This document shows positions 1-64,000 of a stretch of DNA of 64,000 nucleotides, in pieces. The notes below the pieces were generated by a model. It worked only from the letters and a program-made list of their open reading frames with translations, was not told where the DNA came from and made no database searches. The position numbers and the translations under genes are program-made. The stretch covers positions 8,432,001 to 8,496,000 of the forward strand of contig NC_003279.8 of NCBI RefSeq assembly GCF_000002985.6, given 5' to 3'. The stretch's first letter is position 1; each line of letters starts with the position of its first letter. Origin of the DNA: Caenorhabditis elegans. Taxonomy: Eukaryota; Nematoda; Chromadorea; Rhabditida; Rhabditidae.

Positions 1-931
1 AAATTTTCCCCATTCTGACCTTGTCCAACCATTCATGAGTTCTCTTCATAATCAAAGCGTAGTCTCCTCTGACAATTTGTACAACGTCTCCTTCAAATTC
101 AACAGCTTCTGACACGATTCCCTCTTCAGAAGATGCTAATTTGATGGTGTATGTGGTCTTTCCATCGGATCCAACCTCTTTGAATAATCGAGAATTCCAT
201 GACTCAACATTCCGTTGCTTGAAGAATCTATCAATTTTCTCGGCGTCAGCTTTGGTGACGTTTGAAGAATGATAGCAAGTGACTCCCTCAAAAAATACTT
301 AATCATTTTGCTGTATGCCCGTGATATACGAACCTTATCACCAAATCCCAACTGAAGCTCGTTAGACTCCAACGATCCAATGACCTTCTCCACGGACTCC
401 CATGTCTTCATAACTTTCTCATCAGTTCCAACGGCAGACTTCTCGAGTAAAGCACGGATTTTGGTCTAAAATTATGTCTCCACACTTGTCCGAATTTTCA
501 AATGAATTACCTGCTCGACACCTGGGACGATTTTTGTATCTCCGAATCCCTTATAATTTCCAGAATTGGAATAAAAAGCTGCAGCATAAACAAGAAAAGC
601 TTGCCATTCAGCATCGGTGAATCCTACGGAAAGTGCCTTTTCTGCAAACAAATGGATTAAATAAAGGACGCAGTACTGTAAATGCTTTTTTCATACCCTT
701 CAACTGCTCGACAGACTCCGATTTGAAAAGTCTGTACAAAACGTAGAAAATCGGCGCAGATTCCGGTGAAACTTGCAAGAAAACTGCAAGAGCACCGTCA
801 AAAGATGCCTTGGCCACGTAATGAGAATACTTTTTCTCCTTCTCAGATAACGTCTTGAAAGCATCAGCCGCATCTAGCTGACAAACTGGTGTTTCGTTTG
901 GAATTATGTAGAGGCTACGGTCAACAGGCAT
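1..931 (-). CDS. dpt-1: dipeptidyl peptidase III, N-terminal part (gene continues past base 1)
   Basis: This is the 5' end of the cytosolic zinc exopeptidase DPP III (M49), which removes dipeptides from the N-terminus of short peptides. Exons read 931-697, 641-511, 465-334 and 286-1, each bounded by GT/AG signals on the minus strand. The start is MPVDRSLYIIPNE; the following text aligns well with animal DPP III (EAF/DAFKTLS, GALAVFLQVSPESAP, YKGFGDTK, then GVTCYHSSNVTKADA). The zinc motif HELLGH lies beyond the window edge and cannot be checked. An in-frame upstream Met at 1003 exists, but a TTTTATTCAG acceptor at about 982-991 argues for trans-splicing and for the 931 start. A retroelement and local duplication sit just upstream. 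The identification is firm. Confidence 0.95.
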
Positions 932-978
932 TTTGTAAGGTAGGGAGTTGGAGAAGGAGAAAGTTGAGGTGGAGACAA

Positions 979-1059
979 ACCTGAATAAAAACGTTGAACC
1001 CAACGGACATCAAAGTATCAAAGTAAGTAAGTAAGTAAGTAACCTGAATAAAAACGTTG
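979..1059. repeat. target-site duplication around a 43-base retroelement tail
   Basis: The 19-base string AACCTGAATAAAAACGTTG occurs at 979-997 and again at 1041-1059, flanking a short piece that starts AACCCAACGGACATC and ends in TAAG repeats. A third copy of the 19-mer is at 2114-2132, following the same tail at the end of the longer retroelement fragment. This is the expected signature of target-primed insertion. Read on the minus strand, the 19-mer contains TTTTTATTCAG, a good splice acceptor for dpt-1. Confidence 0.75.
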
Positions 1060-1178
1060 CATATAAAAAATCTACTCGAAAATTAAGTGAGAATTGAAGG
1101 ATTGCTTTCCGAAGAGAAAATGACAATTATAGGGTATACTAAAACATCAAAAATGTATATTAGACTACCATAAATATA
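1060..1178. repeat. flanking sequence duplicated at 2133-2252
   Basis: About 119 bases after the short retroelement tail (ATCTACTCGAAAATTAAGTG onward, to CTACCATAAATAT) reappear almost unchanged at 2133-2252 behind the second tail. Only the first few bases after the 19-mer differ by eye. The repeated block is host flank, not element, so the locus was duplicated after insertion. Confidence 0.8.
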
Positions 1179-1185
1179 AAACATC

Positions 1186-2113
1186 AGTGCTGCTCTCCAA
1201 GCTATTCTGACGGATTGCGACAACGAGCTCGCTGGAGTTGGCATCAGTGTGGAAGGCAGACACATAAGAAGACTCGAATTTGCGGATGACGTAGTCCTGA
1301 CATGTTCCACACCGGGAGAAGTTCAAGAACGACTGGAAATTTTGGACCGAATAAGTTCTAATTACGGACTCAAGATCAATCAGTCAAAGACTGTTCTTCT
1401 GAAGAACAAGTTTTGCCGGAGCCAAGACGTCCTTTTCAACGGATCCCCCATCATTCCCGTGCCTGGTTGCCGCTATCTGGGTCGCTGGATCGACATTTCT
1501 GGCTCAATTGACGAAGAGATCTCGAGGAGAATAAGAGCAGGTTGGGGTGCTCTGGTTGGAATCAAAGAAGTCTTGAGAATCATGCCAAACAAGGAAAGAA
1601 TCATCCTCTTCAAGCAAAATGTGCTACCAGCTCTCCTGTATGCTAGTGAAACTTGGACTTGTAATGCTGGATCCACGTTGAGACTCAAAAGAACTGTCAC
1701 CGGTCTCATCGACGCTGCAGAAATTCGAGGCTGGAACTTCAACTTGGAACGTTACCTCCTTGCAAAACAATCAAGATTTGCAGGACACATTCTACGGAGA
1801 GATCCAAACCGATGGACAAAAATCTGCACGGAATGGGACCCGAGCCACAACAAAAATTGGAAACGTGCCGTTGGAGGACAGAAGAAGAGATGGGCTAAGG
1901 ACATCGACGAAGAATACGCAAAATTCCACCACAATTCCGCCATGTCGGGACAAGTCGTTGTTGGGAGAAGAAGACTAGGAATGCTCACTCCGAAGGCTCC
2001 ATGGCTGTCCATCGCACGAACCGACCGTGAAAAATGGAAAGAGTTTGTCCGCAGTTGCCTCGCAACTTGAACCCAACGGACATCAAAGTATCAAAGTAAG
2101 TAAGTAAGTAAGT
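1186..2113 (+). mobile_element. 5'-truncated non-LTR retroelement (RTE-like), reverse transcriptase C-terminal half
   Basis: An open frame runs from about 1186 to the stop at 2068-2070 with no internal stop. It begins in the middle of a reverse transcriptase (SAALQ, then LEFADDVVL, the catalytic FADD box near 1270-1300) and continues with the thumb-like YASETWTC and the C-terminal RFAGHILRR and GGQKKRWAKDID motifs seen in RTE/jockey-type elements. There is no endonuclease domain and no natural start, so it is a dead 3' fragment of about 0.93 kb. The 3' end is AACCCAACGGACATCAAAGTA followed by TAAG repeats rather than poly(A). I assign it to an RTE-like group from motifs only. Confidence 0.8.
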
Positions 2114-2406
2114 AACCTGAATAAAAACGTTGCAATTAAAAAATCTACTCGAAAATTAAGTGAGAATTGAAGGATTGCTTTCCGAAGAGAAAATGACAAT
2201 TATAGGGTATACTAAAACATCAAAAATGTATATTAGACTACCATAAATATTACGATAATTTAAAAATTACTAGAAACACGCAATTCGGCTCAAAAAGCAA
2301 CAATTTAGACTGAAAACGAGCTAAAAGAATATTATTCAAAAACCACTTTGCTCGGTAAATCTGGTGTATCATGTTCCGCAAACACTGTCTTTTGTTTTGC
2401 GTACTT

Positions 2407-2450
2407 TGTTTACGCGCATTCGAATTTCAGTGTTCGCGCTTTTTGTTTAC
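2407..2450 (+). promoter_or_regulatory. two forkhead (DAF-16-type) sites upstream of sod-2
   Basis: TGTTTAC occurs at 2407-2413 and again at 2444-2450, about 150 and 110 bases before the sod-2 start codon. TGTTTAC is the reverse complement of the DAF-16 binding element GTAAACA. Tandem sites in a superoxide dismutase promoter fit insulin-pathway control, but the motif is short and occurs by chance in AT-rich DNA. The rest of 2253-2555 shows no other recognisable feature except a TTTGCAG trans-splice-like acceptor at 2543-2549. Confidence 0.4.
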
Positions 2451-2555
2451 TTTTTTATTTTTCATCCAAAAATCGTATTTTCAGCTTGATATGTTTCTGC
2501 GAATTGTAAAAATTTATATTTGACTATTGAATATTTTAATTATTTGCAGCCGAAA

Positions 2556-3677
2556 ATGCTTCAAAACACCGTTCGCTGTGTCTCAAAGCTTGTTCAACCG
2601 ATCACAGGGTTAGTTCAATTGTTATTTATGGTTGCTGTTATATTTACTTGCGAATTGTGGTTTAACCTGTAGTTTCACCTTTTTTTCAGATATATCAGTT
2701 TAGGCAAATAGATTCCTAAACTATAATATTGAAATTTTTAGAGTCGCTGCTGTTCGCTCGAAGCACTCGCTGCCAGATTTACCATACGACTATGCTGATT
2801 TGGAGCCTGTAATCAGTCACGAGATTATGCAACTTCATCATCAAAAGCATCATGCCACTTATGTGAACAATCTCAACCAAATTGAGGAAAAGCTTCACGA
2901 GGCGGTCTCCAAAGGTAATTTTTTTAATTACTCAGAATTTCGGAAAGAACACTGATTGCAGGAAACGTCAAAGAAGCTATCGCTCTTCAGCCAGCTCTCA
3001 AGTTCAATGGAGGAGGACATATCAACCACTCCATCTTCTGGACTAATTTGGCAAAGGACGGAGGAGAACCATCGGCGGAGTTGCTCACCGCAATTAAGGT
3101 AGTTTATTAGTCATATCAGGCAGTCAATAATAATACTTAAAGTTAAAAGTCGATATTAAAAATGTAGTGAACACGATTTGTGCGGTCAAGGCTGAGATTA
3201 AAATGATTCAACGTTTTAGAATTTTGTATAATCGGCTTAGCCTTTACAGTATTTTGAAATTGATATTTAATTCGCATTGAACAACTCTAGCACTGGCCAT
3301 TGTTCAATTTAAAACATTTTCAGAGCGACTTCGGATCTCTGGATAATCTTCAAAAACAGCTTTCGGCATCAACTGTCGCTGTTCAAGGATCAGGATGGGG
3401 ATGGTTGGGATACTGTCCAAAGGGAAAGATCTTGAAGGTTGCCACATGTGCCAATCAGGATCCACTTGAGGCAACAACTGGACTTGTTCCACTGTTCGGA
3501 ATTGACGTCTGGGAGCACGCTTACTACTTGCAGTACAAGAATGTTCGACCAGATTATGTCAATGCTATTTGGAAGGTAGTTGTCACTTTCCATCAAAATT
3601 AATATTTTTAATTTAAAATCTTTCAGATCGCCAACTGGAAGAACGTCAGCGAGCGTTTTGCAAAGGCACAGCAATAA
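2556..3677 (+). CDS. sod-2: mitochondrial manganese superoxide dismutase
   Basis: Converts superoxide to hydrogen peroxide and oxygen in the mitochondrial matrix. Five exons (2556-2608, 2742-2914, 2962-3098, 3324-3575, 3627-3677) encode 221 residues. Residues 1-24 are a basic, acid-free targeting peptide; the mature chain starts [16 protein letters not shown]. All four Mn ligands are visible: the His in QLHHQKHH (residue 50), the His in [10 protein letters not shown], and Asp plus His in [24 protein letters not shown] carries the usual Trp cluster. A TTTGCAG acceptor at 2543-2549, six bases before the ATG, suggests SL1 trans-splicing. The gene converges with the minus-strand gene ending at 4070. 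Length and sequence agree with worm sod-2; its paralogue sod-3 would differ at many positions. Confidence 0.98.
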
Positions 3678-4069
3678 ATGAGCTGAATCACAAGAATTAA
3701 TCGTCAAATGTAGCAGTAGAAGTTGACTCCCATTGTTTTGTAACTATTTTTGTTTCTTAATTATTTCGAAATGTAAATTTTCAAACCTTTTCAAATGAAA
3801 AGTTTTCACCGAAATAGCTCTTCGAAGCAGCAGGGAAACCTGTCCATTCATTGAAGTATGGCCTCTAAAAATCATGTTATATCAAAAAAAGAATGAAAAA
3901 AATAAAAAAGAAATAGTAAAAAAACTGAGAACTAAAAACTAATTCAACGATTCATATCAATTGATAAAATTTTTATTGATAAAATTCATTCATTGATATT
4001 CAAAACAAATACATGTAATTCATTTTCGGTGCAGTTATTAGGGGAATTTGAGATATATACAAATTATTT
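3678..4069. other. convergent 3' intergenic region
   Basis: This stretch lies between the stop of sod-2 and the stop of the minus-strand gene at 4070, so it must hold both 3' UTRs and cleavage sites. It is strongly AT-rich, with an A-rich run near 3885-3925. I see no gene or repeat. Confidence 0.6.
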
Positions 4070-6586
4070 TTACAAATTTCGCAGAGTATCGCTCAGATGA
4101 GAGTCCATTTGTTGGTGAATGCGTCGGTCTTTCTGAAAAAAGTAAAGAAATAATTGATAGAAAAGAAAATAGAAACTAACATGATATTGTGGAGGTAGAA
4201 ATGCTGATCGATGTAATGGTTCATGCTGAAAATATAAAAATTTGGAAATTTTTGACCTGAAATAATATTACATTTGCAACAAATGGAAGGAAACTGCTAT
4301 GATGTGAGTGATCGGTGAATGAGCGAAGATCTGATTCCAGAAGAGATGGAGCCTGAAGAATACAATTTTAAAAACTAATTTTGAATAAATTTGAAAGATC
4401 AAACGTACATCAACAAGTAATTGAGAAACTCCATCAACTGCTTTCCATAAATTATTCGGATCAGTTTGGAATCTGAAAAATCAGAGAAGTTAGGATTTTG
4501 AACAGAACTTTAGTGTTTACTTGGAGTCTGTAAGAGCTGATAAACTGCTTTGAGCCTGGTGAGTTGTCGGGTCCAGTGCCGAAGAATTCTGGAAAAAATC
4601 AAAATTTAAAAGATACTCAATTGCCACCAAGAGTGTCGGTATTTCAATTTTTCACTCTAATCGAAAAATTTAGTTTTATGATATTTCAAAAAATAGCTTT
4701 AAATTTTGATCATTTTTCTTCTTTTTTTGATAAAAAGTTGAATTTTTTTGTAATTGTTTCCTCGTTTTCGATTTTTTCTGGAGAAAAAACTAACGAGAAC
4801 GTATGAAGAAGCCGTGGAAAACACTGGTTGCATGAGAGTAAGGTCAAGTTCTGGAGCTCTCTGAAATAATTTATAATTATTAGAAATAGTTGAATTCCAG
4901 GATACTTGAACACATGGAACTACAATTGGTTGATAAACGTTTTCCTCAATATCGATTGAATCATTTTGTGATTGATCCAATTGTTCCATTAATTGACTAG
5001 TATCCGATGAATTTCCAATTGTTGAATGTGTTGAAAATGTTGGACCCTGATCTTGATGAGGTATTGTAGATGAAGATGATGATGTAGCTGCTTCAAGAGA
5101 TGATGTAAATGTTACAGCACTTCGTTTGTATTTCTGAAATAAAGTAATTGAAAACTTTAGTTTTGGATTTTTTTGTCTGTAATAAAACAGAAAATGGCTT
5201 AAGCTCTAGAATTGGCTGAAGAAACGATAATTTAACATCTCTGTTTATATTTTTTTTCAAAATTGAAACTTGTTTTAAAGCATAAAATTTTTAAATCTTT
5301 TATTTTAAACAGTTATATTCAGTATATTGAGACTGTTTTTTGTGATTTAGGGAAAATACAACCGACACTACTCAAACTTTAAGAAATTTCGAGAATCTCA
5401 ATAAATGTTAAAATTAACTTCAGGTATTAGCATTAAAAATTATGAATGGACAAGTTAATTCGCATATTTTTCGAAAGAAACACTCACCTTTGGGCGATTT
5501 CTAACTCGAAATTTGTTGTATCTCACTGTTTGTGCCGCTTCATCACGCTCCCGTTCTAATTCTTCTTCCAAAATCTGAAAATTTAATTTTTCATACCGAA
5601 CTCAGATTAAAATCTATACCTTTTCATCAGCTTTCTGTACTGTCATTGTGTTTTTTAGAAAATCTCTGACAGACATTCCTGCTCCTGAATTTCCAGTTGT
5701 ATCCATCTTTTCCGGAGATATTGATCGATTTCGAATCGGTGAATGAAGATTTGCAGGTTCATGTGAAATGGGAACTGGATAAACTGGCATTGGATTATTT
5801 ATTGGCTGCTGAAACGGTTTTGATTGGAAAAAATATTCGAAATAACGCTTACCTGATTCACAGTAACTTCGTTTTGACCGAAAGTATCATTTTCAATTTT
5901 TTCTTCGATTTCTTCTTGAACAGGAGGATCCATGTCATCTATTGAATTATCTTCAGGTTGATGTGGACTTGTCATTCGAGGAGACGGAATACGACCCTGT
6001 AGAAAAGAAGCAAAAGTCTAATGGATATTAATAATATCTAATTTGAAACAAATGAAATATTTAAAAGAAATTATGTTCCAATGTAGATTAAGGAAAATAT
6101 TGGAAAAAGTAATAACTTACCAGACATTTCTCAAGGATTAGTTTGTTCAAACTTTGCTGTGACTGAATAAACTGATGAACAACTTCCGATAAATCATCAA
6201 TTTTCTTTTCAATTTCAGCTTGTTTTTCATAATGTGGAGTCATCAAATCTGCGAAAAACTGTCTTTTCTTATCGTCGCTGCCACTGGAAGTTTGGGGATT
6301 CAAAAGGTCCAATATTTGCAGATGATTCTAAAAAAAATATCGATTTTTTCGACTTTCGGAACTTTTAAAGTTTACTGTTAATGAATTCGACTCTGTAACA
6401 TAGTTCGCAGCAGATGGTTGAGCAGCACTTGAGTTGAATCCCATTTGATACTGGAAAATTATCGATTTTCAATAAATACGAAAAAGGAAACTCTTGAAAA
6501 TGAACAATCGAAGAACTTACAATAGTTTTATCAGAAATAGGAAAGTTCAGCTGAGGATTCATTTCAAAAACTTGTAAATCCGTCAT
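4070..6586 (-). CDS. unrecognised 460-residue acidic, Ser/Gln-rich protein
   Basis: I do not recognise this protein. Thirteen short exons join cleanly: 6586-6521, 6450-6376, 6327-6121, 5996-5853, 5808-5620, 5574-5488, 5133-4906, 4860-4795, 4588-4521, 4472-4409, 4352-4272, 4225-4181, 4132-4070. Visible features are a likely coiled coil (EKQAEIEKKIDDLSEVVHQF, around residues 75-110), an S-P rich stretch (GRIPSPRM, SPIRNRSISPEKM) with several possible CDK/MAPK sites, a charged segment EEELERERDEAAQ followed by a basic RFRVRNRPKKYKR-like patch that could be a nuclear signal, and a Ser/Thr/Gln-rich C-terminal half. There is no signal peptide or membrane segment. CTTGCAG 12 bases before the ATG suggests trans-splicing. 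The exon structure and intact frame make a real gene nearly certain; a nuclear or cytoskeletal role is only inference. Confidence 0.88.
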
Positions 6587-6903
6587 TGATAGTTATCCTG
6601 CAAGGAATATTAGTTTAAACAAATACCAGATGAAATGTAAATTTACGATAAATAAGGCGCGTATGCGGAAATTCGGAGCTTCGTTGTAAACAAGGAAATC
6701 ATTCCCGTAAATCCATCAAACTAGTTTTGAAAAACTGCTTCTACAGAATGATAATCGAACTTTTTCAATCTAAACTTGATATACAAATATAGGAAAATGT
6801 TCAATTAATTTGAAAAAAAACACTCAATTTTGGTAATTTGGCTAATTGAAGAGTATTCTACATTCTAAAAAGACCAGAAAAGAGCAGTGCAAGGTTAGGG
6901 CAT

Positions 6904-7276
6904 CATTTACTAGCGTGCTCATTTACTTGAACGCTCAATCCCTAACGATGGCTCAATTCCTTTGACGCTCAATTACTAATGTTTTCACTTTCGTTCGTTT
7001 ACTAATGAATGGCTCATATACCAGGGCTGTGCGGCAACCGGCAACCGAGTTGCCGGTTTCCGAAAAGTTGCCGAAGTTTCGGTAACCAAAAGTTGCCGGT
7101 TGCCGAAATTTTTTTTAAAAGTAATTTTGTAGTTTAAGTTAGTAAATGAAATATCAAAGTAGATGAGCCATTCATTAGTAAACGAACGAAAGTGAAAACA
7201 TTAGTAATTGAGCGTCAAAGGAATTGAGCCATCGTTAGGGATTGAGCGTTCAAGTAAATGAGCACGCTAGTAAATG
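6904..7276. repeat. perfect 114-base inverted repeat (foldback element)
   Basis: Bases 6904-7017 (CATTTACTAGCGTGCTCATT to GAATGGCTCAT) are repeated in reverse complement at 7163-7276. The arms have equal length and I find no mismatch by eye. The 145-base loop is built from short GGCAACCGGCAACCGAGTTGCCGG-like units that are themselves partly palindromic. Arms also contain spaced near-repeats of the form GCTCATTTAC / GCTCAATTAC. This is a MITE-like foldback without coding capacity. Confidence 0.9.
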
Positions 7277-7519
7277 AGGGTTTGCCTTGACGTTGAGGGT
7301 TTGCCTTGAAGTGAGTATACTGATTTTAGTTTGAAATTTGGTATATCAGCCGTACCTGCAAAAACAAAGCACCTAAAGCACACATCACAACAACGTAATC
7401 CCTACACTAAGCCCAGCTCATCCAAAAAACTGCACCCCTACCGTACCACTCCACTACAGTCCCCCGATAATAAAGCGTTTTTCTCCATTTATTCATTAGA
7501 GTTTAGAGTTTACTCAACA

Positions 7520-7696
7520 TACTCGGCATTTGGAGGCAACTTCCTGCCAAATTATGGCAACTTCCTGCCAAATTTTGCTTGTTTCCAACTTCCTGCCAAA
7601 TTTTGGCAACTTATTTTAGTGGCACTAAATAAGTTGCCAGGTTGTTGGCAGGAAGTTGCCAAAGTGTGGCAGGAAGTTGCCTCTGAATGCCGAGTA
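7520..7696. repeat. second foldback built of GGCAACTTCCTGCCAA units
   Basis: TACTCGGCAT at 7520-7529 pairs with ATGCCGAGTA at 7687-7696, and the inner arms carry direct copies of GGCAACTTCCTGCCAAA on the left and TTGGCAGGAAGTTGCC on the right. The element is about 177 bases. An open frame spans it (7331-7723) but has no coding character. The rest of 6587-8027 holds only AT-rich sequence plus a small CAATCAGCGA/TCGCTGATTG pair near 7900-7945. Confidence 0.8.
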
Positions 7697-8027
7697 GGCT
7701 TTCAATTGAATCAATTTTTTTAATCTAAGTTCCTATAGCACCTTCAGAATATTCCCTAGTGAAATTCAGTTTTGCGGCTGCAGCAAAAAAGGAAGTCAGA
7801 TGTTAAAACAAAAAGGAAAAAATAATACATTGGAGAAAAAGCTTGCTGAAAAACTAAAATGGACGTTGAAACTTCGAATCTTGTTGAGAAAATCGCCGGC
7901 CAATCAGCGACGTTGGCCAGTTCAATTACTCATCGCTGATTGACCAAAAACAGAAAATATTAAATGAAAACTTCAGATACTCATTTATTGTCCACATAAA
8001 CAAATAGACATTCTTACAACAAGTTCA

Positions 8028-8470
8028 TTATTCTTCTTCTTTCTTTTCAGCCACCTTGTTCTCGTCCGTAATCTTGGGAGTATTCGTCATATTTGATGTG
8101 GAAATAACCTTCTGAGCAGCCGATTTCTTTTCTTTATCCAACTTTGTCTTATCCTTATTGATCTTGCGACGCTTCTTGGTACGCAAAGATCTCTTAAACA
8201 ATACAATTGCTTAGGAAAAATATCCATTTCAAAATTTTATCAATAATTGATTTTAAAATTGAACTCACATCCTTTTCCAATGCATCCACCCGCCCATTCA
8301 TTAGCTTATATTGCTCTCTATCTTCATTTCTCATTTGCACAATTTCTTTGTAAAGATCCTAAAACTTCCGTGTTACTCAACAAAAATAAAAATTGAAAAC
8401 CTACCCGAATCTGTCCAATCAAAAGTCGAATAGACTCTCGATCATCCGGTCCTCCGACAACCATAGCCAT
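8028..8470 (-). CDS. small lysine-rich protein of 106 residues, unrecognised
   Basis: Three exons fit: 8470-8405 (starting MAMVVGGPDDRESIRLLIGQ), 8358-8269 (DLYKEIVQMRNEDREQYKLM) and 8192-8028 (RSLRTKKRRKINKDKTKLDK, ending EKKEEE then stop). Exon phases all fall on codon boundaries. The middle exon looks helical and could form a short coiled coil; the C-terminal half is very rich in Lys and could bind nucleic acid or lie in the nucleus. The third acceptor is TTTAAG, weaker than the usual TTTCAG, so that junction is the least certain. No homologue is recognised. It may be a genuine short nematode gene. Confidence 0.7.
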
Positions 8471-8677
8471 TTTTACGAGAAGAAATACATTTTTTGATTG
8501 ATGAGGGAGGGGAGGAGGACGTGAAAAAACATAGTAAAATAAGGACAAAAGCTACGTGTTGATTAATTTAATTTAAATAATTTTTAAAAATTCGAACCTT
8601 CTTAAGAAATTCAAGCGACACTTGGGAGTCTGATCCAACTGTACATCTTACAAAGAATACTGATGTTTATTTTACAT

Positions 8678-8884
8678 TCAGACCACCCCTTTTACTGGTT
8701 TGTTTTGGAATTCATCGTCTAGTTCAGCAGCTACACCAAACATTTCCGGGGCATCCTTCAAAAAGGATATCAATTTAAAAATGCTTTGGTTCAGAAAAAC
8801 TCATTAAGAGTGCCTGAAAGATGCAGAAATTTTTAATGAAATAACTACACTTTTCTCAAAAGTAATCCATCCAAAATATCAATC
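8678..8884 (-). pseudogene. minus-strand 3' exon pair with no upstream gene, probable relic
   Basis: On the minus strand 8884-8851 reads IDILDGLLLRK, and 8755-8678 reads DAPEMFGVAAELDDEFQNKP then KGVV and a stop, with an AATAAA on that strand at about 8663-8668 just past the stop. The two blocks join in frame through GT/AG-like signals (the acceptor is TTGAAG). The composition is protein-like, but no exon with a start could be traced upstream: the next block at about 8890-8930 (AHAKLLALVKHK) meets a stop. Either a decayed gene or an incompletely modelled one; the family is not recognised. Confidence 0.35.
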
Positions 8885-9058
8885 CTACAAACATTTATGT
8901 TTGACCAATGCCAAAAGTTTCGCATGTGCCTATTTGAAAGGAAAAGAACAACTGAATTAAAAATGTTAATAACTTCTGAGAAGATATTTCTGAAGGTGAT
9001 ACTTAAGATTTTGTTACATTGGAAGAAAAATTACAAATCTACTTTTTCATGGAATCAG

Positions 9059-9285
9059 GGAATCTTAGCATTTTTGGACACGGACGATGGTCGCAAAATA
9101 TTAGATGATTTTTATGCGAAGAAGAGGAAGACTGAAGAAAATGATTCTGAAAACGAGACTGAAGCAGGTGAAATGGACAAGCCAACTCAACTGCCTGTTC
9201 ATAAAAAGTCACGAGTAGGCCAAGAAGAAACATCGAGAGAACTTGGAAGCAGGAAGCGTAGGAAGGATACGGATGATACAACTAT
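9059..9285 (+). pseudogene. isolated plus-strand exon-like block
   Basis: The block is open from an ATCAG acceptor to an ATG|GTTAGT donor and encodes GILAFLDTDDGRKILDDFYA followed by an acidic and basic stretch with SRKRRKDTDDT-like nuclear-signal character. It sits inside a longer open frame (8897-9307) whose other parts lack coding character. No partner exons were found on either side, so I treat it as a possible gene fragment. It overlaps no other feature. Confidence 0.3.
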
Positions 9286-9492
9286 GGTTAGTGGTTTGGA
9301 GTTTTGAATGACTAGATCGTATCAAGTAACACCGAACATGCATAATTGGAAACCGAACATGTTTACGAAGCATAGGAGTTCCTTGAAAGTTTTCGACCCC
9401 GGTGGATAAGAAACTCATGAAATGATACTGGATGTCCTACTGCCCAACTTTATGTTCACGTGGATATTGATAACTATTGTCTTGTGTTCCTA

Positions 9493-9515
9493 TCACGTCT
9501 CCCAGAGAGCGTAAT
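9493..9515 (+). repeat. LINE-like 3' tail signature, copy 1
   Basis: ATCACGTCTCCCAGAGAGCG followed by TAATAAATTATTATTATTA closely matches TTCACGTCTCCTGGAGAGCA plus TAAATAAAAA at 12010-12036. In both cases the common block is followed by an A/T-rich tail. This suggests two copies of the 3' end of one dispersed element. The element family was not identified. Confidence 0.5.
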
Positions 9516-9601
9516 AAATTATTATTATTATTAATTATTATTCATACCAATTAACTTTATTTGCAAAGGAAAATGTGAAAAAGAGTAATCAGTAGGCACT
9601 T

Positions 9602-10420
9602 TCAGACTTCTACCTTCTCCATACTTCCCTCCTTTGATTTTTTCTTCTTTTGCCGTCTTGATTCTTTCTTCTTGGTTTCAACTTCATCGTCATGCGATTC
9701 CAAGTCCGTCTTCGGATTTTCCTCTTCTTGCTCTTTCTTCGCAATTTTCAGATTCTTTATAAGAGGTTCATTGTTATCCGGTTTGTCTTCCTTCTTCACT
9801 TCTTTTTCCACTTTTTCGTCAGGTTTCTTGTCCTAAGAATCGAAATAAGAAACGTAAAACAATTCTAAACTGTTACCTTCTCCTTTTTCTTCGACCTTTC
9901 CTTCTTCTTACTCAACACCTTGATCAGCGACTTTTTCTTCTTATGCGAAATCGGTTTCTTAATTTCTTCCACAGATTTATCAGCAGACGGCAGTTTTTTA
10001 TTCTTCGAGTTGGATTCATCAATCGACATTTGTGATGGTGCTGCAGGTTTTGGTGGTGTTTCCTGGACATTTTGGACCTGAAATGAAACAAATATTTGAA
10101 CTCCAAACTCTCCTTTAACCTATTGAAAACATGAAGTCTTCATTTTTTTTAGAGTGTGACGTCATGAAAGTTTTGAGAGTGACATCACACAGTTATTGAT
10201 ACGCCACACTTCAAAAAAGAACTCGCTACGTTTTTCAAAACTGTTTTATAAAACTAACCTTTGAAGTCTCTGAAAGCGAGTCTGGTGGTGGTGGGGGCGA
10301 AGGATCCTTTTTATTGTTGGCACAGAGCAACATGAGAATCGATGTGAACAGAAGGATTACTGTAGCGGAAAGTATCTGCGATAAGCATTCGCTTAATAAT
10401 TCGATTTCTAATCGAATCAT
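9602..10420 (-). CDS. single-pass membrane protein with long lysine-rich tail (197 residues)
   Basis: Three exons (10420-10259, 10077-9877, 9832-9602) join on codon boundaries. After the start MIRLEIELLSECL comes one hydrophobic segment, ILSATVILLFTSILMLLCA at about residues 16-34, then a proline run (SPPPPPD) and a tail of about 150 residues dominated by Lys and Glu (KKKKSLIKVLSKKKERSKKK, later SRRQKKKKSKEGSMEKVEV). A short N-terminus, one membrane helix and a long basic tail suggest a tail facing the cytosol, perhaps on ER or nuclear envelope, but this is inference. Low-complexity tails make homology hard to judge. I do not recognise the family. Confidence 0.8.
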
Positions 10421-10725
10421 GAGATCGAAAATTATAAAGTATTATATGGAAATGATTCATTTTTGTTTTTTTCGTGGGGTTTGTGTGGTCTCGGGTTGAA
10501 TTTTACATTTATAAGTATTCACGTGAACTTCTAATTTTTGATTCACAAAGTGTTTACCAACGTCTCTCATGCCATTTTTTCATTATTTTACACATTTATC
10601 ATGCCTACACTCTTTTTTTAAATTCTAAACTCAATTGAATCAAAATATTGTGATTTTATTTTTCCATAGTTATATTTTTTGAATAGCATATGATCATCGT
10701 GGAAAAACATTTATTGGCTCACTAA
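10421..10725. other. intergenic, upstream of 9602-10420 and downstream of the PDZ gene
   Basis: No coding signal. On the minus strand an AATAAA (bases 10710-10715) lies about 11 bases past the PDZ gene stop and is its likely poly(A) signal. Confidence 0.6.
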
Positions 10726-12931
10726 TCAGTTGAATTTATTTTTAATAAATGCCACGATGCCAGATCTTGGGTCGCACTTCTTGAGCTCTTCATCTTCCGA
10801 AATATCAGATGTTATCTTCGACGTTTCCGGTTGTTCCTGGAATTGATTTGTTGGAAAGTTTAAAAAAATGTGAAAAAATGAACTTACAACAAAACTGATT
10901 GTAGTCTGATGCTCCGGTGTTTGTCCTTTCTCTTGCTTGTACTTAAAAATGCTACGTTTTCTTGGAGTATTTGGTGATGGAGGAACAGCAACATGCAAGT
11001 CGGCAGCTTCTGTTGGTCCATTCATCACAGACGTTGGAGGTTCAACTTGGGAAACTTGTGGAGCCATGGACAATGTTTTGACTGAAAGGCTTTGCGAATT
11101 TAGAGACAATACTGGTGGCAGTGCATTAGAAGTTGTTGAAGGGACGAGCACAGAAGATGTTGATCCAACCGGAACGATTATAGTTTTGTTCGGCAGAGCT
11201 TGTGGAGGACTGTGAGCCACTGGGGTATTTGTAACAGGCGATGACAAGGCTTTAGCAGACACCAACTGGGTTTGATGATTCACAACAAATGGAGGATATT
11301 CGTAGGGCTTCGCATTCTCGAATGGAGGCTTAAGGATTAGAAGGGACTTTCCTTTTTCACAAGGCGCCTGCAAGTACAAGTATAAATATGGGTTATGATA
11401 GTTTGATTCAATTGACACACCTCCTCGAAATCCTGCTTCACCCATTGCTGCAAAAATGTGAGCTCCCGTAGAGCAATCTCAAGAGCATCGGCTTCCAGAG
11501 GAAGGTTGTTAGTCTCGTCGGTGACTGCAAACAACAGATTTCTAAAATTTTTAAAAATATTCTTTACCTTTTCTTTCTAACTTGTTACCCTTCTCCACGC
11601 CACATGCATAATTTGCAAATTTTCCTGAAAGTTCCGCATCGACACTTGGCGCTGGTGAGCTACGTGCTCCAATAGGTCGGCATGCGATAATTCTGAAATT
11701 ATTTTGAGGAAACTGAGAATTAGTTGAAGTCCACTTACTCAGCAAATCCCTTAGTCTTGAATGATTTCTTAATCGAATCATATGCGTGTCTTCTGAGACT
11801 TTTCTTGGGTTTTCCAATTAAAAATTCATCGTTGATGGCTAAGATTTGATCTCCAACAAGTAGAGCGTGGCAAATCGGAGTTTTGGCACGGATCTGCAAA
11901 AATCGATTTAGAAAGGAATCATATTGCTTATTTTATTTTAATTATCTTTGTTCTGAATTTTTTGGATGTATCATTTGTATGTGTATTTTTTACTTTCTTT
12001 TAAAATTACTTTCACGTCTCCTGGAGAGCATAAATAAAAAAAAAAAATTAAATACCGTATTTCCTCTATTAGTCTTGCGGGTCAATCTAAAAATGCCTTG
12101 CATGCAAGACTAATAGAGGTAATACGGTATTCTGCTAATGTTTTTTTTAATTCTTAATTCTTAATTCAACTTACATGCTGTACTAGAACCCTCTTCTTAT
12201 CCGAGTATAACTTCAATCCTCCTGTTCCATTGCTACAGTATACATGGACCATAAAATATTGCAATCGTTCATCTGTTTGAGGAAGTATTCTTTCCAGTTG
12301 AATGTTTGTCAAACATTTAATATTCCACACTCGGTTGACTGTCAAATTCACTGATCTTGCTGGCTTTGACTGAATCTCATGCTCAAGATCTTCTATGCAC
12401 CATATCGGAGTTGAATCGACACCTGAGATTTGATCACCAGGCATCAAACTTGTCAAGAAACTTCTTCCAACTTTCGTGATGATCATATTTCGATTGACAA
12501 TAACAAAATGCAAAAAAATTGGCCAACTTAGGTGATCGATAAACACGACAACTGGTGCGTAGTGAGTTGGCGGCGGCTCTGGGACAGTGACTTTTGGCTC
12601 AGAAGTGGACACTTTTGGAGATGATGGATCAGCTGGATTTATACGAACAGTAGTATCTGTTGGCTCCTCCACTGTAGCTTGATCGTTATTCATCTCTATA
12701 GTGAAGACTTCTGATATTTGCTCAGAGAGTTGTTCCATACTACCTCTCTTCTTGAGCTGAAAACATAATTTTAAGATAAAAGTTGTAAAGAATGTTTCTG
12801 CCACATACCTTGTTCCGTGGAGAATTTTTGAGTGGTATCGCTTCAGCTGATGGTTTTTTGTTATTATTTTTGTTACCATTCTTCTGTTTCTTCGCTTTCC
12901 CGCTTTCTTTTATATTTTCAGCGCTCGACAT
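10726..12931 (-). CDS. PDZ-domain protein, 559 residues
   Basis: Seven exons: 12931-12809, 12756-12175, 11893-11739, 11692-11568, 11524-11421, 11367-10888, 10836-10726. The N-terminus is short and basic (GKAKKQKNGNKNNNKK). Two PDZ-like segments are visible: ITKVGRSFLTSLMPGDQISG with VDSTPIWCIEDLEHEIQS in exon 2 (about residues 135-180), and CHALLVGDQILAINDEFLIG in exon 3 (about residues 240-265). Both carry the GD-x-I-x-x-(I/V) core of PDZ repeats but the GLGF-type loop is poorly conserved. The rest, mainly exon 6, is Ser/Pro/Thr/Val-rich and likely disordered, ending with RKRSIFKYKQEKG. It resembles the expanded nematode-only PDZ family; peptide targets are unknown. No membrane segment. Intron 2 carries two repeats (12010-12036, 12051-12131). 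Confidence 0.88.
12010..12036 (+). repeat. LINE-like 3' tail signature, copy 2
   Basis: TTTCACGTCTCCTGGAGAGC followed by ATAAATAAAAAAAAAAAA matches the block at 9493-9515 (one or two differences) and is followed by an A-rich tail. It lies in intron 2 of the PDZ gene, in the antisense orientation to that gene. Confidence 0.5.
12051..12131. repeat. short foldback with ACCGTATTT..CTATTAGTCTTGC arms
   Basis: AATACCGTATTTCCTCTATT and AGTCTTGC (12051-12078) pair with GCAAGACTAATAGAGGTAAT and ACGGTATT (12104-12131), with a loop of about 25 bases. The arms share the ACCGTATTTC-TCTATTA core with the terminal repeats of the longer element at 61883-62330, so both belong to one dispersed family. Confidence 0.85.
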
Positions 12932-13752
12932 TTTCTCGAAGTGTGAAGCTGATTTAGAAGATTATTCTCATAGAATATAGAAATAATTCAAATTCGGAAA
13001 AAGTGAAGGGTGATGTGGAATCAACACGTCAACAAATTAAATTGTAACATGGTGAAAAGCAAGGGCTGAGTCGCGCGAGATAAAAACTGTATTAATTAAA
13101 AATATATAGATTAATAGTTTCTATCTGCGATTAAAAACTAACTAACTACGAACCTACTACGAACAAATCCTAAGCTAGAAAACTAATGAAAACCTAAATT
13201 CCTATCTTCCTATCGTCTATAACGGAAAGACCAAAAACTGATTTCAACTTAAACTAACAGTTTTTTTTCAAGAGCATACACTACGATATGCATCTAATCT
13301 TATCTTTTGACAAACCCAGAGGCTAAACTTCTATTTGAAAACTTAGGGAAGATTACATGAATGTTTTATTGATTATTCATAAAAAATGAAAGAACAAACA
13401 AAAATAGGTCATTTCAGCGCTAGCCAGAGTTTTAGAAAAATATTATAATGATTTTGGGTTCTTTATTTCCAAAAATACAAGGTGAGCAATCAACTAATAG
13501 TACAATTATTAGAAGAAAAAATTAAGGAATAAATGAGAATTGAGCAATTTGAGGGAGGGAATGGACGGAAAATAACTTATTTTCGAAGAAAACTTTGATC
13601 TCGTTATATACAGCTACATAATTGAAAGATTGAAATAGAGAAGAGGCACTATTTTAAAGCAAAAGAACAGTGGATCATCAACAAAAAAGAGAAGGAAATG
13701 GCCGAATTTGGGAAATAAACAAAAGTGTATGAAAGTAGAATAGCTAAAACTT
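12932..13752. other. intergenic, upstream of the PDZ gene and downstream of the BPI gene
   Basis: No coding signal in either strand. The region is AT-rich, with a GAGTCGCGCGAGA stretch near 13070 as the only GC-rich island. The minus-strand open frame 13614-13841 is a shadow of the last exon of the BPI gene. Confidence 0.6.
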
Positions 13753-16700
13753 CTAACATCCACCTCCACCAGCTCCAAGGAGTGATGGGGAAATTGTAAA
13801 GTCTGTGGCAATGTGAAGTCCATGTTCAACAATATGAACATCTGGATTGATAATTCCGATTGGGAGTGGTAGATTTTGTGGAATTGAAATGGCTATTCCC
13901 TTTTGGAGTCCATCATTAGCAACCTATAAATAAATATTTTAAAAATGGTTTTTTTCCAGTAACCATTTTTGAAGACTTAAACGATGTTCCCTTACAACGG
14001 CTGAAAATGACTAAATAGCGTAGTTAAAAAATATCAGTTAAAAAACGATTTTTGAAAAGTTTCAGTCAAAGTTTTGGTTTTGGTACATCACCAAATTAAA
14101 AAAAATAATATGGGCTTTCTATCTAATTTCGATCATTGTTGCAATTTTTCAATCAAAACTCATTGTCAAGCTTTCAATAATTATAAGATAATCTTTAGAT
14201 TTTTCTAACCTTCTGCAACAATTCCTTTCCAAGATTTCCCAAATTATCGAGTGCATCTTGTGGAAGCCCAAGTGTTCCAGTTCTATCGGAAAGATGAAGC
14301 TGTGTAATTTCAGCAGTTCCGGAGAGTCGTCCTCCTCCAATTCGGACAGTCAACACTACAGTGGCAGCAATTGTGATTGTTCCAACTTTCGTGTTTGTCT
14401 GATCAATGTAGATATCAGCATCAGCAATCAAATCGAGTGTAACCATTCCTGAATAACAATAAAAGGGGTTGTAATCATTAAAATAAAATTACTTTACCTC
14501 CTTTAGCAGAAGAAAGAATGACAGATGGAGCACGAACAGTTCTGATTTGAACGGCAATTTTCTGGTTTGGATATTTTTCACGGACAGCTGGAAGGATATC
14601 TCCAAAACAGATTCCGAGGTCGGCAAGTCCTGAAAAAAATTATGTAATGAAAATGTTGGTATGATTTTTCAGTTGAATTCATACTGAATTTTTGAAACCA
14701 AAAAAAAGATCTTTAAAAATTTTATGTACTGCAACTCTGGTGCAGTTAAATGTTGACCTGAGGCCACCAGGTAGATAAATAAGGAATTTAAAATTGCAAT
14801 AGTTTTCCTCTATAATACATTCACACTTACCAGCAGTGTCTTCTTGGCGTCTTCTTCTTGAATCTCTCTTTCTCTTTGTTCTCAACTTTGTCGTTTCATT
14901 TGTAGCTGCCACAATTGCTGGGCTTGATGTATGGCTTGCAACGTGTCTACTTGGTCTGATTGACATAACAAACGTGGCATTTGAATGAACTCCTCTTCTC
15001 AATCGATATTTTGCTTTTTCCTTTGCCAATCGTCTTCTTCTTCGAGCTTCTTCTTCGTCTAATTCCACTTCAGTAGCCTCCAAATCATCTTCATCATCTG
15101 AGCAAGTAGTCTTCAAAAGTTCTCCAATCTTTGGGGTCTCTGGTCCAATTCGGAATGATAAAAATTGTTTGCGATGAAGCCAGTAGAAGAGGGAATTAAC
15201 AGTGTAATCAGTTACAATAAACTCAGCCATTTGACCTCCATAATATGGGAATTGAGTTGGGAATGGTCCGAATGGTGTTCCACCTTGTCCGTATGGAGAG
15301 AATTCCCCAGTCAAATCAATTGAATAATCATTAGAAGTTGCATAAGATTGAATATATTGAAGAGAAAGATACAAATCGTTTAGTTTGCTCATGTCGAGAT
15401 GACCAGCAATTTGGCGAAGGAAAGATGCTGGATCATCACCACCTCCACCAGCTGCAGAGCATTTTGAGCAATCTGGAGGAGGTTGAACTGCAACTGGGCC
15501 TCCAGCAATCTGAAAATTACTTAATTGCTGAATAAACTGTATTTTCAGTATTATTCTTGCATTCCAAGCAGGCCTGAATCCGAAAAAGAAAGTTCTGAAA
15601 CTTGTTTTTCGAACAGAATATTTATCATTACCGCTTGGACCGCATTACAGTTTATCTAAGTTTCAGCCCTAAAAGAATGACAAATATATCAGAATTTCAA
15701 TGAAATATGTATGATCTGACATCAAGGAAGTGCAAGATTATTAGATTCATCAAGATTATCAAATGAAGTAAAAAAATATTTTCAAAACTTACAGTTGGTG
15801 GTGGTGGATATTTTGGTCGAGCTCCAATGTTAGTGTATGTAGCAACTTGTGCTCCTTGTCCTCCAGCCTGATATTGTCCAACTCCAGCAGCTCTGATAGT
15901 TGCTGCATACATCCGTTGTCTTCCGATTCCTTGTGGAAGTACCAAGTGTTGAGTAATATTTTGTCCGATTGTGCTTCTTGGATAGCGAAGAGCCTGAAGT
16001 TGCTGGAGAGTTCTGACAGCGGCAGCTCTGCGAGCACCCTCGGAGTAGGCGGTTGTTGGAATTTGTGGGGCTGGTGCAGATCCCCCGGCGATTGGAGCTG
16101 CTGGAAGAGCAGCTGGAGCTGGAGCAGATTGGGATGATTGCGAATTTGTTGATGGAATGAATACTGGCTGCTTTGGACACGTTGATGGGCACTGAATAGG
16201 TAATAGTTTGGAACAAGGAATTGTTTTAAACATCGAACAATTTCAAATTTTGAATAATTTCCAGACATTTTTAAATTTGTAAAATGTATGTTCTTATTTT
16301 TCATATAAAAATTTTTTTTCTTGTGTTTTCTTTACATTTTTTTAAATAATTTTTCTGATTACTCGATATTCAAAAGTCAAAAAGAAAACTCTTTTTTTTT
16401 TTAATTTTCAGAAAAACACAAAACAAAATAATGGACTTTTTTCAACTAAAAAAAATCTTTGAAAAATGAGTTCCATTTGGAGAAAAATATACATTTATGT
16501 TTTAAAACATTTCCCAAAGTACGTTCTAAAATCTGAAAATGAACATACAGTTCCACCTCCTCCTCCACCAAGTCCGAGAGCTCCTCCAAACAAGGAGATC
16601 ATTTGTTGAAGAGCAACAGTTTGTGGAAGAGCTCCAAGTTTCGAGTTAATCTTTTCATTGATAATAGTTGGAAGTTGACCACAAACTTGTCCAGGAATCA

Positions 16701-18994
16701 TTTGACGAACTTGGTTTGAGATTTGACTCTAAAAATAACACGGAGTTAACACTGAGAGAGTAACTTTCTGTAAATTACTCACTCTGAACTGACTATTAAC
16801 AATATCTCCAACAAGTCCTCCATTCTCAATGTATGCATCAGCATAACCAATTTGCATATCACATGACAAAAGACGAACATAAGGTCCTCGTGGACCTCTT
16901 TCAATTGCCAACTGGACAGTGATAGTAGCTTGGTGAATGTTTAATTGAACAATTCCAGACAGGGCAATTGGAAGAAGTACAACGATTTGTCCACCCAAGT
17001 TTCCAGTCACTCTACAAGTTCAGTATTAGCTGATTTGTTAATTTGACTTATTGATTTATCTTCTTTTTTTTTTAATGCCGAGCCGCCATTGGACATTGGA
17101 CATTTCATTTAGCGTTTCAAAGTTTGAAAAAGGGAAAAACCGATTAAAAAATTTTAAAAAAAGTTTGAACATTATATAAGCATTCATGTTAGGAAATTCG
17201 TCCAATTGGAGACATTTTAAGTAGTCTAATAAACCATGAAAGCCAGAAATGTTAATTCCTTTTGGAGCTACTAATTAAAAAAAACCACGTTGATTTGGTT
17301 TTCCAAACCCACAAAATCAGGGTAAAGTAATTTATTAATAAGTTAGACATGCTAAGAATATTTCAAAAATCACTTACCCCAAGTCAACATTCTGCACTTG
17401 AAGAACAATTCTGTTTGGTGGAGCTGGATACAGGACAACTCTCTGTGGGCATCTGTAACGGGAGACGTACAAGTTGTAAATGTTGACACATCCTTGCACC
17501 TGAAAACAAAATTTTGGAAATTTAATTCAGTTTTCTATATTTAAAGACGACTTCATAGATGCAAACTTTCGAGAACGAGTAATGAGGTTTTATACTAATA
17601 TTTAAAAAAAACGAGTCCACTTTGAAATGTATCTATAGAATAAGCCTAAAACAATTTTCATATTAATTATTGATCTGACTGATCTTCTCGATCATTGAAC
17701 CCTTGTCACATAATCTTCCCTCTCTTCCTTTCGAAAATACTATTCAAAAATAACACAAAAGCATCGGGCCTAAAATGATTTCAGAACAAGTTTCTTTGCC
17801 ATTGTATCTCTTCCGCCCCTGTCCGACCTGTTACGTAATCTTTCCTTTTTCGGCGTCTTTTCCCCTACACTGACTGCATGTATATTCAATGAAAAGCCGA
17901 TAAGATGAAACCTTATGCCCGAAAGGGCCAAGAGATTAAATTTAATTGAGATATGATGAATGAAAACGAGGTGATTAGGTGATAAAATTCACGAATTCCT
18001 GTTCTTGTGGGTATCGAGTATTACGTAACCATGAAATTTATGAGATGATCAAGGAAAAAAAGAGAAGAAGCTGTGTATTACGGTAGTTTAGAGGATGTGA
18101 GAGAAATGGAAATGTGAGAAAGAAGCAGTAAAAAGTGTAAATTACGGTTGGAAAATGGAACATTATGAAGGAAAAGTACAGTTGGAAATTTAGAAAAACG
18201 ATTTTAAACTATAATTAAACTAGTTTAACTTTTATTTTTTACTACTTTGATATTTTATGAACAAACAGCATTCATATAAAAATGTTTTATTTCAATTAGA
18301 AAGTCCAAGTTTTCCAGTTTTCAATATGAGTTCCCTCGCATGCAGTGCCTCCATTTTTTTAAATGACTAGTTATTCGCTTTCTTAATAGATTTTCTTGTT
18401 TTTTTTGGATTTACTGTTGTTTGAATAAAAAAATTAAAGTGAATATCTCAAAAATCAATAAAAAATCATGAATAGTTGTAAAATTGTGAAATATGGAGGC
18501 AATGCAAGTGTGCTTCATTGTACAGAGCTTTCACAAAATCATGGGAGTTCAACTTTATATTTGGCTAAATATGACAGTTACGTTGAAAAGACAGAATTGC
18601 TATATACAAACCTCGTGTATATTTTCAATTTTCAAATTAACTTACCATTGGGATACATTGAGAAATTGGAGGAATGCGAGCCTTCTTGATTTCAGTATTC
18701 AAGATTCCACCGACAAGAGTGCTAGCATATTGGAAAGCTCTGGAATTCAAACGAGCACGCAGCCCTGGGTATCCACGCTGTCCTTGAAGTAGAATCGGGT
18801 TGAAATCGGGTCTGAAAATGAACGTTTATGATATGACACCGATATCAGAGGTTTTACCCAGATGAAAATGATCCGCCACCTCCTTGAACAGCTGATGATG
18901 GTCCGACACCTCCTGCTCCACCGACAGGCCCTCCAGCATAACCGCCGGATTGAACTGTGCCTATCAAAAGGCAAACTGCTATTAATTGCAGCAT
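13753..18994 (-). CDS. secreted BPI/LBP/CETP-type lipid-binding protein, 817 residues
   Basis: Ten exons: 18994-18858, 18811-18646, 17499-17378, 17011-16783, 16728-16549, 16191-15793, 15509-14831, 14629-14498, 14448-14210, 13923-13753. Starts with a signal peptide (MLQLIAVCLLIGTVQS) and a Gly-rich stretch. BPI1-like text follows: PGLRARLNSRAFQYASTLVG, FNPILLQGQRG, NQVRQMIPGQVCGQLPTIIN with EKIN, the conserved amphipathic helix and Cys. The second half is BPI2: MAEFIVTDYTVNSLFYWLHR, LADLGICFGDILPAVREKYP. About 90 residues of charged sequence (residues 548-637) interrupt BPI2. Likely binds lipid or bacterial envelope glycolipid in the body cavity. Intron 2 is 1.15 kb; others are short. TTTCAG about 23 bases before the ATG suggests trans-splicing. 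Corresponds, I believe, to worm F10D11.6. Confidence 0.94.
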
Positions 18995-21900
18995 CTGATG
19001 GATCCCGTACCCCCGAAAGTTCTGAAAGTTAGAAAATGAGAAGGGATGGAGGAATGAATGAAAAGAGTAAATTCAGTCCCAAAGCTGAAACGGTGAGAAT
19101 TGAGAACAATAGAAGTAGCAAAATCATGGGCTAGGGCACCAGAATATGTGTAACTTCATCGTTCTCTCTTTAATGAAAAACCAGTTAATGAATGAATATA
19201 CAGCCACTTTGGCTTGTCACTGAGAAATAGAGAAACAGAAACAAGGGGGACAATGGAAATATGATGATTCTCGAGAGAATAGAGGCTTGTTACGTAAGAT
19301 GGAACAAAAACACTTGGCAAAAGAGATGAAGAGTGAAACTGATGATGAGATATTAAACTTTGCAAATGCTTCTAGATTGATTTGTCGAAAAATCTTTGCT
19401 GCGTACTCTAACTAAGGACAGGGCTTACACTCTTAAGAATTTGGTAGTCGACTAATGAAAGTAGGAATGGTCATAAGCATCTGGATGAGTAGAGTTTGAT
19501 CAGAGTTTTATATAACAGGGTGCCAAACTTGATAAATGAAATGAAAATGAGAAAAAATTAAGAAATATACCTAATCAAAAGTTAGTTCCCACTACGGGTT
19601 CCACCATAACATGCCAAAAAAGTTACATTGCTCAGTACTTTAGAGGGTATGTTGACAACTAAAGTATCAACTCATAGGATTTGAGCATTCCAAGAAAACA
19701 GATTTTAGTAAAACTCAGATGTGATTAACCTGGTCTCGACATTTGTTAAGTGTTTTTGCAAAAGTGTGTGCGCTATTAAACAAGTACCGTAACTTCCCGC
19801 CCCTCGTTGCTTGCGGATCGTCCTCGGTTAATGAGGTGTTAGAAATTAGAGTAATCTTTAAAGGCGCAAGCTTTTTTTGCATTTAACAAATATTTTTCGT
19901 GTCGAGTCCGGATGCTGTAATTTTTGGGGGACCCCACAAAACGTGGTATCTAGGTAGCATTAGAACATTGAATGTTGATCATAAATAATTGTAGACTTCA
20001 AGAATGAAATAAAGATGACTTTTGCCCTTCTTAACAAACAAGACAATTATCAGAAAACTTATCAGTAGCTCTAGAAATAAATAAATTATAAGTATGCACA
20101 AAGCATGCTGATCAGCATAAACGACGGAATGAAGAAGATTAAACTATGTATAAAAAAAGAAAAAAAGAAAACCGCAATTTTGCATCGTCAAAAGCAGGTA
20201 TTTTGTGACGATGGCGCAATGCAAAAAAATGGAGTAGGCGGTGGCGGAGGGGGCAGAAGTGAATTGATTGATCATCAGAAGACGAACGGCAAAGTGAAAG
20301 TATAGAAGGACGGAAGAAGGAGGGAAAAAGACGATGATTCAATTGTTTTCATGCTGTCAACGTGTTAGGGATCCGGAAGAGATTCACTCCGTTTCACTTT
20401 CCAGCGTTGGAATGAGAAAGTGTTTACCTAAGCTTTGATGCGACGATGTACTGGTAATAGTTGTCTGGATTCAAGGCATATAGGATATTATATGGATTGT
20501 AGACTACAACTTGTACACAAGTGAGAAAACTGTAATCTAATGTTATTATTCTCTGTTAGATTGGCTTAGGCTGCATGAGAGACTATCTGAAAATATAAGA
20601 AAGCTAATCTTGAAAATTGCGTAGTTATCAGCTTGGTGCAACCGTAAAATATCACAGCATGTGTTATGAGGGATTAGGTGCGGTTGAAAGATTTTATCCG
20701 AATAAGATCCTTACAAAAATTATCTTCTCTGGAGCCTGTTGAAGCGGGTAAATTTTGATATGAAAATGTTTCAGTGCACTTTGTCATTACTTTTGAAACG
20801 GAGTGAATAAACATTCTTGAAGCTTTTTGGGAATGATCACGTTTGGTGAGATCTTTTAGATTTTTCCAAAAATAAATCAAATAGCTACCCGATTGTTCAC
20901 CTACGTCTAGAATCCCTTAAAGTTATGAAAAAGGAAGACTCAACGAATTTTGGAGCAACTTTATGGGTCTCGAAAATGGTGAGATTCTGAACGTTGAAAA
21001 GTTTTTAGTTAATCTATTTGAAAAGATTGAAATTGATTAATTATCAACTGAATTCCTTGATGTGATCATTGTAAACAGATGTTCATTGTCAAGACAAAAA
21101 AATGAAGAGTCAGTGAAAGAAAGGTTAAAAACAACTAGAGAAATGTGTGTAGACTACAGTTATAACTGGTCAGAGTTCAGAAACTAGTTGAGATGGTTTC
21201 AATTTTGAATTTTTCAAAAGACACTTGAAGGAAACGAAAATTGTTTTTAAGAACGAAATGTTCTGGAAAAAACACACTATTTAAACTTACAGTTTCGGAA
21301 AATTACCAGCAGAAAAGAAGTTTTCAATTAATAACAAGTTATGAAACTGAAGTGAGAAGTCCCTTGGAATATAAATATTTATACTATTTTTCCTGAAATT
21401 TTGTTTTGATAGGTTTTATTTTGATATATTCAATAAATCATCTGGAACGACTCTTCGGAACTATCCAATTTTCTTTTTTAGAATAAACTTAAAAGTTGAA
21501 TCCTAATTAAATTAAATACATTAGGCTCATGTAATTAAAAAAAAAACAAAAATTAGTGTGAGTTTCCCAGCATATACAATTCTAGAGACTCTCTGTTTGA
21601 GAATTCGACAAATTCGAGAGTTTTTGAAAATTGCCTAGCTGGAAAATATTCGGAAATTCGACGGTCGCAAGAGCGTGCACAGTGTGGACACTGAGACCCA
21701 CACATGTCCTCTTGTGCTCACTGAGACATTACGGGCACAACGTAAATTTACTGTGTATGCTGAAGTTGCAAAAATTCGGATTGCCGATTCAAAGATCAGT
21801 AACCCTACTAAGAAAAAAAAAATCAAACCATCAAATTAAGGCAGATTTCTCCCCTTTTATCCTGATTTAAACATCACACAAGTTTTTTGCAAGAATGATG

Positions 21901-22254
21901 AGGCTGCTTCGTTTTGCAAAATTCTTATTGAACTTTAGATATTTTTATAAATAATGATATGATAAGTGACATGTGTAAGAATCATGAAATCATGGCAATC
22001 CACTATATGTAGGTGTTAGGAGTTAAATGACAATGATGGTTTTTACGCAACACCGAACGCTTCTATCTCTTCTTTTTCATAGATATCGCAACATAAACAT
22101 GCGCAGTGGGGGGAGAGAGTGGATGGCATCTGATATCATGAGTTGATCGGTTGCCAGAAAAGGAAGAGAGAGAGAGAGATGAAAGGGGGATATAAATGAA
22201 AACTAGGCAGATACATTCAGAAAGGGGGCAGAAGCTTGTCGGTTGGGGACTGTA

Positions 22255-22274
22255 TGTGTGTGTGTGTGTGTGTG
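22255..22274. repeat. GT dinucleotide repeat
   Basis: Ten uninterrupted TG units follow CTGTA. Simple microsatellite in the unc-120 upstream region. Confidence 0.9.
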
Positions 22275-24355
22275 AACTTGAGTCCCTCTTCCTTTAGCTT
22301 CTCCGCCTCGTCGTTTCCAGATGGCATTGGTAAGAAATGAGAGAGTGAAAGTATGAGAGGGTGGCAGAGAAGCAGAGATACCGGTTTTGGCACTGGTGGC
22401 CTCGTAGACAGAAGCTTTTTGGGGTTGTAGAAGAAGGAGAAAAAGCGATACATATTTGTATTAGATTTGGTGTGTGGCATGATGACACAGGAAAGTGAGG
22501 GTTTTTGGAACCTATTACACGTACCGATGGTGTAATCGTGTATGTAGCCGCTGCTATTATTGAAAAGATCTGATCAAGATTCTTGAACAATGAGTCAAGG
22601 TTCGAAAGGTCGTTCGGGTGTAATACTATGATGCTAGTGAAGAAGCTGTCTGCATATTGTAGTGTGACTAATTACGTTCTTCATATCATAGGGGTAAGGA
22701 GTCGTAGGTCACAAAAACTATAAACTGCATTACGTACATTACAAAATTTCAAAATTGTCTCAAAGCTCTCCAGGGGAAACATCAAAAATTCATAGTGATC
22801 ATGAGGAAACGCACATCGCAACAAGACTTTTTTGTAAGGAAATAAGCTTTTACGAAATATGAAACTTTTTTTGGTATAAGTTGAGCCCGTGTTCAAAATT
22901 TCAAAATAACTCATCACTTTACAACAAATTACATTTTTCAGTTGTTGTATCTGAGCTGGGAAAAATTGCTTCTAGCATATTCACTCTTATGGTGACATTT
23001 GAAATTGTTTATTTATGGTACTCAGTTTTCCCCTATCATAATTTTGGAAATCGACCAAACTTATTTTCTACATTTTTTTTGTATTTTAATGACACGCTTT
23101 TATATTGTAGATGAACCTACAATGCTCTCAAATTCTAAAAAAAAACGGCAATTTAAATAAACTGACAAATTTCCATAGCTTTGACTGAAAGTTTAGAGAA
23201 ATCGATACTCTACCGTTAGGAAGAAATTTTTTTGTGCTTAAATGCCAAAAAACGGTTCAGAATTTCTGGTTACTGGAGTAGGGGCCAAACGACCAAAATC
23301 TATAACGATTTAAAAAAAGTATTGCAAAAAATGTTTTATGGTAATTCAAAATTTATATAAAAGTGGTTAGCTATCTTTTTTTTATTCTTTGTTGATATGC
23401 TTTATGAAACGAAAATTTAATTTTTAAAAAATTGAAATTTGGTCATTCGGGAGCATCGGAGTCTACCTAGATATTCCTACAACCGCTACATCCCGTTACA
23501 CTTTTCGACCTAAAATTTATTCACTTTCATAGTTCGTCACTTGCTGAGACTTGCAAAGAAAATATTCAGTCGTCTGAACTTGTATGTTGTTGGATATATT
23601 TTTTATATCTATGTTTGATATCATGTTATCTGTTTTCTAGGAAATTTGAAATGTTTTCCCCCGAGTTTCTATCCAAAATATCACGAGAGTACTGTTTGGT
23701 ACTTGTGAGGTTTCAGAGGCCGAGGAGTAATCCAAACATAGTGAGAGCTGACTCACATGACTATTACAGTAACTTTCCATTAGGGTCTCCTCTTCCCTTT
23801 TTGCAATGATTCATGCCATCATCATCATTTTCTGCCGCTTTCTCTCTTCACTGATGATTCTCCAAGTGTGCATTCCAACCATCTCTGTGCCATTTTTTCC
23901 ATTTTTTCCTCGAAGACGAAATCACTTGACTTCTCTATATGCACTAGCACCAACTACCATCTACCGGTTGCCCCCTTCTCCTGCCAATTTCCCTTTTCAT
24001 TTACTTTCCCACTCTTCCTTCTTTCAATGAGCAAACAAAAGATGGAAGCCCCAAAAGTTTCTTCCTTTCTCCAAAAAGCTGTTTCCACCACAAAGTCAAT
24101 TTGGTAAAGACAGATTCCATATGGGCTCCCTTTCTTCCTACGCTCTCTTTTTCCCATCTTCATCACATATGGTTGATTCCTCACTTTGGAGACAAACTTT
24201 TGAGCACAACGACGAAGACGACGATCGTTAAAAGCACATGTTGTTCTGCTGCTCCATAACTTTCCATTTTCTCCATCTTTCATTCCTCCATCAGACCTTC
24301 TTCCAATCTCTCCCCTATATATACTTACCGTAATCCTCTCGTGTTCTTTCACGGA

Positions 24356-24419
24356 AATGTGGGCGAGACTTGCCTTCTAATGGTTGGTGCGCCCGCGCAA
24401 CATGCGACACGCCCACATT
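24356..24419. repeat. GC-rich 10-base inverted repeat
   Basis: AATGTGGGCG at 24356-24365 is matched by CGCCCACATT at 24410-24419. The 44 bases between include GCGCCCGCGC and are far more GC-rich than the surroundings. It could form a cruciform or bind a dimeric factor. Confidence 0.6.
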
Positions 24420-27400
24420 GCCATGTTTTGTCTTTTTCTGGATACGGGTACCAAAGGGCTCTTTTCTGCTAATGACTTAGGAGTTTTCCCTACATTTAAG
24501 ACATTTTTTCTCTGTTTTTTGAAAGCCTTGGAGAATCCAAATAATAACTGTTAGAATTTCAAAGTATTCTGTTTTTTTATGATCACATACGGTATTTTCT
24601 CTATTCATATTGCAACCCTTTTGAAAATTGATATCACAAATCGTTCATTTTCTTCAAGTTGACCGAAAATTTTGGATTCTTTGAAGATGCATGCATTGAA
24701 ATTTCAAAAAAAAATCTAGAAAAAAGCTGCCGCGATTAAATATTCGATTAAATCTTCCTCTAATAGAAGAATATCACTTTCAATTTTAGCTCCTACAATT
24801 CTCATATGAAATTAAAATAATTACATTGATTTTATAGAAATTATGAATTAGTATTTTATTCCTTCCATCTACTTTGACTGCTTGTATTTAAGTTTCTTAT
24901 GAATATATCAATGAATGCGCAACTGCAAAACCATTGAAAAAGAAATAAGAAGCAGTTTGTCAGTTGTAACATTTTTGATAAAATACATATAACGCAACTG
25001 ATATATAAGCTGCTAAAGTTGCGATAAAAATACAAATTCATTACTGTAAAGTTGGTCGGAAGTGATCAAATTTGTGAAATATTTCCAAAATTTGAAAACC
25101 CAGCTTCTGCTAGATTCTTCTATTTTCACATGTTTTCTATAAATGTCATCAATTATTGAGATTCAAATAACGATATAGTTTCTCATGCCAAAAAGAGCTC
25201 TGCCTGCAGTAACAGACACCTTTCTGCTGTAATAACTGTAACAACCATATATCAATGGTCCAACAGATCACCATATTCGCCTGTCCTTCTGCTGAGTCGG
25301 CATTGTAAAAGGAGAACGCGGAGAGGGGATGGAGAAGGGCAACTGTTCGGAGCCCGGATCGGAAGACTGCTTTGTAATAGAGCCCCGTGCTAGGTTACTC
25401 CACGATATCTGACCGATATTGCGCGAGGGCTTTTTGAGGGGAACTTAGACCCGATAGGGATTGATCCCATATGTTACACTGCAAAAATATTAGTTTTGGT
25501 AACTAGAATCATGACATGTCTTTGACATTTTCCAGTTTTAAAAATGAAACATCTAGTTTTAAAACACCAATTTTGAAGATTTTCTAGACGACATTATACA
25601 GTGCGTACAAGTTCTATACCCCTAAATTTATGACTGTTGCCACGTCTGTATTCATTAGAAAAAATCTGTTGATGCCATTCGATTCCAAATCCCAAAAAAC
25701 CTATGTGTCTAAATTTTCATGACCGCACCTCAAAAACTAAATAAATTAGGTCAATACATTATGTCAAAAAACCAATTGTTGCTTGTGAATTTAAAAAAAA
25801 AAAAAGTTTAAAGTATTACTACGAAGTTTTTTAATGAGTTTACTATCAGTTTCTTCTCGATACACCAATTTTTATTTAAGAAAAAAACTGAATTCACTTT
25901 CATAAACGGATTTTTTTCAATTTCGATACCATCACTAAAATCATTTTGCATTCTTTCTTCTCTATATTTCTCCAGTCCTCTTTTAGTTTTCTCCATTTGC
26001 TCAAAATGACTCATATCTTCCTGGAAGGAAACTTATTGTAACAAATTTTCCTCCTTGCGTGGGACCAGTCGTGTGGTCGAAACAGACGAACGTTTGGTTG
26101 CATTGTTTGCATTCTTCATTTACTTATTATTTCAGTAGAAATTATATGAATTTTCTTTTGTCTTTTATTGAAAAAATGAGTTTCATTAATCCTATCTCTC
26201 GCCGTTCTGTCTGAGCGCTGCACCCGCGGGCACATAAGATTAACGTACTTTTCCAAAAGCATTTTACATTTAATTTTTGAAAACGATGACGGGAATTCGA
26301 CTGTCAGAGTTCAAAAAATGTTTCCAAATTTGTGAGTTTCGTAATTTTTTACGTTTTCAAAAAGCCTGACTTGAAATTTCGAGAGGATTCTGCCTTGTAT
26401 TTCAAACATTGCCAAGTTAGGATCAAAAAGAATTTAATATCATATATTTCCTCTATTATTTCTCTTATTCTTCACTATTTGTTGTTCCAAAAGCATTTTA
26501 TCGTTAACCACATTTATTTTCTGGCCTGGTGAGGTGAAAAAAAAATGATTGAAGGTGAACTCAACTTGGGCAATTTTCGATCCGTTTTTAGAATTGAAAT
26601 CTATGAAAAACCCGAAGAAAAATCAGATAAAACTCTTTGGAGCATAAGTATTGCATTTGAGAAGATATTCGAAAATTCCTTATTGCCTTACTGATGCCTT
26701 ACTAATAGAGGAAGTAAGATAATATATTCATTCGATTTTTAGGTATTCTGTAATTCCTCACTCTCTGGGAGAAATTTCAAACATTTTATTCCTAGATTTT
26801 TAATATTCTTACGTTTAGAGAGGTCCAGTCCTCTTCAGACCAAATATCTATTTTGAAACTCGATGAAATGAACAATGAGGGGGTGTAAAGTTCAATTCAA
26901 CTTGTTTTTTGCAAGTATGTTAGTGGTGTGTTCCAGATACAAATAGGCCATTCATCTTTACTTTCGAAATCTCATTACCGTATCCTTCTCCATCTACTTC
27001 TCAATCGGTGCCCCATTACAACACTACCTTCACCCCTCCAAACAGCCGCATTCATCCTATCCATCCATCCGGCTGCCGTTTGTGGGCGGGATCCCTCATA
27101 TGTCATTCGGGGTCCTTCCATTCCCATCTTTACTTCGCCTTCCCGCGGGGTGCTGCCTGGGCTCATTCCTTCACTTCTTTGCCTCCTTTCTTCGCCACTA
27201 TTACACCGCTTTCGGATGCTCGTCTCCTCTTGCTTCTTCTTGCTTCTTTTGCCTGCTTTCACTATCGCCCATATTGCTCTTCTTTCGGGGGACCTAACAT
27301 GTGTGTGTGTCTATGCTTGCCTCATACTCCAAATCAATCGATGATTTTGTTTTTCTAGAAGAGACCGGGAAGTCACATGAACCTCATCACCAGGTTAAGG

Positions 27401-28227
27401 GAGCTCCATACTTTTAGTCATTGCTTCCATTTCAGTGATCACACATTACATAGTGATGGATTTCTTCTGGAGATAACTTTGTTTTGAAGATCAGGATCAA
27501 CCAACCACGTTGTTTTATCAAAGCCCTTTGGCTAAAATTTCCGAATTTTTCCTGAAACACCCATTGCTCTACTTTTACAGAGTTTTTTATTTCGGCTCCT
27601 CTGTTTTTTATCATTTTTAACTGCAGAGATATGTTTCTAAAATTTATCTGCATTTTCATAGGCGAAACTTTTAACATATAATTGAAGACAGCCGAGATAT
27701 AAGCTGTCAAATTAGAGCACGGGAAATTCAAGTCTAATAGGAAAACTTTCATTTTCAGGTTGTCTCTGAGATATCAGACACACGCCATCCTACAAATAAG
27801 TACAACGAAACCATAATTTCATAATGTCGAAGGTCACCCTTAGAGTTCATATTTTCAGTAAACTGCCAAGTGATCTATATTTCAAATAACCTCTCTAAAA
27901 TTATTAAAATTTCCTCTGAAACCTAAAAAATGTAACGTTTCCAAATTGAATGTCTTATCCTATTTCTAGAAAAGAATTGCATTGAATCAATTAACCATCT
28001 ACCGTATTCTTCCCTTTTTCCCATTCGTCGTCTTTGTCGTCTCCAGTCGTCCCGTAAAAAGTTACCATACCAATACTGGTTTCTTCCTCTTCTTCTTATT
28101 CTTCCCGAACGTTCTTTTTTCCATTCATCATTATTATATACATATACATATTTATATTCATACTTTTCTTTCATCATTCGCATTCTCCATTCTTCTCTAT
28201 CTTTAACACCTTCCAAAATTTCAGAAC

Positions 28228-30795
28228 ATGACCGAAGCCGAAGACTTTGCTCAACTGCTTCAAAAGCTTCAGAATGCGAGTCCAGCTCTTCCAGAAGGCA
28301 CATCATCTACTCCAACACCATCCTCGTCAACTGGTCTATTGCCAAATGGAAAGAAGACAAAGGGACGCGTCAAGATTAAGATGGAGTATATCAATAATAA
28401 ACTCAGACGTTACACTACTTTCAGCAAAAGAAAAACGGGTATTATGAAGAAGGTGAGTTAAAGATTCTGATTTAACTTTTAGTTTAATTTGTAATGTACC
28501 CTTCAGAAATAATTAAAGTTCCACCTAGAAACCTCTATTAATTGAGTGTATGGAATTAGAATACTATGGAAATTTTTAAAAAGTTTGAATGCACTATAGA
28601 AATATTAAAAATTAAAGCTGGATAGTCAACTAAAATATCCTGACTCACCTATTTAGTTGCGGCAGGTTCAAATCCTAATAATATTTACTGTTATAATTAA
28701 ATTGTACACATCGTAGAAAACTTCTTATTTTTTGGATTTTCAAACCTCAAGAACTGGGATAGGCAAAACCTGAGTAATCGCCACTTTCTGAATTTAACTG
28801 ATACAATTTCAAGTTTTATTTAAAATGTTTCTCTATTGTAGCTATGATATTTATCCATTTTAGTAGAATAGTACCAATTTTGAAATTTCGAAAACTTTCC
28901 TCTATGGCGATGCTTCATCTCTGAGACCTCTTTTTGCATTAAAAAATACAAAATATAAACTTCTGCATCACTTTTGCAATAATACTTTTGTTTCAGGCAT
29001 TCGAACTATCTACACTAACGGGAACCCAAGTAATGCTTCTAGTCGCATCAGAAACTGGTCATGTCTACACATATGCAACTCCAAAACTTCAACCAATGAT
29101 TTCATCAGATACTGGAAAAGCCATGATCCAATCGTGCCTTAATGCTCCTGGTGGAGATGGATCAGATGTTCAGCCAAGTCGTACCGAGTTCACATTTGAT
29201 TCTGGAAATGGTGGAAACGGAATGCGAAAACGGAAAATGTTGAGCGATGTTATGTCAGCCGAGTCGAGCAACAACAGCCCATCGGTGAGTTTAGGAATCG
29301 CTCTTCCTATTACAACGCGCGTCAGCCGCGGGACGAACCGATTGAAGAAGAAGAAACGGCACTAAAATGGCCTCAAATATCCTTCGGGAAGGAGTGGAGC
29401 CATCGGGAGACGGAGAACCCTACGGGAAGGGAAAAAGGGGGTCCCGTGTTATAGTGTAATGCGTTTGGTGTGTGTACGACTTTGGTTACATCTCACACTA
29501 ATGGACAGATAGAAAGAGAGAGACTTCTGATGACTAACTGATTGCTCACTTTACGTTTTAACATAAATAGAATGATAGGATAATTGAGTGAGGGAAAGTA
29601 AACAATTCTAAATAATTGCAGAGTGAATATAGATACCTGGGAGTTAACACAAAAAATGGTAAACGTAATGATTCTCCTTTAATGGGGCTTATCATTTGTG
29701 GGTTATCTTCCATACCTAATAGGTGTGGAAGAATGGTATTACCTATGCCATTTGAAAGTAACCCTTTTCTTATGCTTGCAAAAAAGTAGCACCAGAGGAA
29801 CATTTGAACTAGAAAAAAGTAGTTCTAAAAAACGTTTAGTTAATTTTTTCCAAGTCCATTTTTCCAGTTTTTTTTGTTTATAGAAGCAGCGTAAAGAAAT
29901 TCTGGATTCTTGATTTTTTTTTCAAAAAAAAACCTAAAACTTTTTGATTCGTAACATTTTCAGTAAAAAATTGAAAATATACAAATGGTGTCAATAATAT
30001 TTTATGTTAAAAAGAGAGATAGAGGCGGAGCCTATTATTGATTTTTGCTTTGTTCCCCTACATTATTCTATTGAAAATAATGAGAAAATTTTAATGAAAT
30101 AAATTTGGAAAAATAGGTTCCCTGGTTTTTTAGTATTTTCCAATCAATTCCCGAGACTTCCAAATGAATGTTTAAAACTTTACGCCAATTGATTTCCAGA
30201 TGCCAAACTTCACTCCATTTCTCGCCCCATCAATGGCTCCACTGTTCTCCACATTTGGAGAGGATGATTATAATAATGATGAAAGTGGCGATGATTCGGA
30301 TTCAGAAGAAGCTTCAAGTGATATCAAGGAAGAATATCAAGGATCGCCTACAATGGTTAAGCAAGAAACAACAGAAATTGATAGTGTAACGGCTTCATTA
30401 CAACAAAGAATAAAAGAAGCAATGAGGCAGGCTGCATCAAATAAGCAGGCAATCAAAAAGGCAAAAATTACACCTCCCTCCTCAAATATGAACAATGCGG
30501 CATTTTTGAATCCGTTTCTTCTTCAAGGTAAATTTATTTTGACATTGATCATATTCAAAACTGTTCGAGAAAGTATGAGAGTAATACAAATTTGAAAATT
30601 CATCTTGATAGTTTTTGTGGAAAAAAAAAACTTAATAAATTAAAATTTTCAGGCGGTGCAAATGCTTCAAACCTTCTAGCAACAGCTGCAAGAAAAGGTG
30701 ACGATGCAGGAAGCTTAACATCAAATCCATTTCTTTCAATGGGTCTGAACTTGCAACAGCTCATCGAATCAGCAGCCATTGCATCAAATGAATAA
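28228..30795 (+). CDS. unc-120: SRF-type MADS-box transcription factor of muscle
   Basis: Four exons (28228-28452, 28997-29284, 30200-30527, 30653-30795) encode 327 residues. The MADS box covers about residues 43-100: GRVKIKMEYINNKLRRYTTF, SKRKTGIMKKAFELSTLTGT and QVMLLVASETGHVYTYATPK are near-identical to animal serum response factor and include the SRF-type dimer region after the core. DNA target expected: CArG boxes. The C-terminal two thirds are Ser/Asp-rich and likely the activation region; a basic RKRKM cluster at about residue 153 may add to nuclear import. In worms UNC-120 acts with HLH-1 and HND-1 to specify body-wall muscle. The start is set by MTEAEDF right after an acceptor (TTTCAG at 28219-28224). 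Poly(A) signal AATAAA is at 30997-31002. Identification is firm. Confidence 0.98.
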
Positions 30796-31355
30796 AGTTT
30801 TGATTTTAGTATTTTAACGTCATGACATTCTTCATGTTCTCTATTTCTTCATTTTTGCATATTTTCTTTAAATTTTTGAAAACAATTCCGTCTTGCAAAG
30901 ACCACGATCTTGTCAACATCTGAAAACAACCCCATCCTCTCCATGTTTGTAGCTTTCATCATTTAATACGCATAATCCATATTTTTCAATTCCCGGAATA
31001 AACTTGATAGAAATTAAAATTGAAAAAAGGTTTTTTCTTTGATTTTAAAAATGGCGGTAGTAACTTTTGAAGAAAAAAAACTTCTGCTGAACTTAATCAA
31101 TTAAAGGTGTAATCTGAGGGCATTTTGCTTCGAACTGATTATTGAAAAAAAAAACGAAAAGATTATTGTTTGTGTCGGGGGAAATTTAATTCGAAACAGT
31201 TTGAGATTTGCATCACCGGACCAAAATTCCAGAATAAGTTCCGCTCAATCGTCCAATTAAAAAAAAGGAACAAATAAATTCTAGCGGACCAAAACTGCAT
31301 TTTAATATGTTTAAAAAATTTTCATAAACGTTTTATTCTTTGTGTGGGAAGCAGT
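30796..31355. other. unc-120 3' UTR and convergent 3' region of the small acidic gene
   Basis: An AATAAA at 30997-31002 is the likely poly(A) signal of unc-120, about 200 bases after the stop. Beyond it the sequence is A-rich with no coding content. Confidence 0.6.
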
Positions 31356-31818
31356 TTAAAGATCTTCTCTCAAGAAATCCATGGTTCTATAAATGTATTC
31401 ATCATCAATCACATCTTCCTCATCATCTTCAAAATCATCGCAATCTTCGTCGTCATCATCATCTTCCTTCTCGTTGATGACAGAACCTCTTGCATCCTGT
31501 TCAGGACTATCAAATTGGTCTGAAACATTCAACACTTACATAATTCTTGCAATTTTCAAATATCATTACTTTATTTTATCCTTAAATCTCTATTAAAGAC
31601 TACCGATACACTTGGAACATTTGGATAATGCGGAGCAGACAACACTCAAGGATAGCAGTTGCGCCCGGATATCTTTTTATTTTATTAACTGGAGTCGCGA
31701 GTCAAAACGAAAACTTTGTAGACTCACCGGACGCTAATTCGTTGGTTTCTCCATTAATACTGATGACATTCAGAATAATAACTATAAACGTTAAGAGTAT
31801 GATGAAATGAATTCTCAT
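31356..31818 (-). CDS. small secreted acidic protein (84 residues)
   Basis: Exon 1 (31818-31728) encodes MRIHFIILLTFIVIILNVIS followed by INGETNELAS, a classical signal peptide. Exon 2 (31519-31356) begins DQFDSPEQDARGSVINEKED and continues with a run of Asp and Glu before ending YIYRTMDFLREDL. The join is G|AC with good GT/AG signals (GTGAGT donor, TTTCAG acceptor). The mature chain is about 60 residues with one Cys and a strongly acidic core, so it might bind calcium or cations or be an extracellular propeptide. The plus-strand poly-Ser open frame at 31393-31596 is its shadow. No family is recognised. Its start lies 146 bases from the stop of the pseudo-protease gene upstream on the same strand, so co-transcription is possible. 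Confidence 0.7.
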
Positions 31819-31964
31819 TTTTCCAATTGAAAACCAACTAATACTAAATTTACTGTCTTGCATTTAGCCATGACAATACAGAAAAGAACCATTTCACGTA
31901 AATATTTCACATTTATTTAAATTCAAAAAAGATAACGGAGATTTCAACTGTTTTCAGCTAAACT

Positions 31965-33761
31965 TTATTTCATAAAAATAAGAAAAATGAAAATAAATTC
32001 AAACACACCAAACATTGCTTTGTAGACTGTTCTTTCCGTATTTTTAGCCATCATACTCTTCAAAAAATAATCATTGGAATCCTCTGGATATGAGAGAGCT
32101 TCATTCACTTCATCAATTTTTCCTTCGTCGATTGGAAGTTCAATGTAGTTGGAGTTGGAAGTTGTATTCCTGTTCTTACTAGGATTAGTATTAACATTCG
32201 GGGAATTGGGATCGGAGCTGTTTTGTACAATTTGTTGTGTAGTAGCCTCCGGCTGGTTACTTGAAGATGAAGCTTCGGACGATGGTCTACCAACTGGGCC
32301 TTTTGTACAAACTCCAGAGAATTCACAGATTTCATTGTTATACTTTCTCAAATCAAAGTAATATTCATATTGATTTGAATTGTATCCAGCTGGAAATTCA
32401 ACGAACTTAAATGTGGAGTTGAACAATCGCTCAGATTTTTTGAAAACTCAATAATGAAAGTTATTTTATATATTAAATTAAATTATTAGGTTGGTCGAAA
32501 AGTCTTTGCAAAATTTGTACTTTTCTTCATTTCTCAGCGTTAATTCATTTTTTTCTGATTCTGTTTTTTTATTTGCATAGTACGTAATGTGCATGTTTAA
32601 TATATTTAAAAAAACTTTTGGGTGCTGTTCAAAATGACCGAGAATTTGCTCGCCGAACGTCACGCCCTCCGATGGGTTTTTCTGTACGAGTTCCCCCAAA
32701 TCTGCAATTGCAACGAAGCTCGTCGTAACATGTGTGCAGTGTTAGGCAAGAACTCTGTCACCTTTAATACCATGAAGTTTTGGTTCGAAAAGTTCACGAA
32801 AAAGAACTACGATCTCGATGATAAACCAAGATAAGATCGCTCTCGTTTGAATATCGACGAGGATATTTCGAGAGCCCTGGAAGATGATCCAAGAGCAACG
32901 AACCGCGAACTTTCTGCGACTCTCAAGCATCCCCAAAAAACCATCATCAACCATCTCCACGAAACCGGAAGGGTAGAAAAGTTCGGTCAACTCGTTCCTC
33001 ACAATTTGCCCGATTCTCAGAAAAATTGTTTTGTGACCTCTCTCTTTCGCTGCTCACTAGGAAACGAACAACGGACTGGGTTAAGGATATCATTACTGGA
33101 AATGATAAATGGGTATTGTATGTTAGCCATACCAGGAAAAAAGAGTGGGTCCCGGTCGAGGAAACCGCGACACCTGACCTCAAATTAGAACTTCACGGAA
33201 AAAAGTGCTTCTCTCAATTGGGCGGGACAGTAAGGGTGTCATTTCCAGAGAGCTTCTTCCAGACGTTGCTACAATCAACGCTGGCCTATACTGCATTTAA
33301 TTGGAAAAGATGGTCCATGCTCATCGATTACATCGCCCTAGAGGATCAAAGTTGTTGCTGCTCCATGACAACGCAAGACCGTATACAACTTTTAAGACCC
33401 GCCAGAAGCTCCAGACAGTCGGAATCCAAATTTTGTCTTACTCATCGTATTCGCCGGGCTTGGCTCCTACTGACTACCATCTGTTCCGCTCACTCCAGAA
33501 TCACCTTGCCGGGCAGAAGTTTCATGATCGAAAGGTCGTCGAAACGGGGTTGGACGACTTCTTTGCCTCCTAATCGCAGGAGTTCTAGGCGGAGGGTACT
33601 GTTCAACTTCCGTTGTGTTGGCAAGAAGTCATAGGCATTAATGGTAAATATATTACCCATTGAATCTTGTTCGCTTTGAAAAAATACTACTTCCAAAAAA
33701 AAATCAAAATTTTGCAAAGACTTTTCGACCAACCTAATAATTAATAATTAAAGAATTATAA

Positions 33762-33813
<52 letters not shown>

Positions 33814-35224
33814 TCTGTCTACTGTGACTTGTATTTTGAAACGGAATAAAAACTTACTAGTGGACTTGATCCCAATAGCCGTAACTTTATCATCATACAA
33901 CTTCACCAAAGGTCCCCCTCGATCTTGCATTGCTTGGTACTTATCAGTGCATATCCAACCATCATCGTGTAAGTTTTTAATCTAAAACTCCTATCGTAGA
34001 TAGTACAAAACGCGTTTCCTAGAATGTTTTTAAAAAAAACTTTTAAAATTCGAAGAAAAATTACTTTTAGTGGTTTAAATTGTAGTGTTGAATACGGATT
34101 TTTGGTGGATGTAGCATGGCCATATAGAAATACATCATCGTTTGTGTAGACATTGGCACTTACTGAAATTTGTTATTATGTTGTTTAAAATTCTCAAATA
34201 TTCGAATATTACCATATGGGATACATGGAACTGATATATTTTTCACATTTTCTTCGAGTTCAATCAAAACCATAAGAGACATTTTGGAAAAATCATCATA
34301 TCTCTTCTTAACATTGATAAGCACTGCCTGAAAAATTTTTCATTTTGAATAATTGAATGAGTTTAGCTACAATGAAATTACTTTTTTTGGTCTCAAAATA
34401 CATTGACCAGATGAGCAGTTTCCTGGAATGACTTTCATATTTTTCGTCACTTTCTCGGGAACCATCGCACTTCTGAAAGTGAGAAAATAGGATTCCATTA
34501 CGAAATTTTTCACAAAAAAAATCGAAGTAGGCAAGATTTAAGGCAAGCTAATAACATCATATTTTCCTTTTTAAATCCACTGTTTTAGCTAAACAAATGC
34601 ATGAAACTAATTGAATTTCTAATAAGATTAAAATTAAAGACAATGTTAAGCATTCCACGAATGCATCCGAGTTTTTGATCTTTCGTGTCTGTCAAGTTTA
34701 GTTTTTACCGAAACTTCTAAAATTCAAAGTCTCCAAAAGCAAAATAAAGAAATTTTAGAAAAAAAACGAACGTTGTGTTTCTAATGTATTCAAGATTCTT
34801 AAAATACACAGTATCATTGTAATTGGTTCTCCAGGCACCGTTTTCGATCATTATAAAATATACAGATGTAAGAACATGTCTCGGAGAAATAAAGAATCCA
34901 GCTACTGATACATTATCTGCTTGATTGTCTGTATTAGCATTTTTTTGTTAAATTTTCAGCAAACATATATAACTCACTATCTAGTTCCATTTTGGCCAGC
35001 CAAAAATTTCCTGGATTTGGCGCATTTTCTCCATCTGTATTATTTTCTTTTTCAGCTGAAAATTGAGCAATAATTTGGATAAAAAACAGGTGGAGCAACT
35101 CACGAAAATCTTGATTTCCACATTTTTCTAATCGATCTTTATTCTCATCAGTGGTCAGCGATTTCCATTTCACTGTCACAACTATGCTTATGAATGAAAA
35201 TACAATAATCGATAGAAATTTCAT
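31965..35224 (-). CDS. trypsin-fold (DUF316-like) protein lacking the catalytic triad, paralogue A
   Basis: Eight exons: 35224-35104, 35055-34978, 34928-34772, 34472-34382, 34327-34213, 34162-34065, 33981-33858, 32389-31965; 402 residues. Signal peptide MKFLSIIVFSFISIVVTV. Family landmarks: FFISPRHVLTSVYF at the place of the trypsin TAAHC (His absent), MSLMVLIELEENVKNISVPC at the DIALL position (Asp replaced), and ICTDKYQAMQDRGGPLVKLY at the GDSGGP position (Ser replaced by Arg). The last exon adds a Ser/Asn/Thr-rich linker and a hydrophobic C-terminus, so the product is probably membrane-bound. Intron 7 holds a mariner element (32486-33737) and a TA repeat. Relation to nematode DUF316 (peptidase S1-like) is inferred from the motif order. 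The frame is intact throughout. Confidence 0.82.
32486..33737 (+). mobile_element. decayed mariner (Tc1/mariner) transposon
   Basis: A 1252-base element bounded by TA on both sides. The left end TTAGGTTGGTCGAAAAGTCT and TTGCAAAATTTG is repeated inverted at 33705-33737 almost without change. Between the ends lies a mariner transposase: MTENLLAERHALRWVFLYEF at the start, NRELSATL and KTIINHLHETGRVEKFG (helix-turn-helix), KDIITGNDKWVLYVSHTRKK, then HDNARPYTTFKTRQKLQT and YSPGLAPTDYHLF with the D34D spacing of mariner. It is dead: an in-frame stop at 32833-32835, frame shifts near 33015-33030 and 33200-33210, another stop near 33297, and Asp of the first catalytic motif (usually GDEKW) reads Asn. 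It lies antisense in intron 7 of paralogue A. Confidence 0.93.
33762..33810. repeat. AC/TA dinucleotide repeat
   Basis: An AC run passes into about 19 TA units in the same intron as the mariner element, just outside its right end. A shorter TA run sits at 36094-36110 in the matching intron of paralogue B. Confidence 0.9.
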
Positions 35225-35487
35225 TGTTAACAATCGATCAAAGATAGGAACTAAATCGCTAAATTGTTTAAAAATTTATATTGTGGAAATTGAGGAATAC
35301 CCGGAATAGGAATACATAGCTTTAAAAAAGTAATAGAGCACGCGGAAAACATTTAAATTTTGTAATTTGTATTTAGCATTCAGTAAAGTTTAGCAATACA
35401 GAATAAGAAAATGTTCACTTAAATATTTTACGTGTAATCGTTTAATTATGATAACTGAGGATTCAACCAAATATTACCAGAAAAACT

Positions 35488-37581
35488 TTATTCCACACGC
35501 ATCACAAAAAAGAAAATAAACTCAAACACAAGAAATATTGCTTCGTAGAATGTTCTTTCCGTATTTTTTGACACCATGCTGTTCAAAAAATATTCATTGG
35601 AATCTTCTGGATACATGCGTTCTTTATACACATCATCATTTTTCCCATCATCAATTGGAAGTTCAATGTAATCGGAGTTTGCCATTTTGTTTTTGTGTTT
35701 ACTAGAGTTTTTATTGTTTCGGAAATCGGTGGCCGGACTGCTTTGTACAATTTCATCTGTGGTAGTCACCGGTTGATTACTTGAAGATGGAGTTTCGCTT
35801 GATGGTATTTCCACTGGATCACTTGGACAAACACCAGAGAATGCACAGATTTCATTGTTATACCTTCTCAAATCGAAATAATATTCATAAAAGTCTTTCC
35901 TGTATCCAGCTGAAAATTAAACTACCTTGTTTCTTCATGAACATTACTTAAAAGAATATGTGTATACAATGTTGTCCACTTTCCTTTAACATAGTGGTTG
36001 GAAATTAGTTATCAAATTTTCATGTTTACATGTTCGATCAATAGATCAATACATGTTCGATCAATAGATGCACAAATGTTGACAAATTTGTGATATATAT
36101 ATATATATATGTATGTGCATTCAGGTCTCTGTGACACGGACAAGTTGACAAAGTAGGACGTTCCAGTCATTTCTTCCTACGCTAATTTCAAATAACTCAC
36201 TTGTTGACTTGAGACCAATAACCGTAACTTTATCATCATACAATTTCACCAAAGGTTCCCCTCGATCTTGCATTTTTTGATATTTATTAGTGCATATCCA
36301 TTTGCGCGAATTCTTCTTCACTTCGCGAACCTAAAATATGATGACACACAATTATGAATGACTGGGAGGGAAATTACCTTTAGTGGGAGAAATTGAAGCG
36401 TTGAAGTTACATTTTTGGTTGTGTCATAGCCGTATAGAAATACATCGTATTCATCAATGACCTCAGAATGTTCTAAATTAATTATTTTAACTTTCCAAAC
36501 ATCATAATAATGATTCTCTATTACTACGTCCAACACATGGAAACGAGATATTCTTAACGTTTTCTTCAAGTTCAATTAAAACCAATGCGAACATATTGTC
36601 AAAATCTACCTCCTGTTCTTTAACATTGATTAGTACCGCCTGAAAATGCTTGATGATGTTTGTAAAATGAGCTATGGAATTACTTTTTTTGGTTTCAAAT
36701 AACATTGACTAGATGAGCAGTTTCCTGGGATCACCTTCATATTTTTTGTCACTTCTTCGGGAATTATTGCGCTTCTGCAAATATGGGAGTTTTCGAGAAC
36801 ATGATTCGATTACGAAATTCTTCAAAGTAGGCGTAGGTAATCTTTGAAGATGGAGTAATGTGTCTGGGTGTTTTCAATGTAAAGAGCAAAAAAGTGCCCA
36901 CATTAATGAATTTCGTAATGCAACTTCTCAAAAAACAATTTCAAAATTTCTTTATGGTGGAAACGTGGCTAAACTTGGCGTTTAGCTAAACGGCCATTTT
37001 CAAAATGTTGAACCGCCATAAAAATACTTTTCATTACGAGATTCGTTAATTTGAGCACATTTTTGATCTATACGCTACACCAGTTTCAAGCAAATCTTGT
37101 TGTAATTTGTCGCAAACAATTTTCAGATAAAAAACGAACAATGTGTCTTTTATGTATTCAAGAGTTTTAAAAACTTGTTCCTTGTTGTAATTGATTCTCC
37201 AATTACGGGCTCCCGTCAATATAGAAAATGCAGATGTTAAAACATGTCTTGGAGAAATGAAGAATCCAGCTACTGATACCGCGTTCGATGTATCATCTGA
37301 GTTTAGCATTATGTATTTTCAAATAGATTATATCTAACTCTCTATTGACATCTTGACCAGCCAGAAATTTCCAGGATTTGGTACACTTCCTCCATCTGTA
37401 TGATTTTCTTTTTCAGCTGTAAATGGAGCATTAATTTGAAAGAAAAACAAAGAAACTTACGAAAATCTTGATTACCACATTTTTCCAGTCGTTCTGTATT
37501 TTCCACAACGGTTAGCAACTTTCACGCAACTGATATGATCACGTTAATCAATGCAAATACAATAATCGATAGAAATTTCAT
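35488..37581 (-). pseudogene. trypsin-fold (DUF316-like) paralogue B with an in-frame stop in exon 1
   Basis: Exons parallel paralogue A one for one: 37581-37461, 37416-37339, 37296-37140, 36774-36684, 36639-36525, 36472-36378, 36330-36201, 35909-35488; the summed length (1209) is identical. Signal peptide MKFLSIIVFALINVIISVA is followed directly by TGA as codon 20, where A has TGG. After that the frame is fully open to the stop, so only one change breaks it. Catalytic sites are lost as in A: ISPRHVLTSAF, FALVLIELEENV, MQDRGEPLVKLY (Gly also replaced by Glu). The C-terminus again ends in a hydrophobic segment (EFIFFFVMRVE). It may be a very recent pseudogene, or be translated from an alternative start or by readthrough. 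Confidence 0.72.
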
Positions 37582-37903
37582 TGTTGATCAATTGATCTAA
37601 ACTGAAAACAGAAACTGAACGGTTTTTTTAAAGAATTAAGGTCATGTAGGCAGAAAATTTTCACGCATAAAACAATTCTAACAAATAAAACTTTGAACTG
37701 TTTTTGTCGAAAATTTTTCAAACCGGCAATTTTCTATGAAGCTCCTGATTTTCGAAAGTATGTATTTATAACATGTTAAAAAATTTTATATAAGCTATAG
37801 CGGATACTTTATTTTCTGGAAGATGATCACTTTTCGAGCTCCATGTGAATTTGAACGTTTTGAAGGTTTTGTTGAACAATTTATTAAAACGTCCATTTTC
37901 AGT
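37582..37903. other. spacer between paralogues B and C
   Basis: AT-rich, no coding content. It must contain the promoter of B and the 3' end of C. Confidence 0.55.
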
Positions 37904-39852
37904 TCACAATAGGTACTCCAAGAAAGCTAATCCAAATATCAAGATGATATAAAAATTGGAACTTTGCCTCCTATAATCCAAAATCTCAGGTTCTTCAATT
38001 GTATTCACATAATCATCATCCTGTGTTTCTTTCACATATTTGTCATTGGCATTTGGTGTATGTCCGATTATTCTCATTTTTCTTCTACAAATCCCCATTA
38101 TCTTGCACATTTCGTCCATATATTCGTGAACCAAATGAAATCGAAACAGTTTCAGAGTCTCGGTGCTTTCTGAATAATTTCTTTAAACTATAATAGTTTG
38201 AAATTGCAATTACCTAAAACTCCAATTCCAATAAGTCGATCAATATCAAATGAGTCGGGTTTAACTAACGGAGCTCCTCGAATGAATATGCATGATTCAC
38301 CATTTGTGAAAAAAAAAATGCTTCATTGGTCATTTCTCATTTCCTCACCTACAAAAATAGGTAACAAACATTAAGATATAATAGTTATTAATTCTTACCG
38401 AATCGACAAAGGTGTGATCTCTCTCGTTTCCAAACACTCCTGTTCGATCCAGGCGTATTTTATTTTTGTCTGGAAATCAATTCAAATATTGAATTTCATT
38501 TTTCGTTACCTTTTGGAAGACATACAACTGGTACAGACATAACACTTCGATTCACAACTAATAGCGTCAAAAATCCAACTTGGCTAGTTACGAACTCACA
38601 GTATCGGAGGAAATGTATCTGAAAAAACAGAAAAATTATAAATAATACACAATTCCAAAAACACTCTACTTCTTCGACCTTTTTCCATTGTTGTCTGCTG
38701 TCCAAAACACGGAAATTCATACCATTAGTATGATAGTTTGCACTTCTGTCTGTTTCACAAATTGAGCTATTGACAGGCGTTTCGTCAGACTTCCATGTCC
38801 ACTTTCCTGACTCTTTCTCCTGCGATGAATCTGACTTTGATCTTTCTGTATGCTTCGACTTTCTGAAATCGATGCAGATTTTTTCAAGCTGACACTTCGA
38901 AATCCGAAAAATCTGACGCATTTGCCACTTATTAAAATGTTTTATTATTTCTACGCCCCAACACTTTCGCTTCAAAATTAAAAAAAAACAAACAGGTTTA
39001 AAAAACCGCAGTAATTTTTCAAAATCTAACTATTCCCTAAAAATCATAATTTTAAAAAAAATATCACGATCCTCACAGTATTTTGCTGTCCAGTTTCCAA
39101 TAAAGTTACGCTTATGATATAACTAAAAGCTCTCATTTTCTGATTTAAAAATCCGCTTTTATTAATATAAATTTTTTTAACGTATAATTAGGTAATTAGG
39201 TATAATTAGGCAAGAAGGTTTAGGGTTTTTTAAACGTAGACGTAGGTTGCCTTGCAGGCAGTTTTGAGAATTCTGCCTACTCACTTCCATTTTATGAACC
39301 AAGATGATGATGTGAGAACATGTGTTTGAGAAATGAACACTGCATTTGTTGGTGGAATTTCTAGAAAAAATATTCGTGTTGATACTCTTTGTGTGTGCCT
39401 TTAAAAACGCGATTAATGACTAACCAGTAGTTATTTCACGTTTCTTCGTAGGTGTTTCAGTTACAGCTGTTCCTGTAGAAACTGTCGAATTATCAGATGT
39501 TTTACTAGAATCTGATGAAGTGTTAACTGAAACTTGTGTGCTGGTTTGTGTAGTGAGTGGACTCTTATCAATCGGAGTAGTAGTGTGTACTTGAGAATAT
39601 CTGGATTTTGGTGGTTTCTTCATTTCAGACAGTTTGGTTTCGTATGTATCGTGAGTATATAATGATGCAAGCCAAAGTGGTTCAGCTGGAATTAGATGAT
39701 TTCATTCATCTTTAATTCATCATTAAAAACTCACCCATCGGTTCACCACAACTACCATATCGAATTTCATTTTCTCGATGACTCAGACGAAATTTCGAAT
39801 CATAGCAAATAGTTTCGAGAAGCAAAGTGATTAAGATTATTAAAAATTTCAT
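37904..39852 (-). CDS. trypsin-fold (DUF316-like) paralogue C, divergent and with a possible frame break
   Basis: Exons found: 39852-39735 (signal peptide MKFLIILITLLLETICYDS), 39685-39425 (Thr/Ser-rich insert), 39360-39285 (VFISQTHVLTSSSWF, the His-loop position, His lost), 38862-38670 (Lys/Ser-rich), 38618-38510, 38469-38399, about 38320-38214 (ESCIFIRGAPLVKP, Ser of the active site replaced by Arg), 38169-37904 (ends in YIILIFGLAFLEYLL, membrane-like). It shares the architecture of A and B but is much diverged. The seventh exon does not read: the only workable acceptors give a stop, and the run of ten T at 38309-38318 would have to be nine for the frame to hold. It may be a pseudogene, a sequencing or polymorphic indel, or have unusual splicing. 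Confidence 0.6.
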
Positions 39853-40555
39853 ACTTTTTGAGAAATGACTAAATTGAATTGGAATATGAGTCTCAAGAAA
39901 TGTTCACGTTTTTGCAACAGTACATGACATTTCACTAGATATTTCATAATGTCGAGGCGTGACGGGGGCGCCATTCGAAAGTTTTTTAACCAAAACTTTA
40001 AGCACAAGAAATGCGAAAAACGAAAAATATTGTATTTGAAAAATTCATAAATTTTTCATGAGAAAAAAACCGAACGTCAGGTTTTTAGGCAATTTTTTCG
40101 AGTTATCATTTCACGTTCCAAATATCTGTAATTTTGAAAAAAAACGGTGTCTAGTTAACAAGACAAAAATTATGGAAATGGTCAAACATGTTATTGATAA
40201 ATCATTGCTAATTTTTACAAAACTGCTTATTTTAATATGACAATGTGGCATTTTTGATCTCAAATTAATATGGAACAAACCTTTTTTCTTTTTTTTCTAC
40301 ATTTCTATATCAATTTTAGATCAAAACATTCGGAGATATATTTCAGCCAAAGAAAATGCAAACAAAGGCAAGCTGGCATGAATAGCTTTCCGGTGAAATA
40401 GCCAAACATACCGATTTTTACCAAAAATTCCAAATTAATTTCAGTACTAGGTTTCCTGAAACATTTATTTAGTTAGAATCGCTTTTAGAAATGAAAATAT
40501 AAAATCGCAAATGTTTCTCAAGTATTATTATTTCCTACGCTTATTGCTGTACATT
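39853..40555. other. intergenic upstream of paralogue C
   Basis: No coding signal. AT-rich with one GC-richer stretch at 39955-39975 (GGCGTGACGGGGGCGCC). Confidence 0.55.
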
Positions 40556-41481
40556 TTATGCAGGCTTTTGATGCTGTGAACTTGTTTCTCCAGTGGTTGT
40601 GACTTGACTATCTTGCCGCTTTTCACTGCTGTTTTTTGAAATAACATACGATGATCGTGTTCGCGGAGGTGACAAGACGCTGAAATCAAGAGATATCAAA
40701 ATAACTCATAATCCATTTGAAGTAAACTCACCTCACTTTGAATAAAACGCACGCAATATATGCTGAATTCATTGAAGTAAGGTAATAACAGATAGTTCGG
40801 AAAAATTGAACGTCTGAAAATAAACATTTGAGCAAAGTCTGTAAAGTCACATCCTACATATTGCTCTTTTATCAGTACCATCAAACTTTATCCATATTAT
40901 TGTTGGGTAAACAATCAAGCCACCTGACATAATTAACTGAAAATTCGTGAAATTATGAAGAGTGTCGATAAATTCAAACCTCTAGAATACACAAAAGCCC
41001 ATACAAATATCGACTTGGAAAAGCGATACAAAAACCAATGCAAAACGAGTATAAGAGCTGAAACGAAAATATGATCTAATCTATAACTAGATGGACTCTT
41101 GTCTTGCACTGTTGAAAAGACATCATTGATTTTCAAACCCAGATTATAGCTCTATTAAAACGTGCTCACCTGAAACAAAAATTCACTCAAATGTTCATCC
41201 CAAAAAGCTTTTCGAATTACATTGATGTTGCCAGCATCGGATCCGCAAAATCTCAAACATATTGTGAAATATATCAATTTCTAACTCTTTAACTTACGGA
41301 TGAAAAATCGCCGCAATGTATAACAATGCAATTTCACATTGAAACGCGGCGGCAAACACAAAATGTTTCTGAAATCCATCCAAATCATTTTCTGAATTCA
41401 AAATTCAGCGATTACAAATCCAACGACATTCCAAACTGGTTGATAGATATTAGCATCAAAAATCCTCTCGCGTAAGCCCAT
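40556..41481 (-). CDS. small multipass membrane protein, unrecognised (200 residues)
   Basis: Eight exons: 41481-41416, 41368-41298, 41251-41170, 41108-41088, 41057-40980, 40936-40858, 40813-40732, 40679-40556. Starts MGLRERIFDANIYQPVWNVV. Four hydrophobic stretches are visible: FVFAAAFQCEIALLYIAAIF, LLYSFCIGFCIAF, ILELIMSGGLIVYPTIIW, and FFRTICYYLTSMNSAYIACV. The C-terminal 45 residues are polar (SPPRTRSSYVISKNSSEKRQ) and probably cytosolic. The 21-base fourth exon (CKTRVHL) is unusually short, and its donor GTTATA is weak, so the middle could be modelled differently. I recognise no family; a small nematode-specific four-TM protein fits. Confidence 0.72.
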
Positions 41482-42107
41482 TATAAAATTAACTTCTGAA
41501 ATGAATCAAGTTTCAATTTCAATTATGAATCAATTCAATTCAAATCAATTTTTTTTTTTCTCACGGAAAATTATGGAGATTTTTAAATTGTACCGTGTCG
41601 AAAATGATTTTTTTTTCGTTGCAACTTTTTCCAACAAAAAAATCGAAAAACTCTTGTAATAATGATCATTAAAAGGTAAAAACACAAGTTTTTAAATCAA
41701 TAATTTTCCAAAAGGAGAACGAAAAGTAACTAAACCGAACTTCGCGAAATGGCAACAAATAACAAAATATTTTGGACATATCGAAAAATAAGAAAATAAT
41801 GTGGAAAAATTAAAAAAATCGATTTTTTCAAACCTTTTTCGACTCATGAATAGGACATTAAAGTGCATTAAAATGCATGTTTATGCTTTTTGACATCACA
41901 CGAATGATTCCATTGCAGAGACTTCACCAGAGATAGGACTTCTGATACCGCCAATTTTTCCTCATTGAATCAACACAAATCGGCTGGGGGATGTCCGTAT
42001 TTCTTCAATTATCTAGACTCTCATGACCGGTTATTCTTATTAGTCTCCAGAAAAAAAAAAATTAAAAATACATTTATTGTCATTTTACAAATATCATTCT
42101 AGAACAT
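41482..42107. other. intergenic, AT-rich
   Basis: Nothing coding on either strand. Holds the promoter of the membrane gene and the 3' end of the secreted gene at 42108. Confidence 0.55.
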
Positions 42108-42732
42108 TTAATCGCGAGCGCAATGCTCAACAATTTTATAAATACGGTATGGATCATTGGCATCAGTCTTCCTTGCCTTAATATCCATCGCAATTTTGTG
42201 AAGACTGTTGGTGTAACTCTTGCAAGTAGTATTTTGAATAAATTCCATTTCCATGTTTGAATGAATTGAGTTATCTTCGGGATCACGTGGCAAAACGACT
42301 GATGAATCGACGTGGCAGTTGATTAAAGCATGCGACATTCCCCAAAAACGAACTCTGAAGTATCGATTTCCAGATAGACGTTCCACTGTGAAGCATGGTT
42401 GGAAATACATATCACTGGCAAGAAGTTGACCAATTCTTTCCCTGAAACAGTTGAGCTTAATTTTGAAAATGGTCAAGTTTTAAGCCAGAAAGTTTTGTAA
42501 ATAATCATACTTTGCTGGATTGGCAACCGGCTGAGGTGTGTTGAAAATTGTTTCCCAGTTCTCTTTGAAGTAAAAAGTGAATTGGTTTTTGTTAGACAAA
42601 TCATAGTTTTTATCCTGAACTTCGTTTTTCGTAACCTTTTATAGATTGTGTAGATGTTACCTCAGAATGAGCAGAAGAAATAATTGTAGCGGCAATGCTA
42701 AGAAAGCCGATAAAATGTCCAGCGAACTTCAT
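42108..42732 (-). CDS. small secreted protein, unrecognised (169 residues)
   Basis: Three exons (42732-42661, 42614-42511, 42441-42108). Signal peptide MKFAGHFIGFLSIAATIISS ends near AHSE. The mature chain has the texts DLSNKNQFTFYFKENWETIF, ASDMYFQPCFTVERLSGNRY, FRVRFWGMSHALINCHVDSS and TCKSYTNSLHKIAMDIK, with four Cys that could form two disulfides and one N-glycosylation site (NTT). Length and cysteine count resemble small secreted nematode domains of the transthyretin-like or NTF2-like type, but the match is not close enough to name. It lies 154 bases from the stop of the Ras-like gene upstream on the same strand. Confidence 0.8.
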
Positions 42733-42885
42733 ATTTCCCAATGGAAAAGTTGAACTGAAAAAGTTGTGTTCTTATTTTTTGGGAAACATTCCACGTGAAT
42801 TATGATTTTGTAAGAAAGTTTTTCACGTAAACTGAAATTTAAAAAATCGAATAAAAAACTTTATGAAAAACAAATTAAAGTCCGT

Positions 42886-44282
42886 TTAACTAATTATACA
42901 ATGTTCCTTCTGTTGTCTCCTCGCACTTTTTATTTTCTCAATATCTTTCGGTTCGACGCCACTGTAACCTCGACTTGACGGCATTGATTGACTGAAATAT
43001 GTTTAAAAATTGTATTTGGAAGATGACATTTTGGGTTTCTTACTACATCAGTTGATGAGAAAACTACATGAACTTATTTTGAAGATTTCTCAATTTTTTA
43101 AAAAGACTTAATTAAAGCCAATTACATGGTGCTAAAACAACTGAATATCATGTTAAAACTTTTCAAGCAATTCTGGTTATTCCTCCTTTCTCTCGTTTAG
43201 GACGAAGACATAATTATTTCAAATCAAAAAGGGATGAAAACTGAGTGCGCGCCACTTATGGAGAAATCAAAAGCACTGTCGCGTGTAGAGACAATTTTGA
43301 AATATGAATAAACATAATTTGAGCATAAAACTGATACTTGATTATTTTATAAATTTAGCAATATAGGCTGTTTTTAATCATTTTTTCCAAAAGCCGTAGT
43401 TCAACTTTGAAAGGGTAAACGTGTTTACTCACCGTCGTTTCCTCAACTCAAATCCTTGAATGTTCAAATTAGGTCTCGTTCGGAGTAATATTTCATGAAA
43501 ACACGCTCTGACTTCTTCTTCCCTCAATGCACAGCATTCCATATTAGATTTTGAGGCACAGCATGAAAGACATGGTTTGTCGGTTTTATTGGCTACCAGA
43601 AGCACAGGTACCTTCAAAAATTAAATGGTGAATTATTATTGCAGTAATAAAGAAACATACACTATTCCCTCTCCTTGCATGAATATCTGACAGTGTCGAT
43701 AATGCTTCTTCCAGTGAAGAAGCATCGTCCGCTGCAAATACAACCTGAAATACAAACAGATTACAGTTGAAACAACTGATATCTGAACTAACAAGAAAAG
43801 CATCAGCAGTACCAATATACAAGTTTTTCATTCCAATAAAATCACGCGACCCGCTTGAGTCGATAATCTGGAAAATGTTTATACAGTATTAGATGGGCTC
43901 CAGTGCTGTGAAAAATTCGGCTGAAGCCGCCAGCCGAGTCACTTTCTTTCGGCTGCCGGCTCAAGCGTAATCAAAATGAAGTTTTCCTATATATTGATTG
44001 CTTGGTAAATCATACCTGAACCATTAAAACTCTTCCTTCTTCAATTTCATATTCAATCCAATTAAATTCTTCGACAGTTGGACGATAGTCCTCCACAAAT
44101 TTATGCCATAAAAATTGTGAAACCATCGCTGATTTACCAACCTAGATATTTAATTTTCAAATTAAAAAATTTACGAAATAACTAACTCTTTCTGCTCCCA
44201 AAACTGCAACCGTAACCTTATTCTGCCGTCGATCACCCCGTGGTTTTGCATCTCGACGACCCACACTTTTGCTGCGATTCAT
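42886..44282 (-). CDS. Ras-like small GTPase with CaaX end and a Cys-rich insertion (221 residues)
   Basis: Six exons: 44282-44187, 44141-44016, 43867-43793, 43744-43661, 43611-43433, 42991-42886. G1 loop GAERVGKS (residues 29-36), switch I YRPTVEEF with the essential Thr (54), G3 DSSGSRDF (77-84) with Ser where Ras has Gln61, and G4 NKTD (135-138) are all present. After NKTD comes a Cys-rich segment, CLSCCASKSNMECC, not typical of the family. A basic stretch (EKIKSARRQQKEH) precedes the C-terminal CIIS, a CaaX box for prenylation. The Gln-to-Ser change predicts low intrinsic hydrolysis. N-terminus is extended by about 20 basic residues. It resembles Di-Ras/Rhes-like outlier Ras proteins; exact orthology is not claimed. 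Confidence 0.9.
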
Positions 44283-47200
44283 CTGAAAATATAATGCATT
44301 TTTAAAAAGAAGTTTTAAATTTTAATCGAATTGAAAAGATCTTTTTAATAAAAAAAAAGTACATAAAAACATCAATTCATTTTTCATTCGAATATCCAAT
44401 TCAAAAGTTCTCGTGACTGAAAAAAATTCTCACGAAAAACAGAAAAGTTCGTTGGTGTGAGAGATCTGGCTCTCTTACATAATTACTCATTTCCCTCTTT
44501 TCATTTTCTTGGTTTTTGCAATTTCTGATCTTTGTTCAAAATTTTTGAAACATTTTCCGATTGGATTTTAAGTTTCAGTTTTTTTGATACTCCAAAAAAA
44601 TTGTCGGAAAATCTAAAACTATTAAAATTTCAAGGTCTGGAACTTTGAGAAATAAAAACCAGAAAATTCTCAAATATATTACTTTGACAATTAGAATGAT
44701 AACAGAAAAAGGAAAGAGTTATTTTTTATTTATTTCAAAAAATTGATTATATATAATCAATTTTTCTATAGATATGTCAAACATTTTTTGTTCGATTAAT
44801 TATAGTTTTTCGAATTTCCCGCGGATTCAAAAAAAAAACAAAACGCTACTGTTTCGGAGTGGCATCCGGCCCCTTTGGTACCTTAACCATACAATTTTTC
44901 TCATTACAAAGTCCACCCAAATACGTCAATATTAAAGTATCAAAAAAAAGAGAAACTCAGTGTTCAAAATTAAAACATTTTAGCAGAAGTGGCGAGCAAT
45001 AACTTATTGAGAAAACACCAATTATGAAAAGAAGCAGACTTTCAAAAATGGGTCTACGGCAAAAAAGGGCGGCACCAATTAACTTTGACACCCTTCTTTT
45101 TCGGCTTCTCATACTGGAAAACTGGAACAATATTATTCTCAATTTCCTTTTCAACTTGTTTTTCCTTTTGAAATGTTTTTAATTTTTACAATTGAAAGTA
45201 CTTGAAATATTTGAATGGTTTGAAATACCCCAAAACTGAAACTTAAGAAATTTCATGTTCGAATTTCCTCCAAAACGAGAGGCCACGCTTAATATCGAAC
45301 CAATCAGCGACTTCGAACTCTGATTGGTTGAAAAGTGGGCGTAGCAAATCGCTGATTGGTCTAGCAGTTCTCATTTCGGAAGAAGTTCAAACAGAGAGAT
45401 GAGCCTGTTCCTCTTATTGGTATGGCAAGACTATTTTTATCAATACTTCTGATTGCAATAATAATACTCGAATTATCATCCTAGCTTATATAATTCAGCA
45501 GTTTTCAAACTACTTTTGTGTGCTCCAAGTTAGAGAAAATTGACAAAGTTTAGTGAACTGTTGGGGCGAGTTGCCGATTATGGAGCACTTCTAACTCGCA
45601 CCTAAAAATTTCAGAATACTCAAAAGCCGTCTCCGAAGTTCCACTTCTTTGTTCAGGGTATCCCATAAAACTTCATTTTAGGACAACGCTTTCAGATTTT
45701 ATTATTAGTTTTGGAAACTTAATTGTGAAAAGAAAAGTTAGTAGTGTGAAGAAAAGAGACAAAAAGTGAGAAAAAGGATCGAGATTTGAGACTATGATTT
45801 CTCGCCTTTCTCTTCGTTGTCCTCTTCGGAAAAACGACGAAGAAGACGGGCAAAAATAGTGAGAGGAGGAAAACGAAGATCAAATTACTTTCGGGAAGAG
45901 AAGGTCCTCCCTGATGCTAAGCACTCCTTGTTAGTAAAAGAAAAGACATTGAGCCCCCAGCTACCCTTACCACACATGAATAATCCTAATTTCTCTTTTA
46001 TGTTCTATTTTCAGATGTGGAGAGTACCGGACTGGAAGTGAATAATGAGAAAGTAAGATTACCAGGAGTACAGAAATTTTAATGTTTTAAGTGTGAAAGC
46101 TGGTACAAAATGTCTTCCATAGAAGAAAAAAGGAATAAGACATAATAACAAAACATCGTCTCTAAAATATAATAATCAGTGGAATTTTTTTCAAATGTAC
46201 TCAAAATCGTGTTGGTATTTTTGATCACGGGGAAATATGTACGGTACATCGAAATCGGTAAAACTTTCGAACCATGTCACACACACATTTTATTGAAATT
46301 TCTTTGAAGAAAGTGTTCACAGAATATTTTTCGTAATTTTCTGAAAAAAAAGTGAAAATATTCTTATGACTTAATTTGTAAATTTTGATTTTATTTTGGA
46401 AACTAGATGGGATTGAAAATTTTTTTCATTAACAAGTTTGATGATTTTCATCAAAGTCTGGTGAAATTTTTTTTTATTTAGGTCAGCAAATTCAAAAAAA
46501 TCAATTTTTGTCACACTTGTTTGAATTTTACTAAACATTTTCTTAACTTGAATGTTTTTGAAAATAGCCAGTTTTTAAAATGTAATCTGAAAATTCTAGT
46601 ACGTTTCAGTACAAAATCGAAATATTTCGGTAAAACGCATTTAGAGTATTAGTTCATAAACATTAATGTTTTTAATTTCCAATAATTATTATAACTTTGT
46701 TCCAAAAAATAGCTGAAAAGGCAATGATTCAAGCCATCCATAAGAAAAGTAAGCCGTGGGACAATAAGAAAATCCAACGAAAATAAATGAAATCTCGTGA
46801 AAATCTGGAAAAATCCTGACGATTACTATAAGCTTATTCAAAATGAAGACGCATCCATGAAAATTAAAACAATGTTTTATGAAAATTTAAAAAAAAGGAA
46901 ATTGGAATGATATTTATGAAGTCATGAAGTCATGGTCGACTTCAAAAATTATGGTAGTTGTAGACTGGATTATTGTTCTTTTTCATTGTGAATAAACATT
47001 TCAAACAAATTTTGAGAGCTTGTACTATTTGCCCGTTCTGGTCATTGTTCTAAAGCTGAAACTATTGAATATAAAGTGAAAATTTAGCTAACACCAAAAC
47101 GAATGAAAAAAGGTGACAGGTGGATTTTTGTTGGAGAACTACGTAATAGTTTCTAAATATAACAACTTAATTCCATTTCAAAAAAATAATAATTTGGAGA

Positions 47201-49213
47201 ATTTTCTTGGGTAAGGATTTGAACAAAAAAAACTGTTATTTTCGTTTCATTTCCTTTTGTCTATGCTCTCTTTTCACCTTGAACTCTCTCTTCCTTCAAC
47301 TACTATTTTTCCAGTTAATATTTTATGTGAAAGAAGAAAAAAAAAGACAACGAATATATTCGGAGGTCCTACGATGACAAGAAAGCCTGAAAAGGAGCGC
47401 AGCAAATTGTGAATGTGCCGCCCGTTTTAGCGGGGCCAGAATAGCTAAATGACGTGGCAACACGCGACAACAGGATATCCGTTGAAACTATGTTTTTGTC
47501 TTCCGAAATTTCGGTCTTTGTCATTCTCTTTTATGCTGTTTTGAGCTCACTGTTCCGTGGAATTTTCAGCGACGTTCTTACCAGAACGACAGTGATCCGA
47601 AATAATATAAATTTGACTTTTGTTGCCCGAATTAAATGGAAAAATTTTTGAATGGAACTTTGGCGGGAAGATAAAAATCCTTCTATGTGAATTTTAGCAC
47701 TTTTGCTTATATAAAAAACTTGAGTCTCAATTTGTCAAAACTTGGGCGCATTCAAGTTAGATTTTCAAATTTGATCTAATTTTTCTTGTGTTGTATTGAA
47801 ATTGATTAACTTTCATTATAAAGGGTTGGATCAAGTTCAGGATAATTTTAAGCTTAGACGCAGCTAAGACTAAGTTTTGCCCAAGTTTGATCAGATTTTT
47901 GTCCAAATTTGAACAACTTCAAAACCCAGTGTATAATGTTTGGGCAAAAGTCGGGCAGGAAATTAAGTAGCCGCCAAATGTCGAGTGAATATTTTAAATA
48001 TATATTATACAATATGATATAGTAATTTTAGAATCTGGGGAAAAGAAACCATATGATCTTGAAGAAAAAGATCTGATCTGATCTGATTAAATCTTTAAAT
48101 TAACAAGATTGAGAGAATCTTTATGGAGATTGCGAAAATCATTGGACCTAAATATTCAATTATATTTAGTTTTTAAAATATATCTGAACGTGTTGAAAAG
48201 TTAATTTTCTTTAATTTACCAATTTACCAAAAAGGTGAAACTTGTCTACTCGAACAACATTCCTTCATGACTAAATATTGTAATGAAATACTCTAAAAAT
48301 TTTGAAATTTTGAAAAATGTCAGTCAAACGGAAGTAACCTAGTTTTGCAAGTTATGAAAAATTTTAGGTTTTCAATACATTACGCGCAATTTTGCATTTT
48401 CGAGTTCCTACGAGGTTCAGATACAAAAATCAAAGCAAAGCTAATATAAAGGTCGCTGAACTTAAAAATAAAAGGTATTTTACATTTGGTCATGAACACA
48501 AAAAATCGATCAAAACACAAGAACACCGAATAATGGAAAGAAAGGAAAGACCCCAAAAAACAGAAAATTGAATTTTATGGTGCATTTCACAACAATAACT
48601 GTTTTATGTATTATTGAATATGGAAATTTCGAGTGCTTTTGATCGCGTGGTTTTTGACTTTCGAATATTTTGTTTTGTGGATGTTATTTTAATGTTCTAG
48701 TTTGTGCTGTAGTGTCATAGGATGTAAAAGTATAGAAATGTTTTTGGGTGATGTATTAAATAATTGCAAATTCGGCTTTTTTTTCGCTTTTTTGGTCAAT
48801 TTCAGCGAATCAAAATTTGAAGAATTTTCTTTAAATGCTTGGTTATTGCTAAAAAAGGAAAGAACCTTGTAAGTGGCAGTACTGTAAAAAACAAACATGG
48901 AGACAAAAAAGAAAATTTCCAGAAAAATAAATTTACAGATTTTTCAGTTCTCTGTATATACAACTAATAAGTTAAAACTATCAAAACAAATCTTCACAGG
49001 ATTAAAATTAAGATTTATCCAACAATGCACGGGTTTTAAAAGACTCTAACAAAATTTCGAAAAAAAAACAGAAACAAAAGAATAATTATTTTTGCGTGAA
49101 TAAACTTCAAGCCGTGTTTTGCTCAAAAATATGAAATGGTCAAAATGGTTTATTTTCGATTTTCGATTTTCTACTAGAAACCAATAATCAGTTTATTCAA
49201 AATTCGGATAGAA
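44283..49213. other. 4.9 kb gene-free region between divergent genes
   Basis: Upstream of both the Ras-like gene (minus) and the unknown gene at 49214 (plus). It is strongly AT-rich with many A and T runs. The only structured pieces I see are the short inverted repeat at 45299-45360 and an exon-like block at 46015-46052 (in-frame DVESTGLEVNNEK with a GTAAGA donor) for which no partner exon with an open frame exists. Open frames here have no protein character. Confidence 0.55.
45299..45360. repeat. ACCAATCAGCGA inverted repeat
   Basis: ACCAATCAGCGA at 45299-45310 pairs with TCGCTGATTGGT at 45349-45360, with a third TCTGATTGGTT between. A related pair (GGCCAATCAGCGA, TCGCTGATTGACC) is near 7895-7946. 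Widespread short palindrome family in worm DNA. Confidence 0.6.
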
Positions 49214-50441
49214 ATGAGTCAAGAGCAAGTCGAAATGGTTAGTCGTTATTTTTTTAAAGTCACTTGATTAAAATTTCAGATTTATGCAAAAACCATCGAG
49301 CAAATTCTAGAGATGACAGGAAACGCGACAGCAAATTTCCTCCCAGTTCTCGGTGTCAAATCAATTGAAATGGCAATTGGCCAAATGGAAGAGTACTTGG
49401 AAATGCTTAAAAATCTGAGAGTCGATTACGAAAAAGAGCCAAATCTTCAGTCCTGTATGTCTCCAAGACTGAATGACTCAATGCTCATTCATCGTAATCG
49501 TCTCGCTCGCACCTCAAAATCTCGACTTGCACTATACCGTACTTCACCTGAAATTGCACGGTTCTCGAGAGGATCTCCGGACGATATTGAAAATGAGAAC
49601 TTGTCTATGTCGAAAATTAGGTCAATTACCGAGGAGACATCAATTTTAGATCCGACGCTTTGTATGGATGAGACGACGGTGAGCCTGCTGAATTAGAACG
49701 ATATTTTACCCGGGCGCCTTCTCTCTCTCTCTCTAACCCGTCTGTGGATGTTCTTCCGGCAAATCCGACTAGACATCCCGCCAGGATGAGATGTGATGAG
49801 GGCGTCTCACCCGCCTTTTCCCTCGCCCTCTGCGTCTGCTTCGTTAATCCAAACTAATGATAAAGCGAAATTTGAATGGATTATACAATATTTTATTTAC
49901 ATTAGCTTAAAAACAAGTATGACGTTGTGATATATCTATTCCAGCATCAAAGAGGATTTCTGGCAGATGTGAGCGATATGAATGGAACTGTCCGTTCTCG
50001 AATGCCCAGTTTCAATTTTAATCACATATCTCCTGTACCTGCTGAGAAAACACGTCGACACTCTGTTCTGAATGTCACAACCGACTTTGACGTGGATCTT
50101 TCTTCATTATGTGAGCCAAGTCAAATTGAGGAAAATTCTGGACAGATTTTGTTTCAAAATGTACTGGAGTCTGCGTTGCGTACTCCGTAAGTTTTAAAAT
50201 GTTGTGTTGTTTTTCAATTAGAAAAGAGTTTAGAAACGCAAACAATAATACAATTCTTCTAACCGATTCCGAAGTGACACCTGTGAATATTTCTAACTTG
50301 TGGAATGTGAAGCTTCGTCCAGGGAGCAATCGAAAGGTAAAACACTATTTTCAGAGAAAAAAAAATTGGAAAACGTTGCAGATTGACAACGGGATCAGAA
50401 AGGAAATCCAGAGGCAATTGGCTTGTGACTCCCAATTGTGA
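49214..50441 (+). CDS. unrecognised 279-residue Ser/Arg-rich protein
   Basis: Five exons: 49214-49237, 49280-49678, 49945-50186, 50222-50336, 50382-50441. The start MSQEQVEM is an 8-codon exon; the next exon opens IYAKTIEQILEMTGNATANF, a helical stretch of about 45 residues ending in MEEYLEMLKNLRVDYEKEP. The middle is rich in Ser, Arg and Thr with several S-P and R-x-x-S sites (SPRLNDSM, ARTSKSRLALYRTSPEIARF), suggesting phosphorylation. Near the C-terminus lies TPVNISNLWNVKLRPGSNRK and then KEIQRQLACDSQL. Helical N-terminus followed by a disordered phosphorylated region suggests a chromosome or cytoskeleton adaptor, which is inference. No signal peptide. Family not recognised. Confidence 0.85.
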
Positions 50442-50794
50442 TGCTAAAACAGTAAAACTCATTGATCCTCCGATTGAGAATAAAAATGCAGACTTAAACT
50501 ATTTGACATTTTTGTGTTTCAATGAATACAAAAATATATCACTTTTGTCATCTTCTTAATACTTTGGCATTTGCCAACTTTACCCCTTTCAAAGCCGACT
50601 TTCGCCAACTTTACCAGGAACAATGTTTTTGGTCTTATTTGAAAATTGAGTTAAAAAGCGGAAAAATTGCATAAACCTTTTTCAAAAACAAAAAAAAATC
50701 TAATTTTCATCAAATGTCTTTTGATTATTTCTAAATATCATAAATAACTTGGTTTGTTGTAAAGCTAGAACTTTTATTTTTCATTTTTTTCCTT
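50442..50794. other. convergent 3' intergenic region
   Basis: Between two convergent stops. Contains a near-direct repeat of GCCAACTTTACC at about 50573 and 50604 and otherwise only AT-rich sequence; no gene. Confidence 0.55.
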
Positions 50795-52414
50795 TCATAT
50801 GATGAAAATTATAAATGTACCAATGAATAATAATGTCGATATTAATTGTTGACTTTTGGGTGCAGATAATGGTTCATAGAAATGTCTTCCATCAAATTCA
50901 TTGCATAATGGCTCACGGCAACAACGTGTACATTCAGTGTGAAATAGACCATAACCATGTTGTTCACATCCCTGATCACAGCTCTCTGCACAATCTCGTT
51001 CAACTTCCACAAAAAATCCGTTTAGATTCGTAACAGTTGTCTGAATATAGGATATTCAAAATAAAAATAGAAACTGAGCAAATGTATGCCTACTCACCAC
51101 ACAATACTTTTCCGATGGAGTACATGTCCGCCTTAAATCGGGTCTCGACAGGAACTTGAGATGATTCATGCAGTCTGGCTCGTGTTTGACACCTTCTGAC
51201 ACATCTTTGCTTTTCCGTGAATGAACACAATAATTGCATTGAAGCTGTTCGCTCTGAACATTTCATATCACGTATTCATGCAAAAGGGAATATAATATTA
51301 TGTAGACCTCAAAAAATGAGAAAATTCGCCACATTTGACGCGCATGGTCTCGAAGCGGAGAACTGTATATCTCTCTTCACCACACGCTCTTTCACTACAG
51401 CTATTTTTGTAATAAATAGAGATCTCCACTGCGAGACCTTGTGCGTCGATGTGTGCCGAATTTGCTCATTTTTTGAGGACTACAATACAACCACATTTCC
51501 AGCCCTTCACTCCTGTCGCAAGTCCACCATAGCATTAAAGTTTTCTCTACTGTGGCCAAATGAAAACTGTCTTCCTCCATATTCTGAGTCTCGTTAGGTA
51601 TTGGTGACAACACTGACAATTCAAACTTTTTTTCAAAAACTATTTTTACCGGTTTTCCCAGTTGTATATAACGAGCCTTTCGTTAATATTTTCGTTAATA
51701 TTTTTTTTATGATTTTTTGTTTAAAAAAATACATGTGAAGGGAAAAGTCTATTCCACTGATGGCTTTCTTCCATGATTTTCGACATAAAAATCATTAGAA
51801 ACGAAAGAAAACTACGAAAAGCTTGAACTGGTGGAATCGGTGAAAATACTTGAAAACGTTTGAAATTATCGTGTTGCCGCCAATACCTAACGAGACCTAA
51901 GTTATGGAGGAGGATAGGAGTGTTGGAGCACAATTGCGTTTCGATCTCAAAATACGATATTTTGCGTCGCCATAATAAGCAAAAGTTACGTTAGGTTATG
52001 GGGTTTTTTTTCTGCGGGATACCAAGTAAATAGCTGCACGTGGTGTCAGGTTGTCTCATTGCGGCTTGATCTACAAAAAATGCGGGAATATTTCTCCTAG
52101 AAAAATGTGACGTCAGCACACTCTTAACCATGAAAAATCAGTTGAAAAGTCTGCGTCTCTTCTCCCGCATTTCTCGAAGATCAAACCAAAATGGGACATT
52201 TTGACACCACGCTATACATAGCTGCAGTTGTTCCTTTTTATCTGAACAACTTTCACAACCGAAAATTGAGTTTTCCAAAACTCATCTGTTATGAATTTTT
52301 GTTCTTCGAATATTGGAAATAAAAACTCACTGAAAACCCATCAGAATCGTCTGAATCTTGACACATTGAGGATATTGAGAACCATAAAATCTGATGTAAA
52401 AATAAGAAAATCAT
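50795..52414 (-). CDS. Ly6/uPAR-like, probably GPI-anchored surface protein (161 residues)
   Basis: Three exons: 52414-52331 encodes the signal peptide MIFLFLHQILWFSISSMCQD; 51253-51098 starts SEQLQCNYCVHS; 51040-50795 holds ESCDQGCEQHGYGLFHTECT, CCREPLCNEFDG and ends LISTLLFIGTFIIFII. The cysteine pattern (CxxC near the start, then CC and CN close to the C-terminal end of the domain) is the Ly6/three-finger fold, and the hydrophobic end without charged tail predicts a GPI anchor, as in the worm ODR-2/HOT proteins. Exon phases are zero throughout. Intron 1 is about 1.08 kb and is filled with foldback repeats, so the first exon is far from the rest; this join is supported by signal peptide and phase but not by homology. 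Confidence 0.75.
51308..51477. repeat. 54-base inverted repeat in the Ly6 intron
   Basis: CTCAAAAAATGAGAAAATTC and onward to GCGGAGA (51308-51361) pairs imperfectly with TCTCCACTGCGAGACC onward to TTTTTTGAG (51423-51477). The loop is about 60 bases. Some positions differ, so it is older than the perfect foldback at 6904. Confidence 0.7.
51574..51912. repeat. foldback with GTCTCGTTAGGTATTGG arms in the Ly6 intron
   Basis: CTCCATATTCTGAGTCTCGT ... TATTGGTGACAACAC (51574-51613) is mirrored by GTGTTGCCGCCAATACCTAA and CGAGACCTAAG...GGAGG (51871-51912), with the 17-base core exact. The 250-base centre has no coding content. Confidence 0.7.
52052..52198. repeat. foldback with TGTCTCATT..GATCTACAAAAAATGCGGGA arms
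   Basis: Left arm 52052-52088 and right arm 52163-52198 are imperfect reverse complements (GTCTCATTGCGGCTTGATCT versus AGATCAAACCAAAATGGGAC). This closely resembles a very abundant C. elegans MITE whose arms read TGTCCCATTACGG-like. It lies in the Ly6 intron next to its first exon. Confidence 0.8.
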
Positions 52415-52718
52415 TGTGTAAGGGTGAATAAAGGGGAAAAGGCAAGTGCCACGAAAATAATGGCAGTTGTTAGTTTTCCCTTTTGAGGTCCACCTGCTTA
52501 TTTGTCCCACCCTTCGCTTTGCATTTCCGGTTGGTTCAACATCCAACCTTTCATTTTGTTTTACGATCTGAACGTCTCTTTGAAACGAAAGAAAGAATAC
52601 AAATATTTTATTTATCATCAAAGATAAGCCCAGAAAATGGAGACCGAAAAAGATTGAGATCAATGTGAGTTATTATGACAGAACTATACGATAAATTATG
52701 ATGCGGATGGTAGGATTC
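52415..52718. other. spacer between the Ly6 gene and the 52719 gene
   Basis: Upstream of Ly6 exon 1 and downstream of the stop at 52719. No coding content; the long open frame 52289-52663 on the minus strand extends the signal peptide exon upstream but without coding character. Confidence 0.5.
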
Positions 52719-53772
52719 TCAGAAGTCGGCGCTTAAATCAAACAAATCTTCATCCTTCATGACTGTACTTTTTGCAGAAGATGAGGTTTCTTCCAAGCAC
52801 TCAGAAATGTTGGATTCTTGAGTTTTGCTGGTAGAATTGATCACAGGCTCATCTACAAAGGCTCTCGTTTGTTCAGCATACCAGTACCAATCTCGATTTG
52901 TGAAGTTTGATTTCTAAAAAAAAAATAAAGAACAGGATGAATTAGTTATTGAGTACAAGGGTGTCGATTTTTCGATTTTTTATAAAATCGAAAAATTCTC
53001 GTTTTTCAATTTTTAAAAATCGAAAAATTCTCGTTTTTCAATTTTTAAAAATCGAAAAATTCTCGTTTTTCAATTTTTAAAAATCGAAAAATTCTCGTTT
53101 TTCAATTTTTAAAAAATCGAAAAATTTTCGTTTTTCAATTTTTAAAAAATCGACAATTAATTATATAATTCAAAAATTTTCGTTTCTTGATTTTCCGATA
53201 TTTCCTGAAAAAACTTGAGAAATCAAAAAAAAGCTCGAAAAATGACACCCTTGATTTAGAACCAACTGAAAACTCTTTGCAAAACTTTTGAAAACTCACC
53301 GAAAGTCGATTATTTTCTGCTTGTTCCACTGCAACTTTGTGTCGTAGATTTTTGGCCTGAAACACAAGGCAAAGTAAAAGAATAATTCCAGAATAAAAGC
53401 AAATCTCACCATTTCTTTATACATCTCCGAATTCTGATGACCTCCGATATATTGATCCATTTCTGCAAGCAATCGTTGGTAACTGTCCGGAAGTGGCTGT
53501 TTCGGTGGTTCAGGGGCATATATATTCAAATCGTAGAGTGGTATTTGCACTTGGAACGGTTTCGAAGATCCGGGAACGGTTATTTTTCGGATTCCGATTA
53601 CTTTTGGCTCTTCTTCAGCAATACATGCGAGAGACGGTACAAATCGAAGAGACGTTGACAAAGAAGAAGTAGGAGTTTCGCAATTTGGAGACATTTTTCG
53701 AGAGAGTGGAGTTCGAGCCACCTGGTGGTGTGGTGATGGCTGGAGGAAAGAATGAGGAAACGCTAACCGCAT
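52719..53772 (-). CDS. unrecognised 204-residue protein, likely downstream gene of an operon
   Basis: Exons 53772-53410, 53356-53300 and 52913-52719 join on codon boundaries. Starts MRLAFPHSFLQPSPHHQVAR; an internal Met at 53694 (MSPNCETPTS) is an alternative. A TTCCAG acceptor just three bases before the 53772 ATG supports the longer form and trans-splicing. Conserved-looking text: PSSKPFQVQIPLYDLNIYAP-like block, then LPDSYQRLLAEMDQYIGGHQ, AKNLRHKVAVEQAENNRLS (helical, possible coiled coil), and NRDWYWYAEQTRAFVDEPV. C-terminus is acidic and Ser-rich. Lies 228 bases after the zhp-2 stop, a spacing typical of worm operons. Intron 2 holds a 32-base minisatellite. Function unknown. Confidence 0.85.
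52987..53149. repeat. 32-base minisatellite, about five copies
   Basis: ATCGAAAAATTCTCGTTTTT recurs at 52987, 53019, 53051, 53083 and (with changes) 53116 and 53149, a period of 32-33 bases. Each unit is nearly self-complementary (AAAAATCG..CAATTTTT), so the array can fold repeatedly. It fills intron 2 of the 52719-53772 gene. Confidence 0.9.
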
Positions 53773-53775
53773 TTA

Positions 53776-53778
53776 CTG
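53776..53778 (-). promoter_or_regulatory. probable trans-splice acceptor (SL site)
   Basis: AATTCCAG on the minus strand ends at 53776, three bases before the ATG at 53772. Together with the short distance to the zhp-2 stop it suggests SL2-type trans-splicing of a downstream operon gene. Confidence 0.45.
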
Positions 53779-54000
53779 GAATTGCGCGTCGCGTTTTGTA
53801 CCATAAAACAATCAATAAATCTTTAGTTTACAAAATCTGCAGGTGATGTTACAAAACGATAAAGATGCAAATACTGTGAAAGTGAAGAGGGGAATAAATA
53901 TTCTTTGGGAGATATTACGGGGGCAATAAACCTTTGATTTTGAATAGAAATAAAAATTGTGGAAAAAGGATAAAAATACGGAGGTGACATACAGGGAGTT

Positions 54001-55043
54001 TTATTGACGAAGAATTGGCGACGGATGCTCAAGTCCTGCGCCAAACAATCTATTCCTATGATCACGGCGACTATAATCGATCTGGAAAAAATTACACTTA
54101 ATCAATCACAGCAATTGCGAGCGGATTAATGAAAGTTCCATGATTCAAATGATTTCTTGGCAATACACCCGGCAGCCAGATGTTTTGGATTGACATTAAA
54201 GATTATCCAAAATACCAAGTGTACTGGGGACTGGAAAACAGGAGATAAAACTAACATTGGAGAGAGGAGTGCTGGTGAGAATCTTGGACGTTGACTGATC
54301 ACGCAGGTTTAATGAAAATTCATGACTAGCTTTTCGCATCACAGAGGGAGGACCAGTTCGGGATATCTTCGAGAAAGGCGGCTCAGTTCGAGTGTTCGAT
54401 CGGCGTTTATTTACAGAAAGATTTTGAGATGGTTGTTCGCGTAGTTCCTTCAGCCTGGCCATCAGCTGATTCTTTTCCTCTTTTGCATTTTTCAGTTTGA
54501 CATTATCTTCAAGGAAAGCTTTCTTTCGTTTTTCGATTTCTTGAGTCTTTTCCACGTGTTTTGAGCGTGCTTCGGCGAATCGCTCGGTATCTTTTTTCGC
54601 CTGAAATTATTAATTTTATTGGTTATTCAATTGTCAACAGATAACCTCGGCGTTTTTACATTTTACATATATTTCTCGCTGTTTCGCCTGAAATGCGACA
54701 ACTTGTTTCAGCTCGTTGACCAGGTCTGACGCCAGCTGTCGCGGATCTTTGAACAATTCCTGAGATGGTTTTTTATTTAAATTGAATTTTAAGTCGACTG
54801 AAACATTACCATCAAATCAGGTCGCAAGTTTTTATTGATTTCATCCACCTTTAGCGGTTTTTTACACAAGTAGCACTGCGAGTTAAATGCTAAAAATGCT
54901 ATATAAATTCTAGCTAAATTTATTATTAAAATTTACTAACCAGCTTTCGTACAGTTTTGACAGAAAACGTGACCGCATGCTGTTAGGTACAGTTTCGTTT
55001 GATTTGGTTTAATGCCACAATGATTGCATTGGATCCAATCCAT
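54001..55043 (-). CDS. zhp-2: RING-finger E3 ligase of meiotic crossover control (RNF212/Zip3 family)
   Basis: Five exons: 55043-54941, 54889-54810, 54759-54646, 54600-54256, 54081-54001; 240 residues. The RING is N-terminal: C6, C9, C23, H25, C28, C31, C40, C43, with the C3HC4 spacing of Zip3-like proteins (start [20 protein letters not shown], then CGHVFCQNC). A long coiled coil follows ([20 protein letters not shown]). The C-terminus is Ser/Arg-rich; the last exon [20 protein letters not shown] is reached from a GTTAGT donor, and using it gives a much more protein-like end than reading through. In worms the ZHP proteins work in heterodimers along the synaptonemal complex; ZHP-2 pairs with ZHP-1. 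Identification from the architecture and my recall of D1081.9. Confidence 0.92.
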
Positions 55044-55642
55044 ACGTGTTTCGAGTCTTAAAATACGATTAAATAAAGCTCAAAGACTTCTGCTAGATAA
55101 CAAGTAATTATTAGAACATTCATCTCGATTATCACTATAACTCTCTAGTTATAACTATAAAACAATTTCAAAAAAGAACTTTGAATATAAAGAATGAACA
55201 AACAAAAAATGTTTGATTTTAATTAAAGACCGGCAGTGCACCTAAGTTGGATTAGCATCAGAGATCTTAATCAAGAATCAATCTTCAAGCATTACATTAT
55301 TTTTGTTTATATTTTGAAACTCGATCGAGAAAGAAACAAAATTAAATAAATCGGTTTTCAAGCTTTTCAAACTTTAAGTGTATCAAAGGCGCAGTTAATT
55401 CATTGCAATAGATGGTCTCACCCGGAAAATGCGTACGCTGCAGTGGGTCTCACCGCGAAAGTGCGAATGACTAAAGTTTACGCGCGCACGGCGCGCGGCT
55501 TCAGATTCAAAATTGAAAGTTCATCTATTTCGTGGATATTTTTCAATGGATTTGGTTTTATGTACTTTTTATTTGCCGTGATCTTCGAATATTTGTTTTA
55601 ATCAAGTTGCAGTTTAGGTCCATCGTTAACTTATCCCGCGAG
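55044..55642. promoter_or_regulatory. 599-base divergent promoter of zhp-2 and lotr-1
   Basis: The only non-coding DNA between two divergent germline genes. It contains a GC-rich stretch (55418-55500) with two related motifs, ATGGTCTCACCCGGAAAATG at about 55412-55431 and GGGTCTCACCGCGAAAGTGC near 55446-55465, and a GCGCGCACGGCGCGCGGC island. Either could be a shared start region; TTGCAG at about 55603-55608 is a possible trans-splice acceptor for lotr-1. Confidence 0.5.
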
Positions 55643-58600
55643 ATGCCTGCTAATGAGCTTTTCGGAGATTCTGATCCGGAAGGGGATGAAATTTTTGAAA
55701 GAGTTCGAAAGGTATTCAATTATCTGTGAAGGTAAATAGTAATAAACACATTTTCAGGTGCAACCAAAGTCGATCAATGTAACTGAGAATCAAAAGGTAG
55801 ACCCTATGCGTAAAGTCAAAATCGAGCTTCAAGCTGTTTTGGTTGCGGAAAAAATACCAATTAGTACAGAAGAAATCAGACGGCGTCTGCTGTGAGTTTC
55901 TTTTTGCGAAAAATAACGACACTACCTTTGTTTCAGGGATTCTTATGGTGCATGTCCTGATCCGAAAAGATATAACTGTTCGACTTTGGACGATCTTCTT
56001 CAAGCATGCTCGGAGTCAATTGTACACACTTTCGGCCGTGATGGAATACACCGATATGGGCCAAGAACTACTGAAGCCAACCAAGATATTATCGAAATGG
56101 TCCAGCAGCAGTCGAGCTCAAAACGCCCGGCCCGCTCGTTTTTAGGTTCAGGAGCTACTAATAACCTCAGCACTCATGGGTCATCATTCCGGGCATTCAG
56201 AGGTCCGTATGCGTCAGAGGAAATCGCTAAATCGAGAGGAACACCTGAGCAGTATGTGGAAGTTTAAAAAATCGTTGTCAATGATTTGTTTTTTAGATTC
56301 AAAGCAAGACACAAGTTGGGTCCAGCAAAAACAATTTCTCGCGTAAAAAACCTTGCAGAGGTTTTGAAAGAATATGCTGATGAGATAGGAGTTTCACATC
56401 CTGATGAGCCAAATCGCAAGATTGTAACACTGGCAGCTCTTGCCAATAAGTTCAAACAGTTGTATTGTTTACCAGCATGGGGAAAGAACATATCGGAAAG
56501 GTAATTCACTTGCGCAAAAGTATTGTTGCGCTTTTATAGTCAGTTCTAAATTGAATGTTTTGATTTCAGTGAACTATACATTCAGCTCAATGTTCCTCCT
56601 TTCAACGAATATCTGCATTTCTGGCGTCTTAGCGAAAAAGGTGACATCTTCGTTGATTGTATTGATCGTGACAATGCCGATCCAACTCAAAAAAGTGAAC
56701 AAAATCCGTCAGCAGATGTTTCTATTCAATCTGAATCTTTTGGCGGTAAAAGTGATCAAATGATGCTTTCCAATAGTAATTTATTTTACAGGTTCAGCTT
56801 CAGCGTTTGAACAATCTGTAGTATCCGCTCCTTCAACTATTAGAGATCAAACATCCGATTCCTTGTAAGGGCACATTTTGATCACTGTTTTTCAGATGTT
56901 ATTTATCAATTTTCAGTGACGGGTTCAACAGTTTCGAAGTGCCCCCAGAAAATGGAAGCAAAGATTCAAAAATTTTCAACTCGAATCAAGAAAGCATCGA
57001 TGACTATCCAGGAAATGCTATATCTCGAGATCGAACCGCTGATATGACCGACATTGCATTGCGCTTTGGAACTGTCTCTGTGGCAAGCCAACAATGTCCG
57101 GTATCTTCGTCACTCGTTCCACAAAATGGAATTCTTCGTCAGTCGCGTGCTCAAGAAGACGACAGTGAGAAAACATTTTCGCTGCTAATGAACAAATATT
57201 GAATTTACAGACAACACATCTATTCTAACTATTCAATCATCTCGTCGCAATCATTCAGTGCTTCGTCATCGTACGATCAAGCCTCGCAATCCAACACAAA
57301 ATCTTGCTGAAGTCGTAAAAACTCATGGTAGCATTCCTTATGAAGCGCTTTCGGATTGTGATAAGATTATCGTCGACTTAGGAAAGAACATTTTCAAAGT
57401 TTATGCAACTCAACCTGGAGAAATGATGGTCCGCCTTTGTGATCCCCACGTTGACACGACTACATTGCCACTCCTAGAGAACAATCTTCGGGATCCTGTC
57501 GAGTCTGATTTACGTTGGATGACACTGGGAAATTCCCATATCAAGAAACAATCTGTTAAAGTGGTCAAGCCTGCAATGTTTATTGCGCCACGCGGATTTT
57601 TGTTGATTTTAAAAGATGAAGAACGTGAAGAAATGGACGTTGAAAAGGTTGCTACTATGGGGAATATATTGCGGGCCGTGATGGTAGCGCCTATTGTGGA
57701 GCTCCAGCGTGAAACCGTCCGCACGGGATCAGCTGCAGTCTACGTTTATCGACAAGGAGCGGAGGTGCGCTATTATAGAGTGTTGATAGTTGGACAAGCT
57801 AAACAAGATGGTGAAGTGTTGGTTTTGTTGGCTGATGTCGATGATCAATATTTCGTGGATGTACATCTATCTCATTTGTTCCCGATTCCGGAAGAAGCCA
57901 GCTTCAAACACTTTCCCTCGAATGTTGTATTCGCAACATTGCATGGAGTACTGGGTTTGACGCTTTCTGAGCAGGATGTGATGTTCGAAAACATTGATAA
58001 TGATGATACAAAACGATTTGTGGGTGGATATTTTCATGGAAACGATGACGTGAGTTTACAGATGGTTGTTTAGAAATTTGTTTAATGTTTGCAGAGAATT
58101 CTTAACATCGATATGGTTTGGAAAAATGAGCGTGGTCAATTTGAGTGGCTTTCACAAATTGTCAAGAGACGTGGAGCAGTTACTTCGTCCGATGCCAACA
58201 TCATTCACTTTCCACATTCTGCACTCGATGTGATAAAGTCTGTTGGACCAGATTGTTCGGTGTGCTTTGTCGACTATTCAGTTCGTGATGAATCTGCAAC
58301 ATCTTCATTGATGGAATCGACTAGAATTGTTCATGATAGTCGTGGTTTGTGTCAAAATCGTTAGATTTTAAAATCATTTTCGTTTCAGAATCTATGACAA
58401 CTACTTATGTTGGTGAGATGCCAAGCCCAATTATCGAAGAAATCGATGCAACATCTTCATTTGACCCAAAACTCTTGAATCTCCATTCATTGTTCGATAA
58501 GTTAATCGAGGAACAGAATGTTACTATGATTGTGGGGATGTTCCAATTCGTTCGAAGTTTGAAGGATTTATTCGGCGATAACAATGAATGGGAACGCTTG

Positions 58601-58648
58601 CTCACGTACATGCTCACGACTGGTAAAAACAATAACATTCGTCTCTGA
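55643..58648 (+). CDS. lotr-1: LOTUS and Tudor domain germ-granule protein
   Basis: Ten exons: 55643-55711, 55758-55891, 55937-56251, 56297-56500, 56570-56745, 56792-56864, 56917-57164, 57211-58049, 58095-58344, 58389-58648; 855 residues. A LOTUS (OST-HTH) domain runs from about residue 42 to 112 (KVKIELQAVLVAEKIPISTE, RYGPRTTEANQDIIEMVQQQ). A second LOTUS-like winged helix is near 180-265 (LKEYADEIGVSHPDEPNRKI and NVPPFNEYLHFWRLSEKG). The C-terminal half has Tudor character (RYYRVLIVGQAKQDGEVLVL, then ADVDDQYFVDVHLSHLFPIP). LOTUS domains of this type bind DEAD-box helicases and Tudor domains bind methylarginine; LOTR-1 works with ZNFX-1 in small-RNA granules of the germline. Matches my recall of D1081.7. 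Confidence 0.93.
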
Positions 58649-63624
<4,976 letters not shown>

Positions 63625-64000
63625 TTCAATTTTGGCGCCCTCAGCTTTTTTGTTCCTTTTAACATTTTACCTATATATCGTTTTATTTATCTCTTCCTCT
63701 GTTTTTTTTCGCTTCTTTCGGATCACACTCTTCCTTTCTTCCGTAATCTCCTATTGTGTTTTTGAACTGTTTCTCTCTTTCTGTGTTTTAGCGGCTTCGA
63801 TCATCCGTTTGTGGAACAAATGAATCGTCATTTTACTATGGCAATCCTTATCTTACAAACGGCTTCCGACATATCCGACCGGCTTTTGGGAAAGTGTTGC
63901 GCAATGGTGTTAGTGAACGAAGCAAAGGGGGATACATGCATTTATACATGGTAATGTGATTTTGGTGGGTTTAAAGGAATGTTGCCATTTTTATGTGGTC
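63625..64000. other. cdc-5L 3' UTR and window end
   Basis: T-rich 3' untranslated sequence. The plus-strand frame 63575-63823 reads the last coding exon in another frame and is a shadow. No further gene is visible to the window edge. Confidence 0.6.

Follow-up and report, generated by a model that had tools for sequence, protein, structure and literature searches.

The closest described relatives of the locus analysed here are the S1 trypsin-like peptidases (PF00089), the nematode family PF03761 (DUF316, 'Nematode trypsin-6-like') and the clip-domain serine-protease homologues of arthropods, which carry a non-catalytic serine-protease scaffold according to excerpts of PMC6901238. In the excerpted text of a survey of worm secreted proteins, 12 DUF316 genes are counted, ten with a signal peptide and one induced in at least one infection (PMC3534327), and in the portions of PMC3219595 seen try-6 is named solely as one entry among listed RNAi targets. 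The open-access literature searched (one library) gave no description of family-wide loss of the catalytic triad combined with a frequent hydrophobic C-terminal end. The cluster reported below is an ordinary corner of this known family: of its three genes one is an intact pseudo-trypsin gene, another carries a nonsense codon and the third is doubtful. The loss of the triad at the level of the family is a more interesting statement than the cluster itself.

The window, that is the whole stretch of 64,000 nucleotides of Caenorhabditis elegans DNA that was analysed, runs from C1:8432001 to 8496000 and contains three gene units, A, B and C, arranged in tandem on the minus strand between positions 31965 and 39852; C is separated from B by 322 bases, and B from A by 263. 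A and B score 156.7 and 154.8 bits, respectively, against PF03761, above the cut-off of 21.2, and match nearly the whole of its 282 positions (2–282 for residues 6–285 of A; 19–282 for B, searched as the sequence from the residue after its stop). C departs from the family in staying under the curated cut-off (17.0 bits for exons 1–6, and no PF03761 match for exons 7–8), and B in its nonsense codon. Thus, of the three trypsin-fold proteins proposed in the preliminary description, three units with sequences related to trypsin are indeed present, but only A reads as an intact gene.

The loop ISPRHVLTS and the motif GGPLV at the serine site are shared with the S1 peptidases (PF00089), and B matches that profile weakly (E 0.013, 15.8 of 20.6 bits), whereas A, devoid of both triad and activation motif, has no PF00089 match at E ≤ 1; PF03761 is the sole Pfam match of A at this threshold, so that a clip domain is not seen either. 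A profile of eight family members, two of them triad-bearing, retrieved 471 PDB sequences at E ≤ 1, the best (1.8e-14) being a pro-phenoloxidase activating enzyme, and the 60 matches listed of the 471 are all serine proteases or complement factor B. The corresponding profile of four triad-less members (A, B, C4p and I_11743) found two sequences at E ≤ 10. Since its best E-value is 0.12, the predicted trypsin fold of A derives from family membership and not from its own sequence. Four cysteines (C35, C180, C279 and C285) are invariant in all eight members of the alignment made here, from which the C-x5-C pair closing the domain was defined; the pair also occurs in C, whose end reads CKIMGIC. 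C35 and C180 fall at the positions of chymotrypsin cysteines C1 and C122, which are joined by a disulfide bridge.

Gene A (31965–35224, minus strand, 398 aa) comprises a signal-peptide-like start, a PF03761 domain without the triad, a Ser/Thr/Asn-rich stalk and a hydrophobic C-terminus. Its reading frame is open through all eight exons (35224–35104, 35055–34978, 34916–34772, 34472–34382, 34327–34213, 34162–34065, 33981–33858 and 32389–31965), and every intron is of the GT-AG type. The N-terminus, judged by eye, is typical of a secreted protein, and eight N-glycosylation sequons are present. Intron 7 is 1468 bases long, compared with 291 in B, and harbours a mariner-like element (32486–33737, plus strand) with perfect 28-base inverted ends that is absent from the B intron. 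Across the genome the element was scored at 40 places (own copy included) out of 63 candidates; 34 of the 40 match end to end at 90–100% identity, and a 100% identical copy is given at one other place, C3:8203524.

When A, B and C were aligned with triad-bearing paralogues, the columns of His57, Asp102 and Ser195 were found to hold Tyr, Leu and Arg in A (Y86, L163 and R237), Phe, Ala and Arg in B, and Ser, Phe and Arg in C. All three catalytic residues are therefore missing from all three units, as had been claimed. The His loops read HVLTSVYF, HVLTSAFS and HVLTSSSW, and the histidine of RHVLTS, which stands six residues ahead of the catalytic column, was rejected as a catalytic residue: it is present in 23 of 24 family rows (Asn in I_11720), including the three triad-bearing rows, where it occurs alongside the real one. 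The loop thus lacks its catalytic His in A, B and C. At the Asp site the preliminary assignment of Ser or Ala is right for B, one column off for A and wrong for C. At the Ser site, arginine within RG[GEA]PLV is borne out in all three (QDRGGPLV in A, QDRGEPLV in B, IFIRGAPLV in C). A also has no zymogen-type K-[IV]-x-N-G start; by eye, it reads PEKENNTDGENAPNPGNFW where the triad-bearing paralogues have KVLNG, KIFNG and KVYNG.

The 24 rows comprise A, B and C together with 21 paralogous loci modelled with a purpose-written spliced aligner. The search covered the whole genome (100,286,401 bases in 7 contigs) and only the best candidates were scored, which makes the family count a minimum; 38 of 44 candidate rows were read, five N-terminal pieces and a row equal to B being left out. 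The triad is whole in three models (I_4402, I_6585 and I_6642), one (V_7440) retains Ser only, and the remaining 20 have lost all three residues, giving column counts of 3/24 for His, 3/24 for Asp and 4/24 for Ser, the Ser column being unsure for the I_1172x rows, I_11735, I_11745 and I_12725. The ends of the I_12725 and I_11270 models are of poor quality, the model of I_6642 omits the Cys after the His (the genomic frame reads IATHC), and in-frame stops occur in those of I_11722, I_12160 and B. The alignment with worm DUF316 sequences accordingly upholds the triad loss in A, B and C and shows that the loss is not particular to the cluster; being triad-less is a property that A and B share with most of their family. 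For a family named after trypsin this means that a peptidase label attached to its members would mislead. As separate observations, I_12160 (C1:12160771–12161322) looks like a pseudogene, and C4:16822887–16827948 holds a pair of almost identical PF03761 genes, inverted relative to each other, with Val in one and Ala in the other at the Ser site.

Our preferred reading, which we hold with roughly even confidence, is that A is a working non-enzymatic member of the family that binds a partner while tethered to the cell surface, that B is a silenced tandem copy and that C is an old copy, either decaying or evolving fast. Comparison of A and B (256 of 396 residues identical) gave dS 0.534, dN 0.238 and dN/dS 0.446 (bootstrap 0.32–0.61; Nei-Gojobori, 395 codons, the stop-bearing codon pair excluded), a ratio below the value near 1 of neutral evolution, which as a paralogue-pair measure reports past constraint on A and B jointly and not the present function of A. 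The ratio is similar in both parts of the protein, at 0.435 for the protease-like part and 0.456 for the tail; across 12 sliding 60-codon windows it varies between 0.15 and 0.93, and the 1.56 of the last 25 codons, with just 2.0 synonymous changes, warrants no further reading. Coding constraint on A and B persists even though A has lost the triad and the zymogen start; A is therefore probably functional yet non-enzymatic. The proposal that selection has maintained a non-enzymatic role thereby gains support for A, though not by the cluster-specific argument originally offered for it.

Gene B (35488–37581, minus strand) is a tandem duplicate of A with the same eight-exon structure. Its codon 20, just past the signal peptide, is an in-frame TGA (37522–37524) where A has TGG; this is the one premature stop in 1209 coding bases, which contain no frameshift. 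B has not outrun A, since the lengths of their protein branches are similar (0.24 and 0.27). B is a probable recent pseudogene or a null allele in the assembly, and the nonsense codon has probably silenced the copy recently. A stop at the corresponding place, between the end of the signal peptide, which it follows directly, and KLT, was also seen in the paralogue I_11722 (C1 about 11722900, minus strand), which has TAA; the shared site could be a coincidence, or could be of interest in wild isolates.

Gene unit C (37904–39852, minus strand) is very divergent, and a Ser/Thr-rich exon precedes its His loop. Exons 1–6 are bounded by GT-AG introns, two of them with weak donors. The candidate exon 7 with IRGAPLV (38214–38320, minus strand) has a poor acceptor, AATGAAG, as the sole one preceding it. 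The joined model matches the paralogue profile with an E-value of 1.6e-12; it is this hand-joined model that stands for C in the residue table and in the tree, where its branch length is 2.67. Because the RGAPLV exon is without a good acceptor, C is doubtful as a gene. It may represent an old copy, either in decay or changing very rapidly.

These features could also be read as decay of the whole cluster, with B and C as pseudogenes and A as the last copy, under weak constraint and without an important role. The stop behind the signal peptide of B, the poor acceptor, weak donors and long branch of C, and the in-frame stops in the paralogues I_11722 and I_12160 all agree with such a course. We nevertheless consider it rather unlikely, given that A is open across eight exons, that dN/dS between A and B is below 1 and that B carries its single stop without any frameshift.

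An improbable alternative is that B and C are functional and their structures have been misread, through a missed first exon, non-canonical splicing or read-through of the stop. In favour of this, constraint on the rest of B equals that on A, and the protein branch of B is not the longer one. One-intron first exons bypassing the B stop were enumerated starting at ATGs no higher than position 37900; this gave four in-frame candidates, all of which use the ATG at 37896, and their splice scores are 1.4, −1.2, −3.4 and −3.7. The best of these lies barely under the weakest intron of B (donor and acceptor sums are 1.9–8.5 in B and 3.3–8.5 in A), but by eye none of the four first exons has an obvious signal peptide. 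For C, seven of ten aligner runs keep the RGAPLV exon, one of them with an in-frame stop; the runs conflict with each other, and downstream of the better acceptor stops are met in all three frames (by eye).

The arginine at the Ser site had been taken, together with the loss of the same residues in all three units, as a sign of selection. Its codon is CGA in A (motif at 33904–33927, minus strand), in B (36247–36270, minus strand) and in C. Since A and B are duplicates, the arginine they share is most simply explained by one event. Arg is also found, encoded by CGT, on contig C3 (KGDRGGPLV, C3:7057916). In the tree, which has six open forks among 21 inner branches and in which C and I_12725 form long branches, A and B fall into a modestly supported group (82/87) with this C3 locus, I_11743 and the pair I_12157/I_12160, and the Ser column of these relatives reads Arg (C3), Thr (I_11743), Tyr (I_12157) and Asn (I_12160). 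Arginine thus appears to be recurrent or old, yet not fixed. With 20 of 24 models triad-less and Arg varying within the A/B clade, the argument from shared loss and a conserved arginine does not hold, and cluster-specific selection for Arg was rejected.

The best 17-residue Kyte-Doolittle means at the C-terminus are 2.12 in A (31971–32021, minus strand, one residue short of the C-terminus), 2.13 in B and 1.92 in C; the run in A is a putative membrane span or GPI-type signal. With tails read to the first in-frame stop, so that introns may hide or fake ends, and with a mean of at least 1.6 within three residues of the C-terminus as the criterion, nine of the 24 models have such an end: A, B, C, C4m, C4p, C3, I_11720, I_11724 and I_12157. 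By eye, the ends of C3, I_11720, I_11724 and I_12157 have the look of GPI signals. None of the three triad-bearing loci has a hydrophobic end; their tails comprise 2, 21 and 23 residues, the longest (I_6585) scoring 1.14. The hydrophobic run described at the outset is therefore real in all three units, but a membrane end gained in the cluster was rejected, as nine of the 24 models carry such ends.

That A, B and C are three selected binding or decoy receptors, possibly immune, in which Arg replaced Ser for the sake of function, would accord with the arginine in all three, the constraint on A and B and the hydrophobic ends, but is very improbable in view of the family-wide triad loss, the unfixed Arg in the A/B clade, the probable lack of intactness of B and C, and infection induction of one of the 12 DUF316 genes in the excerpted survey (PMC3534327), a count that gives no backing to a general role in the response to pathogens.

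Under the preferred reading of A as a surface-tethered binder, the protein would be secreted by means of its signal peptide, would keep a trypsin-like scaffold without triad or zymogen cleavage motif, and would stand on the Ser/Thr/Asn-rich stalk, with the hydrophobic C-terminus, possibly replaced by a GPI anchor, fixing it to the cell surface. The most likely role of A is that of a tethered serine-protease homologue which binds another protein, be it a protease, an inhibitor or a substrate, by analogy with the arthropod homologues described in the excerpts of PMC6901238. A shares with them the non-catalytic scaffold; it differs in having no visible clip domain and in possessing a stalk and a hydrophobic end.

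The contrast between three triad-bearing loci without a hydrophobic end and nine triad-less ones with it suggests a testable model, that of an enzyme family turning into a surface binding family. More tentatively, and as a possibility that we judge to be on the unlikely side, most of the family in this nematode (20 of the 24 modelled loci) would consist of tandemly duplicated, rapidly turning over non-enzymatic homologues that provide a binding repertoire, many of which would be anchored to the cell surface by mucin-like stalks, while the few members with a triad would be possible enzymes; A would then be an intact example, and B and C snapshots of the turnover.

Elsewhere in the window, an ORF near 28943 is presumably MADS-box-like and one near 60126 CDC5-like, and a Tudor-like ORF at 57192 would fit LOTR-1/D1081.7, the cosmid D1081 being our assumption. 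No published gene name could be assigned to A, B or C from the open-access literature searched with D1081 gene names and PF03761/try-6 terms. D1081.5 (WBGene00008383) is listed with a 62% paralogue, WBGene00018841, in the excerpted PMC10576830, and the distant number of that paralogue suggests that D1081.5 is neither A nor B. Finally, small minus-strand ORFs at 31356–31818, starting about 146 bases past the end of A, open with a hydrophobic stretch (MRIHFIILL...), close with a strongly acidic one and are possibly a further small secreted gene.
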